Shown: positions 1-62,948 of the stretch, one piece after another
How the letters are laid out: every line of letters starts with the position of its first letter
Position numbering within the stretch: position 1 is the stretch's first letter
Translations under genes and position numbers: made by a program
The notes under the pieces: generated by a model
The model's input: the letters and a program-made list of their open reading frames with translations, nothing else
Databases searched by the model: none
What the model was told of the DNA's origin: nothing
Assembly: GCA_027459705.1 (NCBI GenBank)
Contig: DAIDHM010000154.1
Coordinates: 1-62,948 of the forward strand
Length of the DNA: 62,948 bases
DNA from: Ktedonobacteria bacterium
Lineage (GTDB): Bacteria; Chloroflexota; Ktedonobacteria; Ktedonobacterales; JACDGC01
Direction: 5' to 3'

Positions 1-747
1 ATGGCCGCCGCCGCTCGCGCGCTGGGGACCCCGGTGGTGAGCGGGAATGTGAGCCTGTATAATGAGACGGGGGGTACGCCAATCTACCCAACTCCAATCA
101 TTGGTATGATTGGATTGCTGGAACCGGATGGCCTGGCCCCAAACGGACGCGATCCACTGCCTGGCGCTGCTGGTGTGGAGGGCGACATCATCGCGCTACT
201 CGGGCCCTGGCACGATGATCCCGCCGATCTGGGCGGCTCTACTTATCTGAACGAGGTGCATCACCTGGTCGCGGGACGACCACCCCAGATCGATCTGGAG
301 TTGGAAGCAGCTGTCCAGCGGTGTGTCATCGCTGCGCATGCGTCAAGTCTGCTACGCGCCGCACACGACTGCAGCGATGGCGGGCTGGGGATTGCGCTGG
401 CAGAATGGTGCGTCTGGTCGGGGATGGGCATCCATGGGGACGATGCGACTGGGGGCCGACCGGCCGTCATCGATCATCCAGTGGCCGTACTCTTCGGCGA
501 AGCACCTTCGCGCATCGTCCTGACCATCGCGTCAGAACACTGGGACCAGATGGTCGCGCTGGCGGAGGAGCGCAATGTACCGCTCTTCCGCATCGGTACG
601 GTTGGCGGCGCATCCCTCACCGTGCTCGGTGTTGAAGTGACCGTCGCGGAACTACGCGACCGCTGGGAAAATGGGCTGGAACGTGCCCTCGCCACCACAA
701 GACCGGATAGTCCGTTGGGTGACCAGATCTCAGCCCAGGTCGAATGA
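1..747 (+). CDS. purL: Phosphoribosylformylglycinamidine synthase subunit PurL, C-terminal part
   Basis: PurL converts FGAR to FGAM with ATP and glutamine-derived ammonia, the fourth step of purine synthesis. The frame is open at the left edge, so these 248 residues are only the C-terminal third and the first ATG is probably internal. Visible family motifs are VVSGNVSLYNE near residue 12, from the second ATP-binding AIRS-like domain, and HDCSDGGLGIALAE near residue 121, from the second AIRS C-terminal domain. The protein ends soon after this domain with no glutaminase domain. It is therefore the short bacterial type that needs separate PurS and PurQ subunits, which would lie outside the window. 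purA, further down the same pathway, is at 9273. A hairpin follows the stop. Confidence 0.93.
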   Translation: MAAAARALGTPVVSGNVSLYNETGGTPIYPTPIIGMIGLLEPDGLAPNGRDPLPGAAGVEGDIIALLGPWHDDPADLGGSTYLNEVHHLVAGRPPQIDLELEAAVQRCVIAAHASSLLRAAHDCSDGGLGIALAEWCVWSGMGIHGDDATGGRPAVIDHPVAVLFGEAPSRIVLTIASEHWDQMVALAEERNVPLFRIGTVGGASLTVLGVEVTVAELRDRWENGLERALATTRPDSPLGDQISAQVE

Positions 748-780
748 TGCAAGCAGGCAGAGGATAATAGGTCATACTGA

Positions 781-820
781 CGCTCCTCCTTCTTGCATCT
801 CACCCGCCAGAGGAGGAGCG
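781..820. terminator. Hairpin between convergent genes
   Basis: Ten-base arms (781-790 CGCTCCTCCT and 811-820 AGGAGGAGCG) pair perfectly around a 20-nt loop. The hairpin sits between the ends of purL (plus strand) and the esterase gene (minus strand), where a shared terminator is expected. No clear U tract follows on either strand. Confidence 0.5.
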
Positions 821-899
821 CGTTCGTTTCGTTCTCAATGTACCCAGGACAGGCCACACATATTCGGAGTGACCTTTCTCCCTGGTAACGACTCAGTGT

Positions 900-1820
900 C
901 TACGCGCTGGGCGGCAATCCTGTCTGAACGCGCGCAAATATACCGATCTGCGCGATGGCCTCGCGGGCTTCGGGCAAGAAGTCTCCCAGTGATTGAAAGA
1001 CATGCCACATGCCATCCCACTCGACGAAATCAACCGCTCCTCCGGTCGCACGAACTTTCTCGGCAACGCGCGCTGCGTCATCATACAGCACTTCATCGGA
1101 TCCAACATGGATAAGTAGTGGTGGCAACCCGTGGAGATCCGCATAGACCGGCGAGATGTGTGGTTCTCGCACATCGTGTGAACCAGCATACACCTGACCT
1201 GCTGCGGCCAGACCGGCCCCACTCAACCACGGATCGAGGTCTGCTCGATCTACCACACTCTTCCCTGTCCCCGCGAGATCGGTCCACGGAGAGAGCAGTA
1301 CCGCTGCTGCAGGCATGGGATAGCCCGCGTCCCGTAGCGTGAGGAGCAGAGCCAAAGTGAGACCACCACCAGCCGAATCTCCCGCGACGACAATGCCGCT
1401 TGGTGGTAAGCCCTGCGCCAACATCCAGCGATAGACGGCGGTGGCATCTTCGACGGCAGCAGGATAAGGATGTTCCGGCGCCAGGCGATACTCGGGAAGC
1501 AATGCGCGCATACCGCTCGCCTGCGCCAGGTTTGCGACGATACTTCGATGCGAGCGACGAGATCCCAGGGTATATGCGCCGCCATGCAAATACAGCATCG
1601 CCCGATCTGGCGCGGCTTCAGTTGGAATAAGCCAATCCGCAACTATCCCAGCGGAAGACACGGTCTCAACCTGCATCCCTGTGGGTAATTGAACGGCGCC
1701 ACCCGAAATACGTTCCGCCATCTCATCGAGATTGCGGCGCTGCACATCCAGTGGTGGGGGTGGTTGATTCTTCATTGCGAAGAAAATAGCACGTAGTTGC
1801 TGACTCTCAGGGCTGGGCAT
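900..1820 (-). CDS. Alpha/beta hydrolase, hormone-sensitive-lipase family esterase
   Basis: Carboxylester hydrolase of 306 residues. The HSL-family oxyanion-hole motif is visible (YLHGGAYTLGS), as is the nucleophile elbow GDSAGGG with the catalytic Ser. An Asp in GSDEVLYDDA and the His in GMWHVFQ complete the triad. There is no signal peptide, so it is probably cytoplasmic. The ATG at 1820 was chosen because GATGAGG lies about 9 nt upstream, although the frame is open a further 9 codons. The natural substrate cannot be told from sequence; the family takes short-chain esters. It converges on purL and appears to be transcribed alone. Confidence 0.88.
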   Translation of the reverse strand: MPSPESQQLRAIFFAMKNQPPPPLDVQRRNLDEMAERISGGAVQLPTGMQVETVSSAGIVADWLIPTEAAPDRAMLYLHGGAYTLGSRRSHRSIVANLAQASGMRALLPEYRLAPEHPYPAAVEDATAVYRWMLAQGLPPSGIVVAGDSAGGGLTLALLLTLRDAGYPMPAAAVLLSPWTDLAGTGKSVVDRADLDPWLSGAGLAAAGQVYAGSHDVREPHISPVYADLHGLPPLLIHVGSDEVLYDDAARVAEKVRATGGAVDFVEWDGMWHVFQSLGDFLPEAREAIAQIGIFARVQTGLPPSA

Positions 1821-2532
1821 CGTGTTGCACCTCATCTCATGGTACAAGATTGGAACGTCGTAGCTCCAGTTGTGCTATAGCTTTGATATGACCCTGGACA
1901 TTCCGATGTGAACGCTTCCACGACATCATGTCTGGGAATTGTATGGTACCATACCGCCTGAAAACTCGGCAGGAGCACCTCGCCCACACCCCCTGGGCCG
2001 GACGCAACACGTTGCAAGAAGAGACCAAGGGCGGCCAATATGCCTTATACTCTTAAATTGATCCAGATGGTCACCCATCAGTTCCTGGCCAATTTCGAAA
2101 CCATTGCAGAACTCCTGAAGACCAATAAACGCCATCGCTATGCGTATCATCCCAAGACCTACCTGAATGTGCTTGACAGGTATCGCATGGACCTGCTATT
2201 CTCTGCGCATGAGGCGTGGCCATTTCCCTGCTCATCAGCATTTTCAGGATTCCAAATTGATCCTCTGCCCACCATTGGTAACGCATGAGTGGGATGATCA
2301 TCGAACACACGGAAGAGCATCCCCTTTGGCAACCAATCATGTGGTAACCAGGTGAGTGGTTGCAATAACTTAGCTCAATTCGCCTCGCTCATCTCCCCAC
2401 GTGGAGACCCTCCATAGGATTGGGAGGCATGTCAGTACACCTGGAGACTGGACCATCCGGCGGGACTGGATCATCCGGTGAGACCGGACCATCCAGGTTA
2501 AAATGCCAAGCTCCGCACACATGAGGTTGCTT
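1821..2532. other. Intergenic region upstream of the aldolase operon
   Basis: This 712-bp gap lies between the divergent esterase and aldolase genes. An open frame of 82 codons at 2040-2288 has no clear ribosome site and no recognisable motif, and I do not call it a gene. The right end holds three imperfect 18-nt repeats, listed separately. I see no convincing sigma-70 promoter. Confidence 0.5.
2443..2494. repeat. Three short tandem repeats
   Basis: Three consecutive copies of a 16-18 nt unit with consensus GGNGRGACYGGAYCATCC occupy 2443-2458, 2459-2476 and 2477-2494. They lie just upstream of the aldolase operon start at 2533. They could be binding sites for a regulator of that operon or a decayed minisatellite. 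Confidence 0.6.
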
Positions 2533-3816
2533 ATGACCGATCCGCCAGTTCCAACTTCTGCGGTAACCATTGGCCCAACGGTATCACCGAAAGCCAGGAC
2601 CGTGGCACCTCTCAGGCGCGATTATGCCATGTATCGCCGCGTTTTTAGCGGGCAGCCGATGCCCTTTGCCTTTGTCGATCTGGACCTCTTCGACCAGAAC
2701 GTACAAACAGTGCTGGCAATGGCGGGAACGAAACGAATCCGCATCGCATCGAAGTCGGTCCGGAGCGTGACAATGCTCCGGCGTGTGCTGGCCGCGGACC
2801 CCCGTTTCCAGGGCATCATGTGCTATAGCGCGCGCGAGGCTGTCTGGTTAGCCAACCAAGGTTTCACTGACTTGTTGGTTGGTTATCCATCCGTGCACCC
2901 GGATGAACTGGCGCAGGTCGCCAGCGCGGTGCATGCTGGGGCATCCATCACCTTAATGGTCGATAGCATCGCGCACGTCGAACGGATCGCCGCGGCAGCA
3001 CGTGCTGCAGGCCCCTCTGGGTCCACAACCCTTGCCGTGTGTATCGAGGTAGACCTTTCAGTCGATGTGCCCAACCTGCATTTTGGTGTCTGGCGTTCGC
3101 CTCTGCGGACCCCAGAACAGGCGCGGCCGATCTTGGCGGCCATCAACGCGACGGCCGGGGCCGTCCGTCTTGATGGTTTGATGGGTTATGAAGCTCAGAT
3201 TGCGGGCGTCGTCGATGCACTACCGGGCAAATGGGTAAGGAATCGCGTCGTACGCGCGATGAAGCGGCACTCCTTCCAGGTAGCTGCCACACGTCGTGCT
3301 GCGATAGTTGATCTCGTGACTTCGATGGGAATGGACCTGCGGTTCGTCAACGGCGGCGGAACAGGCAGCTTACTATCGACCCGTACCGAAGCGGTGGTGA
3401 CGGAAATAACCGTCGGTTCTGGTTTCTATAGTCCCGCGCTTTTTGATCACTATCAAGATTTCCGCTTCTTACCGGCGGCTGGTTATGCCATCGAGATCGT
3501 CCGACTGCCTGCGCCACATATCTATACTTGCCTGGGGGGCGGATATATGGCATCAGGCTCGCTTGGCCGCGAGAAATTGCCCACACCCTATCTTCCCGCT
3601 GGCGCAACACTGATACCGACCGAAGGTGTCGGCGAAGTCCAGACTCCCATATTCTACAAGGGGCAGGAGCAACTGCATCTGGGCGATCCGATCTTTCTAC
3701 GACACAGCAAAGCTGGGGAGCTCTGCGAGCATTTTCATCGACTCTTGCTGGTAGCGGATAACCAGATCGTCGGTGACGCGACAACCTATCGTGGCGATGC
3801 TCAACTCTGGTTTTGA
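2533..3816 (+). CDS. PLP-dependent amino acid deaminase/aldolase (D-threonine aldolase-like, alanine racemase fold)
   Basis: Protein of 427 residues with a fold-type III PLP barrel. FAFVDLDLFDQN followed by IRIASKSVRS carries the Schiff-base Lys. GIMCYSAREAVWLA and FVNGGGTGS are typical of the phosphate- and substrate-binding strands. The C-terminal part contains LRHSKAGELCEHF, whose His and Cys resemble the metal ligands of D-serine dehydratase/D-threonine aldolase relatives. ATG 2533 has GAGG six bases upstream; the ATG codons at 2503 and 2521 are poorer choices. The substrate is unknown. The gene opens an operon with an FAD lactone/alditol oxidase and an amino-acid-type permease. Confidence 0.8.
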   Translation: MTDPPVPTSAVTIGPTVSPKARTVAPLRRDYAMYRRVFSGQPMPFAFVDLDLFDQNVQTVLAMAGTKRIRIASKSVRSVTMLRRVLAADPRFQGIMCYSAREAVWLANQGFTDLLVGYPSVHPDELAQVASAVHAGASITLMVDSIAHVERIAAAARAAGPSGSTTLAVCIEVDLSVDVPNLHFGVWRSPLRTPEQARPILAAINATAGAVRLDGLMGYEAQIAGVVDALPGKWVRNRVVRAMKRHSFQVAATRRAAIVDLVTSMGMDLRFVNGGGTGSLLSTRTEAVVTEITVGSGFYSPALFDHYQDFRFLPAAGYAIEIVRLPAPHIYTCLGGGYMASGSLGREKLPTPYLPAGATLIPTEGVGEVQTPIFYKGQEQLHLGDPIFLRHSKAGELCEHFHRLLLVADNQIVGDATTYRGDAQLWF

Positions 3817-3899
3817 AGGGGTGTTTGTCAAGCGCGTGGCGAGCATCGTATTGGCAATACTTCAAAAAAAGATCAGGAAGAGAGTTTTGGGAGGCTATC

Positions 3900-5279
3900 A
3901 TGGCAGCGAAGTCTGGCATCAACAATGGGCATTTACAAGGTGGTAGATGGCACAACTGGTCGGACTCAGTACAGTGCACGCCCCGCGCACTGGTCTTCCC
4001 TACCGATATCGCCGATCTCTCGCGCTTGCTGGCAGGCTATCAGCGCGAGGGCCGTCATGTCCGTGTCGTTGGTGCGGGTCATTCATTTACCCCCATTGCC
4101 CAGTCGGACGATATCCTGATCTCACTCGATGGGATGCAGGGCATCCTCAGTGCGGATGAGGTGGCGGGGACAGTCACCGTGCTGGGTGGGACGCGGCTCT
4201 TCCGCTTGGGTGAGGAACTCCATGCGCGCGGTGTGGCGCAGGAAAATCTTGGCGACATCAATCAACAGAGTATCGCTGGAGCGATAAGCACCGGCACCCA
4301 TGGCACTGGCATCGGATTTGGCAGCATCGCCACCCAGGTTGTGGGTCTCACGATCGTAACAGCCGATGGGTCGGTCATCACGTGCTCGGAAAGCGAGCAC
4401 TCCGAGATTTTTCAAGCGGCACGCGTGAGCCTGGGCTTGTTGGGAGTCATCGCCGCCGTTACGTTACGCGTTGTCCCAGAGAAGCGGCTACGATTGGTGA
4501 CACGTCGCGAGCGGCTGAGCACAATGCTGGCACAACTCGAATCCTATAAACACGACAACACCCATTTCGAATTTTACTGGTTCCCTTATACCGATGGCGG
4601 TCAGGCCAAGTTCGTCAACGAGACCGACGATCCGGTGACAAAAGCGGATTTTTGGTCGAATTTCAATAAAATTGTGCTGGAAAATGGCGCCCTCAAAGTC
4701 CTTTCGGAGATCAGTCGCATCGCCCCATCTCTCGCGCCGACGATCTGTCGGGTCTCGCTGGCGGGCATTACCCCCCTGAATGAAGTGAACTATAGCCATC
4801 GCATCTACGCCACTCCGCGCATGGTACGCTTTCAGGAGATGGAATACAGCGTTCCCGCCGACCAGTTTCCGGCCGTGATGGCAGAGGTCCAACAGCGCAT
4901 CGCCGAGCGGCGCTATAAGGTCAACTTTCCCATCGAGTGTCGTTTCGCCAGAGCTGACGATATCTGGCTCAGCACAGCGTCTCAACGCGATTCGGCATAT
5001 ATCGCCGTCCATATGTACCAGGGAATGCCGTACCGCGAGTATTTCGCCGGCATAGAAGAGATCTTTGTACGTCATAACGGTCGCCCCCACTGGGGGAAGC
5101 ACCACACTCGCGACGCCGCCTATCTCGCCGCGCAGTACCCTCATTGGCAAGATTTCCGCAACGTCCGCGAAACACTCGATCCCCAGGGCATCTTTTTGAA
5201 CGATTATCTGCGCCAACTCTTCGCGGTCTCCGCACCAGTGACTGTGTCCAACACCGTGGGCGATGCAGCTACATCATGA
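3900..5279 (+). CDS. FAD-linked oxidase, D-arabinono-1,4-lactone oxidase / alditol oxidase family
   Basis: Flavoprotein of 459 residues. The N-terminal half is an FAD_binding_4 domain; VVGAGHSFTPIA holds the His that covalently carries FAD in this family, and SIAGAISTGTHGTG is the second FAD motif. The C-terminal half matches the ALO domain, with HWGKHHTRD near the end as the conserved catalytic segment. The start at 3900 has GGGAGG five bases upstream, whereas the frame is open back to 3813. Members oxidise aldono-lactones or polyols and release hydrogen peroxide. I recall, without checking, that actinobacterial genomes also pair this family with the PLP enzyme found upstream here. Confidence 0.85.
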   Translation: MAAKSGINNGHLQGGRWHNWSDSVQCTPRALVFPTDIADLSRLLAGYQREGRHVRVVGAGHSFTPIAQSDDILISLDGMQGILSADEVAGTVTVLGGTRLFRLGEELHARGVAQENLGDINQQSIAGAISTGTHGTGIGFGSIATQVVGLTIVTADGSVITCSESEHSEIFQAARVSLGLLGVIAAVTLRVVPEKRLRLVTRRERLSTMLAQLESYKHDNTHFEFYWFPYTDGGQAKFVNETDDPVTKADFWSNFNKIVLENGALKVLSEISRIAPSLAPTICRVSLAGITPLNEVNYSHRIYATPRMVRFQEMEYSVPADQFPAVMAEVQQRIAERRYKVNFPIECRFARADDIWLSTASQRDSAYIAVHMYQGMPYREYFAGIEEIFVRHNGRPHWGKHHTRDAAYLAAQYPHWQDFRNVRETLDPQGIFLNDYLRQLFAVSAPVTVSNTVGDAATS

Positions 5280-5338
5280 TGACTCCATAGCTCCAACGAG
5301 ACGCATGCGCGCACAATTCGCCTGAGGAGGACGCACCT

Positions 5339-6784
5339 TTGACCATTCCTTCGAACGCTTTGCCTACCACTACAACTGCGGAGCCCACAAATCGCCTTCG
5401 TCCAAACATCCTGGGCTTACCCCATGCTATCGTCATTTCGGTCGCGGTCATGTCGCCCGCCGCGTCCATCTTCTTCAATACACCACCCCAGGCGGGGGTC
5501 GTTGGCGCGGCAATCCCATTTTGCTATGTGATTGGCTTTATCGTCGCCCTCTTCGTCGCCAACCAGTTCAGCGAATTAGCGCGCGAACTACCTTCCAGCG
5601 GCTCGGCTTATACTTTTGTCACCGCGGGATTAGGGCAGCGCTGGGGGTTTCTCGTCGGCTGGGTCGGCATGTTGGCCATTGCTCTTGGGGTGCCTTACTC
5701 TTTTGTCTTCATGAGTGCCAATCTCTCTGAACTCATCAACCGTTGGTTCGGAATCAACCTCGACTGGCCTGTCTTTTATGTGCTGGCGATCGGCATTGTC
5801 TTTGCCATCGCCTATACTGGAGTGCGCGCTTCACTCCGTCTGGACATCGGCTTTGTGATCTTTGAAGTTGGGATTTGTCTAGCACTTGCCGGTATCATCT
5901 TCTGGCATGTAGGACGATCTGGTGGCTTGACAGCCTCGCCATTTACGCCGAGCGGTATACCGGCCAGCGGGAGCCTAGCGGTTGGTATCATCTTCTCAGT
6001 CCTCTCCTTTATCGGCTTCGAGACAGCCGCCACGTTAGGCGAGGAGACGCGCAATCCGCGCAGAAACATCCCACGGGCGGTCTTCGGTTCGATGATCGTC
6101 ATCGGCATCTTCTATATTATCATGGTATATGCCGCGACACTGGGCTATGGCATCAATAACATGGTGACTGGCTACGCCAATGATGCTGCCCCGTTCGATA
6201 CGCTTGGTAGGCATTATGGTGGAGGAATGCTCACCGTGCTGATCGATATCGTCGGCGTCCTGGGCTTTTTCAGCGCGGCCCTGGCAATCGTCAATGGGGG
6301 CGCCCGCATAGTCTATGCAATCGCGCGCGATAAATTGCTGCCTGGTTTCCTGGCACGGACACACTCGCGTCGTCAGACCCCCGGCGCCGCAATCGCCACA
6401 CTCTGCGCCTTCGGCTTGGTGAGCGGCATCCCTCTGGGCTTGGCGCTCACGCCGATCAATGCTTTCGCTTTCCTGGCTGTGACCGATGCGACATTGACCC
6501 TGATCATCTATTTTGCCGTCAATCTCGCCTGCCTGCGCTTCTTTCGCACCCAACGGCGCGCGCAGTTTCAGATCCTGACCCACGGCATGCTACCGGTCAT
6601 TGGCATGTTGATTACCGGGGCAATTCTCGCGGCATTAGTCGCGTCGCCCGGCAATGCTCCACTTAGTTTCGCCCCCGCCCTGGTCGGAATCTGGTGTGTC
6701 ATCGGGGTAATTGTCGCTTTCATCCTGAAGATGCCTCCCAATTCTCCACTGGCCACTGCGGAGGACCATCCCACGCTCCCATAG
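5339..6784 (+). CDS. APC-superfamily amino acid permease
   Basis: Polytopic transporter of 481 residues with about 12 hydrophobic segments. The first reads GLPHAIVISVAVMSPAASI, like the TM1 substrate-binding loop of APC permeases, and FIGFETAATLGEETRNPRR matches the TM6-TM7 region of the family. It starts with TTG at 5339, preceded by GAGGAGG eight bases upstream. The stop of the oxidase gene is 59 bp away, so the three genes probably form one transcript. The permease would bring in an amino acid or amine used by the enzymes upstream; that link is inference. Confidence 0.88.
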   Translation: MTIPSNALPTTTTAEPTNRLRPNILGLPHAIVISVAVMSPAASIFFNTPPQAGVVGAAIPFCYVIGFIVALFVANQFSELARELPSSGSAYTFVTAGLGQRWGFLVGWVGMLAIALGVPYSFVFMSANLSELINRWFGINLDWPVFYVLAIGIVFAIAYTGVRASLRLDIGFVIFEVGICLALAGIIFWHVGRSGGLTASPFTPSGIPASGSLAVGIIFSVLSFIGFETAATLGEETRNPRRNIPRAVFGSMIVIGIFYIIMVYAATLGYGINNMVTGYANDAAPFDTLGRHYGGGMLTVLIDIVGVLGFFSAALAIVNGGARIVYAIARDKLLPGFLARTHSRRQTPGAAIATLCAFGLVSGIPLGLALTPINAFAFLAVTDATLTLIIYFAVNLACLRFFRTQRRAQFQILTHGMLPVIGMLITGAILAALVASPGNAPLSFAPALVGIWCVIGVIVAFILKMPPNSPLATAEDHPTLP

Positions 6785-6946
6785 ACCATCCAATCTTGAG
6801 AGGTCCAATCTCATTGCCAGGCCAGCGATTTCCCGGCACAGCCATTGCGGATGCGCTGGTGGGCACATACAATACAGTAGTGGTGAAGGTGCGAATCCGT
6901 CGAAACGCGACCAGACGCAACACAAATGTGCACAAGGGGGGTCATC

Positions 6947-7210
6947 ATGGAAATACTCCACTTCGTCGTCCGTATTTTCTTCGGTTTCTTGATCGTCGCG
7001 TTTTTTGCTTCATGGATCCTCTCATTCTTTCAGCTAGGCGCGGGCAATCCCATCTTACGCTTTGTCAACATCGTCATCGGCCCGATCCGCGAGCCATTGG
7101 ATCGTCGCATTCCCACGATTGGTGTTCTCAATGTCAGCTTCCTCGTCGCCCTATGGGCTCTCTTCTTCGTCATGAATTTGATCCTCATCGCGCTCCCACC
7201 CACCTGGTGA
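6947..7210 (+). CDS. YggT family small membrane protein
   Basis: Protein of 87 residues with two hydrophobic segments (about 5-25 and 62-85). Between them is a stretch containing the family-typical FVNIVIGPIREPLDRRIPT. YggT proteins are widespread inner-membrane proteins linked to ion or osmotic homeostasis and, in some bacteria, to the division cluster; the molecular role is unclear. ATG 6947 follows AAGGGGGG. It stands alone, 31 bp before the LLM oxidoreductase. Confidence 0.8.
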   Translation: MEILHFVVRIFFGFLIVAFFASWILSFFQLGAGNPILRFVNIVIGPIREPLDRRIPTIGVLNVSFLVALWALFFVMNLILIALPPTW

Positions 7211-7241
7211 CCGGCGCGACCAATTGGAAGGAGCACCGCCA

Positions 7242-8264
7242 GTGCGGGAACTTCGCCTCGGCATTGTGGCCGACAATCCCAACTTTCCGGGAGATTGGCA
7301 AAACATCGTCGCCAAAGTACGCATCGCCGATGAGTTGGGCTACGATTCCGTCTGGCTTGGCGAGACCTGGGGCTATGAGCTCTTCACCTCGCTCGCCGAT
7401 CTGATGCACGCGACCAAAAGGATCAAACTCGGTGCGGGAATCGCGAATATCTACTCACGTTCACCAGGTATTATTGCCACCTCTGCCGCCACACTGGACG
7501 AACGGAGTGGCGGTAGAATGCTCCTCGGATTAGGCTCATCTGGCCCGCAGGTCATTGAGCACTGGCATGGCGTCAAATATGAAAAGCCCTTGCGGCGCGT
7601 CCGCGAATACGTGGACATTGTTAATATGATCATGCGTCGTGAGCCGCTGAACTATGCGGGTGAGATCTTCCAGCTTGAGCGTGGATTCAAGTTACGCTTC
7701 AAGCCGGTCCGCGATCATATCCCGATCTATCTGGCGTCACTGGGCCAAAAGAGCATCGAGCAATGCGGAGCGCTGGCCGATGGCATTCTCCCCACCTTCT
7801 GGCCCAGTGAGCATTTTGTCACGCTACGCCAGTCCCTCGATGCGGCCAGCGTAGCTGCTGAGCGGCCACAGGGTAGTGTGGCGATAGCTCCCTATATCAC
7901 GACCGCGCTCCTGGTCGATCCCGCCCAGCGCGAGTTGGCGCGGAGGATGGCGCGCGACCCTATTGCCTGGTATATCGGGCGGATGGGGACATTTTACGCC
8001 GATATGCTCCGTCGCAATGGGTTCGCTGCCGAAGTCAATGCCGTCCTGGCGGGTTGGCAACAGGGCGCAGACACAGCGGCTCTGGCGGTATCGGATCGAT
8101 TATTGGACTCAACGGCCCTCATCGGAACTCCGACCGAGGTTGCGGATCGCCTGCGCGCCTGGCATGCGCTTGGCATGGACGAAGCATTGATCAGCCTGCC
8201 CCCTGGACCAGTGGACGCCACCGCAAGCCTGCTGGGCGCGCTCTTATCCGCCATGGGGACATAG
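7242..8264 (+). CDS. LLM class flavin/F420-dependent oxidoreductase
   Basis: Luciferase-like monooxygenase fold (TIM barrel), 340 residues. Family signatures are LGYDSVWLGETWG near residue 34, the strand IKLGAGIANIYSRSP and LLGLGSSGPQVIEHW. These fit the F420-dependent reductase branch (methylene-H4MPT reductase-like) common in Chloroflexota and Actinobacteria. The GTG at 7242 has GGAAGGAG eight bases upstream. F420 versus FMN use cannot be settled from motifs alone, and no F420 biosynthesis gene is in the window. Confidence 0.82.
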   Translation: MRELRLGIVADNPNFPGDWQNIVAKVRIADELGYDSVWLGETWGYELFTSLADLMHATKRIKLGAGIANIYSRSPGIIATSAATLDERSGGRMLLGLGSSGPQVIEHWHGVKYEKPLRRVREYVDIVNMIMRREPLNYAGEIFQLERGFKLRFKPVRDHIPIYLASLGQKSIEQCGALADGILPTFWPSEHFVTLRQSLDAASVAAERPQGSVAIAPYITTALLVDPAQRELARRMARDPIAWYIGRMGTFYADMLRRNGFAAEVNAVLAGWQQGADTAALAVSDRLLDSTALIGTPTEVADRLRAWHALGMDEALISLPPGPVDATASLLGALLSAMGT

Positions 8265-8399
8265 CTCGATCGCGATGGTCTCGTTGCAGGTGAAACCTCG
8301 GGCATCTGACACAAGACCCTCCTGTGTCACTAGCGAAAATGACAGGATAGGACTATAATACCTCGGTGTGTTCGACATGAGACTCTGTTGGAGGTCCGC

Positions 8400-9137
8400 G
8401 TGATCCAAAAATGTCCCAACTGTGGCCAGAATCCGGAGGGTCCGGTACCAGAAGCCAGCACCGTCACGCAATGTGCTGTTTGTAGGGGCGCAAGTATGCC
8501 CTCATCGCGCATTGTCAAGGCCCGGAGCTGGCGTGGGAAGTTCTGGTTACGTATGAGCGCAGCTGTTATGGCAGCCGCGTTGATCGTCGTGGTGGGACTG
8601 GCGGTATCGGCGCGACAGCAGGCCGAGATGACAGTGATATTTGGCTCGTCTGCCACGCTATCAGGCACGCAACCTCCAACACCATTTCCCCAATTTGCTT
8701 GGTACGTCGACGCCGAATCGAATTTCCAACTCCAATATCCACAGAGTTGGGAGTATATCCAGCAGCAACCGGGTGTTGAGTTCGATGATAATACGCAAGA
8801 TCCGAACTACATCGTACAGGTGCTTCTCCCCAATGTCGGGCCAGCAACACCGAGTGACTGGGTCGCGTATGAATTAGACAAGCTGCGCCAGACAACGAAT
8901 GCTTCGAGCATGTCGCTCGCAAAGGGCAGGCAACAGCGCCAGATTGGTGGCGAACTTTGGGAGAGTGGCGCGGCAACGCTGATCACCGGAGACGAAACCC
9001 TACAGGTTCAGGTGTTCGCGACGGTGCATGCCGGCGTGGTCTTTCTCATCAACCTCATCGTCGCCAATACCAACCCCGCGACCGCGCCACCTCAATATTT
9101 CGAGGTCATGCTCGATAGCTTCGCATTCCTTTCCTGA
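8400..9137 (+). CDS. Zinc-ribbon, membrane-anchored protein with PsbP/DUF1795-like outer domain
   Basis: Protein of 245 residues in three parts. An N-terminal zinc ribbon has CPNCGQN and CAVCRG. One transmembrane helix spans about residues 45-65 (AAVMAAALIVVVGLAV). The outer domain begins with FQLQYPQSWEYI, reminiscent of PsbP-like or DUF1795 folds. The GTG at 8400 has GGAGG five bases upstream. It probably sits in the membrane with the ribbon inside and the globular domain outside. Function unknown. The same plan recurs at 30074, and a ribbon-plus-helix version occurs at 54959. Confidence 0.6.
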   Translation: MIQKCPNCGQNPEGPVPEASTVTQCAVCRGASMPSSRIVKARSWRGKFWLRMSAAVMAAALIVVVGLAVSARQQAEMTVIFGSSATLSGTQPPTPFPQFAWYVDAESNFQLQYPQSWEYIQQQPGVEFDDNTQDPNYIVQVLLPNVGPATPSDWVAYELDKLRQTTNASSMSLAKGRQQRQIGGELWESGAATLITGDETLQVQVFATVHAGVVFLINLIVANTNPATAPPQYFEVMLDSFAFLS

Positions 9138-9272
9138 GGTAATCTGCCCTGATGGTCAGATGTCAGTGGCCACGGGGTCCATATGCACCAAACTGACGAG
9201 ATTCCAGCAAGCTCACCCGCGACAAACACTGCGGCGTAACCGCATGGACAAGAAAGTAATGAGGCAGAACAT

Positions 9273-10595
9273 ATGAGTGTGGTGACGGTCATTGGCGCTC
9301 AATGGGGCGACGAAGGTAAAGGCCGTATCGTAGATGAATTGGCGCTGTCAGCAGATGTGGTCGTGCGCTTTCAAGGTGGAGGCAATGCGGGACATCATGT
9401 CTGGGTCGGCGATACCCAGTTCACATTCCACCAGGTGCCTGCGGGCATCCTCTCCCCGCGTACCCATTGTGTGATTGGCAATGGCGTCGTCCTCGATCCA
9501 CGCACCTTACTCGAGGAATTGCGTTCGCTCGCCGCCAAAGGTGTCGACCTTTCGCGCGTACACATCAGCGACCGCGCGCATGTCATTATGCCCTATCATA
9601 CGCTGCTGGATCAATTGGAAGAGAATGATCGAGACGCGACAGGCTCGGGCAATTTGGGGACCACTGCTCGCGGCGTCGGCCCAGCCTATGTGGATAAATA
9701 CTCGCGCGTTGGCATCCGTGTGGCAGATCTGCTGGATGTTGATCAATTCCGTACGAAGCTCGCGTTTGTCTTGAATCAAAAGAACCGCATGCTCACTCAG
9801 ATCTATGGAATGCCACCACTTTCACTGGAAGAGATCCACAGTGAATATTACGGATACGCCCGCGAACTTCGCCCCTATATCGTCGATTCACAATCGTACC
9901 TACAGGAAGCATTGGCGGCTGGCAAGACGATTGTGCTGGAAGGCGCTCAAGGTTCCCTGCTGGATGTCGATTTCGGCACCTATCCCTACGTCACCTCATC
10001 CTCAACAGTGGCGGGTAACGCATCGGCGGGCGCTGGCCTTTCGCCACGCAGCATTGAATACATTTGTGGCGTCTATAAGGCGTATATTACACGAGTCGGT
10101 ACTGGACCAATGCCGACGGAACTGTTCGATGAAGTGGGGCAGCACCTGGCAATTCGTGGCTATGAGATTGGTCGGACGACGGGGCGCAAACGGCGCTGTG
10201 GCTGGTTTGATGCTGTGCTGGGGCGCTATGTCGCGCGCCTCAACGGCCTGGATGCCGCGATCCTGATGAAGCTGGATGTGCTGGATCGACTTCCATCCAT
10301 CAAAATTTGTACGTCATACCGCCTGGATGGGCAGATCATCCAACAGCCTCCGGCGAATCTGGCGTTGCTGGGGAAGTGTGAACCGATATATGAGGAGATG
10401 CCTGGCTGGCAACAAGATATCACTGGCGCTCAGTCAATAGCTGATCTACCATCAGCCGCGCGTGCGTATATCGCGCGCGTCGAAACACTGATCGAGGCCC
10501 CCATCATCGCCGTCTCGGTTGGCCCACGCCGTGGTCAGACAATCGCCCTCCAGCACTCTCCCCTCCTGGTGAATCTGCAAGGTGCGCTTGCCTGA
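9273..10595 (+). CDS. purA: Adenylosuccinate synthetase
   Basis: PurA joins IMP and aspartate using GTP, the first committed step to AMP. The 440 residues cover the whole family length. The GTP-binding start reads VIGAQWGDEGKGRIVDEL, followed by GGGNAGH with the IMP-binding and catalytic residues; GTTARGVGPAYVDK, VLEGAQGSLLDVDFGTYP and GRKRRCGWFD are further signatures. The ATG at 9273 follows a weak GAGG. It is monocistronic and ends in a hairpin shared with the convergent thioesterase gene. With purL at the left edge it shows two purine steps encoded within 10 kb. Confidence 0.97.
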   Translation: MSVVTVIGAQWGDEGKGRIVDELALSADVVVRFQGGGNAGHHVWVGDTQFTFHQVPAGILSPRTHCVIGNGVVLDPRTLLEELRSLAAKGVDLSRVHISDRAHVIMPYHTLLDQLEENDRDATGSGNLGTTARGVGPAYVDKYSRVGIRVADLLDVDQFRTKLAFVLNQKNRMLTQIYGMPPLSLEEIHSEYYGYARELRPYIVDSQSYLQEALAAGKTIVLEGAQGSLLDVDFGTYPYVTSSSTVAGNASAGAGLSPRSIEYICGVYKAYITRVGTGPMPTELFDEVGQHLAIRGYEIGRTTGRKRRCGWFDAVLGRYVARLNGLDAAILMKLDVLDRLPSIKICTSYRLDGQIIQQPPANLALLGKCEPIYEEMPGWQQDITGAQSIADLPSAARAYIARVETLIEAPIIAVSVGPRRGQTIALQHSPLLVNLQGALA

Positions 10596-10617
10596 GCATG
10601 TCTTGGCTGAGTAGTGT

Positions 10618-10661
10618 ATGTGGAAGCAATGGAGTACACGATCAATCCATTGCCTCCACAT
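10618..10661. terminator. Bidirectional hairpin terminator between purA and thioesterase gene
   Basis: Two 16-nt arms (10618-10633 and 10646-10661) pair with one mismatch around a 12-nt loop. The right arm touches the thioesterase stop codon. The position between convergent genes fits transcription termination in both directions. Confidence 0.65.
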
Positions 10662-11110
10662 TAGTCTTGAATGCCTTCCCGATCGCGCACGACCATCATA
10701 GTCGCTTGCATGATTGCCACCGTCAATTCGGTACCATCAGTTCGCACCGCGCGCACCTCACCAGTGCAGACCACGATGGTGCGCCCGGGTTTGACCACCT
10801 GGCCGAGAGCCACAAAGCGCACGCCCGCGGCAGGATTGATAAGATTCACTTTGTATTCGATGGTGAGTACGCCAGCATCCAGCGGCATCAAACTCAAAGC
10901 GGCATAGCCGCAGGCGGAATCTACGATCGACGTCACGATACCAGCATGGACGAACCCATGCTGTTGCGTCAGTGTCGCGCGAAAGGGCAAGACAATCGTG
11001 GTCCGCCCAGGGGCCACGTCAATCATCTCCGCACCGATCAGCATCATTGCCTGTTGGCGCGCGAAACTCGCGCGGACGCGCTGCTCAAATTGAGGATCCT
11101 GAGGTTGCAT
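10661..11110 (-). CDS. PaaI-family hotdog thioesterase
   Basis: Hotdog-fold acyl-CoA thioesterase of 149 residues. QQHGFVHAGIVTSIVDSA is the family's signature, with the catalytic acidic residue on the central helix; the strand VLTIEYKVNLINPA follows. Such enzymes hydrolyse aryl or acyl-CoA thioesters in the cytoplasm. ATG 11110 is chosen, with GGAGA about 10 nt upstream, though a GTG at 11131 in the same frame is possible. It stands alone and converges on purA. Confidence 0.82.
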   Translation of the reverse strand: MQPQDPQFEQRVRASFARQQAMMLIGAEMIDVAPGRTTIVLPFRATLTQQHGFVHAGIVTSIVDSACGYAALSLMPLDAGVLTIEYKVNLINPAAGVRFVALGQVVKPGRTIVVCTGEVRAVRTDGTELTVAIMQATMMVVRDREGIQD

Positions 11111-11596
11111 CGTTACCGGTTCTCCACTCACTGCGTAAAGTCGTTCTCACTCCAGAAGAGGGATCTGCTCGCGCCAAACCCGGGGAGGATAAGCTGGCAC
11201 GACGTACCAGTTGTCATTGTATCTCAGGTCGCGGTGCCTTCCCTCTACCCTTGGCAGTATATCGCGACGCACTCAAAGTGATTGAGCAAAATCTTTAAGA
11301 GATTGCATCCCGCGCTGTGGGTTCGTGCAATCCCATACAGCATGGAGATGGATTTCTCTCACGAATCTGATCGCCAAACCTTAGCAACGGCACAGCTCCT
11401 GCGCTCTCGTGGAATGGGGCATGAGCACGATACCCCTCAAAGGGGATAGCACCCTGGCAATTTGTCCAGGGGCATAAACCATCCTCAGCGTGCTATGATG
11501 ATGATACATACTGAGCGGGCCGCAATCAGCGCTATGCAGGTTGCGTCAGTTGGATGATACCGCACGTGTCCCGTGCATACACAAGGAGTTTTTGGC
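11111..11596. other. Divergent intergenic region upstream of clpP
   Basis: This 486-bp gap separates the thioesterase gene from clpP. It contains two small inverted repeats, CCCCT/AGGGG near 11433-11444 and CCCTGG/CCAGGG at 11453-11472, just upstream of a possible clpP promoter. I see no CIRCE-type heat-shock operator and no open frame worth calling. Confidence 0.5.
11491..11499 (+). promoter_or_regulatory. Possible extended -10 element of clpP
   Basis: TGCTATGAT matches the extended -10 pattern (TGn then TATnnT). It would start transcription about 90 nt before the clpP ATG. No good -35 hexamer is visible, which extended -10 promoters tolerate. Weak evidence. Confidence 0.35.
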
Positions 11597-12265
11597 ATGA
11601 CAAAATTGTTTGACCCACGTGACCTTCGCTGGCAATATGGGCAGAACGCACAAGTACCCAGCGGTCTGACCATTCCATACGTGATCGAGCAAACCCCTCG
11701 CGGTACGCAAGGGATGGACATCTATTCGCGACTCCTCAAAGAACGCATCATCTTCATCGGCACGCCGATTGATGATCATGTCGCGGATCTTGTGGTGGCG
11801 CAATTGCTCTTCCTGCAGAGCGAAGATCCCAAACGCGACATCAACATCTACATCAATAGCCCAGGTGGCAGCGTCTATGCCGGATTGGCGATCTATGACA
11901 CCATGCAGTTCGTCACCTGCGATGTCGCGACAACCTGCCTGGGGATGGCAATGAGCATGGGTGCCTTCTTGCTAGCTGGTGGCGCCAAGAAGAAGCGCTA
12001 CGTGCTGCCCAATTCCACCGTACTGATCCATCAGCCGCTGGGTGGAGCTGAAGGTCAGGCTGCGGATATTGAGATCACTGCGCGCGAAATCGTGCGGTTG
12101 CGCCAGAAGCTCTATGAGATCATGGCCTATCACACCGATGGCAAGAAGACGGTGGAAGATATCCGCAAAGACTCTGACCGCAACTTCTTCATGGCGGCGG
12201 GGGATGCGGTGGCGTATGGCCTGGCCGATGAGGTTCTGGAGCGCCCCACTGGCGTGAATAGCTAA
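11597..12265 (+). CDS. clpP: ATP-dependent Clp protease proteolytic subunit
   Basis: ClpP forms the 14-subunit peptidase barrel that works with ClpX/ClpC ATPases in cytoplasmic protein turnover. Of 222 residues, the catalytic triad is Ser120 (GMAMSMGAF), His145 (LIHQPLGG) and Asp194 (DSDRNFF), with the same internal spacing as the E. coli enzyme. The ATG at 11597 has AAGGAG ten bases upstream. The N-terminal 45 residues are longer than the usual processed form and probably include a propeptide. No Clp ATPase gene is adjacent. A strong hairpin follows the stop. Confidence 0.96.
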
Positions 12266-12282
12266 GTTTCGGTGGCAGAACG

Positions 12283-12329
12283 ACCGCGAGAGGATGGCAG
12301 GCTTCACCAGCCAGCCATCCTCTCGCGGT
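12283..12329. terminator. Strong hairpin after clpP
   Basis: Arms of 16 bp (12283-12298 and 12314-12329) pair perfectly around a 15-nt loop. It begins 17 nt after the clpP stop. No U tract follows, so it may act as a terminator with factor help or as an mRNA 3' stabiliser. Confidence 0.6.
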
Positions 12330-12482
12330 GATCTGAGCGGGTCGCGCCCTGTGGCCACGTCTCCGCAGATGATGTATGATGTTTGCGAAGACACTCACCA
12401 AGATGGCGAGCGAGCGATCAACAAGCATTGATGGCGCACTGCGGCAAAAGGGATGTTACAGCGGCGCGCGTTGGAGGTTGAT

Positions 12483-13190
12483 ATGTCAGAGATGCACACT
12501 CCGGAAGATCTCGTTGGCAATGTGATCGCGCAAGGATTATATCGCTATACAATAGATGACCGCACGGTGGGTATGGAACGCTGGCGTATGACCCGCCTGG
12601 AGAATGGCCAGTCCCATCTGCAGATCCTGCGCGGCAATGGGAGCTTATTGCTCTTTGGAATTGACCTGTTGATGGATCCGGATGGACAGGTGACGAAATT
12701 CACCATGCGCGTCCCGGATGGGCAGAATGGGCCTCCACAGGTACGACTCTCCCTGCGCGTTGAACCCCTGGTGTTGCGGGGTCAGGTCGGTGATCCTACG
12801 GGCCTACAACCCTTCGAGGTGCCGATTCCTCCGGGAACACTTCTCTATACGAGCGCCATCGCCGCACATCTGCTCATCGGCCGAGCCATTGATATGACGA
12901 GTGAAGCCGATCAACCGCTCACAATTTGCGATGTAGCTTTACTCGAGCAACATCCGGGGCCTGGCTCCCTACTATCGGCAACGGCGACGGTCCTGGGAGA
13001 AGAACCGGTGGAGTTGTTGATGGCAACCGTATCTGCGCAGCATGTCTTGTTTGAGATCGCGCACCACGCGCCGCAACATGCCTGGTTTGACGAGCATCGA
13101 CTCCCTGTGCGCTGGTATTGGGTCGGGCCAGCCGATGGGACGCCCAGCGCTGCCCATGAACTGAGCCTAGAACGCGTTCAGTGGCAATGA
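12483..13190 (+). CDS. Conserved-looking protein of unknown function
   Basis: Protein of 235 residues that I do not recognise. It has no signal peptide or membrane segment and is predicted to be rich in beta strands (for example QSHLQILRGNGSLLLFGIDL and QVRLSLRVEPLVLRGQV). The ATG at 12483 has GGAGG five bases upstream, better than the ATG at 12453. The protein ends 57 bp before the convergent small gene at 13248. It could be a cytoplasmic lipocalin- or barrel-like protein, but no motif fixes this. Confidence 0.6.
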   Translation: MSEMHTPEDLVGNVIAQGLYRYTIDDRTVGMERWRMTRLENGQSHLQILRGNGSLLLFGIDLLMDPDGQVTKFTMRVPDGQNGPPQVRLSLRVEPLVLRGQVGDPTGLQPFEVPIPPGTLLYTSAIAAHLLIGRAIDMTSEADQPLTICDVALLEQHPGPGSLLSATATVLGEEPVELLMATVSAQHVLFEIAHHAPQHAWFDEHRLPVRWYWVGPADGTPSAAHELSLERVQWQ

Positions 13191-13247
13191 TGTGGTGATA
13201 TTTGCGCAAGGAAGCGACAACACTCGCGTGGTCGCGCTCCATACGGT

Positions 13248-13505
13248 TCAGGGGCGCATGCCACGCGTAGTAGTCTTAGATTCTACTTCTTCGCTGTTCG
13301 GATCCATGATTTCCACACTGATGATTTGACTGAATGGCAAGAGCAGCAGCTTTGTGCGATAATCCACCCACCCCAGTTCGCCGCGTTTGCCTCGCGGGCG
13401 ATGCTTGAGTGCTAAAAAGACTGAGTTGGGCGGAGGCAGATCATCGATCTCTCCTTCAATTGGCTCGGACGTACCGGTGATGTGGACAATAGCGCGATAT
13501 CCCAT
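13248..13505 (-). CDS. Small hypothetical protein downstream of FHA gene
   Basis: Protein of 85 residues beginning MGYRAIVHITG, with no motif I recognise. ATG 13505 has AAGGA seven bases upstream and starts two bases after the stop of the FHA-domain gene, so the pair is translationally close and co-transcribed. The short beta-rich start (YRAIVHITGTSEPIEGEI) and the segment VDYRTKLLLLPFSQIISVEI suggest a small all-beta fold. It may be a partner of the FHA protein. Confidence 0.6.
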   Translation of the reverse strand: MGYRAIVHITGTSEPIEGEIDDLPPPNSVFLALKHRPRGKRGELGWVDYRTKLLLLPFSQIISVEIMDPNSEEVESKTTTRGMRP

Positions 13506-13507
13506 AT

Positions 13508-13858
13508 TCAATTCCTTTTCGCGGCGAGAAATATCGTCAGCCGCAATGATCCCAACCCAATGCGATCGCCATCAACCAGTGGGTAGCGTTGATGTGCAGC
13601 CAGGCGATAGCCATTCACCGTGGTGAAATTCGTACTGCCCAGATCCTCAATGACAAACTTCGATCCCTCCCGCTGAATACGCGCATGCCACCGCGATACT
13701 CCATGAATGCTGTCGTGTTCTGCGAGGTCGACATCCACATGACCTCGAGCGCGCGAGGAACGACCAAGCACCCAGGCATCACTTTGAGGTAAGTCAATCC
13801 ACATACCGGATGTAATCATAAGTCGTGGAGTCAAAAGCTCTCCTTTTCTCGACACCAT
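13508..13858 (-). CDS. FHA domain protein
   Basis: Single forkhead-associated domain of 116 residues. The phosphothreonine-binding motifs are complete: GRSS, SRWHARI and LGSTNFTTVNG. FHA domains bind pThr peptides, usually made by Hanks-type Ser/Thr kinases, but no kinase gene is in the window. The ATG at 13858 follows GGGAG. It is the first gene of a two-gene operon with the small gene at 13248 and is divergent from phoU-like 14092. Confidence 0.83.
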   Translation of the reverse strand: MVSRKGELLTPRLMITSGMWIDLPQSDAWVLGRSSRARGHVDVDLAEHDSIHGVSRWHARIQREGSKFVIEDLGSTNFTTVNGYRLAAHQRYPLVDGDRIGLGSLRLTIFLAAKRN

Positions 13859-14091
13859 ACGCACTCCCTACCTGACAACACAACCGGTGTATGCCAGCGC
13901 CCAGCCCATACCTCGCAGAATGCGGGCCGCTTTCGCTGCTCCTTCGCCTCCTGCGCGACCTTAGTCCGGGCGAGCAACACACGCGACAAACGATCGTGTA
14001 CAATACCATGCAGACCCCCATTGCGTCGTGAAATCACGATGACGAGCCAAGCAGCGCAGGCGCTGCGCGAATGAGAGGAGCGCAATTTCTG

Positions 14092-14748
14092 ATGTCCAGG
14101 CCAGAGTTCGCTATCCAGATGTCGCTCTTGCGACAAGAGGTCACCGATCTCGCGCATATCATTGATGGTTTTTTTGAAAGAGCCATGTTGGCGACATCCA
14201 CCAACGACGCATATGAAGCTCGAATGGCGATCAGTCAGGAAGAGCAATTAAATCATAGGGCTGAAGCCATCGAAGAACGTGGTATGGAGATTCTCGCTCT
14301 CCAGCAACCAGTTTTGGCAAGCGATCTCCGCACTGTCGTCGGTGGATTGGTGGTCACACAACGGTTGCATCGCGCTGGTCATGGTGCTCTGGGAATCGCG
14401 CGCCTCGCAATCGACATCAGTGGACTGAGTGGTCAGGAATCGCCACCGGATGATCTCCTCGAGCTATCGAAAGCGGCGCGTGCCATGCTGCAAGACGCAG
14501 TAGCCTCATTCACACAGCCAAACAGCGTGCTAGCTGAGTCGGTCATTCAACGCGATGGTGAAGTCGATGGGGGCTATCGCCAATTGCGTGAGGCCTTGTT
14601 GACCGCGTTGGGTGGCAGTGGGTATCACGAGCAGCCAGATGAAAACTATCATCGCCGTCTCACTTACTGGCTCTGGATCGCGCATAAAATCGAACGAATA
14701 GCGGACCATAGTGTGGTCATCGCACGGCGCGCGATTCAAGTCTTGTAG
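14092..14748 (+). CDS. PhoU domain protein
   Basis: Helical protein of 218 residues with two PhoU repeats, such as LLRQEVTDLAHIIDGFFERA near the start and the second half ending KIERIADHSVVIARRAI. PhoU proteins modulate the Pst phosphate transporter and the PhoR kinase through metal clusters on acidic residues. No pst or phoR gene is near, so this orphan copy may act elsewhere. The start is uncertain: ATG 14092 has AGGAG 11 nt upstream, while ATG 14071 has none. Confidence 0.8.
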   Translation: MSRPEFAIQMSLLRQEVTDLAHIIDGFFERAMLATSTNDAYEARMAISQEEQLNHRAEAIEERGMEILALQQPVLASDLRTVVGGLVVTQRLHRAGHGALGIARLAIDISGLSGQESPPDDLLELSKAARAMLQDAVASFTQPNSVLAESVIQRDGEVDGGYRQLREALLTALGGSGYHEQPDENYHRRLTYWLWIAHKIERIADHSVVIARRAIQVL

Positions 14749-14917
14749 TGCTTTGCCAGAATCTTTGGTGGTTTCGTCCGGCGATGACATAAGCTCGTCG
14801 CCGGATCCGTTCCCTGGCAACCTTCTCAACCCATTGCTGACAGAGTATACTTTCTGCGTAGATTCGCCTCAGGGGCCGCGACCAAACGCAATACGCTACA
14901 ACAAAAGGATTAAGAAC

Positions 14918-15679
14918 ATGCGATTCGAAGGCACACAGCTCATCGACGCACCCACGCGATTTGTTCGCCGCGCCCTGAGCGATCCCATGATTTTAGAAGC
15001 CAGCATTCCACATTGTACGCGGAGCGAAATTCAACCCGAGTATCACCCCGAATCGGACCAACCACTCATCTTGGGGTTCGAAGTAGGGGAGCCAGATGTA
15101 TCGACGGGCGCCGAACCAATTATAGGTTGGTTGGAGTTGACCCCTCTGGCGCTGGGACAAGGGGTAGAGGTGAGCTTGACGCTCGATGATGGCGTCAACC
15201 GATTGCGAGCGCTTGGCTCTGTCAGGCTCACGGGGCGGAATGCTGATCAACGCACGGAATTGTATTATGCGCTGGACGCCCATGTCACGAATCAGCATGA
15301 GTTGGCCTGGTCTTCTGCGGCTATCGCTCAGGCGGAATTACAGATCAATGCATTTCTTGAAGCGTTCACCGAAATCGTGGAAGCAGCCGAGAGCGTCGTG
15401 GTAGCTCCCTCCACAAGCCTACCATCGGCCCCATCTTCCACGAATGGGATACGGGTATTGTTAGAGACAAAACGCGGCACTGTCGCCGTGATGGACGCGG
15501 GCGAGAGCGTCGCCCCGACCCAAGCCATGTTGCGCCGCGTCCGCGCGGTCCGCAACCGTCAAGTACGTCAGACTTTTGCTCAATGGACGCTGGGGAGTCT
15601 CGCGGTGATCGCCGGGACACTGGCACTGTGGCGGCTAACACGTGCCCTCCTGGCGCTGGGACACCGCCCACAAGCTTGA
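14918..15679 (+). CDS. CoxG/SRPBCC-like protein with C-terminal membrane anchor
   Basis: Protein of 253 residues. The first 150 resemble the SRPBCC (START-like) fold of the CoxG type, starting MRFEGTQLIDAPTRFVRRAL with the family's typical DPxxLxxxIPxC pattern (DPMILEASIPHC). A linker follows, then a C-terminal hydrophobic helix (WTLGSLAVIAGTLALWRLT). CoxG homologues help maturation or membrane anchoring of molybdenum CO dehydrogenase, but no cox genes are here, so that role is not supported. The ATG at 14918 has AAAAGGAT upstream. A 21-bp hairpin follows. Confidence 0.68.
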   Translation: MRFEGTQLIDAPTRFVRRALSDPMILEASIPHCTRSEIQPEYHPESDQPLILGFEVGEPDVSTGAEPIIGWLELTPLALGQGVEVSLTLDDGVNRLRALGSVRLTGRNADQRTELYYALDAHVTNQHELAWSSAAIAQAELQINAFLEAFTEIVEAAESVVVAPSTSLPSAPSSTNGIRVLLETKRGTVAVMDAGESVAPTQAMLRRVRAVRNRQVRQTFAQWTLGSLAVIAGTLALWRLTRALLALGHRPQA

Positions 15680-15696
15680 AACCCAGGGAGCATCTT

Positions 15697-15745
15697 CCAC
15701 AGACACAATGGCAACTCCGTATCAGAGTTGCCATTGTGTCTGTGG
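15697..15745. terminator. Perfect 21-bp bidirectional terminator hairpin
   Basis: Arms 15697-15717 and 15725-15745 pair perfectly around a 7-nt loop. This is the strongest hairpin between convergent genes in the left half of the window. It separates the CoxG-like gene from the sigma factor gene. Confidence 0.75.
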
Positions 15746-15794
15746 ACGCATGTAACCGGGTGGGATGCATCCTGATATGAGGGTTGTGTCCGCA

Positions 15795-16718
15795 TCAGAT
15801 ATAGTCGCGCAAAACCTTGCTCATCAGCGGATGCCGCAGCTTGCGGATCGCACGCTCCTCAATCTGACGAACCCGTTCGCGCGTGACCTTGAGTCGGCGA
15901 CCGACCTCTTCCAGAGTATAATCCTGATCATCGACCAGGCCAAAGCGCAATTCGATGACTGCCCGTTCGCGCGGGTTGAGCCCGCGCAACACTTTCCGCA
16001 CCTCGCGTCGCAGAAGATCCCGCTCTGTCTCTTCCACAGGGCCGGGGGTGTGCTCATCCGGTACGATATCCCCCATGGTACTCTCATCTTCTTCGGAGAG
16101 AGGTGCATCGAGGGAATAGACTCGTTCTGCCCAGACCATCAATTCGCGAACCCGCGATTCTTCAATCGACAAAGCTTTCGCGACCTCAAGCACGGTCGGT
16201 TCACGGTTATTCTCCTGATAGAGCTGACGTTGCATCCTGCGGACGCGCATGACCTCTTCCATAATGTAAACGGGAAGACGGACCGCACGTGCGCCTTCGA
16301 GGATTGCTCGTGATATCGCCTGCTTGATCCACCAATGGGCGTATGTCGAGAAGCGAAATCCACGATCCGGGTCGTATTTACCGACCGCGCGGATCAAACC
16401 GATATTACCCTCGCTGATCAAGTCCTCCAGCGCCATGCCCTGGCCAACGTAGTGTTTCGCGACATGCACCACCAGGCGCAAGTTCGCTTCTATGAGCGCA
16501 TTGCGGGCGCGGCGTTCGTTGAGTTTCACCCGCTTAGCAAGCGTTAGCTCTTCCTGTGCGGAGAGAAGAGGTATTCGAGCAATCTCACGCAGATAGAGGC
16601 GGAGGCTGTCACTCTCGCCAATCTCGCCGAAATTATCTGAGTCCTCGATTTCCTCAACCTCGGCCGAGTCATCAGCCGATTGAGCCGCCAGGAAAGCATC
16701 ATCCGATTCATCGATCAT
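15795..16718 (-). CDS. RNA polymerase sigma factor, RpoD/SigA type
   Basis: Sigma-70 family protein of 307 residues. It has an acidic N-terminus, region 1.2 ([16 protein letters not shown]), regions 2.3-2.4 ([19 protein letters not shown]) and region 3. Region 4.2 carries the HTH ([17 protein letters not shown]). Region 1.1 is missing or very short. Region 2.4 is of the principal or group-2 kind, so it should read ordinary -35/-10 promoters. ATG 16718 has GGAG seven bases upstream. Whether it is the main sigma factor or a second one cannot be told here. Confidence 0.9.
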
Positions 16719-16870
16719 ACATAGTCTCCGACGTGAACCTGACCTGTTACGGGCAAGTATAACACTTTGAACATGACAATCTCAAGCAAAGCGCGAGGAA
16801 CAGCGCAATGAGGGTGTTGAGAGCGCTAACATGAGGTGCACCTCCTCGATAAGTTCCGTTGGGCTCAACT

Positions 16871-18532
16871 CTACAGTGTTGATTCGTGGCCATCAGCATT
16901 GGCGGCAGCGTACACCTGCGCGAGTGAGAGTTGACCGAACGGTTGGTGGAGCGGCAACGAGAGCGCTACAAGTTCGCCGATTGCTTGATCAATCGCACTG
17001 ACCTGTGCTCGCGCGCTCTCAGTCAATGATAAAATCGACTGCATCGCCACATCCAATAGCGCGATTTTCTCGGCCTCCTTACTGGTCACCGCACTGATCC
17101 GTTCGCTAAGTTGCGCGATCTGGTCGGCGCTCTCATCAATCGCTTGCAAGATCGCGCCAGCGGCGATGACACGCTCGGATTGTTCGATGACACTGACAAC
17201 CCCATCTTCCACCGCGACCACGACATCTGCGGCACCTTGCTGCAACGCCGCGACCCGATCTCCAATCTGGCGGACCGCATCGGTACTATTGGCTGCCTCC
17301 GTCCGAATTTCTTGCGCCAGCGCCCCAAGATTGCGTCCCTGGATCCCCGCATGGGTCGCTTCAATAGCAGCATTGATCGCCAATGTCTGCAAACGCTGCC
17401 CGAACCCCGCCATTCGACCAATGATCGTCTCTATCTCTTGTACGTTCTCACCGAGCCTTTTCACTCGCATGGATGATCGCTCTGCGCTGGCTCGCACTAC
17501 TTCCATGCCACGAACCGCTTCTTCAACGGCCAGACGCCCCTCTACCACGAGTTCGCGAGATTCTGCCGCCGCAAGCGCAGCGCGTTGACTATCGTGTGCG
17601 GCCGCCTCCACTGACCGGGTGATTTGACTGATGGTAGTGGTGACGTCGGCAATCTCATTGGTCTGGCGACCCGTCTCGACCCGGACTTGACCGGTACGTT
17701 GTCGAACCGCGGCGGTCTGTTCCTGAACAATCTGTGCGGTGGTGCGCAGTTGGAGAAAAATATCATGCATCTGCTGCACAAGCTGATTAAAAAGATCCGC
17801 AATGACGCCAAGCGAAGTCGCGCTGACCGTTGCCCGGACCGTAAAATCACCCTGTCGGGCACGATCGACCTGTCGCAAGAGATCAAACATGCTGCTCTCC
17901 AACTGGTCGCGCATGAAAGTCGCTTGCTGGGTGACCTGATAGCGGTCAAAACTGGTGGAGAGCAGATCGCCAAAGACTTCGATGAGACTCATGGTTAGGG
18001 CTATCTGTTCATCATTGCCGATCACCGCCGGGTGCGGTTTACAGAGCAGGAGCATCCCGATGAGTTTCCCCGTGGCCGTAGAGATCAGCGGCACGATGAC
18101 GGTATCTCCGGCCCCCCAACCTCGTTGGTCACGTACTTGCGGCCGCGCGGGAGTCAGATCTACAACCAGATGCATCTCTCGAGCAGGAATGCGGTATATT
18201 TTGCCTGTATGCAAGGCATGATCAGGCAGTAGCAACACCGAGATCGAGGATCGTGGTGAATGGATGCTGGCAAGACGGGTAATTTCTTCATCACTGACGC
18301 CAACATGAGCGACGAGGTCCAACACTTCGCGCATCGGATGAATTGTGTAGAGCGTGGCTACCTCAAAACCAAGAATGGAAGGGATAGTAGCTATATAACT
18401 CGACCAGAGTTCGGGTAGCGGCATCTCTGGTTGTGACTGCACAGCAAGGCGAGCAATTGCCTGCCAGCGTGCGGCTCCGCCGAGAAGATCGTTGTCTCCG
18501 CGCCCGTGAGTATTGGACACCCCTGTCGCCAT
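16871..18532 (-). CDS. Membrane-free methyl-accepting chemotaxis-like signal transducer with GAF domain
   Basis: Protein of 553 residues. Residues about 25-190 look like a GAF sensor domain (HPMREVLDLVAHVG and GDTVIVPLISTATGKLIG). A HAMP-like stretch near 225-265 follows (ARQGDFTVRA), then a long coiled-coil MCP signalling domain at about 275-500. The hairpin tip reads AAIEATHAGIQGRNLGALAQ, a degenerate version of the usual CheA-contact tip. There is no transmembrane segment, so it would be cytoplasmic. No che genes are nearby. ATG 18532 follows GAGGAAG. Confidence 0.8.
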   Translation of the reverse strand: MATGVSNTHGRGDNDLLGGAARWQAIARLAVQSQPEMPLPELWSSYIATIPSILGFEVATLYTIHPMREVLDLVAHVGVSDEEITRLASIHSPRSSISVLLLPDHALHTGKIYRIPAREMHLVVDLTPARPQVRDQRGWGAGDTVIVPLISTATGKLIGMLLLCKPHPAVIGNDEQIALTMSLIEVFGDLLSTSFDRYQVTQQATFMRDQLESSMFDLLRQVDRARQGDFTVRATVSATSLGVIADLFNQLVQQMHDIFLQLRTTAQIVQEQTAAVRQRTGQVRVETGRQTNEIADVTTTISQITRSVEAAAHDSQRAALAAAESRELVVEGRLAVEEAVRGMEVVRASAERSSMRVKRLGENVQEIETIIGRMAGFGQRLQTLAINAAIEATHAGIQGRNLGALAQEIRTEAANSTDAVRQIGDRVAALQQGAADVVVAVEDGVVSVIEQSERVIAAGAILQAIDESADQIAQLSERISAVTSKEAEKIALLDVAMQSILSLTESARAQVSAIDQAIGELVALSLPLHQPFGQLSLAQVYAAANADGHESTL

Positions 18533-18609
18533 CTTTCACTTCCTCGTTCCAGTGCACCTTGGAGAAGAATAACACCCCAAACTGGACGCGGTCAAGGAAA
18601 GGAAATTGC

Positions 18610-20130
18610 TCAGGACTGAATTCGCGGTCGATACTGAATCGCTTCAGCGAGATGCGCTGGGCCAATCGCTTCAGACATCGCGAGGTCAGCAATCGTCCTG
18701 GCAAGTTTCAGTGTCCGATGATATGCCCGCGCCGAGAGTTGTAATTGTTGCGCCGCTGCCTTCAATAACTGTTCAGCTGATCGATCCAAAGCACAATAGC
18801 GACGGATATCCGCAGGACCCATATCAGAATTTGCCGTCAGGTTGGTTCCGGCAAAACGTTGCGACTGAATTGCACGAGCGGCAATAACCCGCGCACGTAC
18901 ATCGCTTGATTTCTCCGATTCACCCTTACCGGCGAGCTTCTCATAATCAACTCGCGGCACCTCCACATGGATGTCGATGCGATCCAACAGTGGGCCACTC
19001 AAGCGTTTCTGATAGCGGGTGATCGTTGAAGGAGTGCAGACGCACTCGCGCGCGGGATCGGAGTAGTAACCACAAGGACAAGGGTTCATAGCCGCGACAA
19101 GCATAAAATTAGCGGGAAAAGTGACACTGCCTTGCGCCCGTGAAATTGTAACAATTTTATCTTCTAAGGGTTGACGCAACACTTCAAGGACATTCTGGCC
19201 GAATTCTGGTAACTCATCTAGGAAGAGCACGCCACGATGCGCCAGACTGATCTCGCCGGGACGCGGCCATCGGCCCCCGCCCACCAGACCAGCATGGCTT
19301 GTTGTATGGTGGGGTGAACGGAACGGGCGCAGTCGCATCAGTGGATTCTCATTGCCGAGCAGTCCGCTGACAGAGTAGACCTGGGTTACTTCAAGCGCCT
19401 CTTGTGCAGACATCGGCGGCAGAATCGACGGTGTGGCACGCGCCAGCAAGGTTTTACCCGATCCAGGTGGACCAGACATCAAGAGATTGTGGGCGCCGCT
19501 CGCTGCCACTTCCAGTGCGCGTTTCACGTGTTCCTGACCACGCACATCCGCCATGTCGGACGCGCCGGGGGGAATCTCAAAAATCATCGGGTCGCCGGTT
19601 GGGACAAATGGCTGGATGATGCGATCTCCACGCAGATGAGCCAGCAGTTGGGCCAGATGTTCAACAGGATAAACGGCAACCTGGTCAATTAAGGAAGCTT
19701 CAATCGCATCATTGGCCGGTACAAAGACACTGGATTTGCCCGCATCGCGGGCCGCGGCCACCATTGAGAGGATGCCATTGGTGTGACGCACCGCACCATC
19801 CAGGCCAAGTTCTCCCAAAAATAGTGCGTCTTCCGCCATCGCCGCAATCTGTTCGGATGCCAGCAGGATGCCCACGGCGATTGGCAAATCATAGGCTGGT
19901 CCTTCTTTACGGAGATCGGCAGGCGCTAAATTGACAGTTATGCGTTTCATCGGGAAAACGCATCCAGAATTCTTAATTGCCGTCCGGACCCGATCTTTGG
20001 CCTCAGTAACAGCGGCGTCAGGCAGGCCAACAATCGCAAAGGCAGGTAAACCATGACTGATATCGACTTCGACTTCAACCAGCGCTCCTTGCAGCCCTAC
20101 CACGGCACAACTGTGCACTTTCCCGAGCAT
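18610..20130 (-). CDS. comM: ComM/YifB family Mg chelatase-like AAA ATPase
   Basis: ComM is a hexameric AAA+ helicase that promotes branch migration during natural transformation. The 506 residues contain the N-terminal ChlI-like domain (GLPDAAVTEAKDRVRTAI), Walker A GPPGSGKTLLAR and Walker B VLFLDELPEF. The C-terminal domain includes CPCGYYSDPARECVC. ATG 20130 has GGAG seven bases upstream and is preferred to the GTG at 20136. It is monocistronic and divergent from the sigma-like gene at 20491. dprA, often next to it elsewhere, is not here. Confidence 0.93.
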   Translation of the reverse strand: MLGKVHSCAVVGLQGALVEVEVDISHGLPAFAIVGLPDAAVTEAKDRVRTAIKNSGCVFPMKRITVNLAPADLRKEGPAYDLPIAVGILLASEQIAAMAEDALFLGELGLDGAVRHTNGILSMVAAARDAGKSSVFVPANDAIEASLIDQVAVYPVEHLAQLLAHLRGDRIIQPFVPTGDPMIFEIPPGASDMADVRGQEHVKRALEVAASGAHNLLMSGPPGSGKTLLARATPSILPPMSAQEALEVTQVYSVSGLLGNENPLMRLRPFRSPHHTTSHAGLVGGGRWPRPGEISLAHRGVLFLDELPEFGQNVLEVLRQPLEDKIVTISRAQGSVTFPANFMLVAAMNPCPCGYYSDPARECVCTPSTITRYQKRLSGPLLDRIDIHVEVPRVDYEKLAGKGESEKSSDVRARVIAARAIQSQRFAGTNLTANSDMGPADIRRYCALDRSAEQLLKAAAQQLQLSARAYHRTLKLARTIADLAMSEAIGPAHLAEAIQYRPRIQS

Positions 20131-20490
20131 GGCCACGCTCCATTCCGCGTTTTTCCGAATCCTCTACATAGCAGCCATCATACACAGGGAACGGCAGGTT
20201 GTCGAGTTCGCTATGCCATTTGGACTAGCCCACCACATGTGGGAAGAAGGGCTACGGGTTCTTTACCAAGCATAACTGGCTTGACATGGTCTGAGGCACA
20301 TGCCATACTGCGAAAGTGCGACCCAGGCGGCAGTGTTGCCGAGGAGACGAGTAATCCCTTCCACACCATGAGCTTTCTATGTCGAGCCGACAGATTTATT
20401 TTTAGTCTGGTGCATCTACTTAGCACATGAGGGAATCGATATAGTCGCTCAGCAAAATCAGGGGACACCTGATGAAGAAAGGTAGGCAGG
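20131..20490. other. Divergent intergenic region between comM and the giant sigma-like gene
   Basis: This 360-bp gap has no open frame I would call. An AT-rich stretch near 20390-20410 could hold promoter elements for the plus-strand gene, but no hexamer pair stands out. Confidence 0.4.
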
Positions 20491-23346
20491 GTGATGGGAT
20501 GGCGCAATCCACTGAGCAATTCTGATCAACCAATTAACCCCGAGTTTGAACAGGAAGCCCGATTGGTTGAACAGGCCCGCTCTGGCTCAGAGAGGGCATT
20601 TGCCGCTTTGTTAGCGCGCTATCAGCAACCTGTTTTTCGACTGATTTTCTATCTGGTAGGCAGCGAAGTTGAGGCACGCGAGCTGGCGAAAGCCGCTCTC
20701 AAGCATGCCCTGCTGCACATGCCGCGCGTCCCCGCAGGCTATAGCATCCGACCCTGGATCTTGCGAGTCGCAACCCTGGTCGCCCTCGACGCAGTGCGCG
20801 CCCGTACTGAGACCCCACAACAGATCATTGCGGCACAGTTGATGCCGCCCGCCGACGTGCCACGCATGGTGGACGCGGACCCGCTCTCTCGAGGCATCGT
20901 GTCAACACCGGCATTGCGACCTTCGCAACCACTCGCCAAGCGATCCGCTGATCCAGGTATGACCAGAGCGACCTCCTGGTCGGAGATACCATTGGATCTC
21001 GAGCAGCAGCTTGTCCGCCATCTGCTTGCAGGACTGCCCGATGGAGATGCTGAATTGCTCGCCCTCGGAGTGGTGGGACAGGTGGCGACTCGCGACCTGG
21101 CCGCACTGGCAGGGACGAGTCAGCGCAGCATTCGTCGCCGCATCGCACGCGCCTTGATTATGTTTCAATCACAATATCTCAATGTCTGGCAGTCAGTCCT
21201 GCCTCCGGGCACTCCACCTCCACGGGTTATCTCGAGTGATGCTACCCTCCTGGCCAGTGGTATCCACAATCGTCCTGCTACGCCGCCTGCCGCATCTGAA
21301 GCTGCGATTTCACAAGTTGCGCAAGATCGGCTCGAAGCCTTGCGCATGCAAGACGCTCCATCGGTAGTTTTGCGGACCAGCCAACCACTACCTGATGTAT
21401 CGACCTTCGCCGGCGCGCTTGTCAGAGCAGCAATTGAGCAACCAGATGCTCCAGCATTTGGCGCAGTTGAGTTTGATTCAGAAGATCTGACGGATGCGTT
21501 GTCGGACCCTGCCGAGGAATCGAGCGTTACAGAAACGGCCAATTACCCTTCCCGCGAAACATCGTTACTCCTATCATTATCGCCGGCAGATTCCAGCATT
21601 TCACATGCTGGGACACGCATCTTACCGCGCTTCGGGCCGCCACTGGCAGAGAGCTCCCCTGAGACGCAACAGCCAGAATTAGTGTCTCCGGCGCTGCCCA
21701 ACAGTGAACGGACAGTTGAGGCAACGATTTCTGCGGAGACAAGCCAGGCGACAAAATGGGGCGAGAGCGCGGTATTGGCTATCCCGCCCACGGCGGATCT
21801 TCCCCAGGAAAGCGCGTATGTCATAAATGCGCTCGACTTGACAGAGGCAAGTGACATTGACGAACCGTCGCAAAACACGGACAATGGCAACTCTGATCTG
21901 GGTACTGCAGTCGACTCGGTGGATGAAGCACAGCGTGTCACCCCGGATCAGTTAGGGATAGAGGTTCAAGCGTTGGCGTGGTCGCATACCACGCCGGTAC
22001 ACTCTGAGAGCGGTCTTCGGTTTATGGATACCGCCGCACTCGCTGAGCAGACTGAGACCACCATAGTGATGGCTGAGCCTCCTCCGCAAGATCCTGCGGA
22101 TGCAGAGGTTACTGCCCCCCCCGCCTTTCACGTCGCAGAGATGCCTGGTGATGTCGACCAGATGGGCGAATCATTTCTGGCGACGTTATTTACAGCGGAA
22201 GCAACCCCACAGCCGTCCACCCCGAGCCTGGAACTGCAACCAGCAGCGAACAGTGCCACCATTCAGACAGTAGCCCATGCGTCGGATCCCGAAATGACAG
22301 TTCCTCTGCGACCAGCAACGGAAGGCACGTGGGACACCACTACGTCACCGCAGCATGCCAGTTGGCTCAAAGAAACACCTGAAACAGCTTTTGAAGATGA
22401 CTCGACCCCTCTTGTTCCTGTCGAGGCGCCGAAGACAGCAATCCCCGTTGCTGACAATGCTGATGCGACCATAGTCGATGGGCAACCTGATGTCTCTCAG
22501 ATGATCAGCGATGCGACACCGCTGTTCCCACCTGACAATGCAGACGGGGTCTTGAAGGATGACAATCATAACGTCGAGGATCTTGCTCAAGAACAAACAC
22601 GCGATCTCGCTGATTCTCCACTGACAAGCGAGCATGAAGGACTAATGTGGTACGAGGGCACTGAAGCCACATCTGATCCACAGGCAGCATCGGAATGGTC
22701 AGAGGTGGCTCCCCAAACGAATCAATCCAGTGACGCGACCACACCTGGCACGTCGCCTGAACAGCCGGCATTCGTCGCCATGGATACACCTTCCGGGGAC
22801 GCGATCGCCCCATCGCCAACGGCCAGTCCTCCTGATACGATGATGGAGAAATCGCCTGTAGAAGTGCCCGCGCCATCGTTGACGCCCACATCTCAGGCGC
22901 AATTTCCGGAGTTGCCACCCCAGCCATTAGTGCGAAGTGGTGACACGATTGTCGTTTCCTCGCAGGCGCGCTCGGACTATATGGCGCGGCATCGCCCATC
23001 TGAAGTCGACGCGTCAGATCTTGCCGGATTTCCGGGGGTTGATTTTGCCCTGGCACAACCAACCTCCAACGAGTCACCACTCCCCGCGCCGCCGCCAACG
23101 GTGACGCTGGTGCGCGGAGGTCGTGAGGATCGCCCTTTGCCCGCCGATGAAGCCGGACGACCAGATATACAAACACCAGACATGGCGGACTTGGGTGGGA
23201 TTGTTGAATCGGTGGCATCGCCGCCACCGGGTAACGTCGCTCCTCTGACAAACGAGGCGCAACCGACACCACCCAAACCACGCACGCCGACACGGCCCAT
23301 GCCGCGTTTGCGGAAAGATGTTGATGAGCCTCCAGGAATTTGGTAA
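20491..23346 (+). CDS. ECF-like sigma factor with very long disordered C-terminal extension
   Basis: Protein of 951 residues. Residues about 20-100 match sigma region 2 (LVEQARSGSERAFAALLARY, then FYLVGSEVEARELAKAAL). Residues about 170-225 match region 4 (AGTSQRSIRRRIARAL in the HTH). The remaining roughly 720 residues are acidic, rich in Pro, Ala, Thr, Ser and Glu, without repeats I can align, ending in a basic Pro-rich tail (PPKPRTPTRPMPRLRK). Typical ECF factors are about 180-220 residues. The start may be GTG 20491 or ATG 20494. The next gene encodes an anti-sigma-like membrane protein 39 bp away, so the two probably form a regulatory pair. Confidence 0.7.
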   Translation: MMGWRNPLSNSDQPINPEFEQEARLVEQARSGSERAFAALLARYQQPVFRLIFYLVGSEVEARELAKAALKHALLHMPRVPAGYSIRPWILRVATLVALDAVRARTETPQQIIAAQLMPPADVPRMVDADPLSRGIVSTPALRPSQPLAKRSADPGMTRATSWSEIPLDLEQQLVRHLLAGLPDGDAELLALGVVGQVATRDLAALAGTSQRSIRRRIARALIMFQSQYLNVWQSVLPPGTPPPRVISSDATLLASGIHNRPATPPAASEAAISQVAQDRLEALRMQDAPSVVLRTSQPLPDVSTFAGALVRAAIEQPDAPAFGAVEFDSEDLTDALSDPAEESSVTETANYPSRETSLLLSLSPADSSISHAGTRILPRFGPPLAESSPETQQPELVSPALPNSERTVEATISAETSQATKWGESAVLAIPPTADLPQESAYVINALDLTEASDIDEPSQNTDNGNSDLGTAVDSVDEAQRVTPDQLGIEVQALAWSHTTPVHSESGLRFMDTAALAEQTETTIVMAEPPPQDPADAEVTAPPAFHVAEMPGDVDQMGESFLATLFTAEATPQPSTPSLELQPAANSATIQTVAHASDPEMTVPLRPATEGTWDTTTSPQHASWLKETPETAFEDDSTPLVPVEAPKTAIPVADNADATIVDGQPDVSQMISDATPLFPPDNADGVLKDDNHNVEDLAQEQTRDLADSPLTSEHEGLMWYEGTEATSDPQAASEWSEVAPQTNQSSDATTPGTSPEQPAFVAMDTPSGDAIAPSPTASPPDTMMEKSPVEVPAPSLTPTSQAQFPELPPQPLVRSGDTIVVSSQARSDYMARHRPSEVDASDLAGFPGVDFALAQPTSNESPLPAPPPTVTLVRGGREDRPLPADEAGRPDIQTPDMADLGGIVESVASPPPGNVAPLTNEAQPTPPKPRTPTRPMPRLRKDVDEPPGIW

Positions 23347-23385
23347 CACGCGGCCAAGTGATGCGATTCGGATGGGGTGGGAGAT

Positions 23386-24990
23386 ATGGCATTAAAATCG
23401 GTGACGCACCCGACGCGTCACGTCAATTGCCCGATTGAGCCAGAGATATTGCTTGCTGATATCCAGGGAGAACTTACTATCGATGAGGCTCGCCTCATTC
23501 ACGCACATCAGCGCACCTGTGCGATTTGCCAGGCGCGCGGCGATCAATTGCGCGATGCTTATGAGCATGTGGCAGGTCTAGCCGATGTCCCCGCAGTGCC
23601 AATTGCAAATTTACATGAGAGCATGTTGCGCGAATCACATGGACGCTTGCGAGCCGTCAGGATGGCTCGCGGGTTGAATCTGCCAAGTCGCGCGTTCTTG
23701 CTCGGCACGACAGGCCTATTGGTCGTCGCGTTAATCTTTTTGATCGGCATAGTCCGGCCATTCTTGCAAAATAACGTGCTGAGTACACAGCGCTCGATGA
23801 ACTCCATCCATCCCGCCGCGATCGGCAATGGCCTGTTTTATGCACAAACCATTAAACTCATCCCGGTTGTTTTCAATGGCACGGAATGGGATGTTGGGGA
23901 AGTGCTTGCCCTTTCTGAACAGAATGGCCAGGTGCTACATTCACTGCCTGCTTCAACTCATCCACCGTTCGTATCAACATTTGGGGCTGATTCCGGCGCC
24001 GCTGTCGCACCAGCTGTGAGTCCCAATGGAAAATTGATCGCTCAGGCGGCAATTTTGGCCGATGGACAGAGTCCCACCGCGATTGCAATCACCGACGTTG
24101 CCACGGGGCACGTTGACTTTATAACGAAACTCGCCGTACCTGATGGTTTGGCGGCCCAGCCACCGCCTATCGTACGGCAACTTTGGATGAGCGCTGATAG
24201 CAAATCGTTGTATGTGCTCACTGATCTTGAGGTCAATAACTCCCGCGGCGCGCATATCCTTACCTTTGACCTGAGCACTGGACAGCAAACGGGCACGGTT
24301 ATCCCAGCGGTGGATGCTGCTTCCAATATCCAACTGGGCGGATATGTGACGGTTTTTTCGCCCGGTAATGTCACGGCAAACCGTAGTCCTTCGCTCTTCG
24401 ATATCCAACCTGCGACAAGTGCCAATCACCAAACGGGAATGTATTTGACGGCTGTACGCTTCAACGATCTCCACATCATTGGACCAACCTTCATCCCTGG
24501 AGATTTCCGTGGTATATCAGCTACTGTCAGTCCAGATGGCGCAACCTTGTACCTCTTCGATGGCGCCAATGCGACTCTGTCCTTCATTGATACGTCCACT
24601 GATGCCATAACCGGGACTATGAATCTCGCCCCGACTGATGGGACACCTTTGAACCTTGGAAATCCATCTGCCGGCATCAATTCATCCATGATCGTTTCGC
24701 CGGATGGCAAGACGCTCTACATCGGTCGAGATCTGATAGTGGGCACAACTCGACTTTTCATCATGCGTTCAGTAGATGTGGCCGCACGGGCGGTTCTCAC
24801 GGTGACTCGCTTCATTCAGCCAGTGGGGAAGTTATCGTTAACCAGTGATGGCAGTCATTTGGTCTTGCTACGGACCAATGGTGAATTGCAATCACTCGTA
24901 ACCGCAGATATCACGACTCCTACGCCCTGGGTCTCGCTACGCGGCAACGCGATCATCGATGAGATTGTCGGGCCGTCGAAACAGAAATAA
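23386..24990 (+). CDS. Membrane-anchored zinc-finger anti-sigma-like protein with beta-propeller
   Basis: Protein of 534 residues. The N-terminal cytoplasmic part holds the HxxxCxxC motif (HAHQRTCAICQ) of zinc-binding anti-sigma domains. One transmembrane helix is near residues 105-127 (LGTTGLLVVALIFLIGIV). The outer part looks like a seven-bladed propeller of the YncE/YVTN kind, with recurring SPDGxxLY stretches (TVSPDGATLYLF, VSPDGKTLYIG). By analogy it would hold the upstream sigma-like protein at the membrane and respond to an outside signal. The start may be GTG 23377 or ATG 23386. A terminator hairpin follows. Confidence 0.75.
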   Translation: MALKSVTHPTRHVNCPIEPEILLADIQGELTIDEARLIHAHQRTCAICQARGDQLRDAYEHVAGLADVPAVPIANLHESMLRESHGRLRAVRMARGLNLPSRAFLLGTTGLLVVALIFLIGIVRPFLQNNVLSTQRSMNSIHPAAIGNGLFYAQTIKLIPVVFNGTEWDVGEVLALSEQNGQVLHSLPASTHPPFVSTFGADSGAAVAPAVSPNGKLIAQAAILADGQSPTAIAITDVATGHVDFITKLAVPDGLAAQPPPIVRQLWMSADSKSLYVLTDLEVNNSRGAHILTFDLSTGQQTGTVIPAVDAASNIQLGGYVTVFSPGNVTANRSPSLFDIQPATSANHQTGMYLTAVRFNDLHIIGPTFIPGDFRGISATVSPDGATLYLFDGANATLSFIDTSTDAITGTMNLAPTDGTPLNLGNPSAGINSSMIVSPDGKTLYIGRDLIVGTTRLFIMRSVDVAARAVLTVTRFIQPVGKLSLTSDGSHLVLLRTNGELQSLVTADITTPTPWVSLRGNAIIDEIVGPSKQK

Positions 24991-25017
24991 TCGCTGTCGC
25001 GCACGTTGCCATACTAT

Positions 25018-25057
25018 CATCATCCCCGCACTCTGCAAAATGCGTGCGGGGATGATG
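25018..25057. terminator. Hairpin terminator between convergent genes
   Basis: Arms of 14 bp (25018-25031 and 25044-25057) pair perfectly around a 12-nt loop. It lies between the propeller gene and the convergent hypothetical gene at 25061. Confidence 0.7.
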
Positions 25058-25060
25058 AGG

Positions 25061-25528
25061 TCACTTCCCGAGCCTGCGCGTGGGTAGATGGGTAACATCC
25101 ATGGGCGGGACCGTCTTGAGTCGCTCCGTCTCGACACTGGTGATGTCTTCATCTTCAATGTCGACCTGAGTTGCGGAAGCAGGCAACGGATTGGCATCGA
25201 CCTGAGGAATCGGCACGGGGTTGGTCCCGGAATCGCTCGTGGGAGTCAGAACGGGCATGGTCCCGGAATCAACGATAGGGATTATGAGGGGCATCGTCGC
25301 TCCATCGTCGCTCTCCCACAGATGCGTCGGTGCGTCAGGCTCCATTCCGGGCAGTGTGGGTATTGCCAGACCTGCATCGACCCCATCCTGATGCGGAGCT
25401 GGAGGATGGTCTGTCAATTCAATGCTTCGTGTAGGTTCACGTGAAGCATTACCGTATCCCGCGGGTGGCCCGCGTCGGGCATCCGGCTCGATGCCGTGCG
25501 CACGTAACCATTCCTCAGCTGCATTCAT
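25061..25528 (-). CDS. Hypothetical Pro/Asp-rich protein
   Basis: Protein of 155 residues, unrecognised. It begins MNAAEEWLRAHGIEPDARRG and then becomes low-complexity, rich in Pro, Thr, Asp and Val, with a loosely repeated motif (IPIVDSGTMPVLTPTSDSGT). There is no signal peptide or membrane helix. ATG 25528 has GGAGGG six bases upstream and a good -10 element further up, so it is probably expressed. It may be an intrinsically disordered adaptor. Confidence 0.6.
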   Translation of the reverse strand: MNAAEEWLRAHGIEPDARRGPPAGYGNASREPTRSIELTDHPPAPHQDGVDAGLAIPTLPGMEPDAPTHLWESDDGATMPLIIPIVDSGTMPVLTPTSDSGTNPVPIPQVDANPLPASATQVDIEDEDITSVETERLKTVPPMDVTHLPTRRLGK

Positions 25529-25558
25529 GAAATACCCTCCATGCTGCGAAGCTCGATT

Positions 25559-25585
25559 ATTATACTGCAGTATAGCATCAGACAA
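25559..25585 (-). promoter_or_regulatory. Probable promoter with overlapping palindrome
   Basis: On the minus strand a TATAAT -10 (25564-25559) lies 15 bases from TTGTCT (25585-25580). The 14-nt palindrome TATACTGCAGTATA (25561-25574) overlaps the -10 and spacer and could be an operator. It would drive the gene at 25061-25528. The spacing is short for sigma-70, so this is tentative. Confidence 0.4.
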
Positions 25586-25770
25586 AAAGAAAAGCACCTG
25601 TATCTGGCAAACAGTTTAAATGTCCAGAACAGCCGTAACCTCTCGATGGCAGATGTTGATGTGCGATAATAAGCTAGTGCGCGGCAAAACATAGCTTTGT
25701 CAGCATACCACTCGAAGTTGCCGAGCGGATCAACCAGAATTTGCGCGACTACGCGAAGGCCGAGGCAGCG

Positions 25771-26496
25771 ATGATACGCAGTGATAACCGTGGGCCAGAT
25801 CAACTCCGACCGGTGACCATTGAAACGAATTGGACGCGTTATGCTGAAGGCTCCGCGCTCATTAGTTGCGGGCAGACCAGGGTACTCTGCAATGCTAGCG
25901 TCAGCGAATCTGTCCCGCCATTTCTGATTGGACGTGGACAAGGGTGGGTGACTGCCGAATATAGCATGCTGCCCCGTGCCACGCATACACGTGGTGACCG
26001 CGAGGCAACTCGCGGCAAGATCGGCGGACGTACACATGAGATCCAGCGGCTCATTGGCCGATCCCTTCGCGCGGCAATTGACTTGAAGGCGCTGGGTGAG
26101 CGATCGATTACGCTGGATTGCGATGTGCTGCAGGCAGATGGCGGTACGAGAGTCGCATCGATTACTGGCGCGTACGTCGCCCTGGCAGTAGCGTGTCAGC
26201 GACTGCGCCGCCAGGGCGCAATCGCGCGTGACCCACTCATTCGGCAGGTAGCGGCAGTCTCAGTGGGTGTCTATCAAGGTGGGCTATTACTCGATCTGGC
26301 CTATGATGAGGATTCGCGCGCCGAGACCGACTGTAATGTCGTCATGACGGATGCGGGTACCTTTGTCGAAGTGCAGGGCACCGCCGAAGGTGAGCCTTTC
26401 AGCCGCGACCAACTCAATGCCCTGCTTGACCTGGCGACAAGCGGTATACAGCAGCTTTTTGGCTTTCAACGCGCGGCGATTGCGACTGCTGGCTAG
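25771..26496 (+). CDS. rph: Ribonuclease PH
   Basis: Phosphorolytic 3'-to-5' exoribonuclease that trims tRNA 3' ends. The 241 residues fit the family. Motifs visible are [19 protein letters not shown] in the phosphate-binding region, [17 protein letters not shown] and [12 protein letters not shown]. The ATG at 25771 fits the family's usual N-terminus ([15 protein letters not shown]); only a weak GAGGC precedes it. The non-canonical NTPase gene often found after rph is absent; a small zinc-finger gene follows instead. Confidence 0.95.
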
Positions 26497-26605
26497 TTGC
26501 TGGCGGACGAATGCGAAGCAGATGGATGCGTCAGGATGCCTCTTGCATTCCCACCTACTTCGCCATACACTGTGCCCAAACTGCTAAACCTGTGGGAGAG
26601 ACCTG

Positions 26606-26851
26606 ATGACAACCGAACATGCCGATTGCTATATCGAACAATTCCACCACCGACTCCCCCACCGAGATGCCGCGGAAGTACGGCATTGCGGGCATGCCGC
26701 CTGCGCACCCCACACGCTGACGTACTACGGCACCGGGGATGATCCCGAAGCAGAAGGTGATTATTGTATGGTCTGCTTCGGCCAGCTATTTGGTGCATGG
26801 CCAGATAAGACCCTGCGAGCCGACGTGGCTGCCAGAAATGCCACTGACTGA
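26606..26851 (+). CDS. Small Cys/His-rich protein
   Basis: Protein of 81 residues with RHCGHAAC and DYCMVCFG, spaced as for one zinc site. ATG 26606 has GGGAGAG upstream, giving good translation support. I do not recognise the family. It follows rph by 109 bp and faces the convergent GH3 gene 14 bp away. Confidence 0.6.
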   Translation: MTTEHADCYIEQFHHRLPHRDAAEVRHCGHAACAPHTLTYYGTGDDPEAEGDYCMVCFGQLFGAWPDKTLRADVAARNATD

Positions 26852-26865
26852 GTGCATTCCTCCAC

Positions 26866-28305
26866 TCACGGCAATACAATCAGCCCTAACTGGACCTTCA
26901 GAAGAATGATGCGCTGTAGCGACTCCTGTAACCGATCGGGCGTGATACGCCCACTCTGTACCGCCTGAGTCATCGCTTGAACAACCGCGCTGAGTTGATC
27001 CTGCGCGATCGGGCACTCCACGATATCGTCGCCAGCCAGGATCGCGCGAATACTCGCCTCGGCGATACCCTCGGTTGGATTGCTATACCCCTGTCCCGCC
27101 ATATATTGTTGGATAGCCGTCGCCACCATCGCATCCGTCACGACAACACCCCCATACCCCAGTTGGCCACGCAAAACCTGCTGCACCAGAATGGGGGAAA
27201 GCGACGCCGGAGCGAGGGCATCGTAGGCGCGAACGATAACATGCGTCACCATGATCAAGTCAGGATGTCGTGGAAGGAGATTACGGAATGGGGCGAAATC
27301 AATCGCGTTCATTTGCTGCTGGGAAGCATTGATCGTCGGGAGACCATAATCCGGATTTATGGCGGCAGCACCAATTCCTGGCCAATGCTTGAGCGTGCCC
27401 GCGACACCATTCTGTTGCAGGCCATCCAGAAACTCGCCCGCATAAGTCGTGACTACTCCGACGTTCGTGCCGAAGGTGCGGGTTGGGTCGATCCCACCAC
27501 CCTGATAGACATCCGCGAGTGGTGCGAAATCTACATTGATGCCAGCATCTTTGAGTCGTTGTGCATCAACGGCCGCCTGGTTATAGGCATTTTGCGGATT
27601 TCCAGTCGCTGCCAAAGCGCTGGGAGAAGGGGATGGACCATTGTAGGGAGCCAGGCGATCGACAGATCCCCCTTCTTCATCAGTCGCGATGAGCAAAGAC
27701 CCTCCTGCATCGGACTGCAGCGCGTCAGTCAATTGGCGGAGGCCACCTGAGGTTGCGGGTTCCGTTGGTCCACCATTATAATTCGTGAAGATGATTGCAT
27801 TACCGATTTTCCACTGCGTCATAGCTTGATGCAGGTCAGCAGTATACTGATTCGCATAGACTGCGACCATCAATAATTCTCCGACCTGTTGCTGGATTGA
27901 AAGATGGGCAATATAATTATCAACTTTCGCAACCAATGTTGGTGTCACCGTTACTACTGCGCTCGCCGTCGCACTGGGGGTAGGAACCGCTGTCACCAGC
28001 ACCGGCGTAGTTGGCAAAGCGGTTGGAGCAAGGGTCACTGTGGCGGTCGCGATGATGATCCCTACACTTCGCCCGAATCCATGCCGAATGACAAAGAAGG
28101 CTAGCCCTGCTATTGCGGCAAGTACGACGACGAGCACGGCGATGGCGGCTTGCGCAGTTCGCCGACGTGGTGGTGGCGGTGGTGGTGGTGGGATCGCTGG
28201 CCCCCACCAACGCCCAAGGTTTTCGCTCGTTGGCATTGTCTGAGGCGACGAGTCAGATTCCTGGGCTATTGGTTGCGTTGGTTCTGAATTGGAATCATAG
28301 TACAT
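26866..28305 (-). CDS. Membrane-anchored glycoside hydrolase family 3 protein (beta-N-acetylhexosaminidase-like)
   Basis: Protein of 479 residues. A Pro-rich cytoplasmic tail (eight consecutive Pro near residue 38) leads to one membrane helix at about 50-72. A Thr/Pro linker and an outer GH3 barrel follow. DEEGGSVDRL and KHWPGIG match the family's sugar-binding motifs, and VVTDAM carries the nucleophile Asp. The His of the NagZ His-Asp dyad is not seen in the following loop (INPDYGLP), so catalysis may use another acid. NagZ-like enzymes remove GlcNAc from muropeptides. ATG 28305 has AGAAGG seven bases upstream. Confidence 0.82.
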   Translation of the reverse strand: MYYDSNSEPTQPIAQESDSSPQTMPTSENLGRWWGPAIPPPPPPPPRRRTAQAAIAVLVVVLAAIAGLAFFVIRHGFGRSVGIIIATATVTLAPTALPTTPVLVTAVPTPSATASAVVTVTPTLVAKVDNYIAHLSIQQQVGELLMVAVYANQYTADLHQAMTQWKIGNAIIFTNYNGGPTEPATSGGLRQLTDALQSDAGGSLLIATDEEGGSVDRLAPYNGPSPSPSALAATGNPQNAYNQAAVDAQRLKDAGINVDFAPLADVYQGGGIDPTRTFGTNVGVVTTYAGEFLDGLQQNGVAGTLKHWPGIGAAAINPDYGLPTINASQQQMNAIDFAPFRNLLPRHPDLIMVTHVIVRAYDALAPASLSPILVQQVLRGQLGYGGVVVTDAMVATAIQQYMAGQGYSNPTEGIAEASIRAILAGDDIVECPIAQDQLSAVVQAMTQAVQSGRITPDRLQESLQRIILLKVQLGLIVLP

Positions 28306-28737
28306 GTTTTAACCTTCTCTCACCACCACTACCACGCAGTTGTGCATCCTCCGAAAAAGCTTGAGGTAGCCAAACTGATCCTCAATGCGTGCAGCATACC
28401 CCAGGATGCTCACAAGCTGTTCTCCATCATAGGCTGCGGCTTTGAAGCGAGTGCGTCACCGCAGACATAGAGTAGCCAAGCACGGCATTGGGCCGTCGCC
28501 AAAGACTGGTAGCACAATAAAGAACAACGCTTCGTGTGATGTCGTCAGTGTTACTCGCTGTTGTTGAGGCCCTGTATGCTCATTTGATGCCCGCAGAGCA
28601 CAATGAGAACATTGAGGAAAATAGGACCGCGGGGCGAAGCGAACGCCGTGAAGCATGGTGATGCGGAGATCATATCTGCCACAACCGCGAACTTAGTCAC
28701 CAGGGGATGCTACTTGTGAGGATTGAAAATTGTGAAG
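28306..28737. other. Intergenic region upstream of the GH3 gene
   Basis: This 432-bp gap lies between the GH3 start and the end of the small membrane protein gene, both on the minus strand. I see no open frame with a ribosome site, no hairpin of note and no clear promoter. Confidence 0.4.
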
Positions 28738-29100
28738 TCACTCTACCGGCTCCGCATGTTGCGGTGGTGTGGTCGTTGGCTCCGCGAAGAGTGCCGGGAA
28801 CAGCGCTTCCAAAAAAACGCGCACAAAGCGCTCGGCTCCCCGCCTGCGGCCATAGAGGTCAGCCAGGCGTTCGACCACCACGCCCAGGCTGCGATCGGTC
28901 GCCCCCAGCGCTCCCTTGGCCTTCGGCACATACGTTTCTAACAGAGGTACGACATGACGATGCACCCAACGCAGACCGAACGCAAACAGCACCGCTATCA
29001 CAGCTAGCAAGATAATGATGAGCGACGCTTCAAAGATCAATAGGACAGCGGCAGCACTGGCTATCCCATCGAGTGGAGTGGCAGATTCAGCGATAATCAT
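28738..29100 (-). CDS. Small membrane protein, second gene of a pair
   Basis: Protein of 120 residues with one long hydrophobic segment (SAAAVLLIFEASLIIILLAVIA in two halves, about residues 10-40). An amphipathic cytoplasmic tail ends in a Pro/Thr-rich stretch. The start ATG 29100 overlaps the end of the upstream gene by 14 bp, so the two are translationally coupled. Function unknown; the pair may form a small membrane complex. Confidence 0.6.
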   Translation of the reverse strand: MIIAESATPLDGIASAAAVLLIFEASLIIILLAVIAVLFAFGLRWVHRHVVPLLETYVPKAKGALGATDRSLGVVVERLADLYGRRRGAERFVRVFLEALFPALFAEPTTTPPQHAEPVE

Positions 29101-29659
29101 CAGAGCTCTCCCCCACTCCGTTGAAGGTTTGCGGCATATTGTCATGGGACGATGGCGTCATGAGACCGTCTGCGACCAGATCTTCCTCGCGCGCTGCCGC
29201 CGTGCGTTCTTCCATGGCTCTCAATGCCGCAGCCTCCTCGCGGGTGCGCCGGCGACGCTCAGCGGTCCGGCGGGCATGCCCTTGTCCCAGGATTACTGAT
29301 GTTGCTTGCTGGAATCCGACCAGGAAACTTGCGGTCCGGACAGTTGGTTTGACGGTGAATTCAGATGCTGTCCGGGCTGTGTCGGCGACGGAATGGGTCG
29401 TCGCTTTTAGTTCATCTAAGAGCGGCACAAGCTCGCTCTTGATCGATTGCGCCGTGCGGGCTAACTCCAGCACGGCATACGCCAACGCGAGCAAGGGTAC
29501 CATGGTGACGACGGCCAATGCCACCAGCGCGATATCCCGCGCAATCGGCCACAGGCCATTAAAACTGAGCCAGAGGATCAGCCAGATTGCCAGGCCGAGC
29601 ACGATAACGCCTACGATACCTCCAATGATGAGCGTACGGCGACTGCGCAACTGTTCCAT
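29087..29659 (-). CDS. Membrane protein with charged cytoplasmic coiled coil, first gene of a pair
   Basis: Protein of 190 residues with two hydrophobic segments (about 9-33 and 42-65: IIGGIVGVIVLGLAIWLILW and IALVALAVVTMVPLLALAYA). A helical stretch follows, reminiscent of DUF948-like proteins (SELVPLLDELKATTHSVADT). The C-terminal part is Arg/Glu-rich (RRTAERRRRTREEAAALRAM). ATG 29659 has GGGGGA about six bases upstream. It overlaps the next gene by 14 bp. Function unknown. Confidence 0.62.
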   Translation of the reverse strand: MEQLRSRRTLIIGGIVGVIVLGLAIWLILWLSFNGLWPIARDIALVALAVVTMVPLLALAYAVLELARTAQSIKSELVPLLDELKATTHSVADTARTASEFTVKPTVRTASFLVGFQQATSVILGQGHARRTAERRRRTREEAAALRAMEERTAAAREEDLVADGLMTPSSHDNMPQTFNGVGESSDDYR

Positions 29660-30073
29660 TCGAGATCCCCCTACCCTTCCAAAGCATTCCGCATGTAATG
29701 CAGGTGACTGACCGTTTAGCAGACCACATGCCAGTGTGTATGCAAGAGACTGGCTACACCAGCCAGCGACTCCCAAATGTCGTTAATAGGACGCTTCCAC
29801 GTCAATAATGAATGTTATTCCTCTACACCTACATCATGACCCCGTCATGCCATGTGAAATCATGTTGCTCCTCTCATCATACAACGCGCGCTCGCCACTC
29901 TCGCAAACAGACGCCCGTATGGGGGAGAACACCAATTGCCTATCCAGTTTCATTACACAGGATTAGCCAGTGACCACCTTATCAGCTGACTCAAAGGAAC
30001 AGACTCCACCAGCGATCCCAATTGACGATAGGCAGAAACGTACAATCGACGTTCTATGTGTGGAACTGTCCTG
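29660..30073. other. Intergenic region without clear features
   Basis: This 414-bp gap holds a short CTGGCT/AGCCAG hairpin near 29752 and otherwise nothing I can identify. It probably contains the promoter of the membrane-protein pair, but no clear hexamers are visible. Confidence 0.4.
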
Positions 30074-30703
30074 TTATGGCCCAGTCGCCACCACACACTC
30101 GAAGGTCTGGATCGTCTCTTGATCGCGACTGAGAACAAATTGCCAGGTACCAGCAATTGCTGGAACGAGGGTGATACTGCGGCTGGTCGTGCCAGGAGGC
30201 CATCGCTCCGCGAATGTGGAGATGGGTTGACCGGGAACGAGGATCGTCAACACCACTTCGCTGGGTTGCGCGCCTTTGGGCTGCACGCTATAGGTTATAG
30301 TGAGCGGCTGGCCAATTTTTGCCTGATATGCCATAGATCCACCATTGTTACTGCGGATGACCAACGATGAATCCGCAAAGAGAGGCAATGTTGGTGTCGT
30401 GCCAGTCGCAATCCGCAGACTGATGCTGATAATACCGATGAGTATTGCCGCGCTGCCAACTAACGCCAATAATATCGCAAAACGCGAACGTGGTTTAGCT
30501 GCAAGCACCGCAGGGCTGGTATTGATACTTTGGGCAATCGGTGAATGTTCGGTCAAATGCTGACCCGCCCGGCGGCGCGCATCAGCCACGAGGGTTGTGC
30601 GTCGAGCGACAGGTGCTGGCGCCAGACATTCGGCGCAAAATCCCGCTACCAGGCGCAGTGGCTGTCCACAATAGGCACATCGTTCTTCGTCGCGTAATCC
30701 CAA
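30074..30703 (-). CDS. Zinc-ribbon, membrane-anchored protein with outer beta domain
   Basis: Protein of 209 residues. The N-terminal zinc ribbon has CAYCGQP and CAECLAP. One membrane helix lies near residues 75-97 (AILLALVGSAAILIGIISIS). The outer domain of about 100 residues is predicted all-beta and reads like an Ig-like fold (QPLTITYSVQPKGAQPSEVV; ending QTFECVVATGP). The TTG at 30703 is chosen because GGAGGA lies seven bases upstream; the frame is open further but offers no start with a ribosome site. The plan matches the 8400 protein. Function unknown. Confidence 0.6.
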   Translation of the reverse strand: MGLRDEERCAYCGQPLRLVAGFCAECLAPAPVARRTTLVADARRRAGQHLTEHSPIAQSINTSPAVLAAKPRSRFAILLALVGSAAILIGIISISLRIATGTTPTLPLFADSSLVIRSNNGGSMAYQAKIGQPLTITYSVQPKGAQPSEVVLTILVPGQPISTFAERWPPGTTSRSITLVPAIAGTWQFVLSRDQETIQTFECVVATGP

Positions 30704-31021
30704 CGCTAGTTCCTCCAGATTCCAAACAGTGATCAGATCTCCTCTCCACCATACCGGTGAGGGCCAAGTGGTACCCCAAAACCCGGACGAATCGCAGCTA
30801 GTCCATGGCAGAAATGTCGATTCCATGGATCACTCATACAACCATGACCATCTGAGATTGAAACGGACATGCATGCACAGCAGTGGTAGTGCGTGTAAGC
30901 AGATCATTTACTTCAGATGATCGGCCTCACCACCAGAAGGAGATGTTGATGGCCCACGGGACTTTTGGCACTGACCTCCCAGGCATGATAGGATATCCCT
31001 GATCATCCTTGGAGGTATATC
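30704..31021. other. Divergent intergenic region
   Basis: This 318-bp gap separates the zinc-ribbon gene (minus) from the SnoaL-like gene (plus). I see only the ribosome site of the plus gene (GGAGG) at its right end. Confidence 0.35.
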
Positions 31022-31507
31022 ATGCCATCACGAGACAATGAAATCGTTCAGGTCGCCGCCAATTTTTACATTGCGGCCAACGCTCACCTGGAAGGCGACG
31101 CTGGTCCGCTCCTGGCACTCTGGTCCGAACATGTGGACACGTTATTTTTCGATGCCCGATCGCGCGTTCATCGCGGCCGTGCTGCCATCACTGAGTATCT
31201 GGAAAATGCCGCCGAGCAGAGCCGTTCGGCACCGGCTCGGGCGATGGTTACCGGAGATATCATGCTGACGTATGTCAGTGGTCGGTTAGCTTATTCGGTC
31301 GCCATTGAGCATTTTCAGATCACGCATGAAGGGGTCGTGCAACGTGCTATGGCGCATACCACCAATATTTATCGATTAGAGGAAGGTCGTTGGCGTCTCG
31401 TGCATCGCGCGATGGAACCACTCCGTCTGGAGTCAGAATCCACAGTGGATCACCTGGATCGCCGTAGCGCCGATGATGTGGACATACCCGTGAACGAGAT
31501 CGAATGA
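31022..31507 (+). CDS. SnoaL-like / nuclear transport factor 2-fold protein
   Basis: Protein of 161 residues with the cone-shaped NTF2 fold pattern. The helix ANFYIAANAHLEGDAGPLLALW is followed by VDTLFFDARSRVHRGRAAI, and the strands end in WRLVHRAMEPL. Such SnoaL or DUF4440 proteins may be ketosteroid-isomerase-like enzymes or ligand binders; the active-site residues do not define a reaction. ATG 31022 has GGAGG seven bases upstream. It ends about 90 bp before the pheST leader and may have its own transcript. Confidence 0.7.
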   Translation: MPSRDNEIVQVAANFYIAANAHLEGDAGPLLALWSEHVDTLFFDARSRVHRGRAAITEYLENAAEQSRSAPARAMVTGDIMLTYVSGRLAYSVAIEHFQITHEGVVQRAMAHTTNIYRLEEGRWRLVHRAMEPLRLESESTVDHLDRRSADDVDIPVNEIE

Positions 31508-31597
31508 TAACGAATGTGAGTGATGCACTCCGCGTTGTGCGTGAGTCGCGAGAAGTGGTTGTCCGGGTGCTTGCTGGCGATCGCACCATTGTTGCGC

Positions 31598-31603
31598 TAT
31601 AAT
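31598..31603 (+). promoter_or_regulatory. -10 element of the pheS-hom-pheT operon
   Basis: A consensus TATAAT stands just upstream of the T-box leader, which would begin near 31610. No close match to the -35 hexamer sits 16-18 bases upstream (TTGCTG at 31571 is 21 bases away). The position fits well with the leader structure. Confidence 0.5.
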
Positions 31604-31609
31604 GACGTA

Positions 31610-32009
31610 GCTAATCTGTCAGACAATGCTGAGGAAGATACGCTGCTTTGTAGGGAAAAGTAAGCTTGGCTGCACGCCACAGAGAGCGATGGCCACAGGT
31701 TGCAAGCCATCGTGCGCGCCTCTTGCTGAAGTTCACCCCTGAATTGGATTTTTCTGTCGTTCGTTGCCATGTGCAACGCCCGGGCCTTGCCCAGGACCAG
31801 CGATGCATGCGAGCGACCATCATCCATTAAGATGCAAAGCGGATGCCCACCGATAGCGGGGCAACTGGAGTGAGATAGCGGCCTTGATCCCAGGGGGATG
31901 GGAGCACGCTGTCTAACCAGGGTGGTACCGCGAAGTCTACGGTATGCCGAGTGAAGATTATCCACTCTGCCGTGGCCTCGTCCCTGTCGGGCGAGGCGAC
32001 GGCTTTTTT
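31610..32009 (+). promoter_or_regulatory. T-box riboswitch leader specific for tRNA-Phe
   Basis: A leader of about 400 nt with the canonical T-box order. The loop-E motif AGTA is at 31659-31662, followed by CAGAGAG and GGTTG on the distal part of Stem I. The specifier TTC, a Phe codon, is at 31732-31734 and is followed by A as expected. The 14-nt T-box motif AGGGTGGTACCGCG is at 31919-31932 and a terminator with a T tract closes it. The UGGU in the T-box motif fits a tRNA with discriminator A, as tRNA-Phe has. Uncharged tRNA-Phe should stabilise the antiterminator and allow pheS-hom-pheT transcription. Confidence 0.92.
31969..32009 (+). terminator. T-box regulated intrinsic terminator
   Basis: Twelve-base arms (31969-31980 and 31992-32003) pair with one mismatch and are followed directly by TTTTTT (32004-32009). 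The hairpin competes with the antiterminator formed around 31919-31932. Confidence 0.88.
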
Positions 32010-32059
32010 GTGTCGTGATGGCGGTGTTCGCCGCCGAGAAGAGTCACTTCGGAGGAAAT

Positions 32060-33118
32060 ATGCCCGATCAATCACATGCTCTCAATGCAGAGCGTACCAG
32101 CCTCCTCGACTCACTGCGCCGCCGTGCGGTCGCTGACCTGGAACATTGCGAAACGAGCGCCGCGTTGACCCGCTGGACCAGTCAATACCTTGGACGCCAG
32201 GATGGCGAGGTCAATGCGATCTTACGCGGCATGAAAGACATCCCAGGTCCAGAACGCAAGGCAGTCGGCCAGGCAGCAAATGAACTGAAAGGGGAGTTGG
32301 AGGCACTGGCATCTGCGCGACGAACAGTCATCGTCACACGAGAACTCGCCGCTCAATTGGCGCGCGAGACCATCGATGTGACATTGCCTGGTCGCGATCT
32401 GCCGCTTGGTGGCCTCCATCCGATCACCAGGACAATCCGCGACATCTGCGACATCTTCAGTGCAATGGGATTTCAGGTTATCGAGGGACCCGAGGTCGAG
32501 ACCGATTACTATAACTTTCAAGCGTTAAATATCCCTGCCGACCACCCAGCGCGCGATATGCAGGATACCTTCTGGGTTGATCCCGGGCAGATACTGCTGA
32601 GAACGCAGACCTCACCCAACCAGATCCGTATCATGGAGCAAACGAGTCCCCCTGTACGCGCGGTTGTTCCAGGGAAAGTCTACCGCAATGAAGCAATCGA
32701 TGCGACCCATGAGGCCATGTTTCATCAGATCGAAGGTCTTTTGATTGACGAAGTGACGACGATGCGTGATTTGCGCGGGTGCGTCGAACGGTTCGCGCGC
32801 GAAATTTTCAGCGAGCAGACCAAAGTGCGATTTCGTCCCAGCTATTTCCCGTTCACAGAGCCCAGCGCCGAGGTCGATGTCACTTGCATCGTTTGTAAGG
32901 GAAGCGGGTGTCGAGTCTGCAAGCAATCCGGTTGGGTAGAAATTGGCGGTTCGGGTATGGTGCATCCACAGGTATTGCGCAATGTGCACTATGATCCCGC
33001 CGTCTATCGTGGCTTTGCGTTCGGTATTGGCGTTGAGCGCATTGCCATGATGCGTTATGGCATCAACGAGATCCGCCTCTTCTCGCAGAACGATCTGCGA
33101 TTCTTGAACCAATTTTAA
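32060..33118 (+). CDS. pheS: Phenylalanine--tRNA ligase alpha subunit
   Basis: Catalytic subunit of the alpha2-beta2 synthetase that charges tRNA-Phe. The 352 residues contain the N-terminal coiled coil (about 1-90) and class II motif 2 (VYRNEAIDATHEAMFHQIEG). A Cys-containing insertion (CIVCKGSGCRVCKQSG) follows, then motif 3 (FAFGIGVERIAMMRYGI). ATG 32060 has GGAGGAA upstream; the frame is open back to 32015, inside the leader. It is the first gene after the Phe T-box and is followed by hom and pheT. Confidence 0.97.
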   Translation: MPDQSHALNAERTSLLDSLRRRAVADLEHCETSAALTRWTSQYLGRQDGEVNAILRGMKDIPGPERKAVGQAANELKGELEALASARRTVIVTRELAAQLARETIDVTLPGRDLPLGGLHPITRTIRDICDIFSAMGFQVIEGPEVETDYYNFQALNIPADHPARDMQDTFWVDPGQILLRTQTSPNQIRIMEQTSPPVRAVVPGKVYRNEAIDATHEAMFHQIEGLLIDEVTTMRDLRGCVERFAREIFSEQTKVRFRPSYFPFTEPSAEVDVTCIVCKGSGCRVCKQSGWVEIGGSGMVHPQVLRNVHYDPAVYRGFAFGIGVERIAMMRYGINEIRLFSQNDLRFLNQF

Positions 33119-33233
33119 CGAACAGAACATGCATCAAGTAGGCCTCCTGTGCCTATTACGGATGCGTGCCATGCAATCGCCGCTGAGGATAGTATCGAGC
33201 AGCCGGAAGATCCGGAGACAAAGGAGCGAGACA

Positions 33234-34316
33234 GTGCGTGTTGTGATTGCCGGGTACGGTAACGTGGGCCGTGAACTCGGTATTTTATTGGCAGAGAAAG
33301 TCCCCGATCTCAGACAACGCTATGGCCTGGAAATCATGGTGGCAGGTGTGGTGACGGGCCGCCACGGCGGCTGGGTGGCGCGGTCCGCCACGGGCATTGC
33401 GCCTGCGGCATTAGTCGCCGCCGACTGGCCGAGTAACCAGGCTTTGCCCGAAGGCGCCGAACCATTCAGCGGCGACGCGCTTGCACTGATCCAGGCTACT
33501 TTGCTGCAGAGCTCAGTTCCGGCTGACGTCTTGATTGAAATTTCGCCAACGAATCCGCGGACGGGTGAACCTGCTCTCAGCTATTGCCGGGCGGCAATTG
33601 CGCACGGTATGCATGTCGTGACCGCGAACAAAGGACCAATCGCGCTGGCGCATAGAGAATTGCAGTCGGCAGCAGCAGCGCGCGGCGTCAAAGTCCGCTT
33701 CGAATCAACAGTGATGGATGGGACTCCAGTGATCAACTTGAGTGAATTCACCCTTCCCGCCACTGAGATCAGCGGCATTCGCGCGATTATCAACGCAACC
33801 AGCAACTACATACTCTCCGGATTGACACTGGGCCAAGACTTTGCGGAAACAGTCCGGCGCGCGCAAGCCATCGGCATTGCCGAGGCCGATCCTAGCCTGG
33901 ATCTGGACGGTTGGGATGCAGCAGTGAAGGTGACCATCATCGCCAATGTCCTGATGGGCGCGGCAATCCTCCCCAGCGAGGTCGTCCGAGAGACCGACGC
34001 TGAGCGCATGCGCGCGATGGTCGCTGCCGCGCCAGCCGGGCACGTCATCAAACAGGTGGCGAGCGTCGTGCGCGATTCCAGCGCGGCGAGCGGCATTCGC
34101 GCGCGCGTCGCGCTGGAGGAGTTGGCGATTGATGACTCGCTAGCGAGTATTGGGCAGGGCAAGGCAGCAATCCAGTTCCACACAGATACCATGGGGGATC
34201 TGACAGTCATCGAAGGACCAGGCAGTCCGCGCCAGACGGCATTCGGCATCCTGGCAGACTTGATCACCATCCATAGACAAAGCACAGGCATGCCAGAGAA
34301 AGAGGCCCAAGCGTGA
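33234..34316 (+). CDS. hom: Homoserine dehydrogenase, inserted between pheS and pheT
   Basis: NAD(P)-dependent reduction of aspartate semialdehyde to homoserine, on the way to Thr, Met and Ile. The 360 residues begin with a Rossmann motif (VVIAGYGNVGREL), then TANKGP and FESTVMDGTPVI. The substrate motif is EADPSLDLDGWDAAVK, with the conserved Asp-Gly-Asp-Ala-Lys pattern. The C-terminal ACT domain of longer forms is absent. GTG 33234 has AGGAG seven bases upstream. The stop overlaps the pheT start (GTGA), so it is coupled to pheT and under the Phe T-box, an odd location for this pathway. Confidence 0.9.
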   Translation: MRVVIAGYGNVGRELGILLAEKVPDLRQRYGLEIMVAGVVTGRHGGWVARSATGIAPAALVAADWPSNQALPEGAEPFSGDALALIQATLLQSSVPADVLIEISPTNPRTGEPALSYCRAAIAHGMHVVTANKGPIALAHRELQSAAAARGVKVRFESTVMDGTPVINLSEFTLPATEISGIRAIINATSNYILSGLTLGQDFAETVRRAQAIGIAEADPSLDLDGWDAAVKVTIIANVLMGAAILPSEVVRETDAERMRAMVAAAPAGHVIKQVASVVRDSSAASGIRARVALEELAIDDSLASIGQGKAAIQFHTDTMGDLTVIEGPGSPRQTAFGILADLITIHRQSTGMPEKEAQA

Positions 34317-37018
34317 AAGTGCCATATACCTGGCTGAAAGACTATGTCGAAACTGACCTCGAACCGCACGCCCTGGCAGAGAAACTCACCATGGCTGGCC
34401 TGGAAGTCGACCATGTGGACCGGCGATGGCATAAAGTCGTTACCGCCCGTATTCTGGATCTCGCGCCGGTCGAAGGATCCGACCACTTGAATGCGACACA
34501 CGTCACCACCGCAATGCCAGAGGATCAAGTCCGCAGTGTGGTCTGCGGCGCACCCAATATTCATGCCGGTGACATCGTTCCTTTAGCATTGCCAGGCGCC
34601 GAAGTGCAGTCGGAGACGGGCGAGATCTTCAACATCGAGGTGACGAAGAAGCGGGGCGTTTTGAGCGAAGGGATGCTCTGTTCGCCGCGTGAATTAGGCC
34701 TCTCATCGGACCACCAGGGCATCTATCTCTTACCGCCTGATTCACCCCTCGGGCAACCCTGGGAAGAGACCGTGATCGAACTGGACATCAAAGCCCATCG
34801 TGGTGACCTTTTCAGCATAACGGGCATCGCGCGTGAAGTGGCGGCGTTCCAACAACAGCACCTGCACTTGCCATCTACTGCTGTCACTGAGGATGGGAAG
34901 ATTCCAGTTCAGGACCTGGCACGTGTGACGGTGTTAGCGACGGACCTCTGTCCACGTTTCACTGCCCGCGTGATCTCGCAAGTCAAGATCGGGCCATCGC
35001 CACTCTGGATGGTGCGGCGTTTGGCGGCGGCTGGTGTGCGATCGATCAATAACGTTGTCGATATTACCAACTACGTCATGTTGGAACTCGGTCAACCATT
35101 GCATGCCTTCGATTATGATCAACTCGCTGACCATCATCTCATTATCCGCCGCGCAGAACAAGGTGAACACTTACAGACGCTCGATGGCCAGGACCGCACC
35201 CTCACACCAGACATGCTCGTTATTGCGGACACACGTGGTGCGCTTTCGCTGGCGGGTGTCATGGGTGGCGCGACAAGCGAGGTGACTGCCACAACAACCA
35301 CAATTCTTTTGGAAGCGGCAAACTGGGACCCAGCAACCACGCGTCGCACCTCATCGCGCCTTGGCCTTCGCAGTGAGGCATCCAGCCGCTATGAAAAAGG
35401 GCTGGACTCGGAACTGGCGATTAGAGGGCTGCATCGTGCCGCACAATTGATGGTGGAATTGGCTGGTGGTGTGGTCGCGCCTGGTATCATCGATGTCTAT
35501 AACCAGCCTATGACACCACGAGTGCTGCCTTTCACCATTCGCGATGTCGAGTGGCTTTTGGGCTACCCTGTCACTCAGCGCGAAGTGGTTGATGCTCTCA
35601 CTGCACTGGAGTTCGGCGTCGAGGTGGATGGTCATGGATCAGATGACTCATCCGCCAGTTCGCTACACACTGAACGTACGAAATCAGGCCGTGCCAAAAA
35701 TGGGAGTAAATCAGCAACAGCGCGCAAACCTATCGCTCAGGGCGGAATAACCCCTCAGGGTGAATCGATCACCAGCAGGGCGCTGCGCGTGCGCGTGCCA
35801 ACTTGGCGCGCGGATGTGCGCGAGGCGGCGGATCTGGTCGAGGAGGTGGCGCGTGTCCTGGGATACGATCGCATCATCGGGCATATCCCCACTGGCCCGC
35901 TCCCTGAACCGCAACGACTGAGTTGGTTTGACCGCGAGGAGCGAATCCGCGATATCGTCGCCGGGATGGGATGTCGTGAGGTGGTCACCTACCCGTTGAC
36001 GAGCCGCGAAGCTACACAAAAGATTCTCAATAGTGATGATGCCGCGCCACTCCTGCTCGGCGCGTTACCGATGCCCTCGACGCCACTGACTTCGGAGCAG
36101 TTGCCATTTGTTGTTCTGGCCAACCCGCTCTCGTCGCGCATGGAGGTCTTACGGCTGACCATGCTGCCTAGCCTGTTGGAGACGCTGGCCGAGAATGTTG
36201 GGCAGGGCGCCACGACGATGCGTATCTTCGAGGTAGGCCGTCGATATTTCGCTAGAGGACTGGCAGAGGAGGTGGCTGATCCCAAACGACCAGGATTGCC
36301 GATGGAACGTCCTACCCTGGGAGTAGCTCTCTGCGGAGCAGCAGTGACTGGTTGGTTAGCGACCCATCAGTTCGCTGACCATTTGGAAGATATGGTCCCA
36401 AACGAGCCGATGGGAGGTGGTCGCGATTTCGATTTCTTCGATATCAAAGCCATCGCAGAAGGACTCTGTGAGGAATTGCACATCCAGGGCGCCCGCTATG
36501 CCCCCATACAGCATCCCTCCTTTCACCCTGGCCGCTGCGCGCTGTTGGAACTGCCCGAGACCAGCACTATAGATTCTGGAGCGAGAGTGTATCATCCGGC
36601 AGGTGTCCTGGGTGAGATCCATCCAGAGATTGCGCGGCGCTATGACTTACCGCGTCGAGCGTTTGCTCTGGAGCTTGATCTGGAAGGTCTCTACGCCGCC
36701 GCAATCGCCATCCCGCATTTTCAATCGATCTCGCGCTACCCTGCGCTCACTCGCGACCTGGCGGTCGTGGTCGATAGTGCGATTCCGGCGGCGGCAGTCG
36801 AGGCCTGCATCCGCGCGGCTGGTGGGGAACTGGTGCGCGAAGTGACACTTTTCGACCTATATGAAGGTGAGCAGGTGGGTGCTGGGAAGCGCAGTCTGGC
36901 TTTCACGATTGTCTATCAAGCGCGCGACCGAACCCTGAGCGCGGCTGATGGCGATGCGGAGCGCGCCAAAGTACTCGTGGCGCTCAAAACGCAGTTAGGC
37001 GCGACAATTCGCGAGTGA
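34313..37018 (+). CDS. pheT: Phenylalanine--tRNA ligase beta subunit
   Basis: The beta subunit provides tRNA binding and editing. The 901 residues hold the N-terminal EMAP-like tRNA-binding domain (about 40-150), the B3/B4 editing domain (about 210-370), B5 (about 400-540), the core and the C-terminal FDX-ACB domain (about 808-901, starting FQSISRYPALTRDLAVVV). The family is usually near 800 residues. The excess includes a Ser/Lys-rich low-complexity insertion of about 50 residues at 440-490 inside B5. It starts with GTG overlapping the hom stop by four bases. It is the last gene of the T-box operon. Confidence 0.96.
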   Translation: MKVPYTWLKDYVETDLEPHALAEKLTMAGLEVDHVDRRWHKVVTARILDLAPVEGSDHLNATHVTTAMPEDQVRSVVCGAPNIHAGDIVPLALPGAEVQSETGEIFNIEVTKKRGVLSEGMLCSPRELGLSSDHQGIYLLPPDSPLGQPWEETVIELDIKAHRGDLFSITGIAREVAAFQQQHLHLPSTAVTEDGKIPVQDLARVTVLATDLCPRFTARVISQVKIGPSPLWMVRRLAAAGVRSINNVVDITNYVMLELGQPLHAFDYDQLADHHLIIRRAEQGEHLQTLDGQDRTLTPDMLVIADTRGALSLAGVMGGATSEVTATTTTILLEAANWDPATTRRTSSRLGLRSEASSRYEKGLDSELAIRGLHRAAQLMVELAGGVVAPGIIDVYNQPMTPRVLPFTIRDVEWLLGYPVTQREVVDALTALEFGVEVDGHGSDDSSASSLHTERTKSGRAKNGSKSATARKPIAQGGITPQGESITSRALRVRVPTWRADVREAADLVEEVARVLGYDRIIGHIPTGPLPEPQRLSWFDREERIRDIVAGMGCREVVTYPLTSREATQKILNSDDAAPLLLGALPMPSTPLTSEQLPFVVLANPLSSRMEVLRLTMLPSLLETLAENVGQGATTMRIFEVGRRYFARGLAEEVADPKRPGLPMERPTLGVALCGAAVTGWLATHQFADHLEDMVPNEPMGGGRDFDFFDIKAIAEGLCEELHIQGARYAPIQHPSFHPGRCALLELPETSTIDSGARVYHPAGVLGEIHPEIARRYDLPRRAFALELDLEGLYAAAIAIPHFQSISRYPALTRDLAVVVDSAIPAAAVEACIRAAGGELVREVTLFDLYEGEQVGAGKRSLAFTIVYQARDRTLSAADGDAERAKVLVALKTQLGATIRE

Positions 37019-37090
37019 CAGACCGTTATCATGCTCCACGCTTCCTCACTTGGGATCTTCCGTTATCCTGAAAAGAGGAGGTGGCGACAG

Positions 37091-38251
37091 ATGTTGCAAT
37101 GGAGAGCACCACGAAAATGGACGCCGAGTGCCACGGTACTGCTTATGCTGGCGGCGCTCGGCCTGGTCAGTTGCGGCGCCAGCTCTGCGGGGAAGGTGAC
37201 GGTGACCGCCACATTGCCCACAGCAATGCAGGTCACTACCGTGGGGCCGACCGCGACGAGCGGACCTGTGGCAATCTGCCCTTCTTCACTGACAACACCC
37301 GCGCTTGCCACAGCGCTCGGCCTCACAGCTGGGGCTACCATCGCGCAAGTAGATTGCGTCAGCCTGCGTGGCAATGGCCAGATCGACGCCGTTATCCAGA
37401 TCCAGGCGTCCGCTACCCCTGTGGCGAGTGGAGGAGCGATAGATATCGATGTTGTGGCGCTGCCCCTGTCATCGCCCGTAACACCACTTTTAGCATTGCG
37501 CGGACTTGCCAGTGTCACGGTCGTCGTCAGTCAAGCGCGCACATTATTGATTAGCTCTACCGATGCTTTGAGTTGCGTCGCCACCAGCTCGTCGACTGCG
37601 TCAGGACCGCGTGTTGTCCGGGAATATGCCTGGAACGGCACTGCCTACGTTTTATCACTCTTCCCCGGCATCTATCCCTGGACGAATCGCATGGACGCTG
37701 AAGCGGCACAACGCCAGTTGGACCAGTCCGGTGGCGTAGCACAAGATCCAGTCTCTGTGGCCAGTGCCTTTGCAACCCAGCAATTGGGATGGGTAGCGGC
37801 GACTACAGCAATACGCCTGACGACGATCGCGCCTACCAGCGCGCAGGTGACACTCAGCAGCCCATTCGCACCGGGTGGCCTCATCATCAGTCTTGCGCGC
37901 CTGGGACGGACTGATACAACGGGAATCTGGGAAGTGGTGGGGGTCAGCACGGAGTCGGGATTTACCGTGACTGCTCCAGCATCTGGAACCACGATCGCAC
38001 CGCCCATTGTCGTCACGGGCACTGCCACCGCAAGTAGCCAAATCGCAGTGCGGATCTACGATCACGCTGGCTGCCAGATTGCTACGACAACGAATTTGAC
38101 AACCAACGCGGCCGGCACCTTCAGTGGCACGCTCAATTACCAGGCAGATCCTGGTGTCAGCGGCCCACAACCATGCGTCCTATGGATCGGCACAACTGAT
38201 CCGTTTACGGGTGCCTGGCAGAATGCGTGGATCACACCGGCGCTATGTTGA
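37091..38251 (+). CDS. Lipoprotein with C-terminal Gmad2-like immunoglobulin domain
   Basis: Protein of 386 residues. The signal peptide ends in a lipobox (LGLVSCG), so the mature protein should be lipid-anchored outside. A Thr-rich linker follows. The middle part (about 70-270) is unrecognised. The last 110 residues match the Gmad2 pattern of an Ig-like domain seen in spore germination and other exported proteins (TAPASGTTIAPPIVVTGTAT and VRIYDHAGCQIATTTN). The final Cys pair may form a disulfide. ATG 37091 has GAGGAG about 10 bases upstream. The gene follows pheT by 72 bp and could share its transcript. Confidence 0.7.
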   Translation: MLQWRAPRKWTPSATVLLMLAALGLVSCGASSAGKVTVTATLPTAMQVTTVGPTATSGPVAICPSSLTTPALATALGLTAGATIAQVDCVSLRGNGQIDAVIQIQASATPVASGGAIDIDVVALPLSSPVTPLLALRGLASVTVVVSQARTLLISSTDALSCVATSSSTASGPRVVREYAWNGTAYVLSLFPGIYPWTNRMDAEAAQRQLDQSGGVAQDPVSVASAFATQQLGWVAATTAIRLTTIAPTSAQVTLSSPFAPGGLIISLARLGRTDTTGIWEVVGVSTESGFTVTAPASGTTIAPPIVVTGTATASSQIAVRIYDHAGCQIATTTNLTTNAAGTFSGTLNYQADPGVSGPQPCVLWIGTTDPFTGAWQNAWITPALC

Positions 38252-38292
38252 AACTATATGCTCAATCCTTACGTTTTATGCCGGAGTGGAGG

Positions 38293-38550
38293 TCAGGCGG
38301 CAGGGAACCGCTCTGCGGCGGCCAGACCCATCGCGAAATACAGGAGTGCGGTATCTCCGAGCAACGTGATTCCCGATTCACGCTGTGAGGTGATGAGCCA
38401 CTGCGGCTCGGTCGTACGAATTGTCGATTCCTGCGCCGCGACCTGGAAACCATGGCGTTCCAGCACGGCGATCACATCATCCCAGGCTTCTGTGGTAAAA
38501 TCGAAGCGGTTAAGCGAGGCTAACCCGGCGGCGGAAGTTGAAGCATCCAT
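38293..38550 (-). CDS. Small hypothetical protein
   Basis: Protein of 85 residues, unrecognised, beginning MDASTSAAGLASLNRFDF. The pattern TEAWDDVIAVLERHGFQVAA looks like a small alpha/beta fold. ATG 38550 has GGAGG eight bases upstream; the open frame continues far upstream but without ribosome sites. It ends 41 bp from the lipoprotein gene, which is convergent. Confidence 0.5.
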   Translation of the reverse strand: MDASTSAAGLASLNRFDFTTEAWDDVIAVLERHGFQVAAQESTIRTTEPQWLITSQRESGITLLGDTALLYFAMGLAAAERFPAA

Positions 38551-38881
38551 TGTGATCGCCTCCTGAGTACACGATTGAGGGCGTCGCGCGGTGGCGCGAA
38601 CGCGATAGGACGAATAGCGAGCCGCCGAAATGTGCTCGCGCATTGTTCGAACCCTTGAACAATGCCCGACATGGTAAGCACTCTGGATATCCCACTTGGC
38701 GCTGCCCCGGCGGATAGACAGCAGTGCGGATACCCCGGCTGCCGGACGATCCGGTCCCAGAAGTTCCGGCCTAGCGACCTCATTATCAACGATACACAAA
38801 CGGGCGTCAACTGGACGCTCGCCAGGCGGACATGCGGGGTGCCCCAAATGGGCGACGGTGTTCGCGAAAGGAGCCGCGACG
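38551..38881. other. Divergent intergenic region with an operator-like inverted repeat
   Basis: This 331-bp gap holds an inverted repeat, CATTGTTC (38641-38648) and GAACAATG (38657-38664), with an 8-nt spacer. Such a dyad between divergent genes could be a repressor site, but no regulator gene is adjacent. The rest shows nothing. Confidence 0.4.
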
Positions 38882-39271
38882 ATGGCACAGCCTCTTCCTC
38901 CCCCGGTAACGACAATCCTTCCGCCACCGCCCTGGCCTGCGGATATTTTTCGCGGCGCCATCAAGGGTGATTATGCCCGTCGACTCGGCATTCCTGGCCG
39001 TCTGACCCAGGCAGTGATGGGCTTCATCCCCGTCATAGGCACCGTCTGCGCGTTTCGTGATTTCTTTGCCTGTCGCTCCAAACATGATCGGGTGGGAATG
39101 GTGCTCAATGGTCTCGCTTTGATCCCATTTCTCGGTGGATTCCCCAAAACTGCCGAAGTCATTCGCGCAATCCGACATATCGGGCATATCGCCGTGACCG
39201 GACAATTCGTGGTGGGTGCTCATGGACATCATGACCACGACCAGCATGTCGCACCACCTGCCGCGTCCTAA
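38882..39271 (+). CDS. Hypothetical protein with hydrophobic PT-like core
   Basis: Protein of 129 residues with a Pro-rich start (PLPPPVTTILPPPPWPADIF). The amphipathic core reads FIPVIGTVCAFRDFFACRSK then GMVLNGLALIPFLGGFPKTA, resembling the pretoxin-type segment that precedes polymorphic toxin domains; the likeness is weak. A His-rich tail (GAHGHHDHDQH) may bind metal. ATG 38882 has AAAGGAG upstream. It lies 153 bp before efp. Confidence 0.5.
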   Translation: MAQPLPPPVTTILPPPPWPADIFRGAIKGDYARRLGIPGRLTQAVMGFIPVIGTVCAFRDFFACRSKHDRVGMVLNGLALIPFLGGFPKTAEVIRAIRHIGHIAVTGQFVVGAHGHHDHDQHVAPPAAS

Positions 39272-39307
39272 CCTCTTAAAAATGCGCGGCAAAGGCAAAC
39301 CGCAACG

Positions 39308-39316
39308 TGTTATACT
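39308..39316 (+). promoter_or_regulatory. Possible extended -10 promoter of efp
   Basis: TGTTATACT fits the extended -10 consensus. The leader that follows contains two small hairpins, GGGACT/AGTCCC (39344-39364) and CCGAC/GTCGG (39385-39398), before the efp ribosome site. Confidence 0.4.
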
Positions 39317-39424
39317 ATCTTGAGAACTCAAACTTGAAAACCAGGGACTTCATAACTGAGTCCCCCTGCAGCGATATTTTACGACCGACTTAGGTCGGCG
39401 GAACTTCAGGAGACCACGGACACC

Positions 39425-39988
39425 ATGGCAACCACATCAGATCTCCATAAGGGCATGGTCATTCGTCACAGAGGCGAAAAATGGCGCGTCGTCGATTGGC
39501 AGCATCATGCTCCAGGAAACTGGCGCGCGATGGTTATCATCAAGATGAAAAACCTCAACAACGGGAAAGTCATCGAAGAACGGTTCAGCGCAGGCGAGAA
39601 GATCGAAGACGTGCACATGGAATACCATGACGCAGAATATCTGTACCATGATGGTGATACCTATCATTTCATGGAGAAAGAATCGTTCGAACAGGTCGAG
39701 GTGCCACAGGATATGGTCCAGGATATCCTCCCATTCCTGCGCGAGAACGATGCCGTAATGTTGGTCTATGCGGATGGCGAACTCAGCTCGGTAGATCTTC
39801 CCACTTTCGTGACGCTGCGTGTGGCATCGACCATCACGGCGGTGCGCGGCGATACAGCGACCAACGTTGAAAAACCTGCTACCTTGGAGACAGGAGCTGA
39901 GATCACCGTCCCCGCTTTTGTGAAAGAGGGCGATCTCATCCGGCTGGATACCCGCACGGGTAAATATCTGGAACGCGTCAAAGAATGA
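39425..39988 (+). CDS. efp: Translation elongation factor P
   Basis: EF-P binds between P and E sites and rescues ribosomes stalled at poly-Pro. The 187 residues comprise the KOW-like domain I and two OB domains. The domain I loop tip reads HAPGNWRA, so the residue aligned with the modified Lys34 of E. coli is Asn32. That residue cannot be lysylated or rhamnosylated in the usual way. No EpmA/EpmB or EarP gene is in the window. ATG 39425 has AGGAG 11 bases upstream. The proteome here contains long Pro runs (GH3 at 26866) that would need EF-P. Confidence 0.95.
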   Translation: MATTSDLHKGMVIRHRGEKWRVVDWQHHAPGNWRAMVIIKMKNLNNGKVIEERFSAGEKIEDVHMEYHDAEYLYHDGDTYHFMEKESFEQVEVPQDMVQDILPFLRENDAVMLVYADGELSSVDLPTFVTLRVASTITAVRGDTATNVEKPATLETGAEITVPAFVKEGDLIRLDTRTGKYLERVKE

Positions 39989-40054
39989 TCCTCGCATCAC
40001 CTCGCCAATGGGTGAAGCGCGATGCGAGCAACGCTAGGGAAAAGAAGGTTCTTC

Positions 40055-40429
40055 ATGGGAAAACAACCCGCCTATACTCCCGTTCCACGTGCCGCTATGG
40101 ATCATAGCCTCGTGACCACTGCCTTTGATTTACCAGGCTTTACGGTGATCCGTCCGCTAGGTATGGTACGGGGCATCGTCGTGCGGTCTCGTAGCATCAT
40201 TGGTCAGATCGGCGCGGGATTCCAGCAGATGTTCGGCGGCAATATCTCGCTCTATACCGAGCTCTGTGAGCGAGCCCGGACTGACGCTTACGAACTCATG
40301 ATTCAGCACGCCGCCCAAATGGGCGCGAACGCGATTATCGGTGTCCGTTATGACGCGAACGAGATCGCCGATGGGGTCACCGAGGTCCTTTGCTATGGCA
40401 CGGCGGTGCAGGCACAACCCAAAGGCTAA
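40055..40429 (+). CDS. YbjQ / UPF0145 family protein
   Basis: Protein of 124 residues with the family pattern [20 protein letters not shown], then [18 protein letters not shown] and [15 protein letters not shown]. The family forms pentamers and is sometimes called heavy-metal-binding, but its role is not known. ATG 40055 follows AAGAAGG. It lies 66 bp after efp and ends in a strong hairpin, so both may share a transcript. Confidence 0.82.
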
Positions 40430-40481
40430 ACATCCCCGTTGAGCGAACCAACAGGTGGTTTCAACGGACGATAAGATGCAT

Positions 40482-40524
40482 ACAGACAGGTCCCAACCAG
40501 ATGAACCTGGTGGGACCTGTCTGT
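40482..40524. terminator. Hairpin terminator between YbjQ gene and pilin genes
   Basis: A near-perfect inverted repeat of about 19 bp (ACAGACAGGTCCC pairing with GGGACCTGTCTGT) with a bulge and a short loop, spanning 40482-40524. It separates the plus-strand YbjQ gene from the convergent minus-strand pilin genes. Confidence 0.65.
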
Positions 40525-40556
40525 GTTTGGGCTCATAGTATCCGTACGCCGCGCGA

Positions 40557-40799
40557 TCAACAAATGGTAGCGCCCGCAGCGGGTGTGCAAGTGACCTGGA
40601 TGCCTGGCATGTTCGAACTGACATTGGTGAGAGTTTGTTGCAATTTGGGTCCGAGGATTGCCAGACCAGCAATGCCTGCTGCGGCAATAACGGCAATGAT
40701 CAATCCGTATTCGACCAGGCCTTGACCGCGCGCTGAAATGGGTAATCGCCGGGCGATGGCGGATGTAAGGCAGTACAGATAGGCTTGTGCGAGAATCAC
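40557..40799 (-). CDS. Flp/Fap-type pilin, copy 1
   Basis: Pre-pilin of 80 residues. The leader VILAQAYLYCLTSAIARRLP is followed by the Flp processing site GQG/LVEYGLII. A hydrophobic helix and a short C-terminal tail with two Cys (QVTCTPAAGATIC) follow. Cleavage by TadV-type prepilin peptidase after the Gly is expected, with assembly by a tad system that is not in the window. The GTG at 40799 has GAGGAGGA upstream. It is nearly identical to copy 2. Confidence 0.82.
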   Translation of the reverse strand: MILAQAYLYCLTSAIARRLPISARGQGLVEYGLIIAVIAAAGIAGLAILGPKLQQTLTNVSSNMPGIQVTCTPAAGATIC

Positions 40800-40930
40800 G
40801 AGGCTCCTCCTCTTAGCTGGTTCGGTACGCACGTTTCCTTGCGACACCGATGGCCTGTGAGTGACAGGACACCAAGATTGAAGTCTGGCGCCTGTCAGTA
40901 CCAGAGACATGCAATGGCTTAACCGAATCA

Positions 40931-41173
40931 TCAGCAGATCGTAGCGCCAGCAGCGGGAGTGCAGACCGCCTTGACGCCAGGTAGGTTGGAACTGACGTTA
41001 GTGAGGGTTTGTTGCAGGCGTGGCCCAAGGATCGCCAGACCAGCGATACCAGCAGCGGCGATGACGGCGATGATGAGCCCATACTCGACCAGGCCCTGAC
41101 CACGCTCGGTGAGCGGCAGTCGTCGAGCGATAGCAGACGTCAGGCAGTACAGATAGGCTTGTGCGAGAATCAC
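40931..41173 (-). CDS. Flp/Fap-type pilin, copy 2
   Basis: Protein of 80 residues, nearly the same as copy 1: the leader is identical except near its end, and ILGPRLQQTLTNVSSNLPGV differs from copy 1 at a few positions. The tail VCTPAAGATIC is conserved. GTG 41173 has GAGGAGGA upstream. The two genes and their upstream sequences look like a recent tandem duplication on the minus strand. Confidence 0.82.
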   Translation of the reverse strand: MILAQAYLYCLTSAIARRLPLTERGQGLVEYGLIIAVIAAAGIAGLAILGPRLQQTLTNVSSNLPGVKAVCTPAAGATIC

Positions 41174-41313
41174 GAGGGTCCTCCTCTTTCTCTCAATAAG
41201 AGACGACGGGGGTAAGGCGCAGGGGGGAGTTTCATCCACTTTCCACCCAAATATGCGCGACTCAGGCATTGCAATACGCGCATAGCGTGCCAAATTTACC
41301 AAACAACCGAGTA

Positions 41314-41568
41314 TCAACAGATCGTAGCCCCTGCAGTTGGGGTACAAGTCGCCGAGATACGCGGCATATTGGTCCCGGTGTTAGCCAGCACAGATTGGAG
41401 TTTTGGTCCCAAAATCATCAATCCCGCGAGGCCGACCACCACGAGCACGGCGATCATCAGAGCATATTCGACCAGGCCCTGACCGCGCGCACGCGGGTGA
41501 CCAACATTGGAAAGAAATCCAGTCCTCACAAGGGTGAACCACCAGGCATGGAGGACAATCAAGGACAT
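41314..41568 (-). CDS. Flp/Fap-type pilin, copy 3 (divergent)
   Basis: Protein of 84 residues with the same core GQGLVEYALMIAV and a Cys-ending tail (TCTPTAGATIC). The leader is different (MSLIVLHAWWFTLVRTGF) and the spacing is shorter, so it diverged earlier than copies 1 and 2. ATG 41568 has AAGGAG nine bases upstream. It is the first gene of the three on the minus strand. Confidence 0.8.
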   Translation of the reverse strand: MSLIVLHAWWFTLVRTGFLSNVGHPRARGQGLVEYALMIAVLVVVGLAGLMILGPKLQSVLANTGTNMPRISATCTPTAGATIC

Positions 41569-41881
41569 GTGACACCACTCCTTCTGCGCGTCGAGCGCGC
41601 GAACATCATCGAGTAGACACATCCGACCAACTGCATGTGGCAACAAGATGGATGGTCCACTGATCCGCTAGTATTATGCCAACGAAACAATGGAGAAACG
41701 GAGGGCTTTGCCCCTCTGCCGCCTCAAAACTGGACTTGAGGTCATAATGAGAGATCTGAGTGCTGTCGTGCGTATACATTGATAAGCTCATACGTTGTCA
41801 ACGATTGCACGGTGAGCCGGATACATTGCGTGTCCGAGGCCAATGGCCTAAATCACCTCGCATCCAGAGGAGAACATCCGC
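41569..41881. other. Divergent region between pilin and liv genes
   Basis: This 313-bp gap should contain promoters of both the pilin row and the liv operon. I see the GAGGAGA ribosome site of livK at the right end but no convincing promoter hexamers. Confidence 0.4.
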
Positions 41882-43150
41882 ATGCAACATCGGCTCAAGC
41901 GAATCCTGACGCAGGGTTCGATCGCCGCGATTACCATCGCCTCGCTGGGGCTGGCCGCCTGCGGCAGCAGCTCAAGCGCAGGCACGAATGTGAACAAGGC
42001 GCTCATTATCGGCACTGATTTCCCCACATCTGGCACCGACGCCAGTCTCGGCCTGCCCACCCAGCAGGGCGCGGATCTGGCAATCGCCCAGAACGCGAAT
42101 CTGGGGAATGGTTATACACTGACCGCCATCGACAAAAACGATGAAGGCACCAGTGGTGCTGATCCAAACATCGGCGCTCAGAACATTCAGGACTTGATCG
42201 CCAATGCCCAGGTTATGGCGGTGGTCGGTCCCTTCAACAGCGGCGTCGCGAAATCCGAGATTCCACTGGTCAATGCGGCGACTCTGACGGAAATCAGCCC
42301 CTCGAACACCAATCCGGGACTGACGAAGCAGCAATATGCCGCGGCGAATAACATCAACTTCGCGCAGCTCCATCCAGCCGGACTGCCAGAATCTTATTTC
42401 CGCATCCCGGCCACGGACGAAGTCCAGGGCAAGGTAAATGGCGATTTCGCTTTCACCACCCTCGGCGCCAAGACCGCGTATGTCGTCGATGATAAAACGG
42501 TGTACGGCATCGGTCTGGCGACGCAGTTCAAGCAGGAATTCACCGCCAAGGGCGGCACGGTCGTCAATAGCATCGAGATCACCCCGGACCAGGTCAGCAC
42601 CTTCCCGTCCGTGGCGCAAACGATCATCGCCGCGAAACCTGACGTGATCTTCTATGGTGGCGTCACCTCGCAGGGTGGCGGCGCGTTGAAAGCCGCGCTG
42701 TATCAGGCGGGCGCAACGACACTGCCCATGGTTGGCGGCGACGGCATCGCGGATGATCCGGGCTGGATCACCACCGCGACGGCGGCTGGCTCCAACAACA
42801 CCTATGGCACCATCCCTGCGCCAGACCTTTCCTCGCTGACCTCCTCGGCCGGCAGTGCCTTCGTCTCGGCCTTCACTGCCAAATATGGCTCGGCTCCCGT
42901 GCCATACAGCGCTATGGCGTATGATGCGGCGATGATCGAGATCACCGCTATCAAGAACGTTATCGCTGCTGGCAAACCCGTCACGCGCGCCAATGTGCGC
43001 GATGCGGTGGCCGCCATCAACTACACCGGCTTGACCGGGACCATTGCCTTCGACGCGAACGGTGACAACTCCGGCGGCGCGCTCTATAGCGTCTACGAAG
43101 TCGTCAACGGCGCCTGGGTCTTCAAGCAGACGGTACACGTCGGCGCATGA
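41882..43150 (+). CDS. livK: Branched-chain amino acid ABC transporter substrate-binding lipoprotein
   Basis: Periplasmic-binding-protein type I fold, 422 residues. The signal peptide ends in a lipobox (LGLAACGSS). Family segments include FPTSGTDASLGLPTQQGADL and VMAVVGPFNSGVAKSEIPLV, with PDVIFYGGVTSQGGGALKA in the second lobe. It captures Leu, Ile, Val or similar ligands outside the membrane and delivers them to LivHM. ATG 41882 has GAGGAGA ahead. It is the first of five genes, livKHMGF. Confidence 0.93.
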   Translation: MQHRLKRILTQGSIAAITIASLGLAACGSSSSAGTNVNKALIIGTDFPTSGTDASLGLPTQQGADLAIAQNANLGNGYTLTAIDKNDEGTSGADPNIGAQNIQDLIANAQVMAVVGPFNSGVAKSEIPLVNAATLTEISPSNTNPGLTKQQYAAANNINFAQLHPAGLPESYFRIPATDEVQGKVNGDFAFTTLGAKTAYVVDDKTVYGIGLATQFKQEFTAKGGTVVNSIEITPDQVSTFPSVAQTIIAAKPDVIFYGGVTSQGGGALKAALYQAGATTLPMVGGDGIADDPGWITTATAAGSNNTYGTIPAPDLSSLTSSAGSAFVSAFTAKYGSAPVPYSAMAYDAAMIEITAIKNVIAAGKPVTRANVRDAVAAINYTGLTGTIAFDANGDNSGGALYSVYEVVNGAWVFKQTVHVGA

Positions 43151-43255
43151 CGCTCGTCGTCTGTTTGCGGAAAGCATAATCAGCGCGCGGCACGGATCTT
43201 CCTCCAGGGCAGATCCGCGTCGCGCGTGCCTGATATCAGAGGAGGCATGGTGGTG

Positions 43256-44215
43256 ATGTTGGAGTTCGCGGCGACCAACGGCGGCCCCGTTCTATTTTTT
43301 CAGCAATTGGAACTTGGCATTACCCTCGGTGCGATGTACGCGCTCGTCGCCCTGGGCTATACCCTCGTCTATGGCATTATTGAATTGATTAACTTTGCCC
43401 ATGGGGATGTCTTTATGTGGAGCACCGTCGTCTTATTGCTCGTCTCCAATGCCTTAGGCTTGAAAGGCACTCTGGGTGGCTTTGCCCTTATAGGAGTGCT
43501 CATACTCTTCCTGGCGATCGGGATGGCGGTCTCAGCTTTCCTGAACGTCAGCATCGAGCGCCTCGCTTATCGGCGCCTCCGCAAAGCCCCACGCCTTGCC
43601 CCTTTGATCGCGGCGGTCGGGGTTTCATTCATTTTGGAAAATATCGCGCAGTTGACGATTGGTAGCGGATTCATCGCCTTCCCGCCGATTTTTCCGACCA
43701 CCGCGCTCAACATCTTTGGCGTCAAGATCTCGATCTTGCACATTTTTATCTTCGGCTTGGCTGTGGGACTGATGTATGCGTTGGATCGCTTTATTCAGAC
43801 AACAAAACTCGGACGCGCCATGCGAGCGACCGCACAGGATCCCGAGGCGGCGGCGTTGATGGGCGTCAACGTCAATCGCACGATCTTCATGGCCTTTTTG
43901 ATCGGGGGTGCACTGGCGGGAGCGGCGGGATTATGTTATAACCTGGTTATCGCACAGGTGAATTTCTTCACTGGCTTCAAGTTCGGCTTGATCGCGTTTA
44001 CCGCTGCGGTCTTCGGTGGCATCGGCAATGTCTATGGCGCAGTCGCGGGGGGATTCGCAATCGGGATCATCTACGCACTATCAATCCAGTATTTCAATTT
44101 CCTGCCTGGTGGCGGTGTCGCATGGGTCGACGCGATTGTCTTCGGTATCCTGGTTCTTACCCTCGTCTTCCGCCCCTCTGGCATTCTTGGCCAGCAAGTG
44201 CCGGATAAAGTCTAG
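43256..44215 (+). CDS. livH: Branched-chain amino acid ABC transporter permease LivH
   Basis: Membrane subunit of about 319 residues with eight or so hydrophobic segments. LivH hallmarks are GAMYALVALGYTLVYGIIEL near the start and AMRATAQDPEAAALMGVNV, the coupling EAA-like loop. The start is ambiguous: ATG 43256, GTG 43253 and ATG 43247 share the frame behind AGAGGAGG. Spacing favours 43253 or 43256. Confidence 0.92.
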   Translation: MLEFAATNGGPVLFFQQLELGITLGAMYALVALGYTLVYGIIELINFAHGDVFMWSTVVLLLVSNALGLKGTLGGFALIGVLILFLAIGMAVSAFLNVSIERLAYRRLRKAPRLAPLIAAVGVSFILENIAQLTIGSGFIAFPPIFPTTALNIFGVKISILHIFIFGLAVGLMYALDRFIQTTKLGRAMRATAQDPEAAALMGVNVNRTIFMAFLIGGALAGAAGLCYNLVIAQVNFFTGFKFGLIAFTAAVFGGIGNVYGAVAGGFAIGIIYALSIQYFNFLPGGGVAWVDAIVFGILVLTLVFRPSGILGQQVPDKV

Positions 44216-44230
44216 AGAGGAGCCTGACGC

Positions 44231-45574
44231 ATGCCTACCTTCGCCCAATTCATGCGCGCACCATTCGCGCGTACAAATCACTTCTTCGAGACCACCAAGC
44301 TCGGGCCATATCCAATTGCCTGGTATGTCTCGGGGTGGCGCGGTGGTCTGCTGGTGTTGCTCGCCGCGATCCTTTTCCCCATCTTCTATGATCAGACATC
44401 CATCCAGCCCTTGCTCGGTGATGGCATCCAGGTCGGGATCTATGTCATCCTGGCACTCGGATTGAATGTGGTCGTTGGCTATGCCGGTCTACTCGATCTG
44501 GGCTACGTCGCCTTCTTCGCTATCGGTGAATATGTCGCGTCCTTCTTGACGACTGGCTACATCTTTAGCAAACTCGGGCAAAGCCCTATCATCGTGCTCA
44601 AGAGCCCAATGCCCTTCATCCTGATCTTTCCCGCCGCGGCTCTCTTCGCGGGATTTATTGGGGTGCTCTTCGGTGCGCCAACCCTGCGATTACGCGGCGA
44701 TTATCTCGCAATCGTCACCCTTGGACTCGGTGAGATCGTCCCGATCTTTTTTCAGAATGTTCCCTGGTTTGGCGGCAATGTGGGAGCCTCGGTCCTCTAC
44801 ATCCCAAATATCCAACTCCCTTCACTGGTGAGTTCCATCGTTGGCTTCACCACTATCTCACTGACCCCCCTTCTCAACAAGGCGGGGTTCTATTTCCTGA
44901 CGCTCATGATGGTCGTGATCGTGGTGCTGCTCACCAACTCTTTGCGCGAGTCCAGTTTGGGTCGCGCGTGGATCGCGATCCGCGAGGACGAGACCGCAGC
45001 CTCAGCGGCGGGCGTCAATCTGGTTCGCACGAAATTGCTGGCTTTTGCTTTCGGCGCGGCAATGGGCGGTCTGGGTGGGGTATTGGACGGTGCGAACTCC
45101 GGATCCATCGTTCCCACCGTCTTCAGTTTCAATACCTCGATCACCATCTTGATCATGATCGTATTGGGCGGGATCGGTAGCTTACGTGGTGTCATCCTGG
45201 GAGCAGCGATTTTACGTCTGATTGACTTCACCCTGCTCGGCCAACTGAATACTTTCCGCCAGACCAGCCCGTTGGTCACCAACATCCACGGTATCCTCCA
45301 CTTCCTGGCATTGCCGCAGTTCGATTTTAACCAGGCGAAGTTCTTGATTTACGGCTTGATCCTCCTGGCAATGATTCTCTTGCGCCCACAAGGGCTCTTG
45401 CCAGACCGCAGACGGCAGCGCGAATTGGTCGGCATTGGTGAGTCAGCCGAGGCTTATTCTGCGGTGGGGTTGCTGGAACGCGAAGAAGCGGGAGAAGGTG
45501 TGTCTGGTACTGGCTCGGAAGATATGACACTCTTCACCGGTTCTGGTTCTGACGCTCAGGGACGGGAGGGATAA
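44231..45574 (+). CDS. livM: Branched-chain amino acid ABC transporter permease LivM
   Basis: Second permease subunit, 447 residues. It carries GLNVVVGYAGLLDLGYVAFF, typical of LivM, and the coupling loop WIAIREDETAASAAGVN. A C-terminal hydrophilic tail of about 60 residues beyond the last helix (ending SGSDAQGREG) is longer than usual. ATG 44231 follows GAGGAG. It is followed two bases later by livG. Confidence 0.93.
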   Translation: MPTFAQFMRAPFARTNHFFETTKLGPYPIAWYVSGWRGGLLVLLAAILFPIFYDQTSIQPLLGDGIQVGIYVILALGLNVVVGYAGLLDLGYVAFFAIGEYVASFLTTGYIFSKLGQSPIIVLKSPMPFILIFPAAALFAGFIGVLFGAPTLRLRGDYLAIVTLGLGEIVPIFFQNVPWFGGNVGASVLYIPNIQLPSLVSSIVGFTTISLTPLLNKAGFYFLTLMMVVIVVLLTNSLRESSLGRAWIAIREDETAASAAGVNLVRTKLLAFAFGAAMGGLGGVLDGANSGSIVPTVFSFNTSITILIMIVLGGIGSLRGVILGAAILRLIDFTLLGQLNTFRQTSPLVTNIHGILHFLALPQFDFNQAKFLIYGLILLAMILLRPQGLLPDRRRQRELVGIGESAEAYSAVGLLEREEAGEGVSGTGSEDMTLFTGSGSDAQGREG

Positions 45575-45576
45575 AC

Positions 45577-46371
45577 ATGCCAGAGACTACTATTCCCGCA
45601 CTTCAGATGCGTACCGTCACCAAAGCATTCGGGGGATTGACGGCGGTCGATTCGGTTGACCTGACCGTACAACCAGGCCAGATCTTCAGCATCATCGGGC
45701 CGAACGGCGCGGGCAAAGCGACCGTCTTTAACCTGATCACGGGGATTTATCAGCCCACGAATGGCGATATCCTCTTGCAGGGACAATCGCTCAAAGGGCT
45801 CACGCCAGATCGTGTCCTGCGGCGTGGCATTGCGCGCACCTTCCAGAACATTCGGCTCTTCAGCAACATGACGGTGATGGAGAACATCCTGGTCGGCGAA
45901 CACAAGACTTTTCCAGGTGATCTGATCTCGATCATCTTCCACCTCCCAAATTATCAGAGCGCTGAAAAACACGCGCGAACCCGCGCGCTCGAATTACTCT
46001 CGTTCTTCGGGCCGAAAATGGTCGCCCTGAAGGATGAATACGCTGCAAACCTCTCATACGCTGACCGGCGACGTGTCGAGATCGCGCGGGCCCTCGGGTC
46101 TAACCCAAAGGTCTTGCTGCTCGATGAGCCAACGGCCGGCATGAACGATGCCGAGACCGCTGAAGCCGTGGGATATATCACCCGTATGCGCGAACAGTTC
46201 AATCTCACAATCGTGCTCATCGAACATAAGCTCCAGGTGACGATGGGAATCTCTGACCGCATTGCCGTGTTAGACTACGGCAAGAAGATCGCCGAAGGTC
46301 TCCCTGAGGAGATCCAGCGCAACGAGCAGGTCATCGAAGCCTATCTAGGTCGGAAGGTCGTGGTGGAGTAG
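45577..46371 (+). CDS. livG: Branched-chain amino acid ABC transporter ATPase LivG, altered Walker A
   Basis: ATPase subunit of 264 residues. The family order is intact: the A-loop region, Walker A as GPNGAGKATVFN, the Q-loop segment ARTFQNIRLF, the signature region NLSYADRRRVEIARAL and Walker B LLLDEPTAG, then LIEHKL with the switch His. Two positions are unusual: the Mg-binding Thr after the Walker Lys is Ala48, and the signature Gly is Ala162. LivF next door keeps both. ATG 45577 has GGGAGG upstream. It is likely to pair with LivF in the transporter. Confidence 0.92.
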   Translation: MPETTIPALQMRTVTKAFGGLTAVDSVDLTVQPGQIFSIIGPNGAGKATVFNLITGIYQPTNGDILLQGQSLKGLTPDRVLRRGIARTFQNIRLFSNMTVMENILVGEHKTFPGDLISIIFHLPNYQSAEKHARTRALELLSFFGPKMVALKDEYAANLSYADRRRVEIARALGSNPKVLLLDEPTAGMNDAETAEAVGYITRMREQFNLTIVLIEHKLQVTMGISDRIAVLDYGKKIAEGLPEEIQRNEQVIEAYLGRKVVVE

Positions 46372-46375
46372 GGAT

Positions 46376-47080
46376 ATGTTGGAATTGCAAGCGGTTACCG
46401 CGGGCTATGGGCCTGCTGAGGTGCTCCACCAGGTCACGCTGCAGGTCAACCAGGGCGAGGTAGTCTCATTGCTGGGAGCAAACGCTGCTGGCAAGACGAC
46501 CACAATGAAAACCATATTCGGATTGGTGCCGACCCGCGGGGGACAGATCCTCTTTGAAGGCCAGCGCATAGATAAGCTTCAGCCCGATCAGATCATCGCC
46601 CGTGGTCTCGCGCTGGTCCCAGAGGGGCGCCGCGTCTTCTCGCGCATGTCAGTCCGCGAAAATCTGGAGATGGGTGCCTATATGCAGAATGATCGGACGG
46701 TCATCACGCAGGGCATCGATTTGGTATATGATCTCTTTCCCCGCCTCCGCGAGCGCGATAAACAACTCGCCGGGACGATGTCGGGCGGCGAACAGCAGAT
46801 GCTGGCGATCGGTCGCGCGCTGGTCGCGCGCCCACGTCTCATCTGCATGGACGAACCTTCACTGGGGCTTTCGCCGTTGCTCGTGCAACTGGTCTTCGAT
46901 ACCATCCAGAAAATTCGCAAAGAAGGGGTCACCGTCCTCCTCGTCGAACAGAATGCCTTCATGGCACTCAATATCGCCGATCGCGGGTACGTCTTGCAGA
47001 CTGGTCGCATAATCCTCAACGATACCGCACAGAAGCTGCTCGTTAACGATACGGTGCGTGCCGCTTATCTGGGTGGTTGA
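46376..47080 (+). CDS. livF: Branched-chain amino acid ABC transporter ATPase LivF
   Basis: Second ATPase subunit, 234 residues, with canonical motifs: Walker A GANAAGKTTTMK, signature MSGGEQQMLAIGRAL, Walker B LICMDEPSLGLS and the His switch in LLVEQNAFM (Gln-Asn, usual for LivF). It starts four bases after the livG stop. In the LivFG dimer each nucleotide site combines Walker A of one with the signature of the other, so both sites would be affected by the LivG changes. Last gene of the operon. Confidence 0.95.
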   Translation: MLELQAVTAGYGPAEVLHQVTLQVNQGEVVSLLGANAAGKTTTMKTIFGLVPTRGGQILFEGQRIDKLQPDQIIARGLALVPEGRRVFSRMSVRENLEMGAYMQNDRTVITQGIDLVYDLFPRLRERDKQLAGTMSGGEQQMLAIGRALVARPRLICMDEPSLGLSPLLVQLVFDTIQKIRKEGVTVLLVEQNAFMALNIADRGYVLQTGRIILNDTAQKLLVNDTVRAAYLGG

Positions 47081-47155
47081 TGACGAAGCCCGACATGGAC
47101 GGGAAACACAGGGCTGCTATCGCAGCATGGTTCCCGATAATGTGTCGATAGTTGA

Positions 47156-47195
47156 GTACCCCTCCCTCATTCTCCATTGAATCGGGGAGGGGTAC
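47156..47195 (+). terminator. Terminator hairpin of the liv operon
   Basis: Arms GTACCCCTCCC (47156-47166) and GGGAGGGGTAC (47185-47195) pair perfectly around an 18-nt loop. The sequence after it is mildly T-rich (CGCTTTC). It lies 75 bp after livF. No gene is visible in the rest of 47081-47326. Confidence 0.6.
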
Positions 47196-47326
47196 CGCTT
47201 TCAATATTACAGGTCTCTGATCGTGCTCACCACATCACGGCAGTGTGGGTTCAGTTAGATCTCTGCCGAAGTGTGAGATTACTTGGGTGAAATGTATCAG
47301 TTACTTGCTGCAAGGTTTACTGTGCT

Positions 47327-49093
47327 TCAATTGACCGCGCCACTTGAACCCGTGGTCCTGGCGAAGTTGGGCGCGCGGTGCGATACCTGCGAGATGATGA
47401 GCGTTACCCGTGGCAACTGGGCACGCTGTCCAACCGTGAGCGTTCCCTCTTGACCAGGTCGTGCGAAGAGCAACGTCACACCCGTGATCTGTGGAAGCGT
47501 ACTGATAGACTCGCGCACAATGGTCCAACCCGCGGACTGCAGATGCTGGCGATAAAAATCCAACACCATGCGCGGCGCGTGATCGGTTTGGAGCGTCTGC
47601 CAAAACGACGACGCCCGCGATTCATCCGCCAGTAATATCGCGCCAGGGTAAACGACGATGTCGCTCATACTGCGTATGCCCACATCGGCGATTGTGGGTT
47701 GTGGTTGCGGGACATTTCCACCTGGTTGAGTAGCTTGAGGCGGGGATGGTAGTGTGTCTGGCGGATGAACGACGATGGGAGGCGCAGGTGGCGGAGTGAG
47801 AGGCGGAGTGGTTTGGGGACGCAACGGCAACCCCAGCCGGGCAGGTCGCAAACGAGTCGGAATCTGGGACGCGGGTACCACGGAGTGCGTGACCTTCACC
47901 GCTGCCATTTCGCGTGTGGTGATTGCCAGAATCTCGCGTGTCAGTGGCTGTGGCTCGGCCGGACGTAGCCGTTGAGCCTCGCGCTGATGTTCCGCGGCTT
48001 CGGTCAGCGCGCCGCGTGTCTTGAGTAAAGAGGCTAAACGATTATGGGTCTCGGCCAGAAATGGATTGAGTCGCAGAGCCTCGCGGTACTGTTCCTCGGC
48101 GGCGTCATAACGACTGGCACGTTTCAAAATATCGCCATAGAGGCCACGTGCCGCACCATAACCAGGCCAGAGCCGCAACGCTTCACGCACGTGGAGGGTA
48201 GCACGCGCCAGGTCACTCTGCTCAATCTCTAATTGAGCTAAAGCCGCATGCGCGAAGGGATCCTCAGTGCTGACTGCGACAGCATGTTCCAAGGCCGCGC
48301 GCGCGGTGGTATATTCACGTGACTCTAAAAGCGCCAATCCATACGGTACCAACACGCGCGGCACATCACCATGCTCGGTCAATAAGGCCTGGTAAATAGA
48401 TAGCGCATCTTCCAGGCGACGCGCGTGGAAATGAATCTGCGCGAGTGTCAGACGTGCTTCGAAGAGTTCCAGTATCTCCGCGGACGCGTTCGCGATAACT
48501 TCCTCAGCCTCAGCAATCCGGCCTTGCGCCGCCAGCACCCACGCTAACCCCGCATACGGAGTTGGAGATCCCAGTTGCATGGCTCCCCGGTAGGCACGCT
48601 CCGCTTCGGGATAGCGTTCCAGGAATCTACTGACATCGCCGAGGGTGCGCAGAGCAGTAGCGACGATGGGCAACTGGGTGGCAGCTTCACGCGCCGACTG
48701 GTAAGCGCGATCATATTCGCCCGCGCCAAGTTCTGCCAACGCCAGGAGGCGGCGCGGCAAGGTGGTGGGAGACCAGCGTTGGCGGGCACGATGCAGTTCC
48801 GCCGCGGCCTCACCACGCCGCCCCTGCAAACCAAGCACATAAATACGCAGGAGGACCGGGGCGGGTTTACGCGGAGTACGTTGGGCGGCGATCTCAAAGA
48901 GATGGAGCGCCTCCGCGTAATGCTCAGATTCGAGCATGGCCAGCCCCTGCCGCATCTCGCGGACGGAGGATTGGAATTGTTGAGAATTGCGTAGGTGAGC
49001 GAACCATTCTTTAGGCCACAAGACACGCCCAATGACGATCACGACGGCCATGATCGCCACAAACAGTCCGCTGGTGACGACTGAAATTCCCAT
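47327..49093 (-). CDS. Membrane-anchored tetratricopeptide repeat protein
   Basis: Protein of 588 residues. An N-terminal helix (residues about 8-30, GLFVAIMAVVIVIGRVLWP) anchors it; TPR-like repeats fill about 45-400 (for example ALHLFEIAAQRTPRKPAPVL and AEEQYREALRLNPFLAETHN). A Pro-rich linker at about 420-475 (RPQTTPPLTPPPAPP) precedes a C-terminal domain of about 100 residues starting DIVVYPGAILLADES. TPR arrays mediate protein contacts. The C-terminal domain resembles none I know. ATG 49093 follows GGAGAGAG. It stands alone on the minus strand. Confidence 0.72.
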   Translation of the reverse strand: MGISVVTSGLFVAIMAVVIVIGRVLWPKEWFAHLRNSQQFQSSVREMRQGLAMLESEHYAEALHLFEIAAQRTPRKPAPVLLRIYVLGLQGRRGEAAAELHRARQRWSPTTLPRRLLALAELGAGEYDRAYQSAREAATQLPIVATALRTLGDVSRFLERYPEAERAYRGAMQLGSPTPYAGLAWVLAAQGRIAEAEEVIANASAEILELFEARLTLAQIHFHARRLEDALSIYQALLTEHGDVPRVLVPYGLALLESREYTTARAALEHAVAVSTEDPFAHAALAQLEIEQSDLARATLHVREALRLWPGYGAARGLYGDILKRASRYDAAEEQYREALRLNPFLAETHNRLASLLKTRGALTEAAEHQREAQRLRPAEPQPLTREILAITTREMAAVKVTHSVVPASQIPTRLRPARLGLPLRPQTTPPLTPPPAPPIVVHPPDTLPSPPQATQPGGNVPQPQPTIADVGIRSMSDIVVYPGAILLADESRASSFWQTLQTDHAPRMVLDFYRQHLQSAGWTIVRESISTLPQITGVTLLFARPGQEGTLTVGQRAQLPRVTLIISQVSHRAPNFARTTGSSGAVN

Positions 49094-49231
49094 CGTCCGT
49101 CTCTCTCCATCACGCCATGTTTATTCTTGGTCTATAGTACCGCACCTTGCGCGATTGCGCTACATCCTCAATAAGTCTGAAGAGCAAACTCATGGCCAGG
49201 AGCGTTCTCCAATGCACGACGCTGTTGGAGG

Positions 49232-50068
49232 CTATTCGACCAGCGACCGGGTGATGGCGATCATCGCGACAAAACTACGGAAGATAGCCAGCCGATCCGT
49301 GCCGACACAGCGCACGGTCCGTGGTTGATCGGGGTATACAGCACAGTCGCGGATCGCGAGACAAGCCGCGGCCATATCCGCCGTCATAAATGTCACTTCG
49401 ACAGTCGTAGGGGTGGCATACACCGGCACGAGCTGGCGTGCCGGCAGCGCCGCAATCGCCCGCTGTGCCCCGGCTTGCACTAACTCGCGCGCGACGCGGG
49501 GGTGCAGGCTATCAGCGGCGAAGCGTGAGACGCTCGCTTTGACTACGACGGTCTCAATCTCTGGAATGAGCGCCTGCGCGTCCTCGGCGGTAGCCGCGTC
49601 TCCCGTGATCAGCGCGACAGGGACGCCATAGTGCGCCGCGACAAGTCCATTCAATCCCAGTTCCCCTGCCGGACGGCCATCCACGCGCACTTCCCAGATT
49701 GCCCGGGGATTATAGGTATGGCTCAGGATAGCTGGATGTGCGCTGATAGCTCCGTGATAACCGACGCATAGGATAGCGTCGAAGCTGCTATCCAGCCCCT
49801 CCATCATATAGAGCGGCTTGTGGCGTCCCGCAATCAAGCGCGCATCACCATGGATCTCATCCGGCGGATAATTGCGCATGGTCGCGTGCGCATCATTGAC
49901 CGTGATCGCCGCGTCGGGAGCGGCTTCCAGCACTCCATCGATCACGGCGTTCAACTCACCAAGCAGCAAACGCCTCCCCAGGGCGTAATCATCGCCAGTG
50001 GTGCGGATCTGTTCCCAATCCGAGATTCCTGCTACCCCTTCGGCGTCGATAGATATATAGACGCGCAT
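49232..50068 (-). CDS. M55 family D-aminopeptidase (DppA-like)
   Basis: Zinc peptidase of 278 residues of the DppA type, which cleaves D-Ala-D-Ala and D-amino dipeptides. The metal ligands are in place: Asp8 and Glu10 (SIDAEGVAG), His61 (NDAH) and His105 (GYHG), with a conserved His near 117 (SHTYN) as the likely catalytic residue. ATG 50068 matches the family start; the open frame runs on to 50182. The ribosome site is weak. No dpp transporter is adjacent, though the liv operon lies to the left. Confidence 0.88.
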   Translation of the reverse strand: MRVYISIDAEGVAGISDWEQIRTTGDDYALGRRLLLGELNAVIDGVLEAAPDAAITVNDAHATMRNYPPDEIHGDARLIAGRHKPLYMMEGLDSSFDAILCVGYHGAISAHPAILSHTYNPRAIWEVRVDGRPAGELGLNGLVAAHYGVPVALITGDAATAEDAQALIPEIETVVVKASVSRFAADSLHPRVARELVQAGAQRAIAALPARQLVPVYATPTTVEVTFMTADMAAACLAIRDCAVYPDQPRTVRCVGTDRLAIFRSFVAMIAITRSLVE

Positions 50069-50217
50069 CTGCCCACTCTTTCTGGTGACCTCAAGCCATC
50101 CGGCACCTACACGATAGTATACTGTACATAGGCCAGCTACCGCCGAGCTGTCACACCTCATGCTGAGGATTTGTGACAGCACGACGCTTCACTGGACATC
50201 TCCATAAAGGAGCAACG

Positions 50218-50631
50218 ATGATGAAGGATAATTCACACGTGCGCCTTTCACATAACACGGAGCCAACACCACGATTTTTTGCGTCATTGGCTCCGTGGTG
50301 GGCATTATATAGTTTCGGCGTACTGTGGCTGGGTGCGATGACTGGCCTGACCGGCTGGATGATGCATCGTGGTCAACGACTCATCTGGTCAGCGCTCACG
50401 GCGATCGGCGCTGGGACGGTCGTCGCGGCGGGAGGTCTGTTCTGGCAACGATCAGCCTGGCAACAGCGCGCCCGTCGCTGGCAAGCGTACCATCCCATCG
50501 GTGACACCCGGATCGCCACCATTGAGAGGCGCACTGGCTACATGGTACGTATCTTGGCTGGCCTGGGCCTCACAATCCTCGCGGCCGCAGTGCGCGCCGC
50601 CTTCCGCCATGGCCCAGCGCGGCAACTATGA
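50218..50631 (+). CDS. Small membrane protein
   Basis: Protein of 137 residues with three hydrophobic segments (WALYSFGVLWLGAMTGLTGW, WSALTAIGAGTVVAAGGLFW and a third near residues 108-125). ATG 50218 has AAGGAG upstream. Function unknown. It converges on the BNR-like gene with only 3 bp between stops. Confidence 0.62.
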   Translation: MMKDNSHVRLSHNTEPTPRFFASLAPWWALYSFGVLWLGAMTGLTGWMMHRGQRLIWSALTAIGAGTVVAAGGLFWQRSAWQQRARRWQAYHPIGDTRIATIERRTGYMVRILAGLGLTILAAAVRAAFRHGPARQL

Positions 50632-50634
50632 GAT

Positions 50635-51975
50635 TCACGCCGGAGCATGGTACATGAGCCCGGGCGGTGTGATGTTATTTCCCGTTCCATCGATGGAAAA
50701 TGTCGCATACCATAATGCGAGTGGATGCCCCGATGGCGTCCAAGAAACGTTGGTCAGACCAGGTCCATTGGCGATAATGGTCTGCCAGACATGCGTTGAT
50801 GGACTCCACTCAGAAATAAGCAATTGGATAGTATTCCCATCCGCTTGTGTATAGAGTTGATCCGCATTCAAGATTGTTCCATCTGGAACAAAGAAAAGAT
50901 GATTCCCATTCGTCTGGCCCGATGCAGCAGGTACATCCGGGATAGTCGCGATGCTGGTGAAGGTATGCCCTCCATCGATCGATTGTACAATCGATGTTGA
51001 CGCGTTGTTCTGATTATAGGTCTGACCGTATAAGGTTTTCCCGTCAACACTCACAACTGTAAATGTATCAGGTACAACCCCACTTGCGGTTACATATTGC
51101 CATGACTTCCCCTGATCGCTGGTTGCAATGAAGTGAGCGATTCCAGGTGCGCTATCCAGATGTAGCACTAATGTAGCTCCAAGTGAGACTGCTTCATCGA
51201 AGATATACGGCGGTCCTATATGATATGTAGCAAGTGAAGTCAAATTCAGCCAACTCAATGCTCCACCATTCGTGCTGATCGCGAGTTGATACGCGGGAAC
51301 CAGGCCATCATTTGTCTGGGTAAAATGCCTGACATACATAAACAATGATGAGCCTGCCCAGGCGACTTCATCAATATTCACTGTCACATTGCCATTTCCG
51401 GTGGGAGGGGTAAGTTCCTGCCACGACAAACCACCACTCAAAGAGCGATACCAGGGTAAGTCATAGGTATCACTGCATGGGCAGAGCTGAGTAGCTTGCA
51501 TGACCAGTTCTTGGGGATTTAAAGGATTGATTTGCAATGAGCATCCAAAACTTGTTATATTCGTCGCGTTCGCTACCCAACTATGGCCACCATCATGCGT
51601 TATCCCGATCGTAAGAGTGTTTTGATAGGCGCTAACGTTTTTCGGATCGGTTGCATCTGGCATGTTCCCACAGGCATAGCCAGTCAAAGGATCACTTTGC
51701 GCAAAAACTACATTCATCGCATAGGGAACAGTGACACGCATCCATCCCTGTAAAGATATGGTTGATTGTGGTGTCGCTGTTCCCGTTGGCAGCGTCACTG
51801 TGATAGGTTGTGGTGTCGCTGTGCTAGGTCGTTGCGTCCCAGTGGCCTCATAATTGACGATTGGGGAGGATGAATGGCTTGACCCATCAGGAGTACCAAA
51901 GGCGTAGATTGTCGTACCAATAGTCAGTGCAATGGCACACGTTGCCAGAATTGCGGCCAATATTTTGCGTCGCAT
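50635..51975 (-). CDS. Exported BNR/sialidase-like repeat protein
   Basis: Protein of 446 residues. A signal peptide or anchor helix (KILAAILATCAIALTIGTTI) is followed by a Thr/Pro linker and a beta-propeller-like region. BNR (Asp-box) style repeats are visible as ITHDGGHSWVAN, SLSGGLSWQEL, STNGGALSWLNL, TSDQGKSWQYV and SIDGGHTFTSI. Such propellers form sialidases and many non-enzymatic surface proteins; the catalytic residues of sialidases are not evident. ATG 51975 has AGGAGA nine bases upstream. Confidence 0.75.
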   Translation of the reverse strand: MRRKILAAILATCAIALTIGTTIYAFGTPDGSSHSSSPIVNYEATGTQRPSTATPQPITVTLPTGTATPQSTISLQGWMRVTVPYAMNVVFAQSDPLTGYACGNMPDATDPKNVSAYQNTLTIGITHDGGHSWVANATNITSFGCSLQINPLNPQELVMQATQLCPCSDTYDLPWYRSLSGGLSWQELTPPTGNGNVTVNIDEVAWAGSSLFMYVRHFTQTNDGLVPAYQLAISTNGGALSWLNLTSLATYHIGPPYIFDEAVSLGATLVLHLDSAPGIAHFIATSDQGKSWQYVTASGVVPDTFTVVSVDGKTLYGQTYNQNNASTSIVQSIDGGHTFTSIATIPDVPAASGQTNGNHLFFVPDGTILNADQLYTQADGNTIQLLISEWSPSTHVWQTIIANGPGLTNVSWTPSGHPLALWYATFSIDGTGNNITPPGLMYHAPA

Positions 51976-52460
51976 GTATCGATTTCTCCTGTTTCATGAC
52001 AATCTGCATAATTACAGTGACACATCAGAACCAAACAACCACAATTATGCAAAAACACCACTATATACTAACAGACGTCACGGATGCGTACCAGTAACTA
52101 GTTGGGATGCGCATGTGGTGGCGAAGCACATAGAAAAGCACCACATATAGATGGGTGCTTTGAAGTCAGTTTCCTGCAGATTGTATACCTTTTCTGCAAT
52201 TGTCAGGAGCTACCGCCTTGCTACATTGCACGTTCTCAGGAAATGTAAGCTACCACCAGATGTCCAGAAGACTCGTGAACCACCGCAGGGCGCCATCGGC
52301 TATTCGCGCATGGCACCCTGCGGTGGTTCGATACATGACATTAGCCTCACAACCTCACTTGCGGCGGTTCAACGACAGCAATGTGGCTGAACTACCCGAA
52401 ATATCTGTGGGATGGCGCGCCAAACGACCATGGACCGTGGATGCGCACAACCACACATAA
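51976..52460. other. Intergenic region with a hairpin
   Basis: This 485-bp gap is AT-rich near the BNR gene start, where its promoter should be. The right part holds the 19-bp hairpin at 52277-52329. Open frames here lack ribosome sites and I call none. Confidence 0.45.
52277..52329. terminator. 19-bp hairpin downstream of the GerW-like gene
   Basis: Arms 52277-52295 and 52311-52329 pair with one mismatch around a 15-nt loop. On the minus strand it lies about 130 bp after the GerW-like gene and could end that operon. Confidence 0.5.
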
Positions 52461-52925
52461 TCAGGAAATCTTCCCCATATTTCTGCGCAACAGCAACCGC
52501 AAGAACGGCGTCAGCGCGATCATGGTCGCGGTGCCACTCGCCAGCGCGGCCAGGATAACTCGCGTCGAATCGATGATCGGCTTGATGCGTACCTGGTCAG
52601 GGGTGATGATGATCACGGCAACTGGCCGACCCTTCACCCCGCCGCCACCACCGTACCCTTCCCCGCCGACGATAGGCTTATCCATTCGCGGACTCGGCGC
52701 GCTACCCGCGCCGCCGCCCAGTCCCAATCCCGCCTGAACCTCTGAGCACGGGATGATGACCGTCGTGCCGCGTTCAATCGGGCGTCCGAACACCGCATCC
52801 ACGTTCGACATATCGAGCAGTTTGCTCAGATTATGATCGATATGTCCGGATATCGTCGTCTCTGTTTGGATTGTCGGATTTCCCGCGTTCGTCGGCGGAT
52901 TAGTGGTAGTGTTTGTTGGCGACAT
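52461..52925 (-). CDS. GerW family (YtfJ-like) sporulation protein
   Basis: Protein of about 154 residues. The core matches the GerW pattern: DAVFGRPIERGTTVIIPCSE, AGLGLGGGAG, and a Gly-rich loop followed by KGRPVAVIIITPDQVRIKPI. A C-terminal membrane helix follows (VILAALASGTATMIALTPF). In Bacillus, GerW acts in spore germination; relatives exist in non-sporulating bacteria. The start may be ATG 52925 or GTG 52931, the latter overlapping the upstream stop. It forms a coupled pair with the gene at 52928. Confidence 0.8.
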   Translation of the reverse strand: MSPTNTTTNPPTNAGNPTIQTETTISGHIDHNLSKLLDMSNVDAVFGRPIERGTTVIIPCSEVQAGLGLGGGAGSAPSPRMDKPIVGGEGYGGGGGVKGRPVAVIIITPDQVRIKPIIDSTRVILAALASGTATMIALTPFLRLLLRRNMGKIS

Positions 52926-52927
52926 AG

Positions 52928-53227
52928 TCACGCTCGCTTTCGTTGGCTGAAGTATAGGGCAAGACTGATGCCTGAAGCGACCAGCGTACCTCCGGCAACC
53001 GCTGCGATGATCATTGCCCGTCTGGTCGCCGGTGGAATGACATACTTTTTGACCTCAGACTCGCGAACGACTTCGATCCCGACCGGGCGTCGCATCTTCA
53101 CATCGACCCCCATGACCTTGCCCTTCGTCACCCGAATAATCGGTGTGATGACGCGCCCCATAATGGTCAACGGGTCACCAGTCACTTCCCTGTTGGTAAG
53201 TGAAAAGCGATCTTGCAGCTGTGTCAT
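52928..53227 (-). CDS. Small membrane protein coupled to the GerW-like gene
   Basis: Protein of 99 residues with a basic N-terminal domain (LTIMGRVITPIIRVTKGKVM) and one C-terminal helix (AMIIAAVAGGTLVASGISLA). ATG 53227 has GAGGAG about nine bases upstream. Its stop overlaps the GTG candidate of the next gene by four bases. It is probably a membrane partner of the GerW-like protein. No known family recognised. Confidence 0.65.
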   Translation of the reverse strand: MTQLQDRFSLTNREVTGDPLTIMGRVITPIIRVTKGKVMGVDVKMRRPVGIEVVRESEVKKYVIPPATRRAMIIAAVAGGTLVASGISLALYFSQRKRA

Positions 53228-53528
53228 AGGCCTAATCTCCTCTCTCGAGTGACGGAACGTCTCTTCATCGCCTCTTCTCTCGACATTTCAACTATACCCG
53301 CTGATGATCTCAAAGATCTCTCGTCTACCCTGGTTCCGTCACAAACACCACGGCTCTGACGCAGGCGGGATGCTGGTGGATGGGAGGTGCTTGTGATACA
53401 TTGACCAGAGTCGTGAGGTAGGCGAGAATACCGGCACCTATACTGCTAGCAAACTTAAGGCACGGGGCGTTGGGATGGAGGCGATCCGCTGCGCCGCGGG
53501 TACCCACACAACCAAGGGAGGTCACTCA
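53228..53528. other. Divergent intergenic region
   Basis: This 301-bp gap separates the GerW pair from the gene at 53529. Apart from the GGGAGG ribosome site of the plus gene I see nothing. Confidence 0.35.
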
Positions 53529-53924
53529 ATGTACTCGTATCGGTTACTGCGAAACAGAATCGCAGATGCTCTGGCAAAAATTACCGCTGAAATGATGGCG
53601 TTGGACTGGTCGGTCGCGCTCTCGCGCGATGATTTGCGTCACCGCATCCCTCAACTCCCGCCCATTATCTATCTCCATTTGCCTGCGACGAAGCGCTTCA
53701 ACAGCCCAGACGATGTCCGGCTAGCCTTGTGGGCTTCGTTACATCGATTGCACGATGAGGATGGAATTCTGGTCGATGAGGCGCAGGTCATGGACAACGG
53801 CGGACCGCCAACCTGGGGACCGGACCCATTGCTGGGCGGCAAAACACAGGAGAGTGGCAGCGCGATGGACCAGTTTGGGCTAGATGCATCCATAGACGCA
53901 AATTCAGATCTATCGGAGCAATGA
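53529..53924 (+). CDS. Hypothetical protein
   Basis: Protein of 131 residues, unrecognised, starting MYSYRLLRNRIADALAKITA. A helical N-terminal half gives way to an acidic, Gly-rich tail (MDNGGPPTWGPDPLLGGKTQ). No membrane segment is seen. ATG 53529 has GGGAGG about eight bases upstream, preferred over the frame start at 53475. It converges on the DUF1992 gene 29 bp away. Confidence 0.55.
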   Translation: MYSYRLLRNRIADALAKITAEMMALDWSVALSRDDLRHRIPQLPPIIYLHLPATKRFNSPDDVRLALWASLHRLHDEDGILVDEAQVMDNGGPPTWGPDPLLGGKTQESGSAMDQFGLDASIDANSDLSEQ

Positions 53925-53953
53925 CCCCCAACTCATGCCACGCGACGAGCGAC

Positions 53954-54505
53954 TCATACGTCGGTAAACGGCGGAAACTCGGCGTGAAACGCGCGCATGA
54001 GTTGTTCGACATCGATGACAGACCGGTGCATGATGGCTGGCGCGATAATGTTCAAAGAAAGGACCGCGCTACGCGCCTGGTGCAAGAGTTCGACATAGCG
54101 CAATGCGGCGCGCGCCAGAAACGCATTATATACCCGGCGATCAGTGCGAGTGACGACGCGGCGGCGATCGAGCACACCACGGCGATGGCGCAACTCTTCT
54201 AAAATGCGCTCTGCGCGTACCAGATCTTGGTCGATTTCTTTGCCGAGCGAAATTTCACGAGGAGCCAGGCCGTGGGTCCGCAAAATATCAAATTCCATTG
54301 CGCGATCGCCCTCATAGGGGTTCCTGTCCAGATTCAAGGGACGACCCGCGCTAGCCAAATTATCAAACTTACCAGCGGCCTGAGCGGCGCGGATCTGTTC
54401 ATCAACCAGGGACGCCCAGGTCTGCCCAGGACGACGAATAGGCAGCACAGGCTGATCGGCACCGGACCCGGCGGAGTGCGGATCGTTTGGCAGTGTGTCG
54501 GGCAT
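53954..54505 (-). CDS. DUF1992 (DnaJ-homologue C28-like) domain protein
   Basis: Protein of 183 residues. The DUF1992 core is clear at about 20-90: VDEQIRAAQAAGKFDNLASA then GRPLNLDRNPYEGDRAMEFD. The family has a J-domain-associated name in eukaryotes but no known bacterial role. A helical C-terminal region follows (LVRAERILEELRHRRGVLDR). ATG 54505 follows GGGAAG. It is the last ordinary chromosomal gene before the tRNA fragment. Confidence 0.8.
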   Translation of the reverse strand: MPDTLPNDPHSAGSGADQPVLPIRRPGQTWASLVDEQIRAAQAAGKFDNLASAGRPLNLDRNPYEGDRAMEFDILRTHGLAPREISLGKEIDQDLVRAERILEELRHRRGVLDRRRVVTRTDRRVYNAFLARAALRYVELLHQARSAVLSLNIIAPAIMHRSVIDVEQLMRAFHAEFPPFTDV

Positions 54506-54701
54506 AGTGTATACTTCCCTTCTTCCCCAATAACTCGACGGGATCAAACACCTGGTTGGGTAAGGTGGTAAGCGCGCATCAATCCACTCGCCAGCCGTTC
54601 TCTAGTAGATAATACAAAAATCGGCGCATATGAAGCACTTCTCTGTTCGACATTGACAAGAACAAGGAGAAAGCTGCTTCACGCGCCATCAGAGGTGGGA
54701 A

Positions 54702-54745
54702 TGGCTGGGGTACAGGGATTCGAACCCCGACCGACTGATCCAGAA
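54702..54745 (-). other. 3' half of a tRNA-Gln(CTG) gene, probable att site
   Basis: On the minus strand the 3' end reads TACCCCAGCCA, as in bacterial tRNA-Gln. The T arm is complete (GGTTCGAATCC with its stem) and the anticodon loop contains CTG (CAG at 54741-54743 on the plus strand). Upstream of the loop the sequence stops resembling a tRNA; there is no D arm, and 54746-54768 pairs only partly with the remaining strands. Integrases often use the tRNA 3' half as the recombination core, so this fits an att site, with the element on the right. The complete gene should lie at the far end, outside the window. Confidence 0.7.
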
Positions 54746-54820
54746 GTGTGTGATCAGCCTTTTACCCAAGATTCCTAACTTATCGGCTTGTAGAGCGACT
54801 TTACACGGGATCATTCCTTC

Positions 54821-54844
54821 GACAATTGATCGGAATCAACTGTC
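54821..54844. repeat. Imperfect palindrome near the element end
   Basis: GACAATTGAT and ATCAACTGTC form a dyad with one mismatch and a four-base centre. It is about 75 bp inside the element from the tRNA fragment and could be a binding site for an integrase, excisionase or regulator. Confidence 0.45.
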
Positions 54845-54877
54845 TTGGCTTAGAGTACCATATCTTGTCAATCATGG

Positions 54878-54942
54878 CAGGGACCTCCGTGAAGCGAGAG
54901 TGATCGCTTTTACCAATCTTATGACTTCACGCAAGGTCCCTG
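54878..54942. repeat. Inverted repeat near the element end
   Basis: Arms 54878-54894 (CAGGGACCTCCGTGAAG) and 54925-54942 pair over about 16 bases with a bulge and a mismatch, around a 30-nt loop. It may be part of the attachment region or a terminator for the gene at 54959, whose stop is 17 bp away. Confidence 0.5.
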
Positions 54943-54958
54943 TTATCCCGAACTGAGG

Positions 54959-55180
54959 TTAGGTATTGTGAGGGTGGTGAGAGATACCAATGAGCAGGCC
55001 GATGGCAGCAATTGCCACCCCACCAGCCTTCGTTACCCATCCTAAGAAGGTATTTTGGTCTACTGTTAGCTTACAGTATGAGCATTGGTAGTGATTTTCT
55101 AGTTGCCCTTCGCGGGCAAGAGTAAATGTACGGGTTGTTTGGCACTTTGGGCAGAAGTGCTCGATTGTCCCCTCAGCCAT
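54959..55180 (-). CDS. Small zinc-ribbon membrane protein
   Basis: Protein of 73 residues. A two-Cys-pair ribbon (CPKCQTT and CSYCKLT) is followed by one helix (AGGVAIAAIGLLIGISHH). ATG 55180 has AAAGGAG upstream. Function unknown. It is the first gene inside the presumed element and points toward the tRNA fragment. Confidence 0.62.
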   Translation of the reverse strand: MAEGTIEHFCPKCQTTRTFTLAREGQLENHYQCSYCKLTVDQNTFLGWVTKAGGVAIAAIGLLIGISHHPHNT

Positions 55181-55456
55181 GATGTTTCTCCTTTGCTTAT
55201 TCTCGTGATTTTTAATTGGTCTCTATTGCAAGATTATATACGTGCCTAACAATTACTTGCAAGGGTGAAATAATGGACGGAGATGAAAATTCGATTTCGC
55301 GCCCCCGATAAAATGAATTGCAATTGCATCCCATTCAACTTGACTGGGATACTTCACCTGATTAGACAAAAAATCATTGTTTTTGTAAGGATAATAGGAT
55401 ACAATGAAGTAGGGTTGAAACGTCTTAGCTTATTTCCTAGAAAGGGGAAAGAGACA

Positions 55457-55975
55457 ATGACGAATAGCGGCTATACACTTTATTTGGATTCATCAAAGAA
55501 TTTGGTTGAGAAGGATAGATCTGATACATATCTTCCGATATATAGCGTTAATTACGACACTATTGCCTATTTCTTTCATACAAATTTAGCAATTGGGTTT
55601 ATTGGAGAATTTGCAAATAATATGAAATTGGCTGTTATTTATCACCCAGGGCAAACAAAAGATATTCTACTAGGATCATTGGCTGTTGCTCAGATAGCCT
55701 TTGCTTTTGTAGGTCTTTATAGACGGTCTAATGAACTAACTGTGTTATTGGAATCTGAGGAACAAGCGATGCTAATTCAAAAGCAACGTGAAATGAGTAT
55801 AGTTGCCATGCAAACAGGGCTGAAAGTTCCGGGGCATATTCATGATTTCATGGAGCATTTCAAAGATGCTAAAAAGTTTCCGGAAGAAGGATACTATACT
55901 GATATTTTCGGCGCACCAAAATTGCGCGTGAGAGGAAAAATTCAAAAGGCTTATATTGAAAGCCACAAAAGTTAA
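55457..55975 (+). CDS. Hypothetical protein, AT-rich gene
   Basis: Protein of 172 residues, unrecognised, starting MTNSGYTLYLDSSKNL. It may have a weak hydrophobic region (ILLGSLAVAQIAFAFVGLYR) followed by a helical part (NELTVLLESEEQAMLIQKQR). ATG 55457 has GGGGAAAGAG upstream; the open frame from 55283 lacks a better start. Base composition is clearly AT-richer than the chromosomal genes, a sign of recent transfer. Confidence 0.6.
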   Translation: MTNSGYTLYLDSSKNLVEKDRSDTYLPIYSVNYDTIAYFFHTNLAIGFIGEFANNMKLAVIYHPGQTKDILLGSLAVAQIAFAFVGLYRRSNELTVLLESEEQAMLIQKQREMSIVAMQTGLKVPGHIHDFMEHFKDAKKFPEEGYYTDIFGAPKLRVRGKIQKAYIESHKS

Positions 55976-56192
55976 TAGCTAGTGGCCAGAAGGGATAGGA
56001 TTTTTTCTCCGTCACGGTCCTTAACACGTAGTCATCATGAACTTTACTCGATCCCTCGCGAGCTCAGATGACGTGGGATCTTGTGGGCATGGTGCTTAAA
56101 TATCTCGCCCAGAAATCAATATTGATTTGAAACACTGCTTGGTGACATCGATGATACAATGATCTGGATTAAAGTTGGTTTGAGGCGGGGCG

Positions 56193-56762
56193 GTGGAATT
56201 ACAGGCATTGCTGCTCGATTGGTCAAAGCAGCAGGCATCCTTTTATCTGTCGCCATTGATCATTCGCTGGCAACATGTGTTAGGAGTAGTAGATGTTGCT
56301 AGTGAAATCTGTGGGTTGTTTAATGCTGAAGAAAGAGGGCTATTGTTAGCTGCCGCATATCTCCATGATGTAGCCTATAGTTCAGAACTTCGGGTTACTG
56401 GGTTTCATCCTCTCGATGGCGCTCTATTTGTCCGTTCGCATGGTTATGAGCGGCTGGCATGTCTCATTGCTCATCACTCTGGTGCCAGATTTGAAGCTGC
56501 GCTAAGAGGTCTAGAAACACAGATGGCTGAATTTCCTAGGGAAAGATCGTCATTAGCTGATGCTCTTGATTACTGCGATTTGTCAGTTGGGCCAACAGGT
56601 GAACGAGCGATCTTAAGACAAAGAGCAGCGGATATCTTTATGCGCTATGGCCCTGATGATGTGGTCTCCAAATCTTTCAAGATGGCCCTCCCTTATCTTG
56701 CACTTGAGGTAGGAAGAACGAACCGGCGATTAAAGGCTAAGGGCTTGTCTCAGCTTATCTGA
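56193..56762 (+). CDS. HD domain phosphohydrolase
   Basis: Protein of 189 residues with the HD metal pattern: His in RWQHVLGVV, the HD pair in YLHDVAYSS and the final Asp in ADALDYCDLSVGPTGE. AHHSGARFEA adds a second His pair. Such enzymes hydrolyse nucleotides or phosphoesters, and the substrate is unknown. The GTG at 56193 has GAGGCGGGG ahead. Its 3' end overlaps the convergent Nudix gene by eight bases. Confidence 0.85.
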   Translation: MELQALLLDWSKQQASFYLSPLIIRWQHVLGVVDVASEICGLFNAEERGLLLAAAYLHDVAYSSELRVTGFHPLDGALFVRSHGYERLACLIAHHSGARFEAALRGLETQMAEFPRERSSLADALDYCDLSVGPTGERAILRQRAADIFMRYGPDDVVSKSFKMALPYLALEVGRTNRRLKAKGLSQLI

Positions 56763-57225
56763 GAGCAGGTATTCGGCTGCCAACGTAGTAGTCGTCGATC
56801 CGTTGCCTGATGGAAGAATGCAATTCAAGATGCTGTATTTCCTCGTGAGAGAAGAATGCAATGCCCGTAGATTCGTCACTGACCTTTAGTTGACCGCCGA
56901 TGACTTTGCAGGCAAAGCAGATAGAGAACTCCTGCCGTACCTCTCCGTCACTGTATGCAATGACATGTTTAGGATTGGAGTAGATTCCAACGATGCCGGT
57001 TGGCTCTATGATAAGCCCCGTTTCTTCCTTGATTTCTCGATGCAGTGCGTCAACGATCGTTTCGCCGATCTCCATTGTCCCGCCAGGTAGTCCCCACAAA
57101 CCATTATCGCTTCTTCGTTGAAGCAATATCCTTCCTTCGGAGTCGGTAATGATCGCCGATACCGCTGGGATGATTGTGTTTGCTTGAGGTGCGTTTGGAT
57201 CGTCAAGAAAATCAGTGCGTGCCAT
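56755..57225 (-). CDS. Nudix hydrolase
   Basis: Protein of 156 residues with a complete Nudix box in the form GGTMEIGETIVDALHREIKE followed by ETG, matching GX5EX7REUXEEXGU. The preceding strand ILLQRRSDNGLWGLP is typical. Nudix enzymes cleave nucleoside diphosphates linked to other groups. The gene follows the XRE regulator by three bases, so it is the second gene of that operon. The immunity protein Pif of the actinobacterial element pSAM2 also carries a Nudix motif, which makes an element-related role possible. Confidence 0.9.
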   Translation of the reverse strand: MARTDFLDDPNAPQANTIIPAVSAIITDSEGRILLQRRSDNGLWGLPGGTMEIGETIVDALHREIKEETGLIIEPTGIVGIYSNPKHVIAYSDGEVRQEFSICFACKVIGGQLKVSDESTGIAFFSHEEIQHLELHSSIRQRIDDYYVGSRIPALR

Positions 57226-57228
57226 TGC

Positions 57229-58008
57229 TTACTCCATTCCCACTTTCGCTCGAACAGAAGAGGCAACCATCTTTTGAGGAATGGGCGTTGCATTTGCCCA
57301 TACGGCCTCGAAGTGTTCAGCAAAGTTAGCAAAGATTCCGTGTTTTCCCAGGTTCCGAAGATGGAGCAATGGAGCCTTTGAGCCATGCAAACCGTACATG
57401 TGTGGGGTTACGAACATTTCACCATCAAATCGAAAGATCGAGTTGTAAAGCGGGATGCGATGGTAAGCCATCTCGATGCTTGGCTTACCTTGTAGTTCGC
57501 GCAGGTGTAGAAGAGTGGATTTGATTCTACCTGGCAAAGTTCCACCCAGCCCCTCTTCGTCGTCGCGATCACTCACCTGAGGGCTATCTGGATCTGCGAG
57601 GGCTAATCGAATGTTACAGCCTCGTTCGCTTTTCTTAATGAGCAGCTGAGCGAGATCGGGATGTTGTTCGGGTAGAAAGAGCATTGCGTATCCAAGTAGG
57701 TCAATTTGCGATTCGGCCTTGGTGAATTGCTCCCACCAGGCAGAAACCGGAACGTCAGTTCTGCGGGCATATGCAGATATGATCTCTGACGTTTTAGGGG
57801 ATCCTTCGATGGATACATCCGTTGTGCCAGGCCAGAGATAATCTTCCCTCTCAGCAAGTAGCTTTGATATAGTCCACCTATGGCGTGGGTGGGGCACTCG
57901 GCCATTCACCCAGCGCTGGACCGTTTTGGGATCTGCTCCTGTTTCCTGAGCAATCTTTCCAACATTTATATGCTTGCCAGCCATCGCATTCTTTAGTCGC
58001 TCGTTCAT
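57229..58008 (-). CDS. XRE-type regulator with DUF5919 (PLD-like) domain
   Basis: Protein of 259 residues. The N-terminal 55 residues form a helix-turn-helix (NVGKIAQETGADPKTVQRW). The rest (about 75-255) resembles DUF5919, a phospholipase-D-like fold of uncertain activity, with YHRIPLYNSIFRFDGEMFVT near its end. ATG 58008 has GGGAGG nearby. A -10 TATAAT upstream lies among GGACGTTT-like repeats, which suggests autoregulation. It forms an operon with the Nudix gene and is divergent from the replication genes. Confidence 0.82.
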   Translation of the reverse strand: MNERLKNAMAGKHINVGKIAQETGADPKTVQRWVNGRVPHPRHRWTISKLLAEREDYLWPGTTDVSIEGSPKTSEIISAYARRTDVPVSAWWEQFTKAESQIDLLGYAMLFLPEQHPDLAQLLIKKSERGCNIRLALADPDSPQVSDRDDEEGLGGTLPGRIKSTLLHLRELQGKPSIEMAYHRIPLYNSIFRFDGEMFVTPHMYGLHGSKAPLLHLRNLGKHGIFANFAEHFEAVWANATPIPQKMVASSVRAKVGME

Positions 58009-58031
58009 TATCACCTCCCGATGTACATTTA

Positions 58032-58070
58032 GGACGTTTGCATTATAGCATAAATCGTCCCGAAACGTCC
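58032..58070 (-). promoter_or_regulatory. Promoter and probable operator of the XRE-Nudix operon
   Basis: On the minus strand TATAAT lies at 58047-58042, extended by GC. It is flanked by inverted copies GGACGTTT (58032-58039) and AAACGTCC (58063-58070), with a third half-site ATCGTCC at 58054-58060. The arrangement is typical of an autoregulated XRE promoter that can also silence the divergent genes. Confidence 0.5.
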
Positions 58071-58145
58071 CCATGAGTAGTTTTCTCGTCCGCTTGCCCA
58101 GGCTACCCTTTAACTAGTCCTTAGCGGGTTAGAGGAGGCGAGCAA

Positions 58146-58442
58146 ATGGCGAAGAAAGCACGGTTGACTGAAGCGAATAGAAGCGGTTCACGCGCTGTCG
58201 TGGTGGGAAAGCACAGTTCTTCCCAGGCTTCTCCGCGCACTTCTCACGCTCCTCAAACGATGCACATGCCCCCAGGTTATTCGACTCAGGATGTGGAGGT
58301 CATTCTTGAGGCATTGTGGGGCATGTTCACTCAAAACCAGGCTAACAGACTGATCGTAGCGATCCCTTGGGACGATTCGGAAGAACCGCTCAAAGTGTCG
58401 CTATCTCGTTTAGTCAGCATTTATGAAAGCTGGCTGAACTAA
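58146..58442 (+). CDS. Hypothetical protein, first of the rightward element genes
   Basis: Protein of 98 residues, unrecognised. A basic, Ser-rich N-terminus (RLTEANRSGSRAVVVGKHSS) precedes a helical C-terminal half (DVEVILEALWGMFTQNQANR). ATG 58146 has AGAGGAGG about eight bases upstream. It opens the rightward gene row of the element. The next gene starts 48 bp on. Confidence 0.6.
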   Translation: MAKKARLTEANRSGSRAVVVGKHSSSQASPRTSHAPQTMHMPPGYSTQDVEVILEALWGMFTQNQANRLIVAIPWDDSEEPLKVSLSRLVSIYESWLN

Positions 58443-58490
58443 TTTTGCGGTCAAGCCATAGGCGACCGCTCACCAGAGAAGGAGCATTCC

Positions 58491-58823
58491 ATGCGTATCC
58501 TGCAAGCTCGCATCCAAGGTGGCACCACTACCAGCATCACCACTCGCAAAGGCGACACCCTCCAGAAAACCCGGCTCAAGGTCATCGACATGGGCGATGA
58601 GACGGCTGGGGACCTTCCCATCTACTGGATCGACTTCCTGGGCGACGCCTCGCTGACTGAAGACGAGATCCGCACCCTCTTGCACAAAGAGGTCTCCATC
58701 GATATCCGCCGGGTCTCGCCCTCTCAGGGCAAGGACGGCAAAGCCTACCTCAACCTCACTGGTGGCGCCATCATCGGCGAACAGGGGTTGATGCAGAAAC
58801 GGCTCGCGGGCAAGTCCGCCTAG
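58491..58823 (+). CDS. Possible single-strand DNA-binding OB-fold protein
   Basis: Protein of 110 residues. The start ITTRKGDTLQKTRLKVIDMG and the strand VSIDIRRVSPSQGKDGKAYL recall small OB-fold ssDNA-binding proteins such as filamentous phage gene V protein. I see no diagnostic motif, so this rests on size, strand pattern and position beside a rolling-circle initiator. ATG 58491 has AGAAGGAG upstream. Confidence 0.5.
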   Translation: MRILQARIQGGTTTSITTRKGDTLQKTRLKVIDMGDETAGDLPIYWIDFLGDASLTEDEIRTLLHKEVSIDIRRVSPSQGKDGKAYLNLTGGAIIGEQGLMQKRLAGKSA

Positions 58824-58882
58824 CTTTCCTGGGGATGGGGTGTGATGCCTCATCCCCGTTCCCTCCTTGAAAGGACCATCTC

Positions 58883-59416
58883 ATGTTTGACCCACGCATC
58901 TCCGAACTCCTCCTGAGTGAGGAAGCAGTCATTGCTCAGGAGGACGCCGAGGAGTCGTCTTCGTTGATCACCTTACCCGTCCCGGCGCGCTGGATCGCGC
59001 GGGTCGAACGGCTCGACCGCTGGGAGCGCCAGGCGCTCATCTTGCTGACGGCTCCCGATTGGTATGGGCAGCCCTCCCCCTTCTCCTCCTGGGGTACGCC
59101 TTTAGCTCCCGCGATCGAACGCTTGCAAGAGCAGGGGCTCGCTCTCTGGACGGCTCGGGGGGCGACCGTCTCGACCTTGGGGGAAACGCTCGTCGCGGTG
59201 CTGCTCTTGGGACAGGTCTATCCCTGTCTGACGGGCAATGGGTTTGGCCATGTCTGGGAGCCTACCATGGTCGTAGGTTGGATGCGTTGTCCAGCCTGTG
59301 AGGCCGTACGGGTCTGTCGAGCCTGTTTCCTGGCCGCCTATCCTGGGATGCCTTGTCCTCGGCAGCCCATGCCGGTCGCGTGCTCCCAGCATGCCTCCTC
59401 CGGAAAGGCGTGGTAA
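58883..59416 (+). CDS. Hypothetical protein with Cys-rich C-terminus
   Basis: Protein of 177 residues. The first 100 residues are helical with a winged-helix flavour (RWERQALILLTAPDWYG and PLAPAIERLQEQGLALWTAR). The C-terminus carries six Cys in CPACEAVRVCRAC and CPRQPMPVAC, enough for one or two zinc sites. ATG 58883 follows AAAGGA. It could be a DNA-binding protein of the element. It ends two bases before the membrane-protein gene. Confidence 0.58.
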   Translation: MFDPRISELLLSEEAVIAQEDAEESSSLITLPVPARWIARVERLDRWERQALILLTAPDWYGQPSPFSSWGTPLAPAIERLQEQGLALWTARGATVSTLGETLVAVLLLGQVYPCLTGNGFGHVWEPTMVVGWMRCPACEAVRVCRACFLAAYPGMPCPRQPMPVACSQHASSGKAW

Positions 59417-59418
59417 CG

Positions 59419-60276
59419 ATGGCAGGTACAGTCACCCAGGTCAAACGGGTGCGGGTCTCCCCGATGGACCGCATCGATTACTTCCTGCGCTCGCGGGCCT
59501 CCAAGGTCGTCGTGATGGCCCTGGTCACGAATACGATGGTCGCGCAACTGCTCTACAACTCGGCGGGGCAGCTCGTCCTGTCGAATCGGTTTTTGCTGGG
59601 CTACCTCATCGTCTCGGCGGTCTGCTCGACGTTGGCCTTCGCCCTCTTCGAGGTGAGCACGATGTTCCAGCTGCATGACTTAATGGCGCTCGATGCGTCC
59701 ATCAAACAGGAAATTGGAGCAGAGCAGCTCATTCGGCGAGGTTATCTCGTGCTGGCGGTCTCCTCGGTCATCAATTTCGTGTCGGTGCTGTATTTCCTGG
59801 CCCTGGCCTGGCATACCACCAGGGGCAATGCTGCGCATTTTCCCCTCGATGATCTGCCCTCTCCCTGGAATTGGCTGTACTATGCCCTGCATGCTGCCGC
59901 GTATACGGCGGTGCTCTTCCTGGCAGGCATCTTTGGGGAACGGCCCAAGAGCGGGAAAGAGGTGGTGTTAGCCACCCAGCGGGCCCTTGAACAACAGGCT
60001 TTGGAACGCTGGCGGATGCAGAAAGAGGCCCGCATTGACCAGATGGCCCGCGATGGGGAACCGTTGGCACCAGTGGCGGCGGCGCTCGCCTCGCCAGAGA
60101 CCGCCGAGCGGATCGCGGTCCTGGAAGCGGCGACGAGCGGAACGCTCACCGCCATGGATGCGGCCCGGCTCAATCTCCAGCGAGCAGGCCATGATCTCAC
60201 GCTACTCGATGGCCTCCAGGAGGTCGGTGCACCGTCCGCCCTCCCTTTGCCCGTCAACAACGGCCAACGCATGTAG
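59419..60276 (+). CDS. Polytopic membrane protein with cytoplasmic coiled coil
   Basis: Protein of 285 residues with about four hydrophobic segments in the first 180 (VVVMALVTNTMVAQLLY, LGYLIVSAVCSTLAFALFEV, VLAVSSVINFVSVLYFLALA and ALHAAAYTAVLFLAGIFG). A charged helical tail follows (RALEQQALERWRMQKEARID). There is no Walker motif, so it is not a Zot- or FtsK-like motor. It may be a DNA-transfer or phage-assembly membrane component; that is inference from position. Confidence 0.65.
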   Translation: MAGTVTQVKRVRVSPMDRIDYFLRSRASKVVVMALVTNTMVAQLLYNSAGQLVLSNRFLLGYLIVSAVCSTLAFALFEVSTMFQLHDLMALDASIKQEIGAEQLIRRGYLVLAVSSVINFVSVLYFLALAWHTTRGNAAHFPLDDLPSPWNWLYYALHAAAYTAVLFLAGIFGERPKSGKEVVLATQRALEQQALERWRMQKEARIDQMARDGEPLAPVAAALASPETAERIAVLEAATSGTLTAMDAARLNLQRAGHDLTLLDGLQEVGAPSALPLPVNNGQRM

Positions 60277-60302
60277 TTGTCGGGCTGCGAGGGAACGAAG
60301 AG

Positions 60303-60401
60303 GTGCCTCCACGCCGCTATTCCCAACGGGACTATGCCCGGCTCCAGGCGAATCGTGAACGGTTCGGGCTCGGGCATCTCAAAGGCAAGGGGCGTTCATG
60401 A
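60303..60401 (+). CDS. Possible small basic protein
   Basis: A 32-codon frame from GTG 60303, with GAGGGA eight bases upstream, encodes a very basic peptide (RRYSQRDYARLQANRERFGL). The composition looks coding and DNA-binding-like. It may be a small gene or the remnant of a longer one. Confidence 0.4.
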   Translation: MPPRRYSQRDYARLQANRERFGLGHLKGKGRS

Positions 60402-60516
60402 GGGGGATGAGGATGAGCGATGCACGAGTCCGTCAGCTGATGGCTTGCACCCCTGGCCTCCTGGTCGGAGCGTCTTCCCCCGCCGGGCTCGCCTTTAGAC
60501 GGCCACAGCGCGCGGA

Positions 60517-60792
60517 GCCGGTCAAGGAGGGGACCCTTTGGGGAGTCGCCTTGACCGGCGAGCACGGTGTGGCACCCTCTTCGGCGGGCCTGGCGGGGAT
60601 GCGACAGACCACAGGAGGAGGGGGAAGCCAACCCAGCGAGCTTGCATTTCTGGCACCAACGGTCCCGTCCCCTCTCCGTTCTCGGTTCGCTCTCCTCCCA
60701 CTTGACGGGCGCAAGGCACGACGCCGCCGCGCCACCAGCTGCACGGGTCGCTCCCGTGCGGAGAGTGCGGAACCCAGTATCACGCACTCTCC
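60517..60792. other. Stem-loop cluster upstream of rep: candidate rolling-circle origin / oriT
   Basis: Three perfect hairpins stand in a row before the initiator gene. Arms 60517-60527 and 60549-60559 pair over 11 bp with a 21-nt loop. GCACGGG 60741-60747 pairs with CCCGTGC 60753-60759 around a 5-nt loop. GGAGAGTGC 60760-60768 pairs with GCACTCTCC 60784-60792. Rep_trans-type initiators nick a hairpin near their own gene, so this is the best origin candidate. An open frame through the region (60398-60838) is not convincing as a gene. Confidence 0.45.
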
Positions 60793-60822
60793 AACTTACA
60801 TCCCAACGAAAGGCGGTATGCC

Positions 60823-62013
60823 ATGCCGTATACATTAGTGAATCAAAACCCGGATACTGTCGTGCTCAATGTGCGGGGGAAGCTCCCTGAGGAGATCACC
60901 ACAGCACTGGACCGAATCAAGGAATTCGCCCAAGAAGCGGAAGATGTGGTCCCAACGCCCTGGGAGTTCCTCGGACAAACGCTGTATTGTCGCCCTAATG
61001 GCAGTGGTCGACAGTGGCGCTGGGTGCTCTTCTGCGGGGATCATTACCTGCATCTCGACCTGGGGACGGGCAAATTGAACAACATCTGCGCCAAGGTGCG
61101 CTGTTCGTCGTTGCTCCTCCACGAGAAGGGCTTGGCCGATACCCTGGGAGCGGTGTATGCCTTCCTGGTGCATTGGCAAGGGCGCGAGCGCTTCGAACTC
61201 CAGGTGAGTGAAGTCCATCTGTGTGTCGATGTCGCGGGCTGGTCCCTCACCGATGCGGATACCCGGTGCTTCGTTTCTCGCGCCACGCCCCACGATATTC
61301 CTGAAGAGGAAGTCCAACGCATCCCGGAAACAACGCGCCGGGGTCGCAAGATTCAGGCGCTGGAATTCAGCAAGAAGGCGCCCCATAGCTGTGTGCTGTA
61401 CGACAAACTCAAAGAGTCGCGCATCCATCACAAGGAATGGTTCGCCGAGGTCTGGAAGCAAAACGGATGGGATGGCGAGTCTCCGGTGTTGCGCATCGAA
61501 TGCCGCTATGAGCGCGAATGGCTGCGCGAACATCAGGTCGAAGAACCCTATGCCATGCTCGACCAGCTCGCGGGCATGTGGGCCTACTCGACGCAACTCT
61601 GGTTGCGCCATGTCCAACCCACGAGCGACCGCAATCAATCTCGCTGGGAAACCTCGCCCGTCTGGCAACTCGTTCAGAGCGCGACCTTCGAGGGGGACCC
61701 AACGCCGCTAGCGCGACACAAGAAAGTCGAGCTGGATACCGAACGAGCCAAGGCGGGCTATGTGGGGTATGCGACCTCCTGGGCGCTCCGGGAAGTCGCA
61801 CTCTATAACTTCCAGCATGCGGGCGGGGTAGTGCTCCAGATTGAGGACTTGCCAGAGGGATTACCGCTTTCAGCGGTAGATGAGAGTGGTGGGGGCTTCC
61901 TAGCCTGGTCGTTTGATGAGATGCAAGACTATCTTGCCAAGCGTAAGGGGGCCACATTTGTCGATCTCATGCTCCAGAAAGCCAAGCGCCTGGGTCTAAA
62001 GCTGAAGGCATAA
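60823..62013 (+). CDS. Rolling-circle replication initiator / relaxase, Rep_trans family
   Basis: Protein of 396 residues. The Rep_trans pattern is visible: ICAKVRCSSLLLHEKGLADT, then SEVHLCVDVAGWSL, ALEFSKKAPHSCVLYDKLKE with a candidate active-site Tyr, and VLRIECRYEREWL. The family includes pT181-type Rep, the NicK relaxase of ICEBs1 and initiators of filamentous phages. It nicks one strand at a hairpin and starts rolling-circle replication or transfer. ATG 60823 has AAAGGCGG upstream. The hairpin cluster just before it is the probable target. Confidence 0.78.
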   Translation: MPYTLVNQNPDTVVLNVRGKLPEEITTALDRIKEFAQEAEDVVPTPWEFLGQTLYCRPNGSGRQWRWVLFCGDHYLHLDLGTGKLNNICAKVRCSSLLLHEKGLADTLGAVYAFLVHWQGRERFELQVSEVHLCVDVAGWSLTDADTRCFVSRATPHDIPEEEVQRIPETTRRGRKIQALEFSKKAPHSCVLYDKLKESRIHHKEWFAEVWKQNGWDGESPVLRIECRYEREWLREHQVEEPYAMLDQLAGMWAYSTQLWLRHVQPTSDRNQSRWETSPVWQLVQSATFEGDPTPLARHKKVELDTERAKAGYVGYATSWALREVALYNFQHAGGVVLQIEDLPEGLPLSAVDESGGGFLAWSFDEMQDYLAKRKGATFVDLMLQKAKRLGLKLKA

Positions 62014-62023
62014 GGGGGTACGA

Positions 62024-62101
62024 ATGGAAGAGGACACGATCATTCAATGGCTCTTTGAAGCCGAAAGTATCGCCGAGATAGCATTGCTGCTGGCAGCATA
62101 A
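62024..62101 (+). CDS. Possible 25-residue peptide after rep
   Basis: ATG 62024 is preceded by AAGGGGG and encodes MEEDTIIQWLFEAESIAEIA, then stops shortly after. It starts 10 bases after the rep stop. The acidic amphipathic sequence and good ribosome site suggest that it may be translated with rep. Confidence 0.35.
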   Translation: MEEDTIIQWLFEAESIAEIALLLAA

Positions 62102-62200
62102 AGTCTGCCTGTGAATGCTGTAATCCGGGTGCTGCTCGTAGCGGACTTAGAGCCGATATATCACAATGCGCTAGCAAGGCGTGTGGCTTAAAACTTGGAG

Positions 62201-62227
62201 GGGGAAGATTTTAATCTTTTCCCTTTT
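62201..62227 (+). terminator. Terminator of the rep gene row
   Basis: GGGGAAGATT pairs with AATCTTTTCCC, allowing wobble pairs, and TTTTC follows. It lies just before the stop of the minus-strand gene at 62227. Confidence 0.5.
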
Positions 62228-62862
62228 CAATTAAGTTGTTCATCTTTTACATCAATGTATGTTGCTAATTTACGCCTAAATTGGTTGAATTTCCTTTTTA
62301 ATTGTAACCTCTTAAAAAAGGAGTAGGTTGAATCTGGTATGCTGATACCTTGAAAGCTCATTATTTGATGAGCTAATCCCATGCACTCATACCAAGCTTC
62401 GCGACAATTCTCAAAATTTTCCCTCACATAAGCCTCATATTCAGTTTCTAAAAAAGATCGACGTGGGCGAGAGACAATTGGAGTTAGACGCCATTTCATA
62501 AATTCAGCTTGCGCATCTGGAATATACTTATCCATGAGTAATTTTAAGCGCTCTCTTGCCTGGAGGATGTGCTCTGCATTGTTATACAGGCTCCTTACAC
62601 TTCCTATAGTTTGATCACCTAAAATCGATGTAAACATAACTTGATTGCTTTCCCAAACAATCCTATTCCAAACCGGAATAGATGAATTCACGAGTTGTAT
62701 ACATTTTTGAAACTCAAGCAAAGGCAAAGTGCCTTCTAAGTTCGACTCAACTTGTTGGCGCCAATATATCCTAAATGAGTCAACATTTGCATGAATTTCA
62801 CTGTAAAGGTATACGTCCCAGGAAGTGGGGAAAATTGGAGCAAGCGATGGGCATGAGTAGGA
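62227..62862 (-). pseudogene. AT-rich gene with no visible start, probably truncated
   Basis: The frame from 62227 encodes at least 166 residues after a TTG at 62727. It reads on upstream as plausible protein (HANVDSFRIYWRQQVESNLE) without ATG or GTG until it reaches the palindrome at 62865. The protein is helical and basic toward its end (FFKRLQLKRKFNQFRRKLAT). I do not recognise it. The missing N-terminus and the adjoining palindrome suggest that the gene was cut by a rearrangement; a TTG start at 62727 remains possible. Confidence 0.45.
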
Positions 62863-62864
62863 AC

Positions 62865-62910
62865 AAGCAGGGGGTAGAGTAGCCCTGCAGGGCTACTCTA
62901 CCCCCTGCTT
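62865..62910. repeat. Perfect 46-bp palindrome
   Basis: Each 23-base half (from AAGCAGGGGGTAGAG inward to CCCTG) is the exact reverse complement of the other, with no loop, centred between 62887 and 62888 on CTGCAG. It borders the start-less gene. Possible roles are a strong terminator, a mobile-element end or a replication structure. Confidence 0.85.
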
Positions 62911-62948
62911 GGCGTCGCTGTCAAGGGCAGTGGGGTCAATATACTGCC

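Follow-up and report, generated by a model that had tools for sequence, protein, structure and literature searches.

The window analysed here, a stretch of 62,948 nt, is an entire contig (C130) of a draft Ktedonobacteria genome (4.6 Mb in 245 contigs, 95% complete) and ends at position 62948. Its reverse strand carries, at positions 54702 to 54745, the displaced 3′ half of a tRNA-Gln(CTG) gene, which runs from the anticodon loop to CCA. To the left of this fragment lies a minus-strand gene encoding a DJC28-domain protein (53954 to 54547; PF09350, E = 2.1e-14), which we assign to the chromosomal flank; its homologues occur in 41 of 61 genomes and are conserved across the order, and none of the ORFs listed to the left of it encodes an integrase. 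To the right of the junction, the GC content drops to 0.37–0.41, and the genes resemble those of a small mobile element.

Read on the reverse strand from 54745 to 54702, the fragment (TTCTGGATCAGTCGGTCGGGGTTCGAATCCCTGTACCCCAGCCA) comprises the anticodon loop, the 3′ strand of the anticodon stem, the variable loop, the T arm, the 3′ acceptor strand, the discriminator G and CCA. BLAST searches matched it in 54 of 61 genomes, its own included, with the tRNA-Gln of genome G003 as the best match (93%, E = 2.8e-13). In most alignments, the match begins at 54744 or 54745, at the start of the anticodon loop. ARAGORN identified the targets checked as intact tRNA-Gln genes, with CTG as the anticodon in nearly all of them, and these matches, together with the sequence itself, bear out the description in the earlier note of a minus-strand tRNA-Gln(CTG) 3′ half with an encoded CCA. 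Across the 5′ side, the intact homologues read GGCTGA[C/T]TCTGGATCAGT, whereas in the window the loop TTCTGGA has GGCTGATCACACAC directly ahead of it, so that the similarity extends no further than the first base of the loop. Neither ARAGORN nor Rfam, at the gathering score, reported a tRNA anywhere in the window.

The genes nearest to the junction are cargo-like and comprise an ORF without an assigned family (55457 to 55975, plus strand), an HD-domain protein (56193 to 56762, plus strand; PF01966, E = 1.1e-07), a NUDIX hydrolase (56755 to 57225, minus strand; PF00293, E = 9.9e-22) and an HTH/DUF5919 protein (57229 to 58074, minus strand; PF19319, E = 3.6e-07). The following ORFs, all on the plus strand, begin with a small ORF (58146 to 58442) shared with L137, a related element at a tRNA-Lys gene (45% over 98 amino acids, E = 9e-27), and a core ORF of 110 amino acids (58491 to 58823), which is present in six related elements (49–63% identity, E = 1e-21 to 5e-29). 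An ORF with no assigned function (58883 to 59416) precedes a core membrane-type ORF (59353 to 60276), which is hydrophobic by inspection, possibly has a later start, and is 29% identical over 269 amino acids (E = 2.7e-18) to the gene at the equivalent position in the related element L139. Next comes the gene for a putative rolling-circle-type replication initiator (Rep; 60823 to 62013), followed in an AT-rich stretch by a minus-strand ORF that is not an integrase (62227 to 62727).

The Rep reading frame is intact. Of 47 genomes of the order, 24 contain homologues of the protein, frequently more than one per genome; where genomes with this family have names, most belong to Ktedonobacteria, Dictyobacter kobayashii among them. 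A Pfam search at E 0.1 gave no match for Rep, a sequence-profile search gave no credible match to a solved structure, and its relatives show weak matches to PHROG replication families. The predicted fold, a medium-confidence model with a mean pLDDT of 70, matched the rolling-circle replication (RCR) initiator 4CIJ in Foldseek (E = 3.6e-07, probability 1.00), with modest TM-scores of 0.36/0.50, and the family has invariant YDK..E and R.E residues. Rep would thus be classed as an RCR initiator by its fold and not by a family name. Furthermore, it shows remote similarity to proteins encoded by 1.7-kb plasmids and by 11-kb Synechococcus phages; beyond this remote similarity of Rep, no near relative of the element was found in plasmids or phages.

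The contig ends 0.9 kb past Rep and 37 bases after a dispersed repeat with a perfect hairpin (62808 to 62911). This non-coding repeat of about 100 bp (GGTATACGTCCCAGGAAGTGG...) carries the long perfect hairpin at its end, and several contigs break there: a copy terminates C53, another opens C68, and further copies lie at C46:17328, C186:61494 and C157:20811. It resembles a palindromic, non-autonomous mobile repeat. C68 was rejected as the continuation of the contig, as the hairpin repeat is the only sequence that the two have in common. No tyrosine integrase is encoded in the window between the junction and 62948, and the assembly has five PF00589 matches, none of which could be linked to the element. 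An intact tRNA-Gln(CTG) repeating 54702 to 54745, for which the earlier note had proposed to search, was found neither in the window, which ends first, nor in the assembly (95% complete), which also yielded no second copy of the 3′ half and no 5′ half; pairs of this kind were seen in relatives. The sole tRNA-Gln in the assembly is a tRNA-Gln(TTG), on C117. From the sequence of the relatives, we predict that the integrase and an intact tRNA-Gln would lie beyond 62948.

The module consisting of the 110-amino-acid protein, the membrane-type protein and the rolling-circle-type Rep recurs across Ktedonobacterales, and the Rep loci of relatives show a consistent order of Rep, a PF00589 tyrosine integrase and an intact tRNA. 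At 15 loci, an intact tRNA (Lys, His, Pro, Val, Gln, Leu, Glu or Arg) lies 91–239 bp from the integrase with its 3′ end towards it, and Rep is on the same stretch in 14 of these; the exception to the orientation is L192, where the tRNA near the integrase is reversed. In four complete elements of 6–10 kb, both att sites could be read, as direct repeats of 49–66 bp that flank Rep and the integrase and extend from the anticodon loop, or within a few bases of it, through the tRNA 3′ end: L137 at tRNA-Lys(CTT) (repeat of 50 bp, 100% identical; element of 8.6 kb), L139 at tRNA-Pro(GGG) (52 bp, 98%; 6.2 kb), L142 at tRNA-Pro(GGG) (49 bp, 96%; 6.7 kb) and L194 at tRNA-Leu(TAA) (66 bp, 98%; 10 kb). In all four, the displaced tRNA 3′ half is located at the cargo end, opposite the intact tRNA and with the polarity seen in the window, in agreement with the earlier proposal that the element lies to the right. 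L139 comprises, in order, the displaced 3′ half, small ORFs, the 110-amino-acid gene, the membrane-type gene, Rep, the integrase and the intact tRNA-Pro, and the window matches it in gene order and strands up to Rep.

Cargo genes were also noted in the relatives. TIR-domain genes are present near a tRNA-half end in three of them (L142:6216-7145, L141:2980-3492 and L148:10291-10959), and a NUDIX gene is shared by the window and L137, where it matches the PADLOC candidate PDC-S07 (E = 7.1e-15 in the window and 2.5e-09 in L137). The TIR genes show weak PADLOC similarity to ThsB and, as judged from sequence, might serve as anti-phage cargo. Limited literature searches found no paper on these Rep–integrase elements, which look little described. 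Whether they constitute an undescribed, order-wide family of about 6–10 kb that enters the anticodon loops of many isoacceptors, stacks in tandem and carries exchangeable, defence-like TIR/NUDIX cargo beside the displaced half is, in our judgement, evenly balanced.

Further candidate insertions were found at the same target and in the same genome. In G001, a genome of the same family, C612 carries an intact tRNA-Gln(CTG) next to an integrase, and on C395 and C524 the integrases are accompanied by a tRNA-Gln 3′ half but by no intact tRNA; this combination suggests tandem elements at tRNA-Gln(CTG), which appears to be an integration hotspot. In the genome of the window itself, a tyrosine integrase lies next to an intact tRNA-Pro(GGG) at C53:22075-22935; this tRNA pairs with a tRNA-Pro 3′ half at C75:3741-3801, and the two contigs are likely to represent a second element, at tRNA-Pro(GGG). 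On C75, a 5′ stem strand (CCAGT) likewise lies ahead of the crossover. In addition, a tRNA-Arg(CCT) at C70:22677-22749 is accompanied, about 0.9 kb away, by a fragment-like, sub-threshold tRNA match (C70:23639-23726), possibly another insertion that is very small or decayed.

With a probability of about 0.92, we therefore interpret positions 54702 to 54745 as the chromosomal att remnant, on the left side, of a small integrative element whose tyrosine integrase inserted it into tRNA-Gln(CTG) through recombination at the anticodon loop. The window itself contains the fragment with its sharp boundary and the Rep module, and relatives show the complete arrangement, att pairs included. The earlier proposal of a tyrosine-integrase junction at a tRNA gene is supported because these relatives carry complete att pairs, and not because a second end was found here. 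In the proposed mechanism, the integrase would recombine the element into tRNA-Gln(CTG) at the anticodon loop, the tRNA 3′ half carried by the element would rebuild an intact tRNA at the far right end, and the original 3′ half would be left behind at the left end. The element would span from 54746 rightwards past the contig end, with the HD, NUDIX and DUF5919 cargo followed by the 110-amino-acid protein, the membrane-type protein and the RCR-type Rep, and then by the integrase and the intact tRNA-Gln; after excision, the circle may undergo rolling-circle replication. For the window copy, the integrase, the right end and the restored tRNA are predicted by homology, and the cycle of excision and rolling-circle replication is inferred. 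Counted against this interpretation are the lack of an integrase, a right att site and an intact tRNA-Gln(CTG) for the window copy, a partial resemblance of the element-side flank to tRNA 5′ strands (1.2–1.4% of random flanks, see below), and the lack of an empty site: no tRNA-Gln was found in the 1.5-kb flanks of DJC28 homologues at 29 loci of relatives.

A reading that keeps the origin by integration, and departs from ours only over whether the element is complete, is that the insertion is old, its right end with the integrase and the intact tRNA-Gln having since been lost or rearranged, leaving a dead element and a cell that depends on tRNA-Gln(TTG). The absence of an intact tRNA-Gln(CTG) from an assembly that is 95% complete fits this reading, as does the region after Rep, where the ORF is not an integrase and the AT-rich stretch contains a dispersed repeat. 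However, the Rep frame is intact, L137 also has an extra ORF between Rep and the integrase, and the contig stops 0.9 kb past Rep, whereas the tRNA lies 1.2 kb past Rep in L139 and L142 and about 2.0 kb past it in L137 and L194. We consider a dead remnant unlikely.

A far less probable explanation dispenses with integration and regards the fragment as a decayed tRNA-Gln(CTG) pseudogene, in which most of the D arm disappeared and the anticodon loop grew by 8 nt while tRNA-Gln(TTG), the only tRNA-Gln in the assembly, took over the reading of CAG. It draws on the element-side flank (54746 to 54769, minus strand), where the sequence of the tRNA-Gln 5′ anticodon stem, GGCTGAT, is found again 8 nt ahead of the crossover and TTGGGTA lies further upstream. 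The covariance model aligns over its full length across 54705 to 54769, at 15.9 bits (E = 2.2; gathering score 29), because TTGGGTA can pass for a 5′ acceptor strand and GCTGA for a 5′ anticodon stem. This alignment requires a 4-nt D region and a 15-nt anticodon loop, and two other sub-threshold matches in the same genome, the evident displaced tRNA-Pro half on C75 (19.6 bits) and the fragment-like match on C70 (16.1 bits), indicate that 15.9 bits is the score expected of a fragment. In a pairing test with free spacing, 1.2–1.4% of random flanks reached equal or better 5′ pairing; this test replaces an earlier joint motif count (1 in 62,888 positions), which used motifs picked post hoc. The mimicry is unusual but not compelling, and the recurrence of GGCTGAT and TTGGGTA could reflect either chance (about 1%) or part of the recombination site of the element. 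Thus, of the earlier statement that the 5′ half is missing and unrelated sequence begins at 54746, the end of similarity at the loop stands, whereas the flank is not wholly unlike a tRNA. Against decay, the 3′ half is intact and the 5′ half nearly gone, with the boundary exactly at the recombination point of the relatives and with the Rep module of tRNA-targeting elements adjoining in the right polarity. An intact, atypical tRNA, which the earlier note had named as a refutation, is rejected on the ARAGORN and Rfam negatives, the abnormal D region and anticodon loop, and the random-flank pairing rate, and so is a group I intron within a tRNA, as Rfam found no match in the window and the genome contains no 5′ half.

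An integrative element at tRNA-Gln(CTG), our preferred interpretation, has well-described counterparts. Islander identifies islands by a tDNA, a displaced fragment and an integrase, and of 3919 islands, 2083 are anticodon-centred and 3760 have 3′ fragments (PMC4383910); there, an anticodon-loop att site corresponds to class A, citing Williams 2002. Like class A islands, the window has a displaced 3′ fragment that starts at the anticodon loop, where the crossover occurs, and in the relatives this fragment points the same way as the target tRNA and lies downstream of it, with a tyrosine integrase present; unlike in such islands, the predicted intact tRNA and integrase of the window copy would lie outside the assembled sequence. 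The core–overlap–core layout of tyrosine recombinase sites also fits the anticodon stem-loop. AICEs such as pSAM2 (PMC3218068) are similarly small elements at tRNA genes with an integrase and a plasmid-like Rep, but the host here belongs to Ktedonobacteria, and the ten ORFs in the window part of the element, which is cut by the contig end, gave no Pfam match to RepSA, RepAM, Prim-Pol or FtsK/TraB-like genes. IMEs with Rep_trans-type RCR initiators (PMC5704250) share with the Ktedonobacterales elements the tyrosine integrase, the RCR initiator, the small size and site-specific insertion at gene 3′ ends, whereas their described hosts are mainly Firmicutes, the window Rep lacks a Pfam match, and mobilization of its element is hypothetical.

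The junction is an ordinary anticodon-loop integration scar produced by a well-known mechanism, and it leaves our understanding of tRNA-directed integration unchanged; a modest addition comes from the element family with its TIR/NUDIX cargo. For this draft genome, the fragment fixes the left boundary of an island. More broadly, many tRNA genes serve as anticodon-loop targets for the Rep–integrase module in Ktedonobacterales, so that tRNA 3′-half fragments provide a simple handle for delimiting such elements and their cargo in soil metagenomes.
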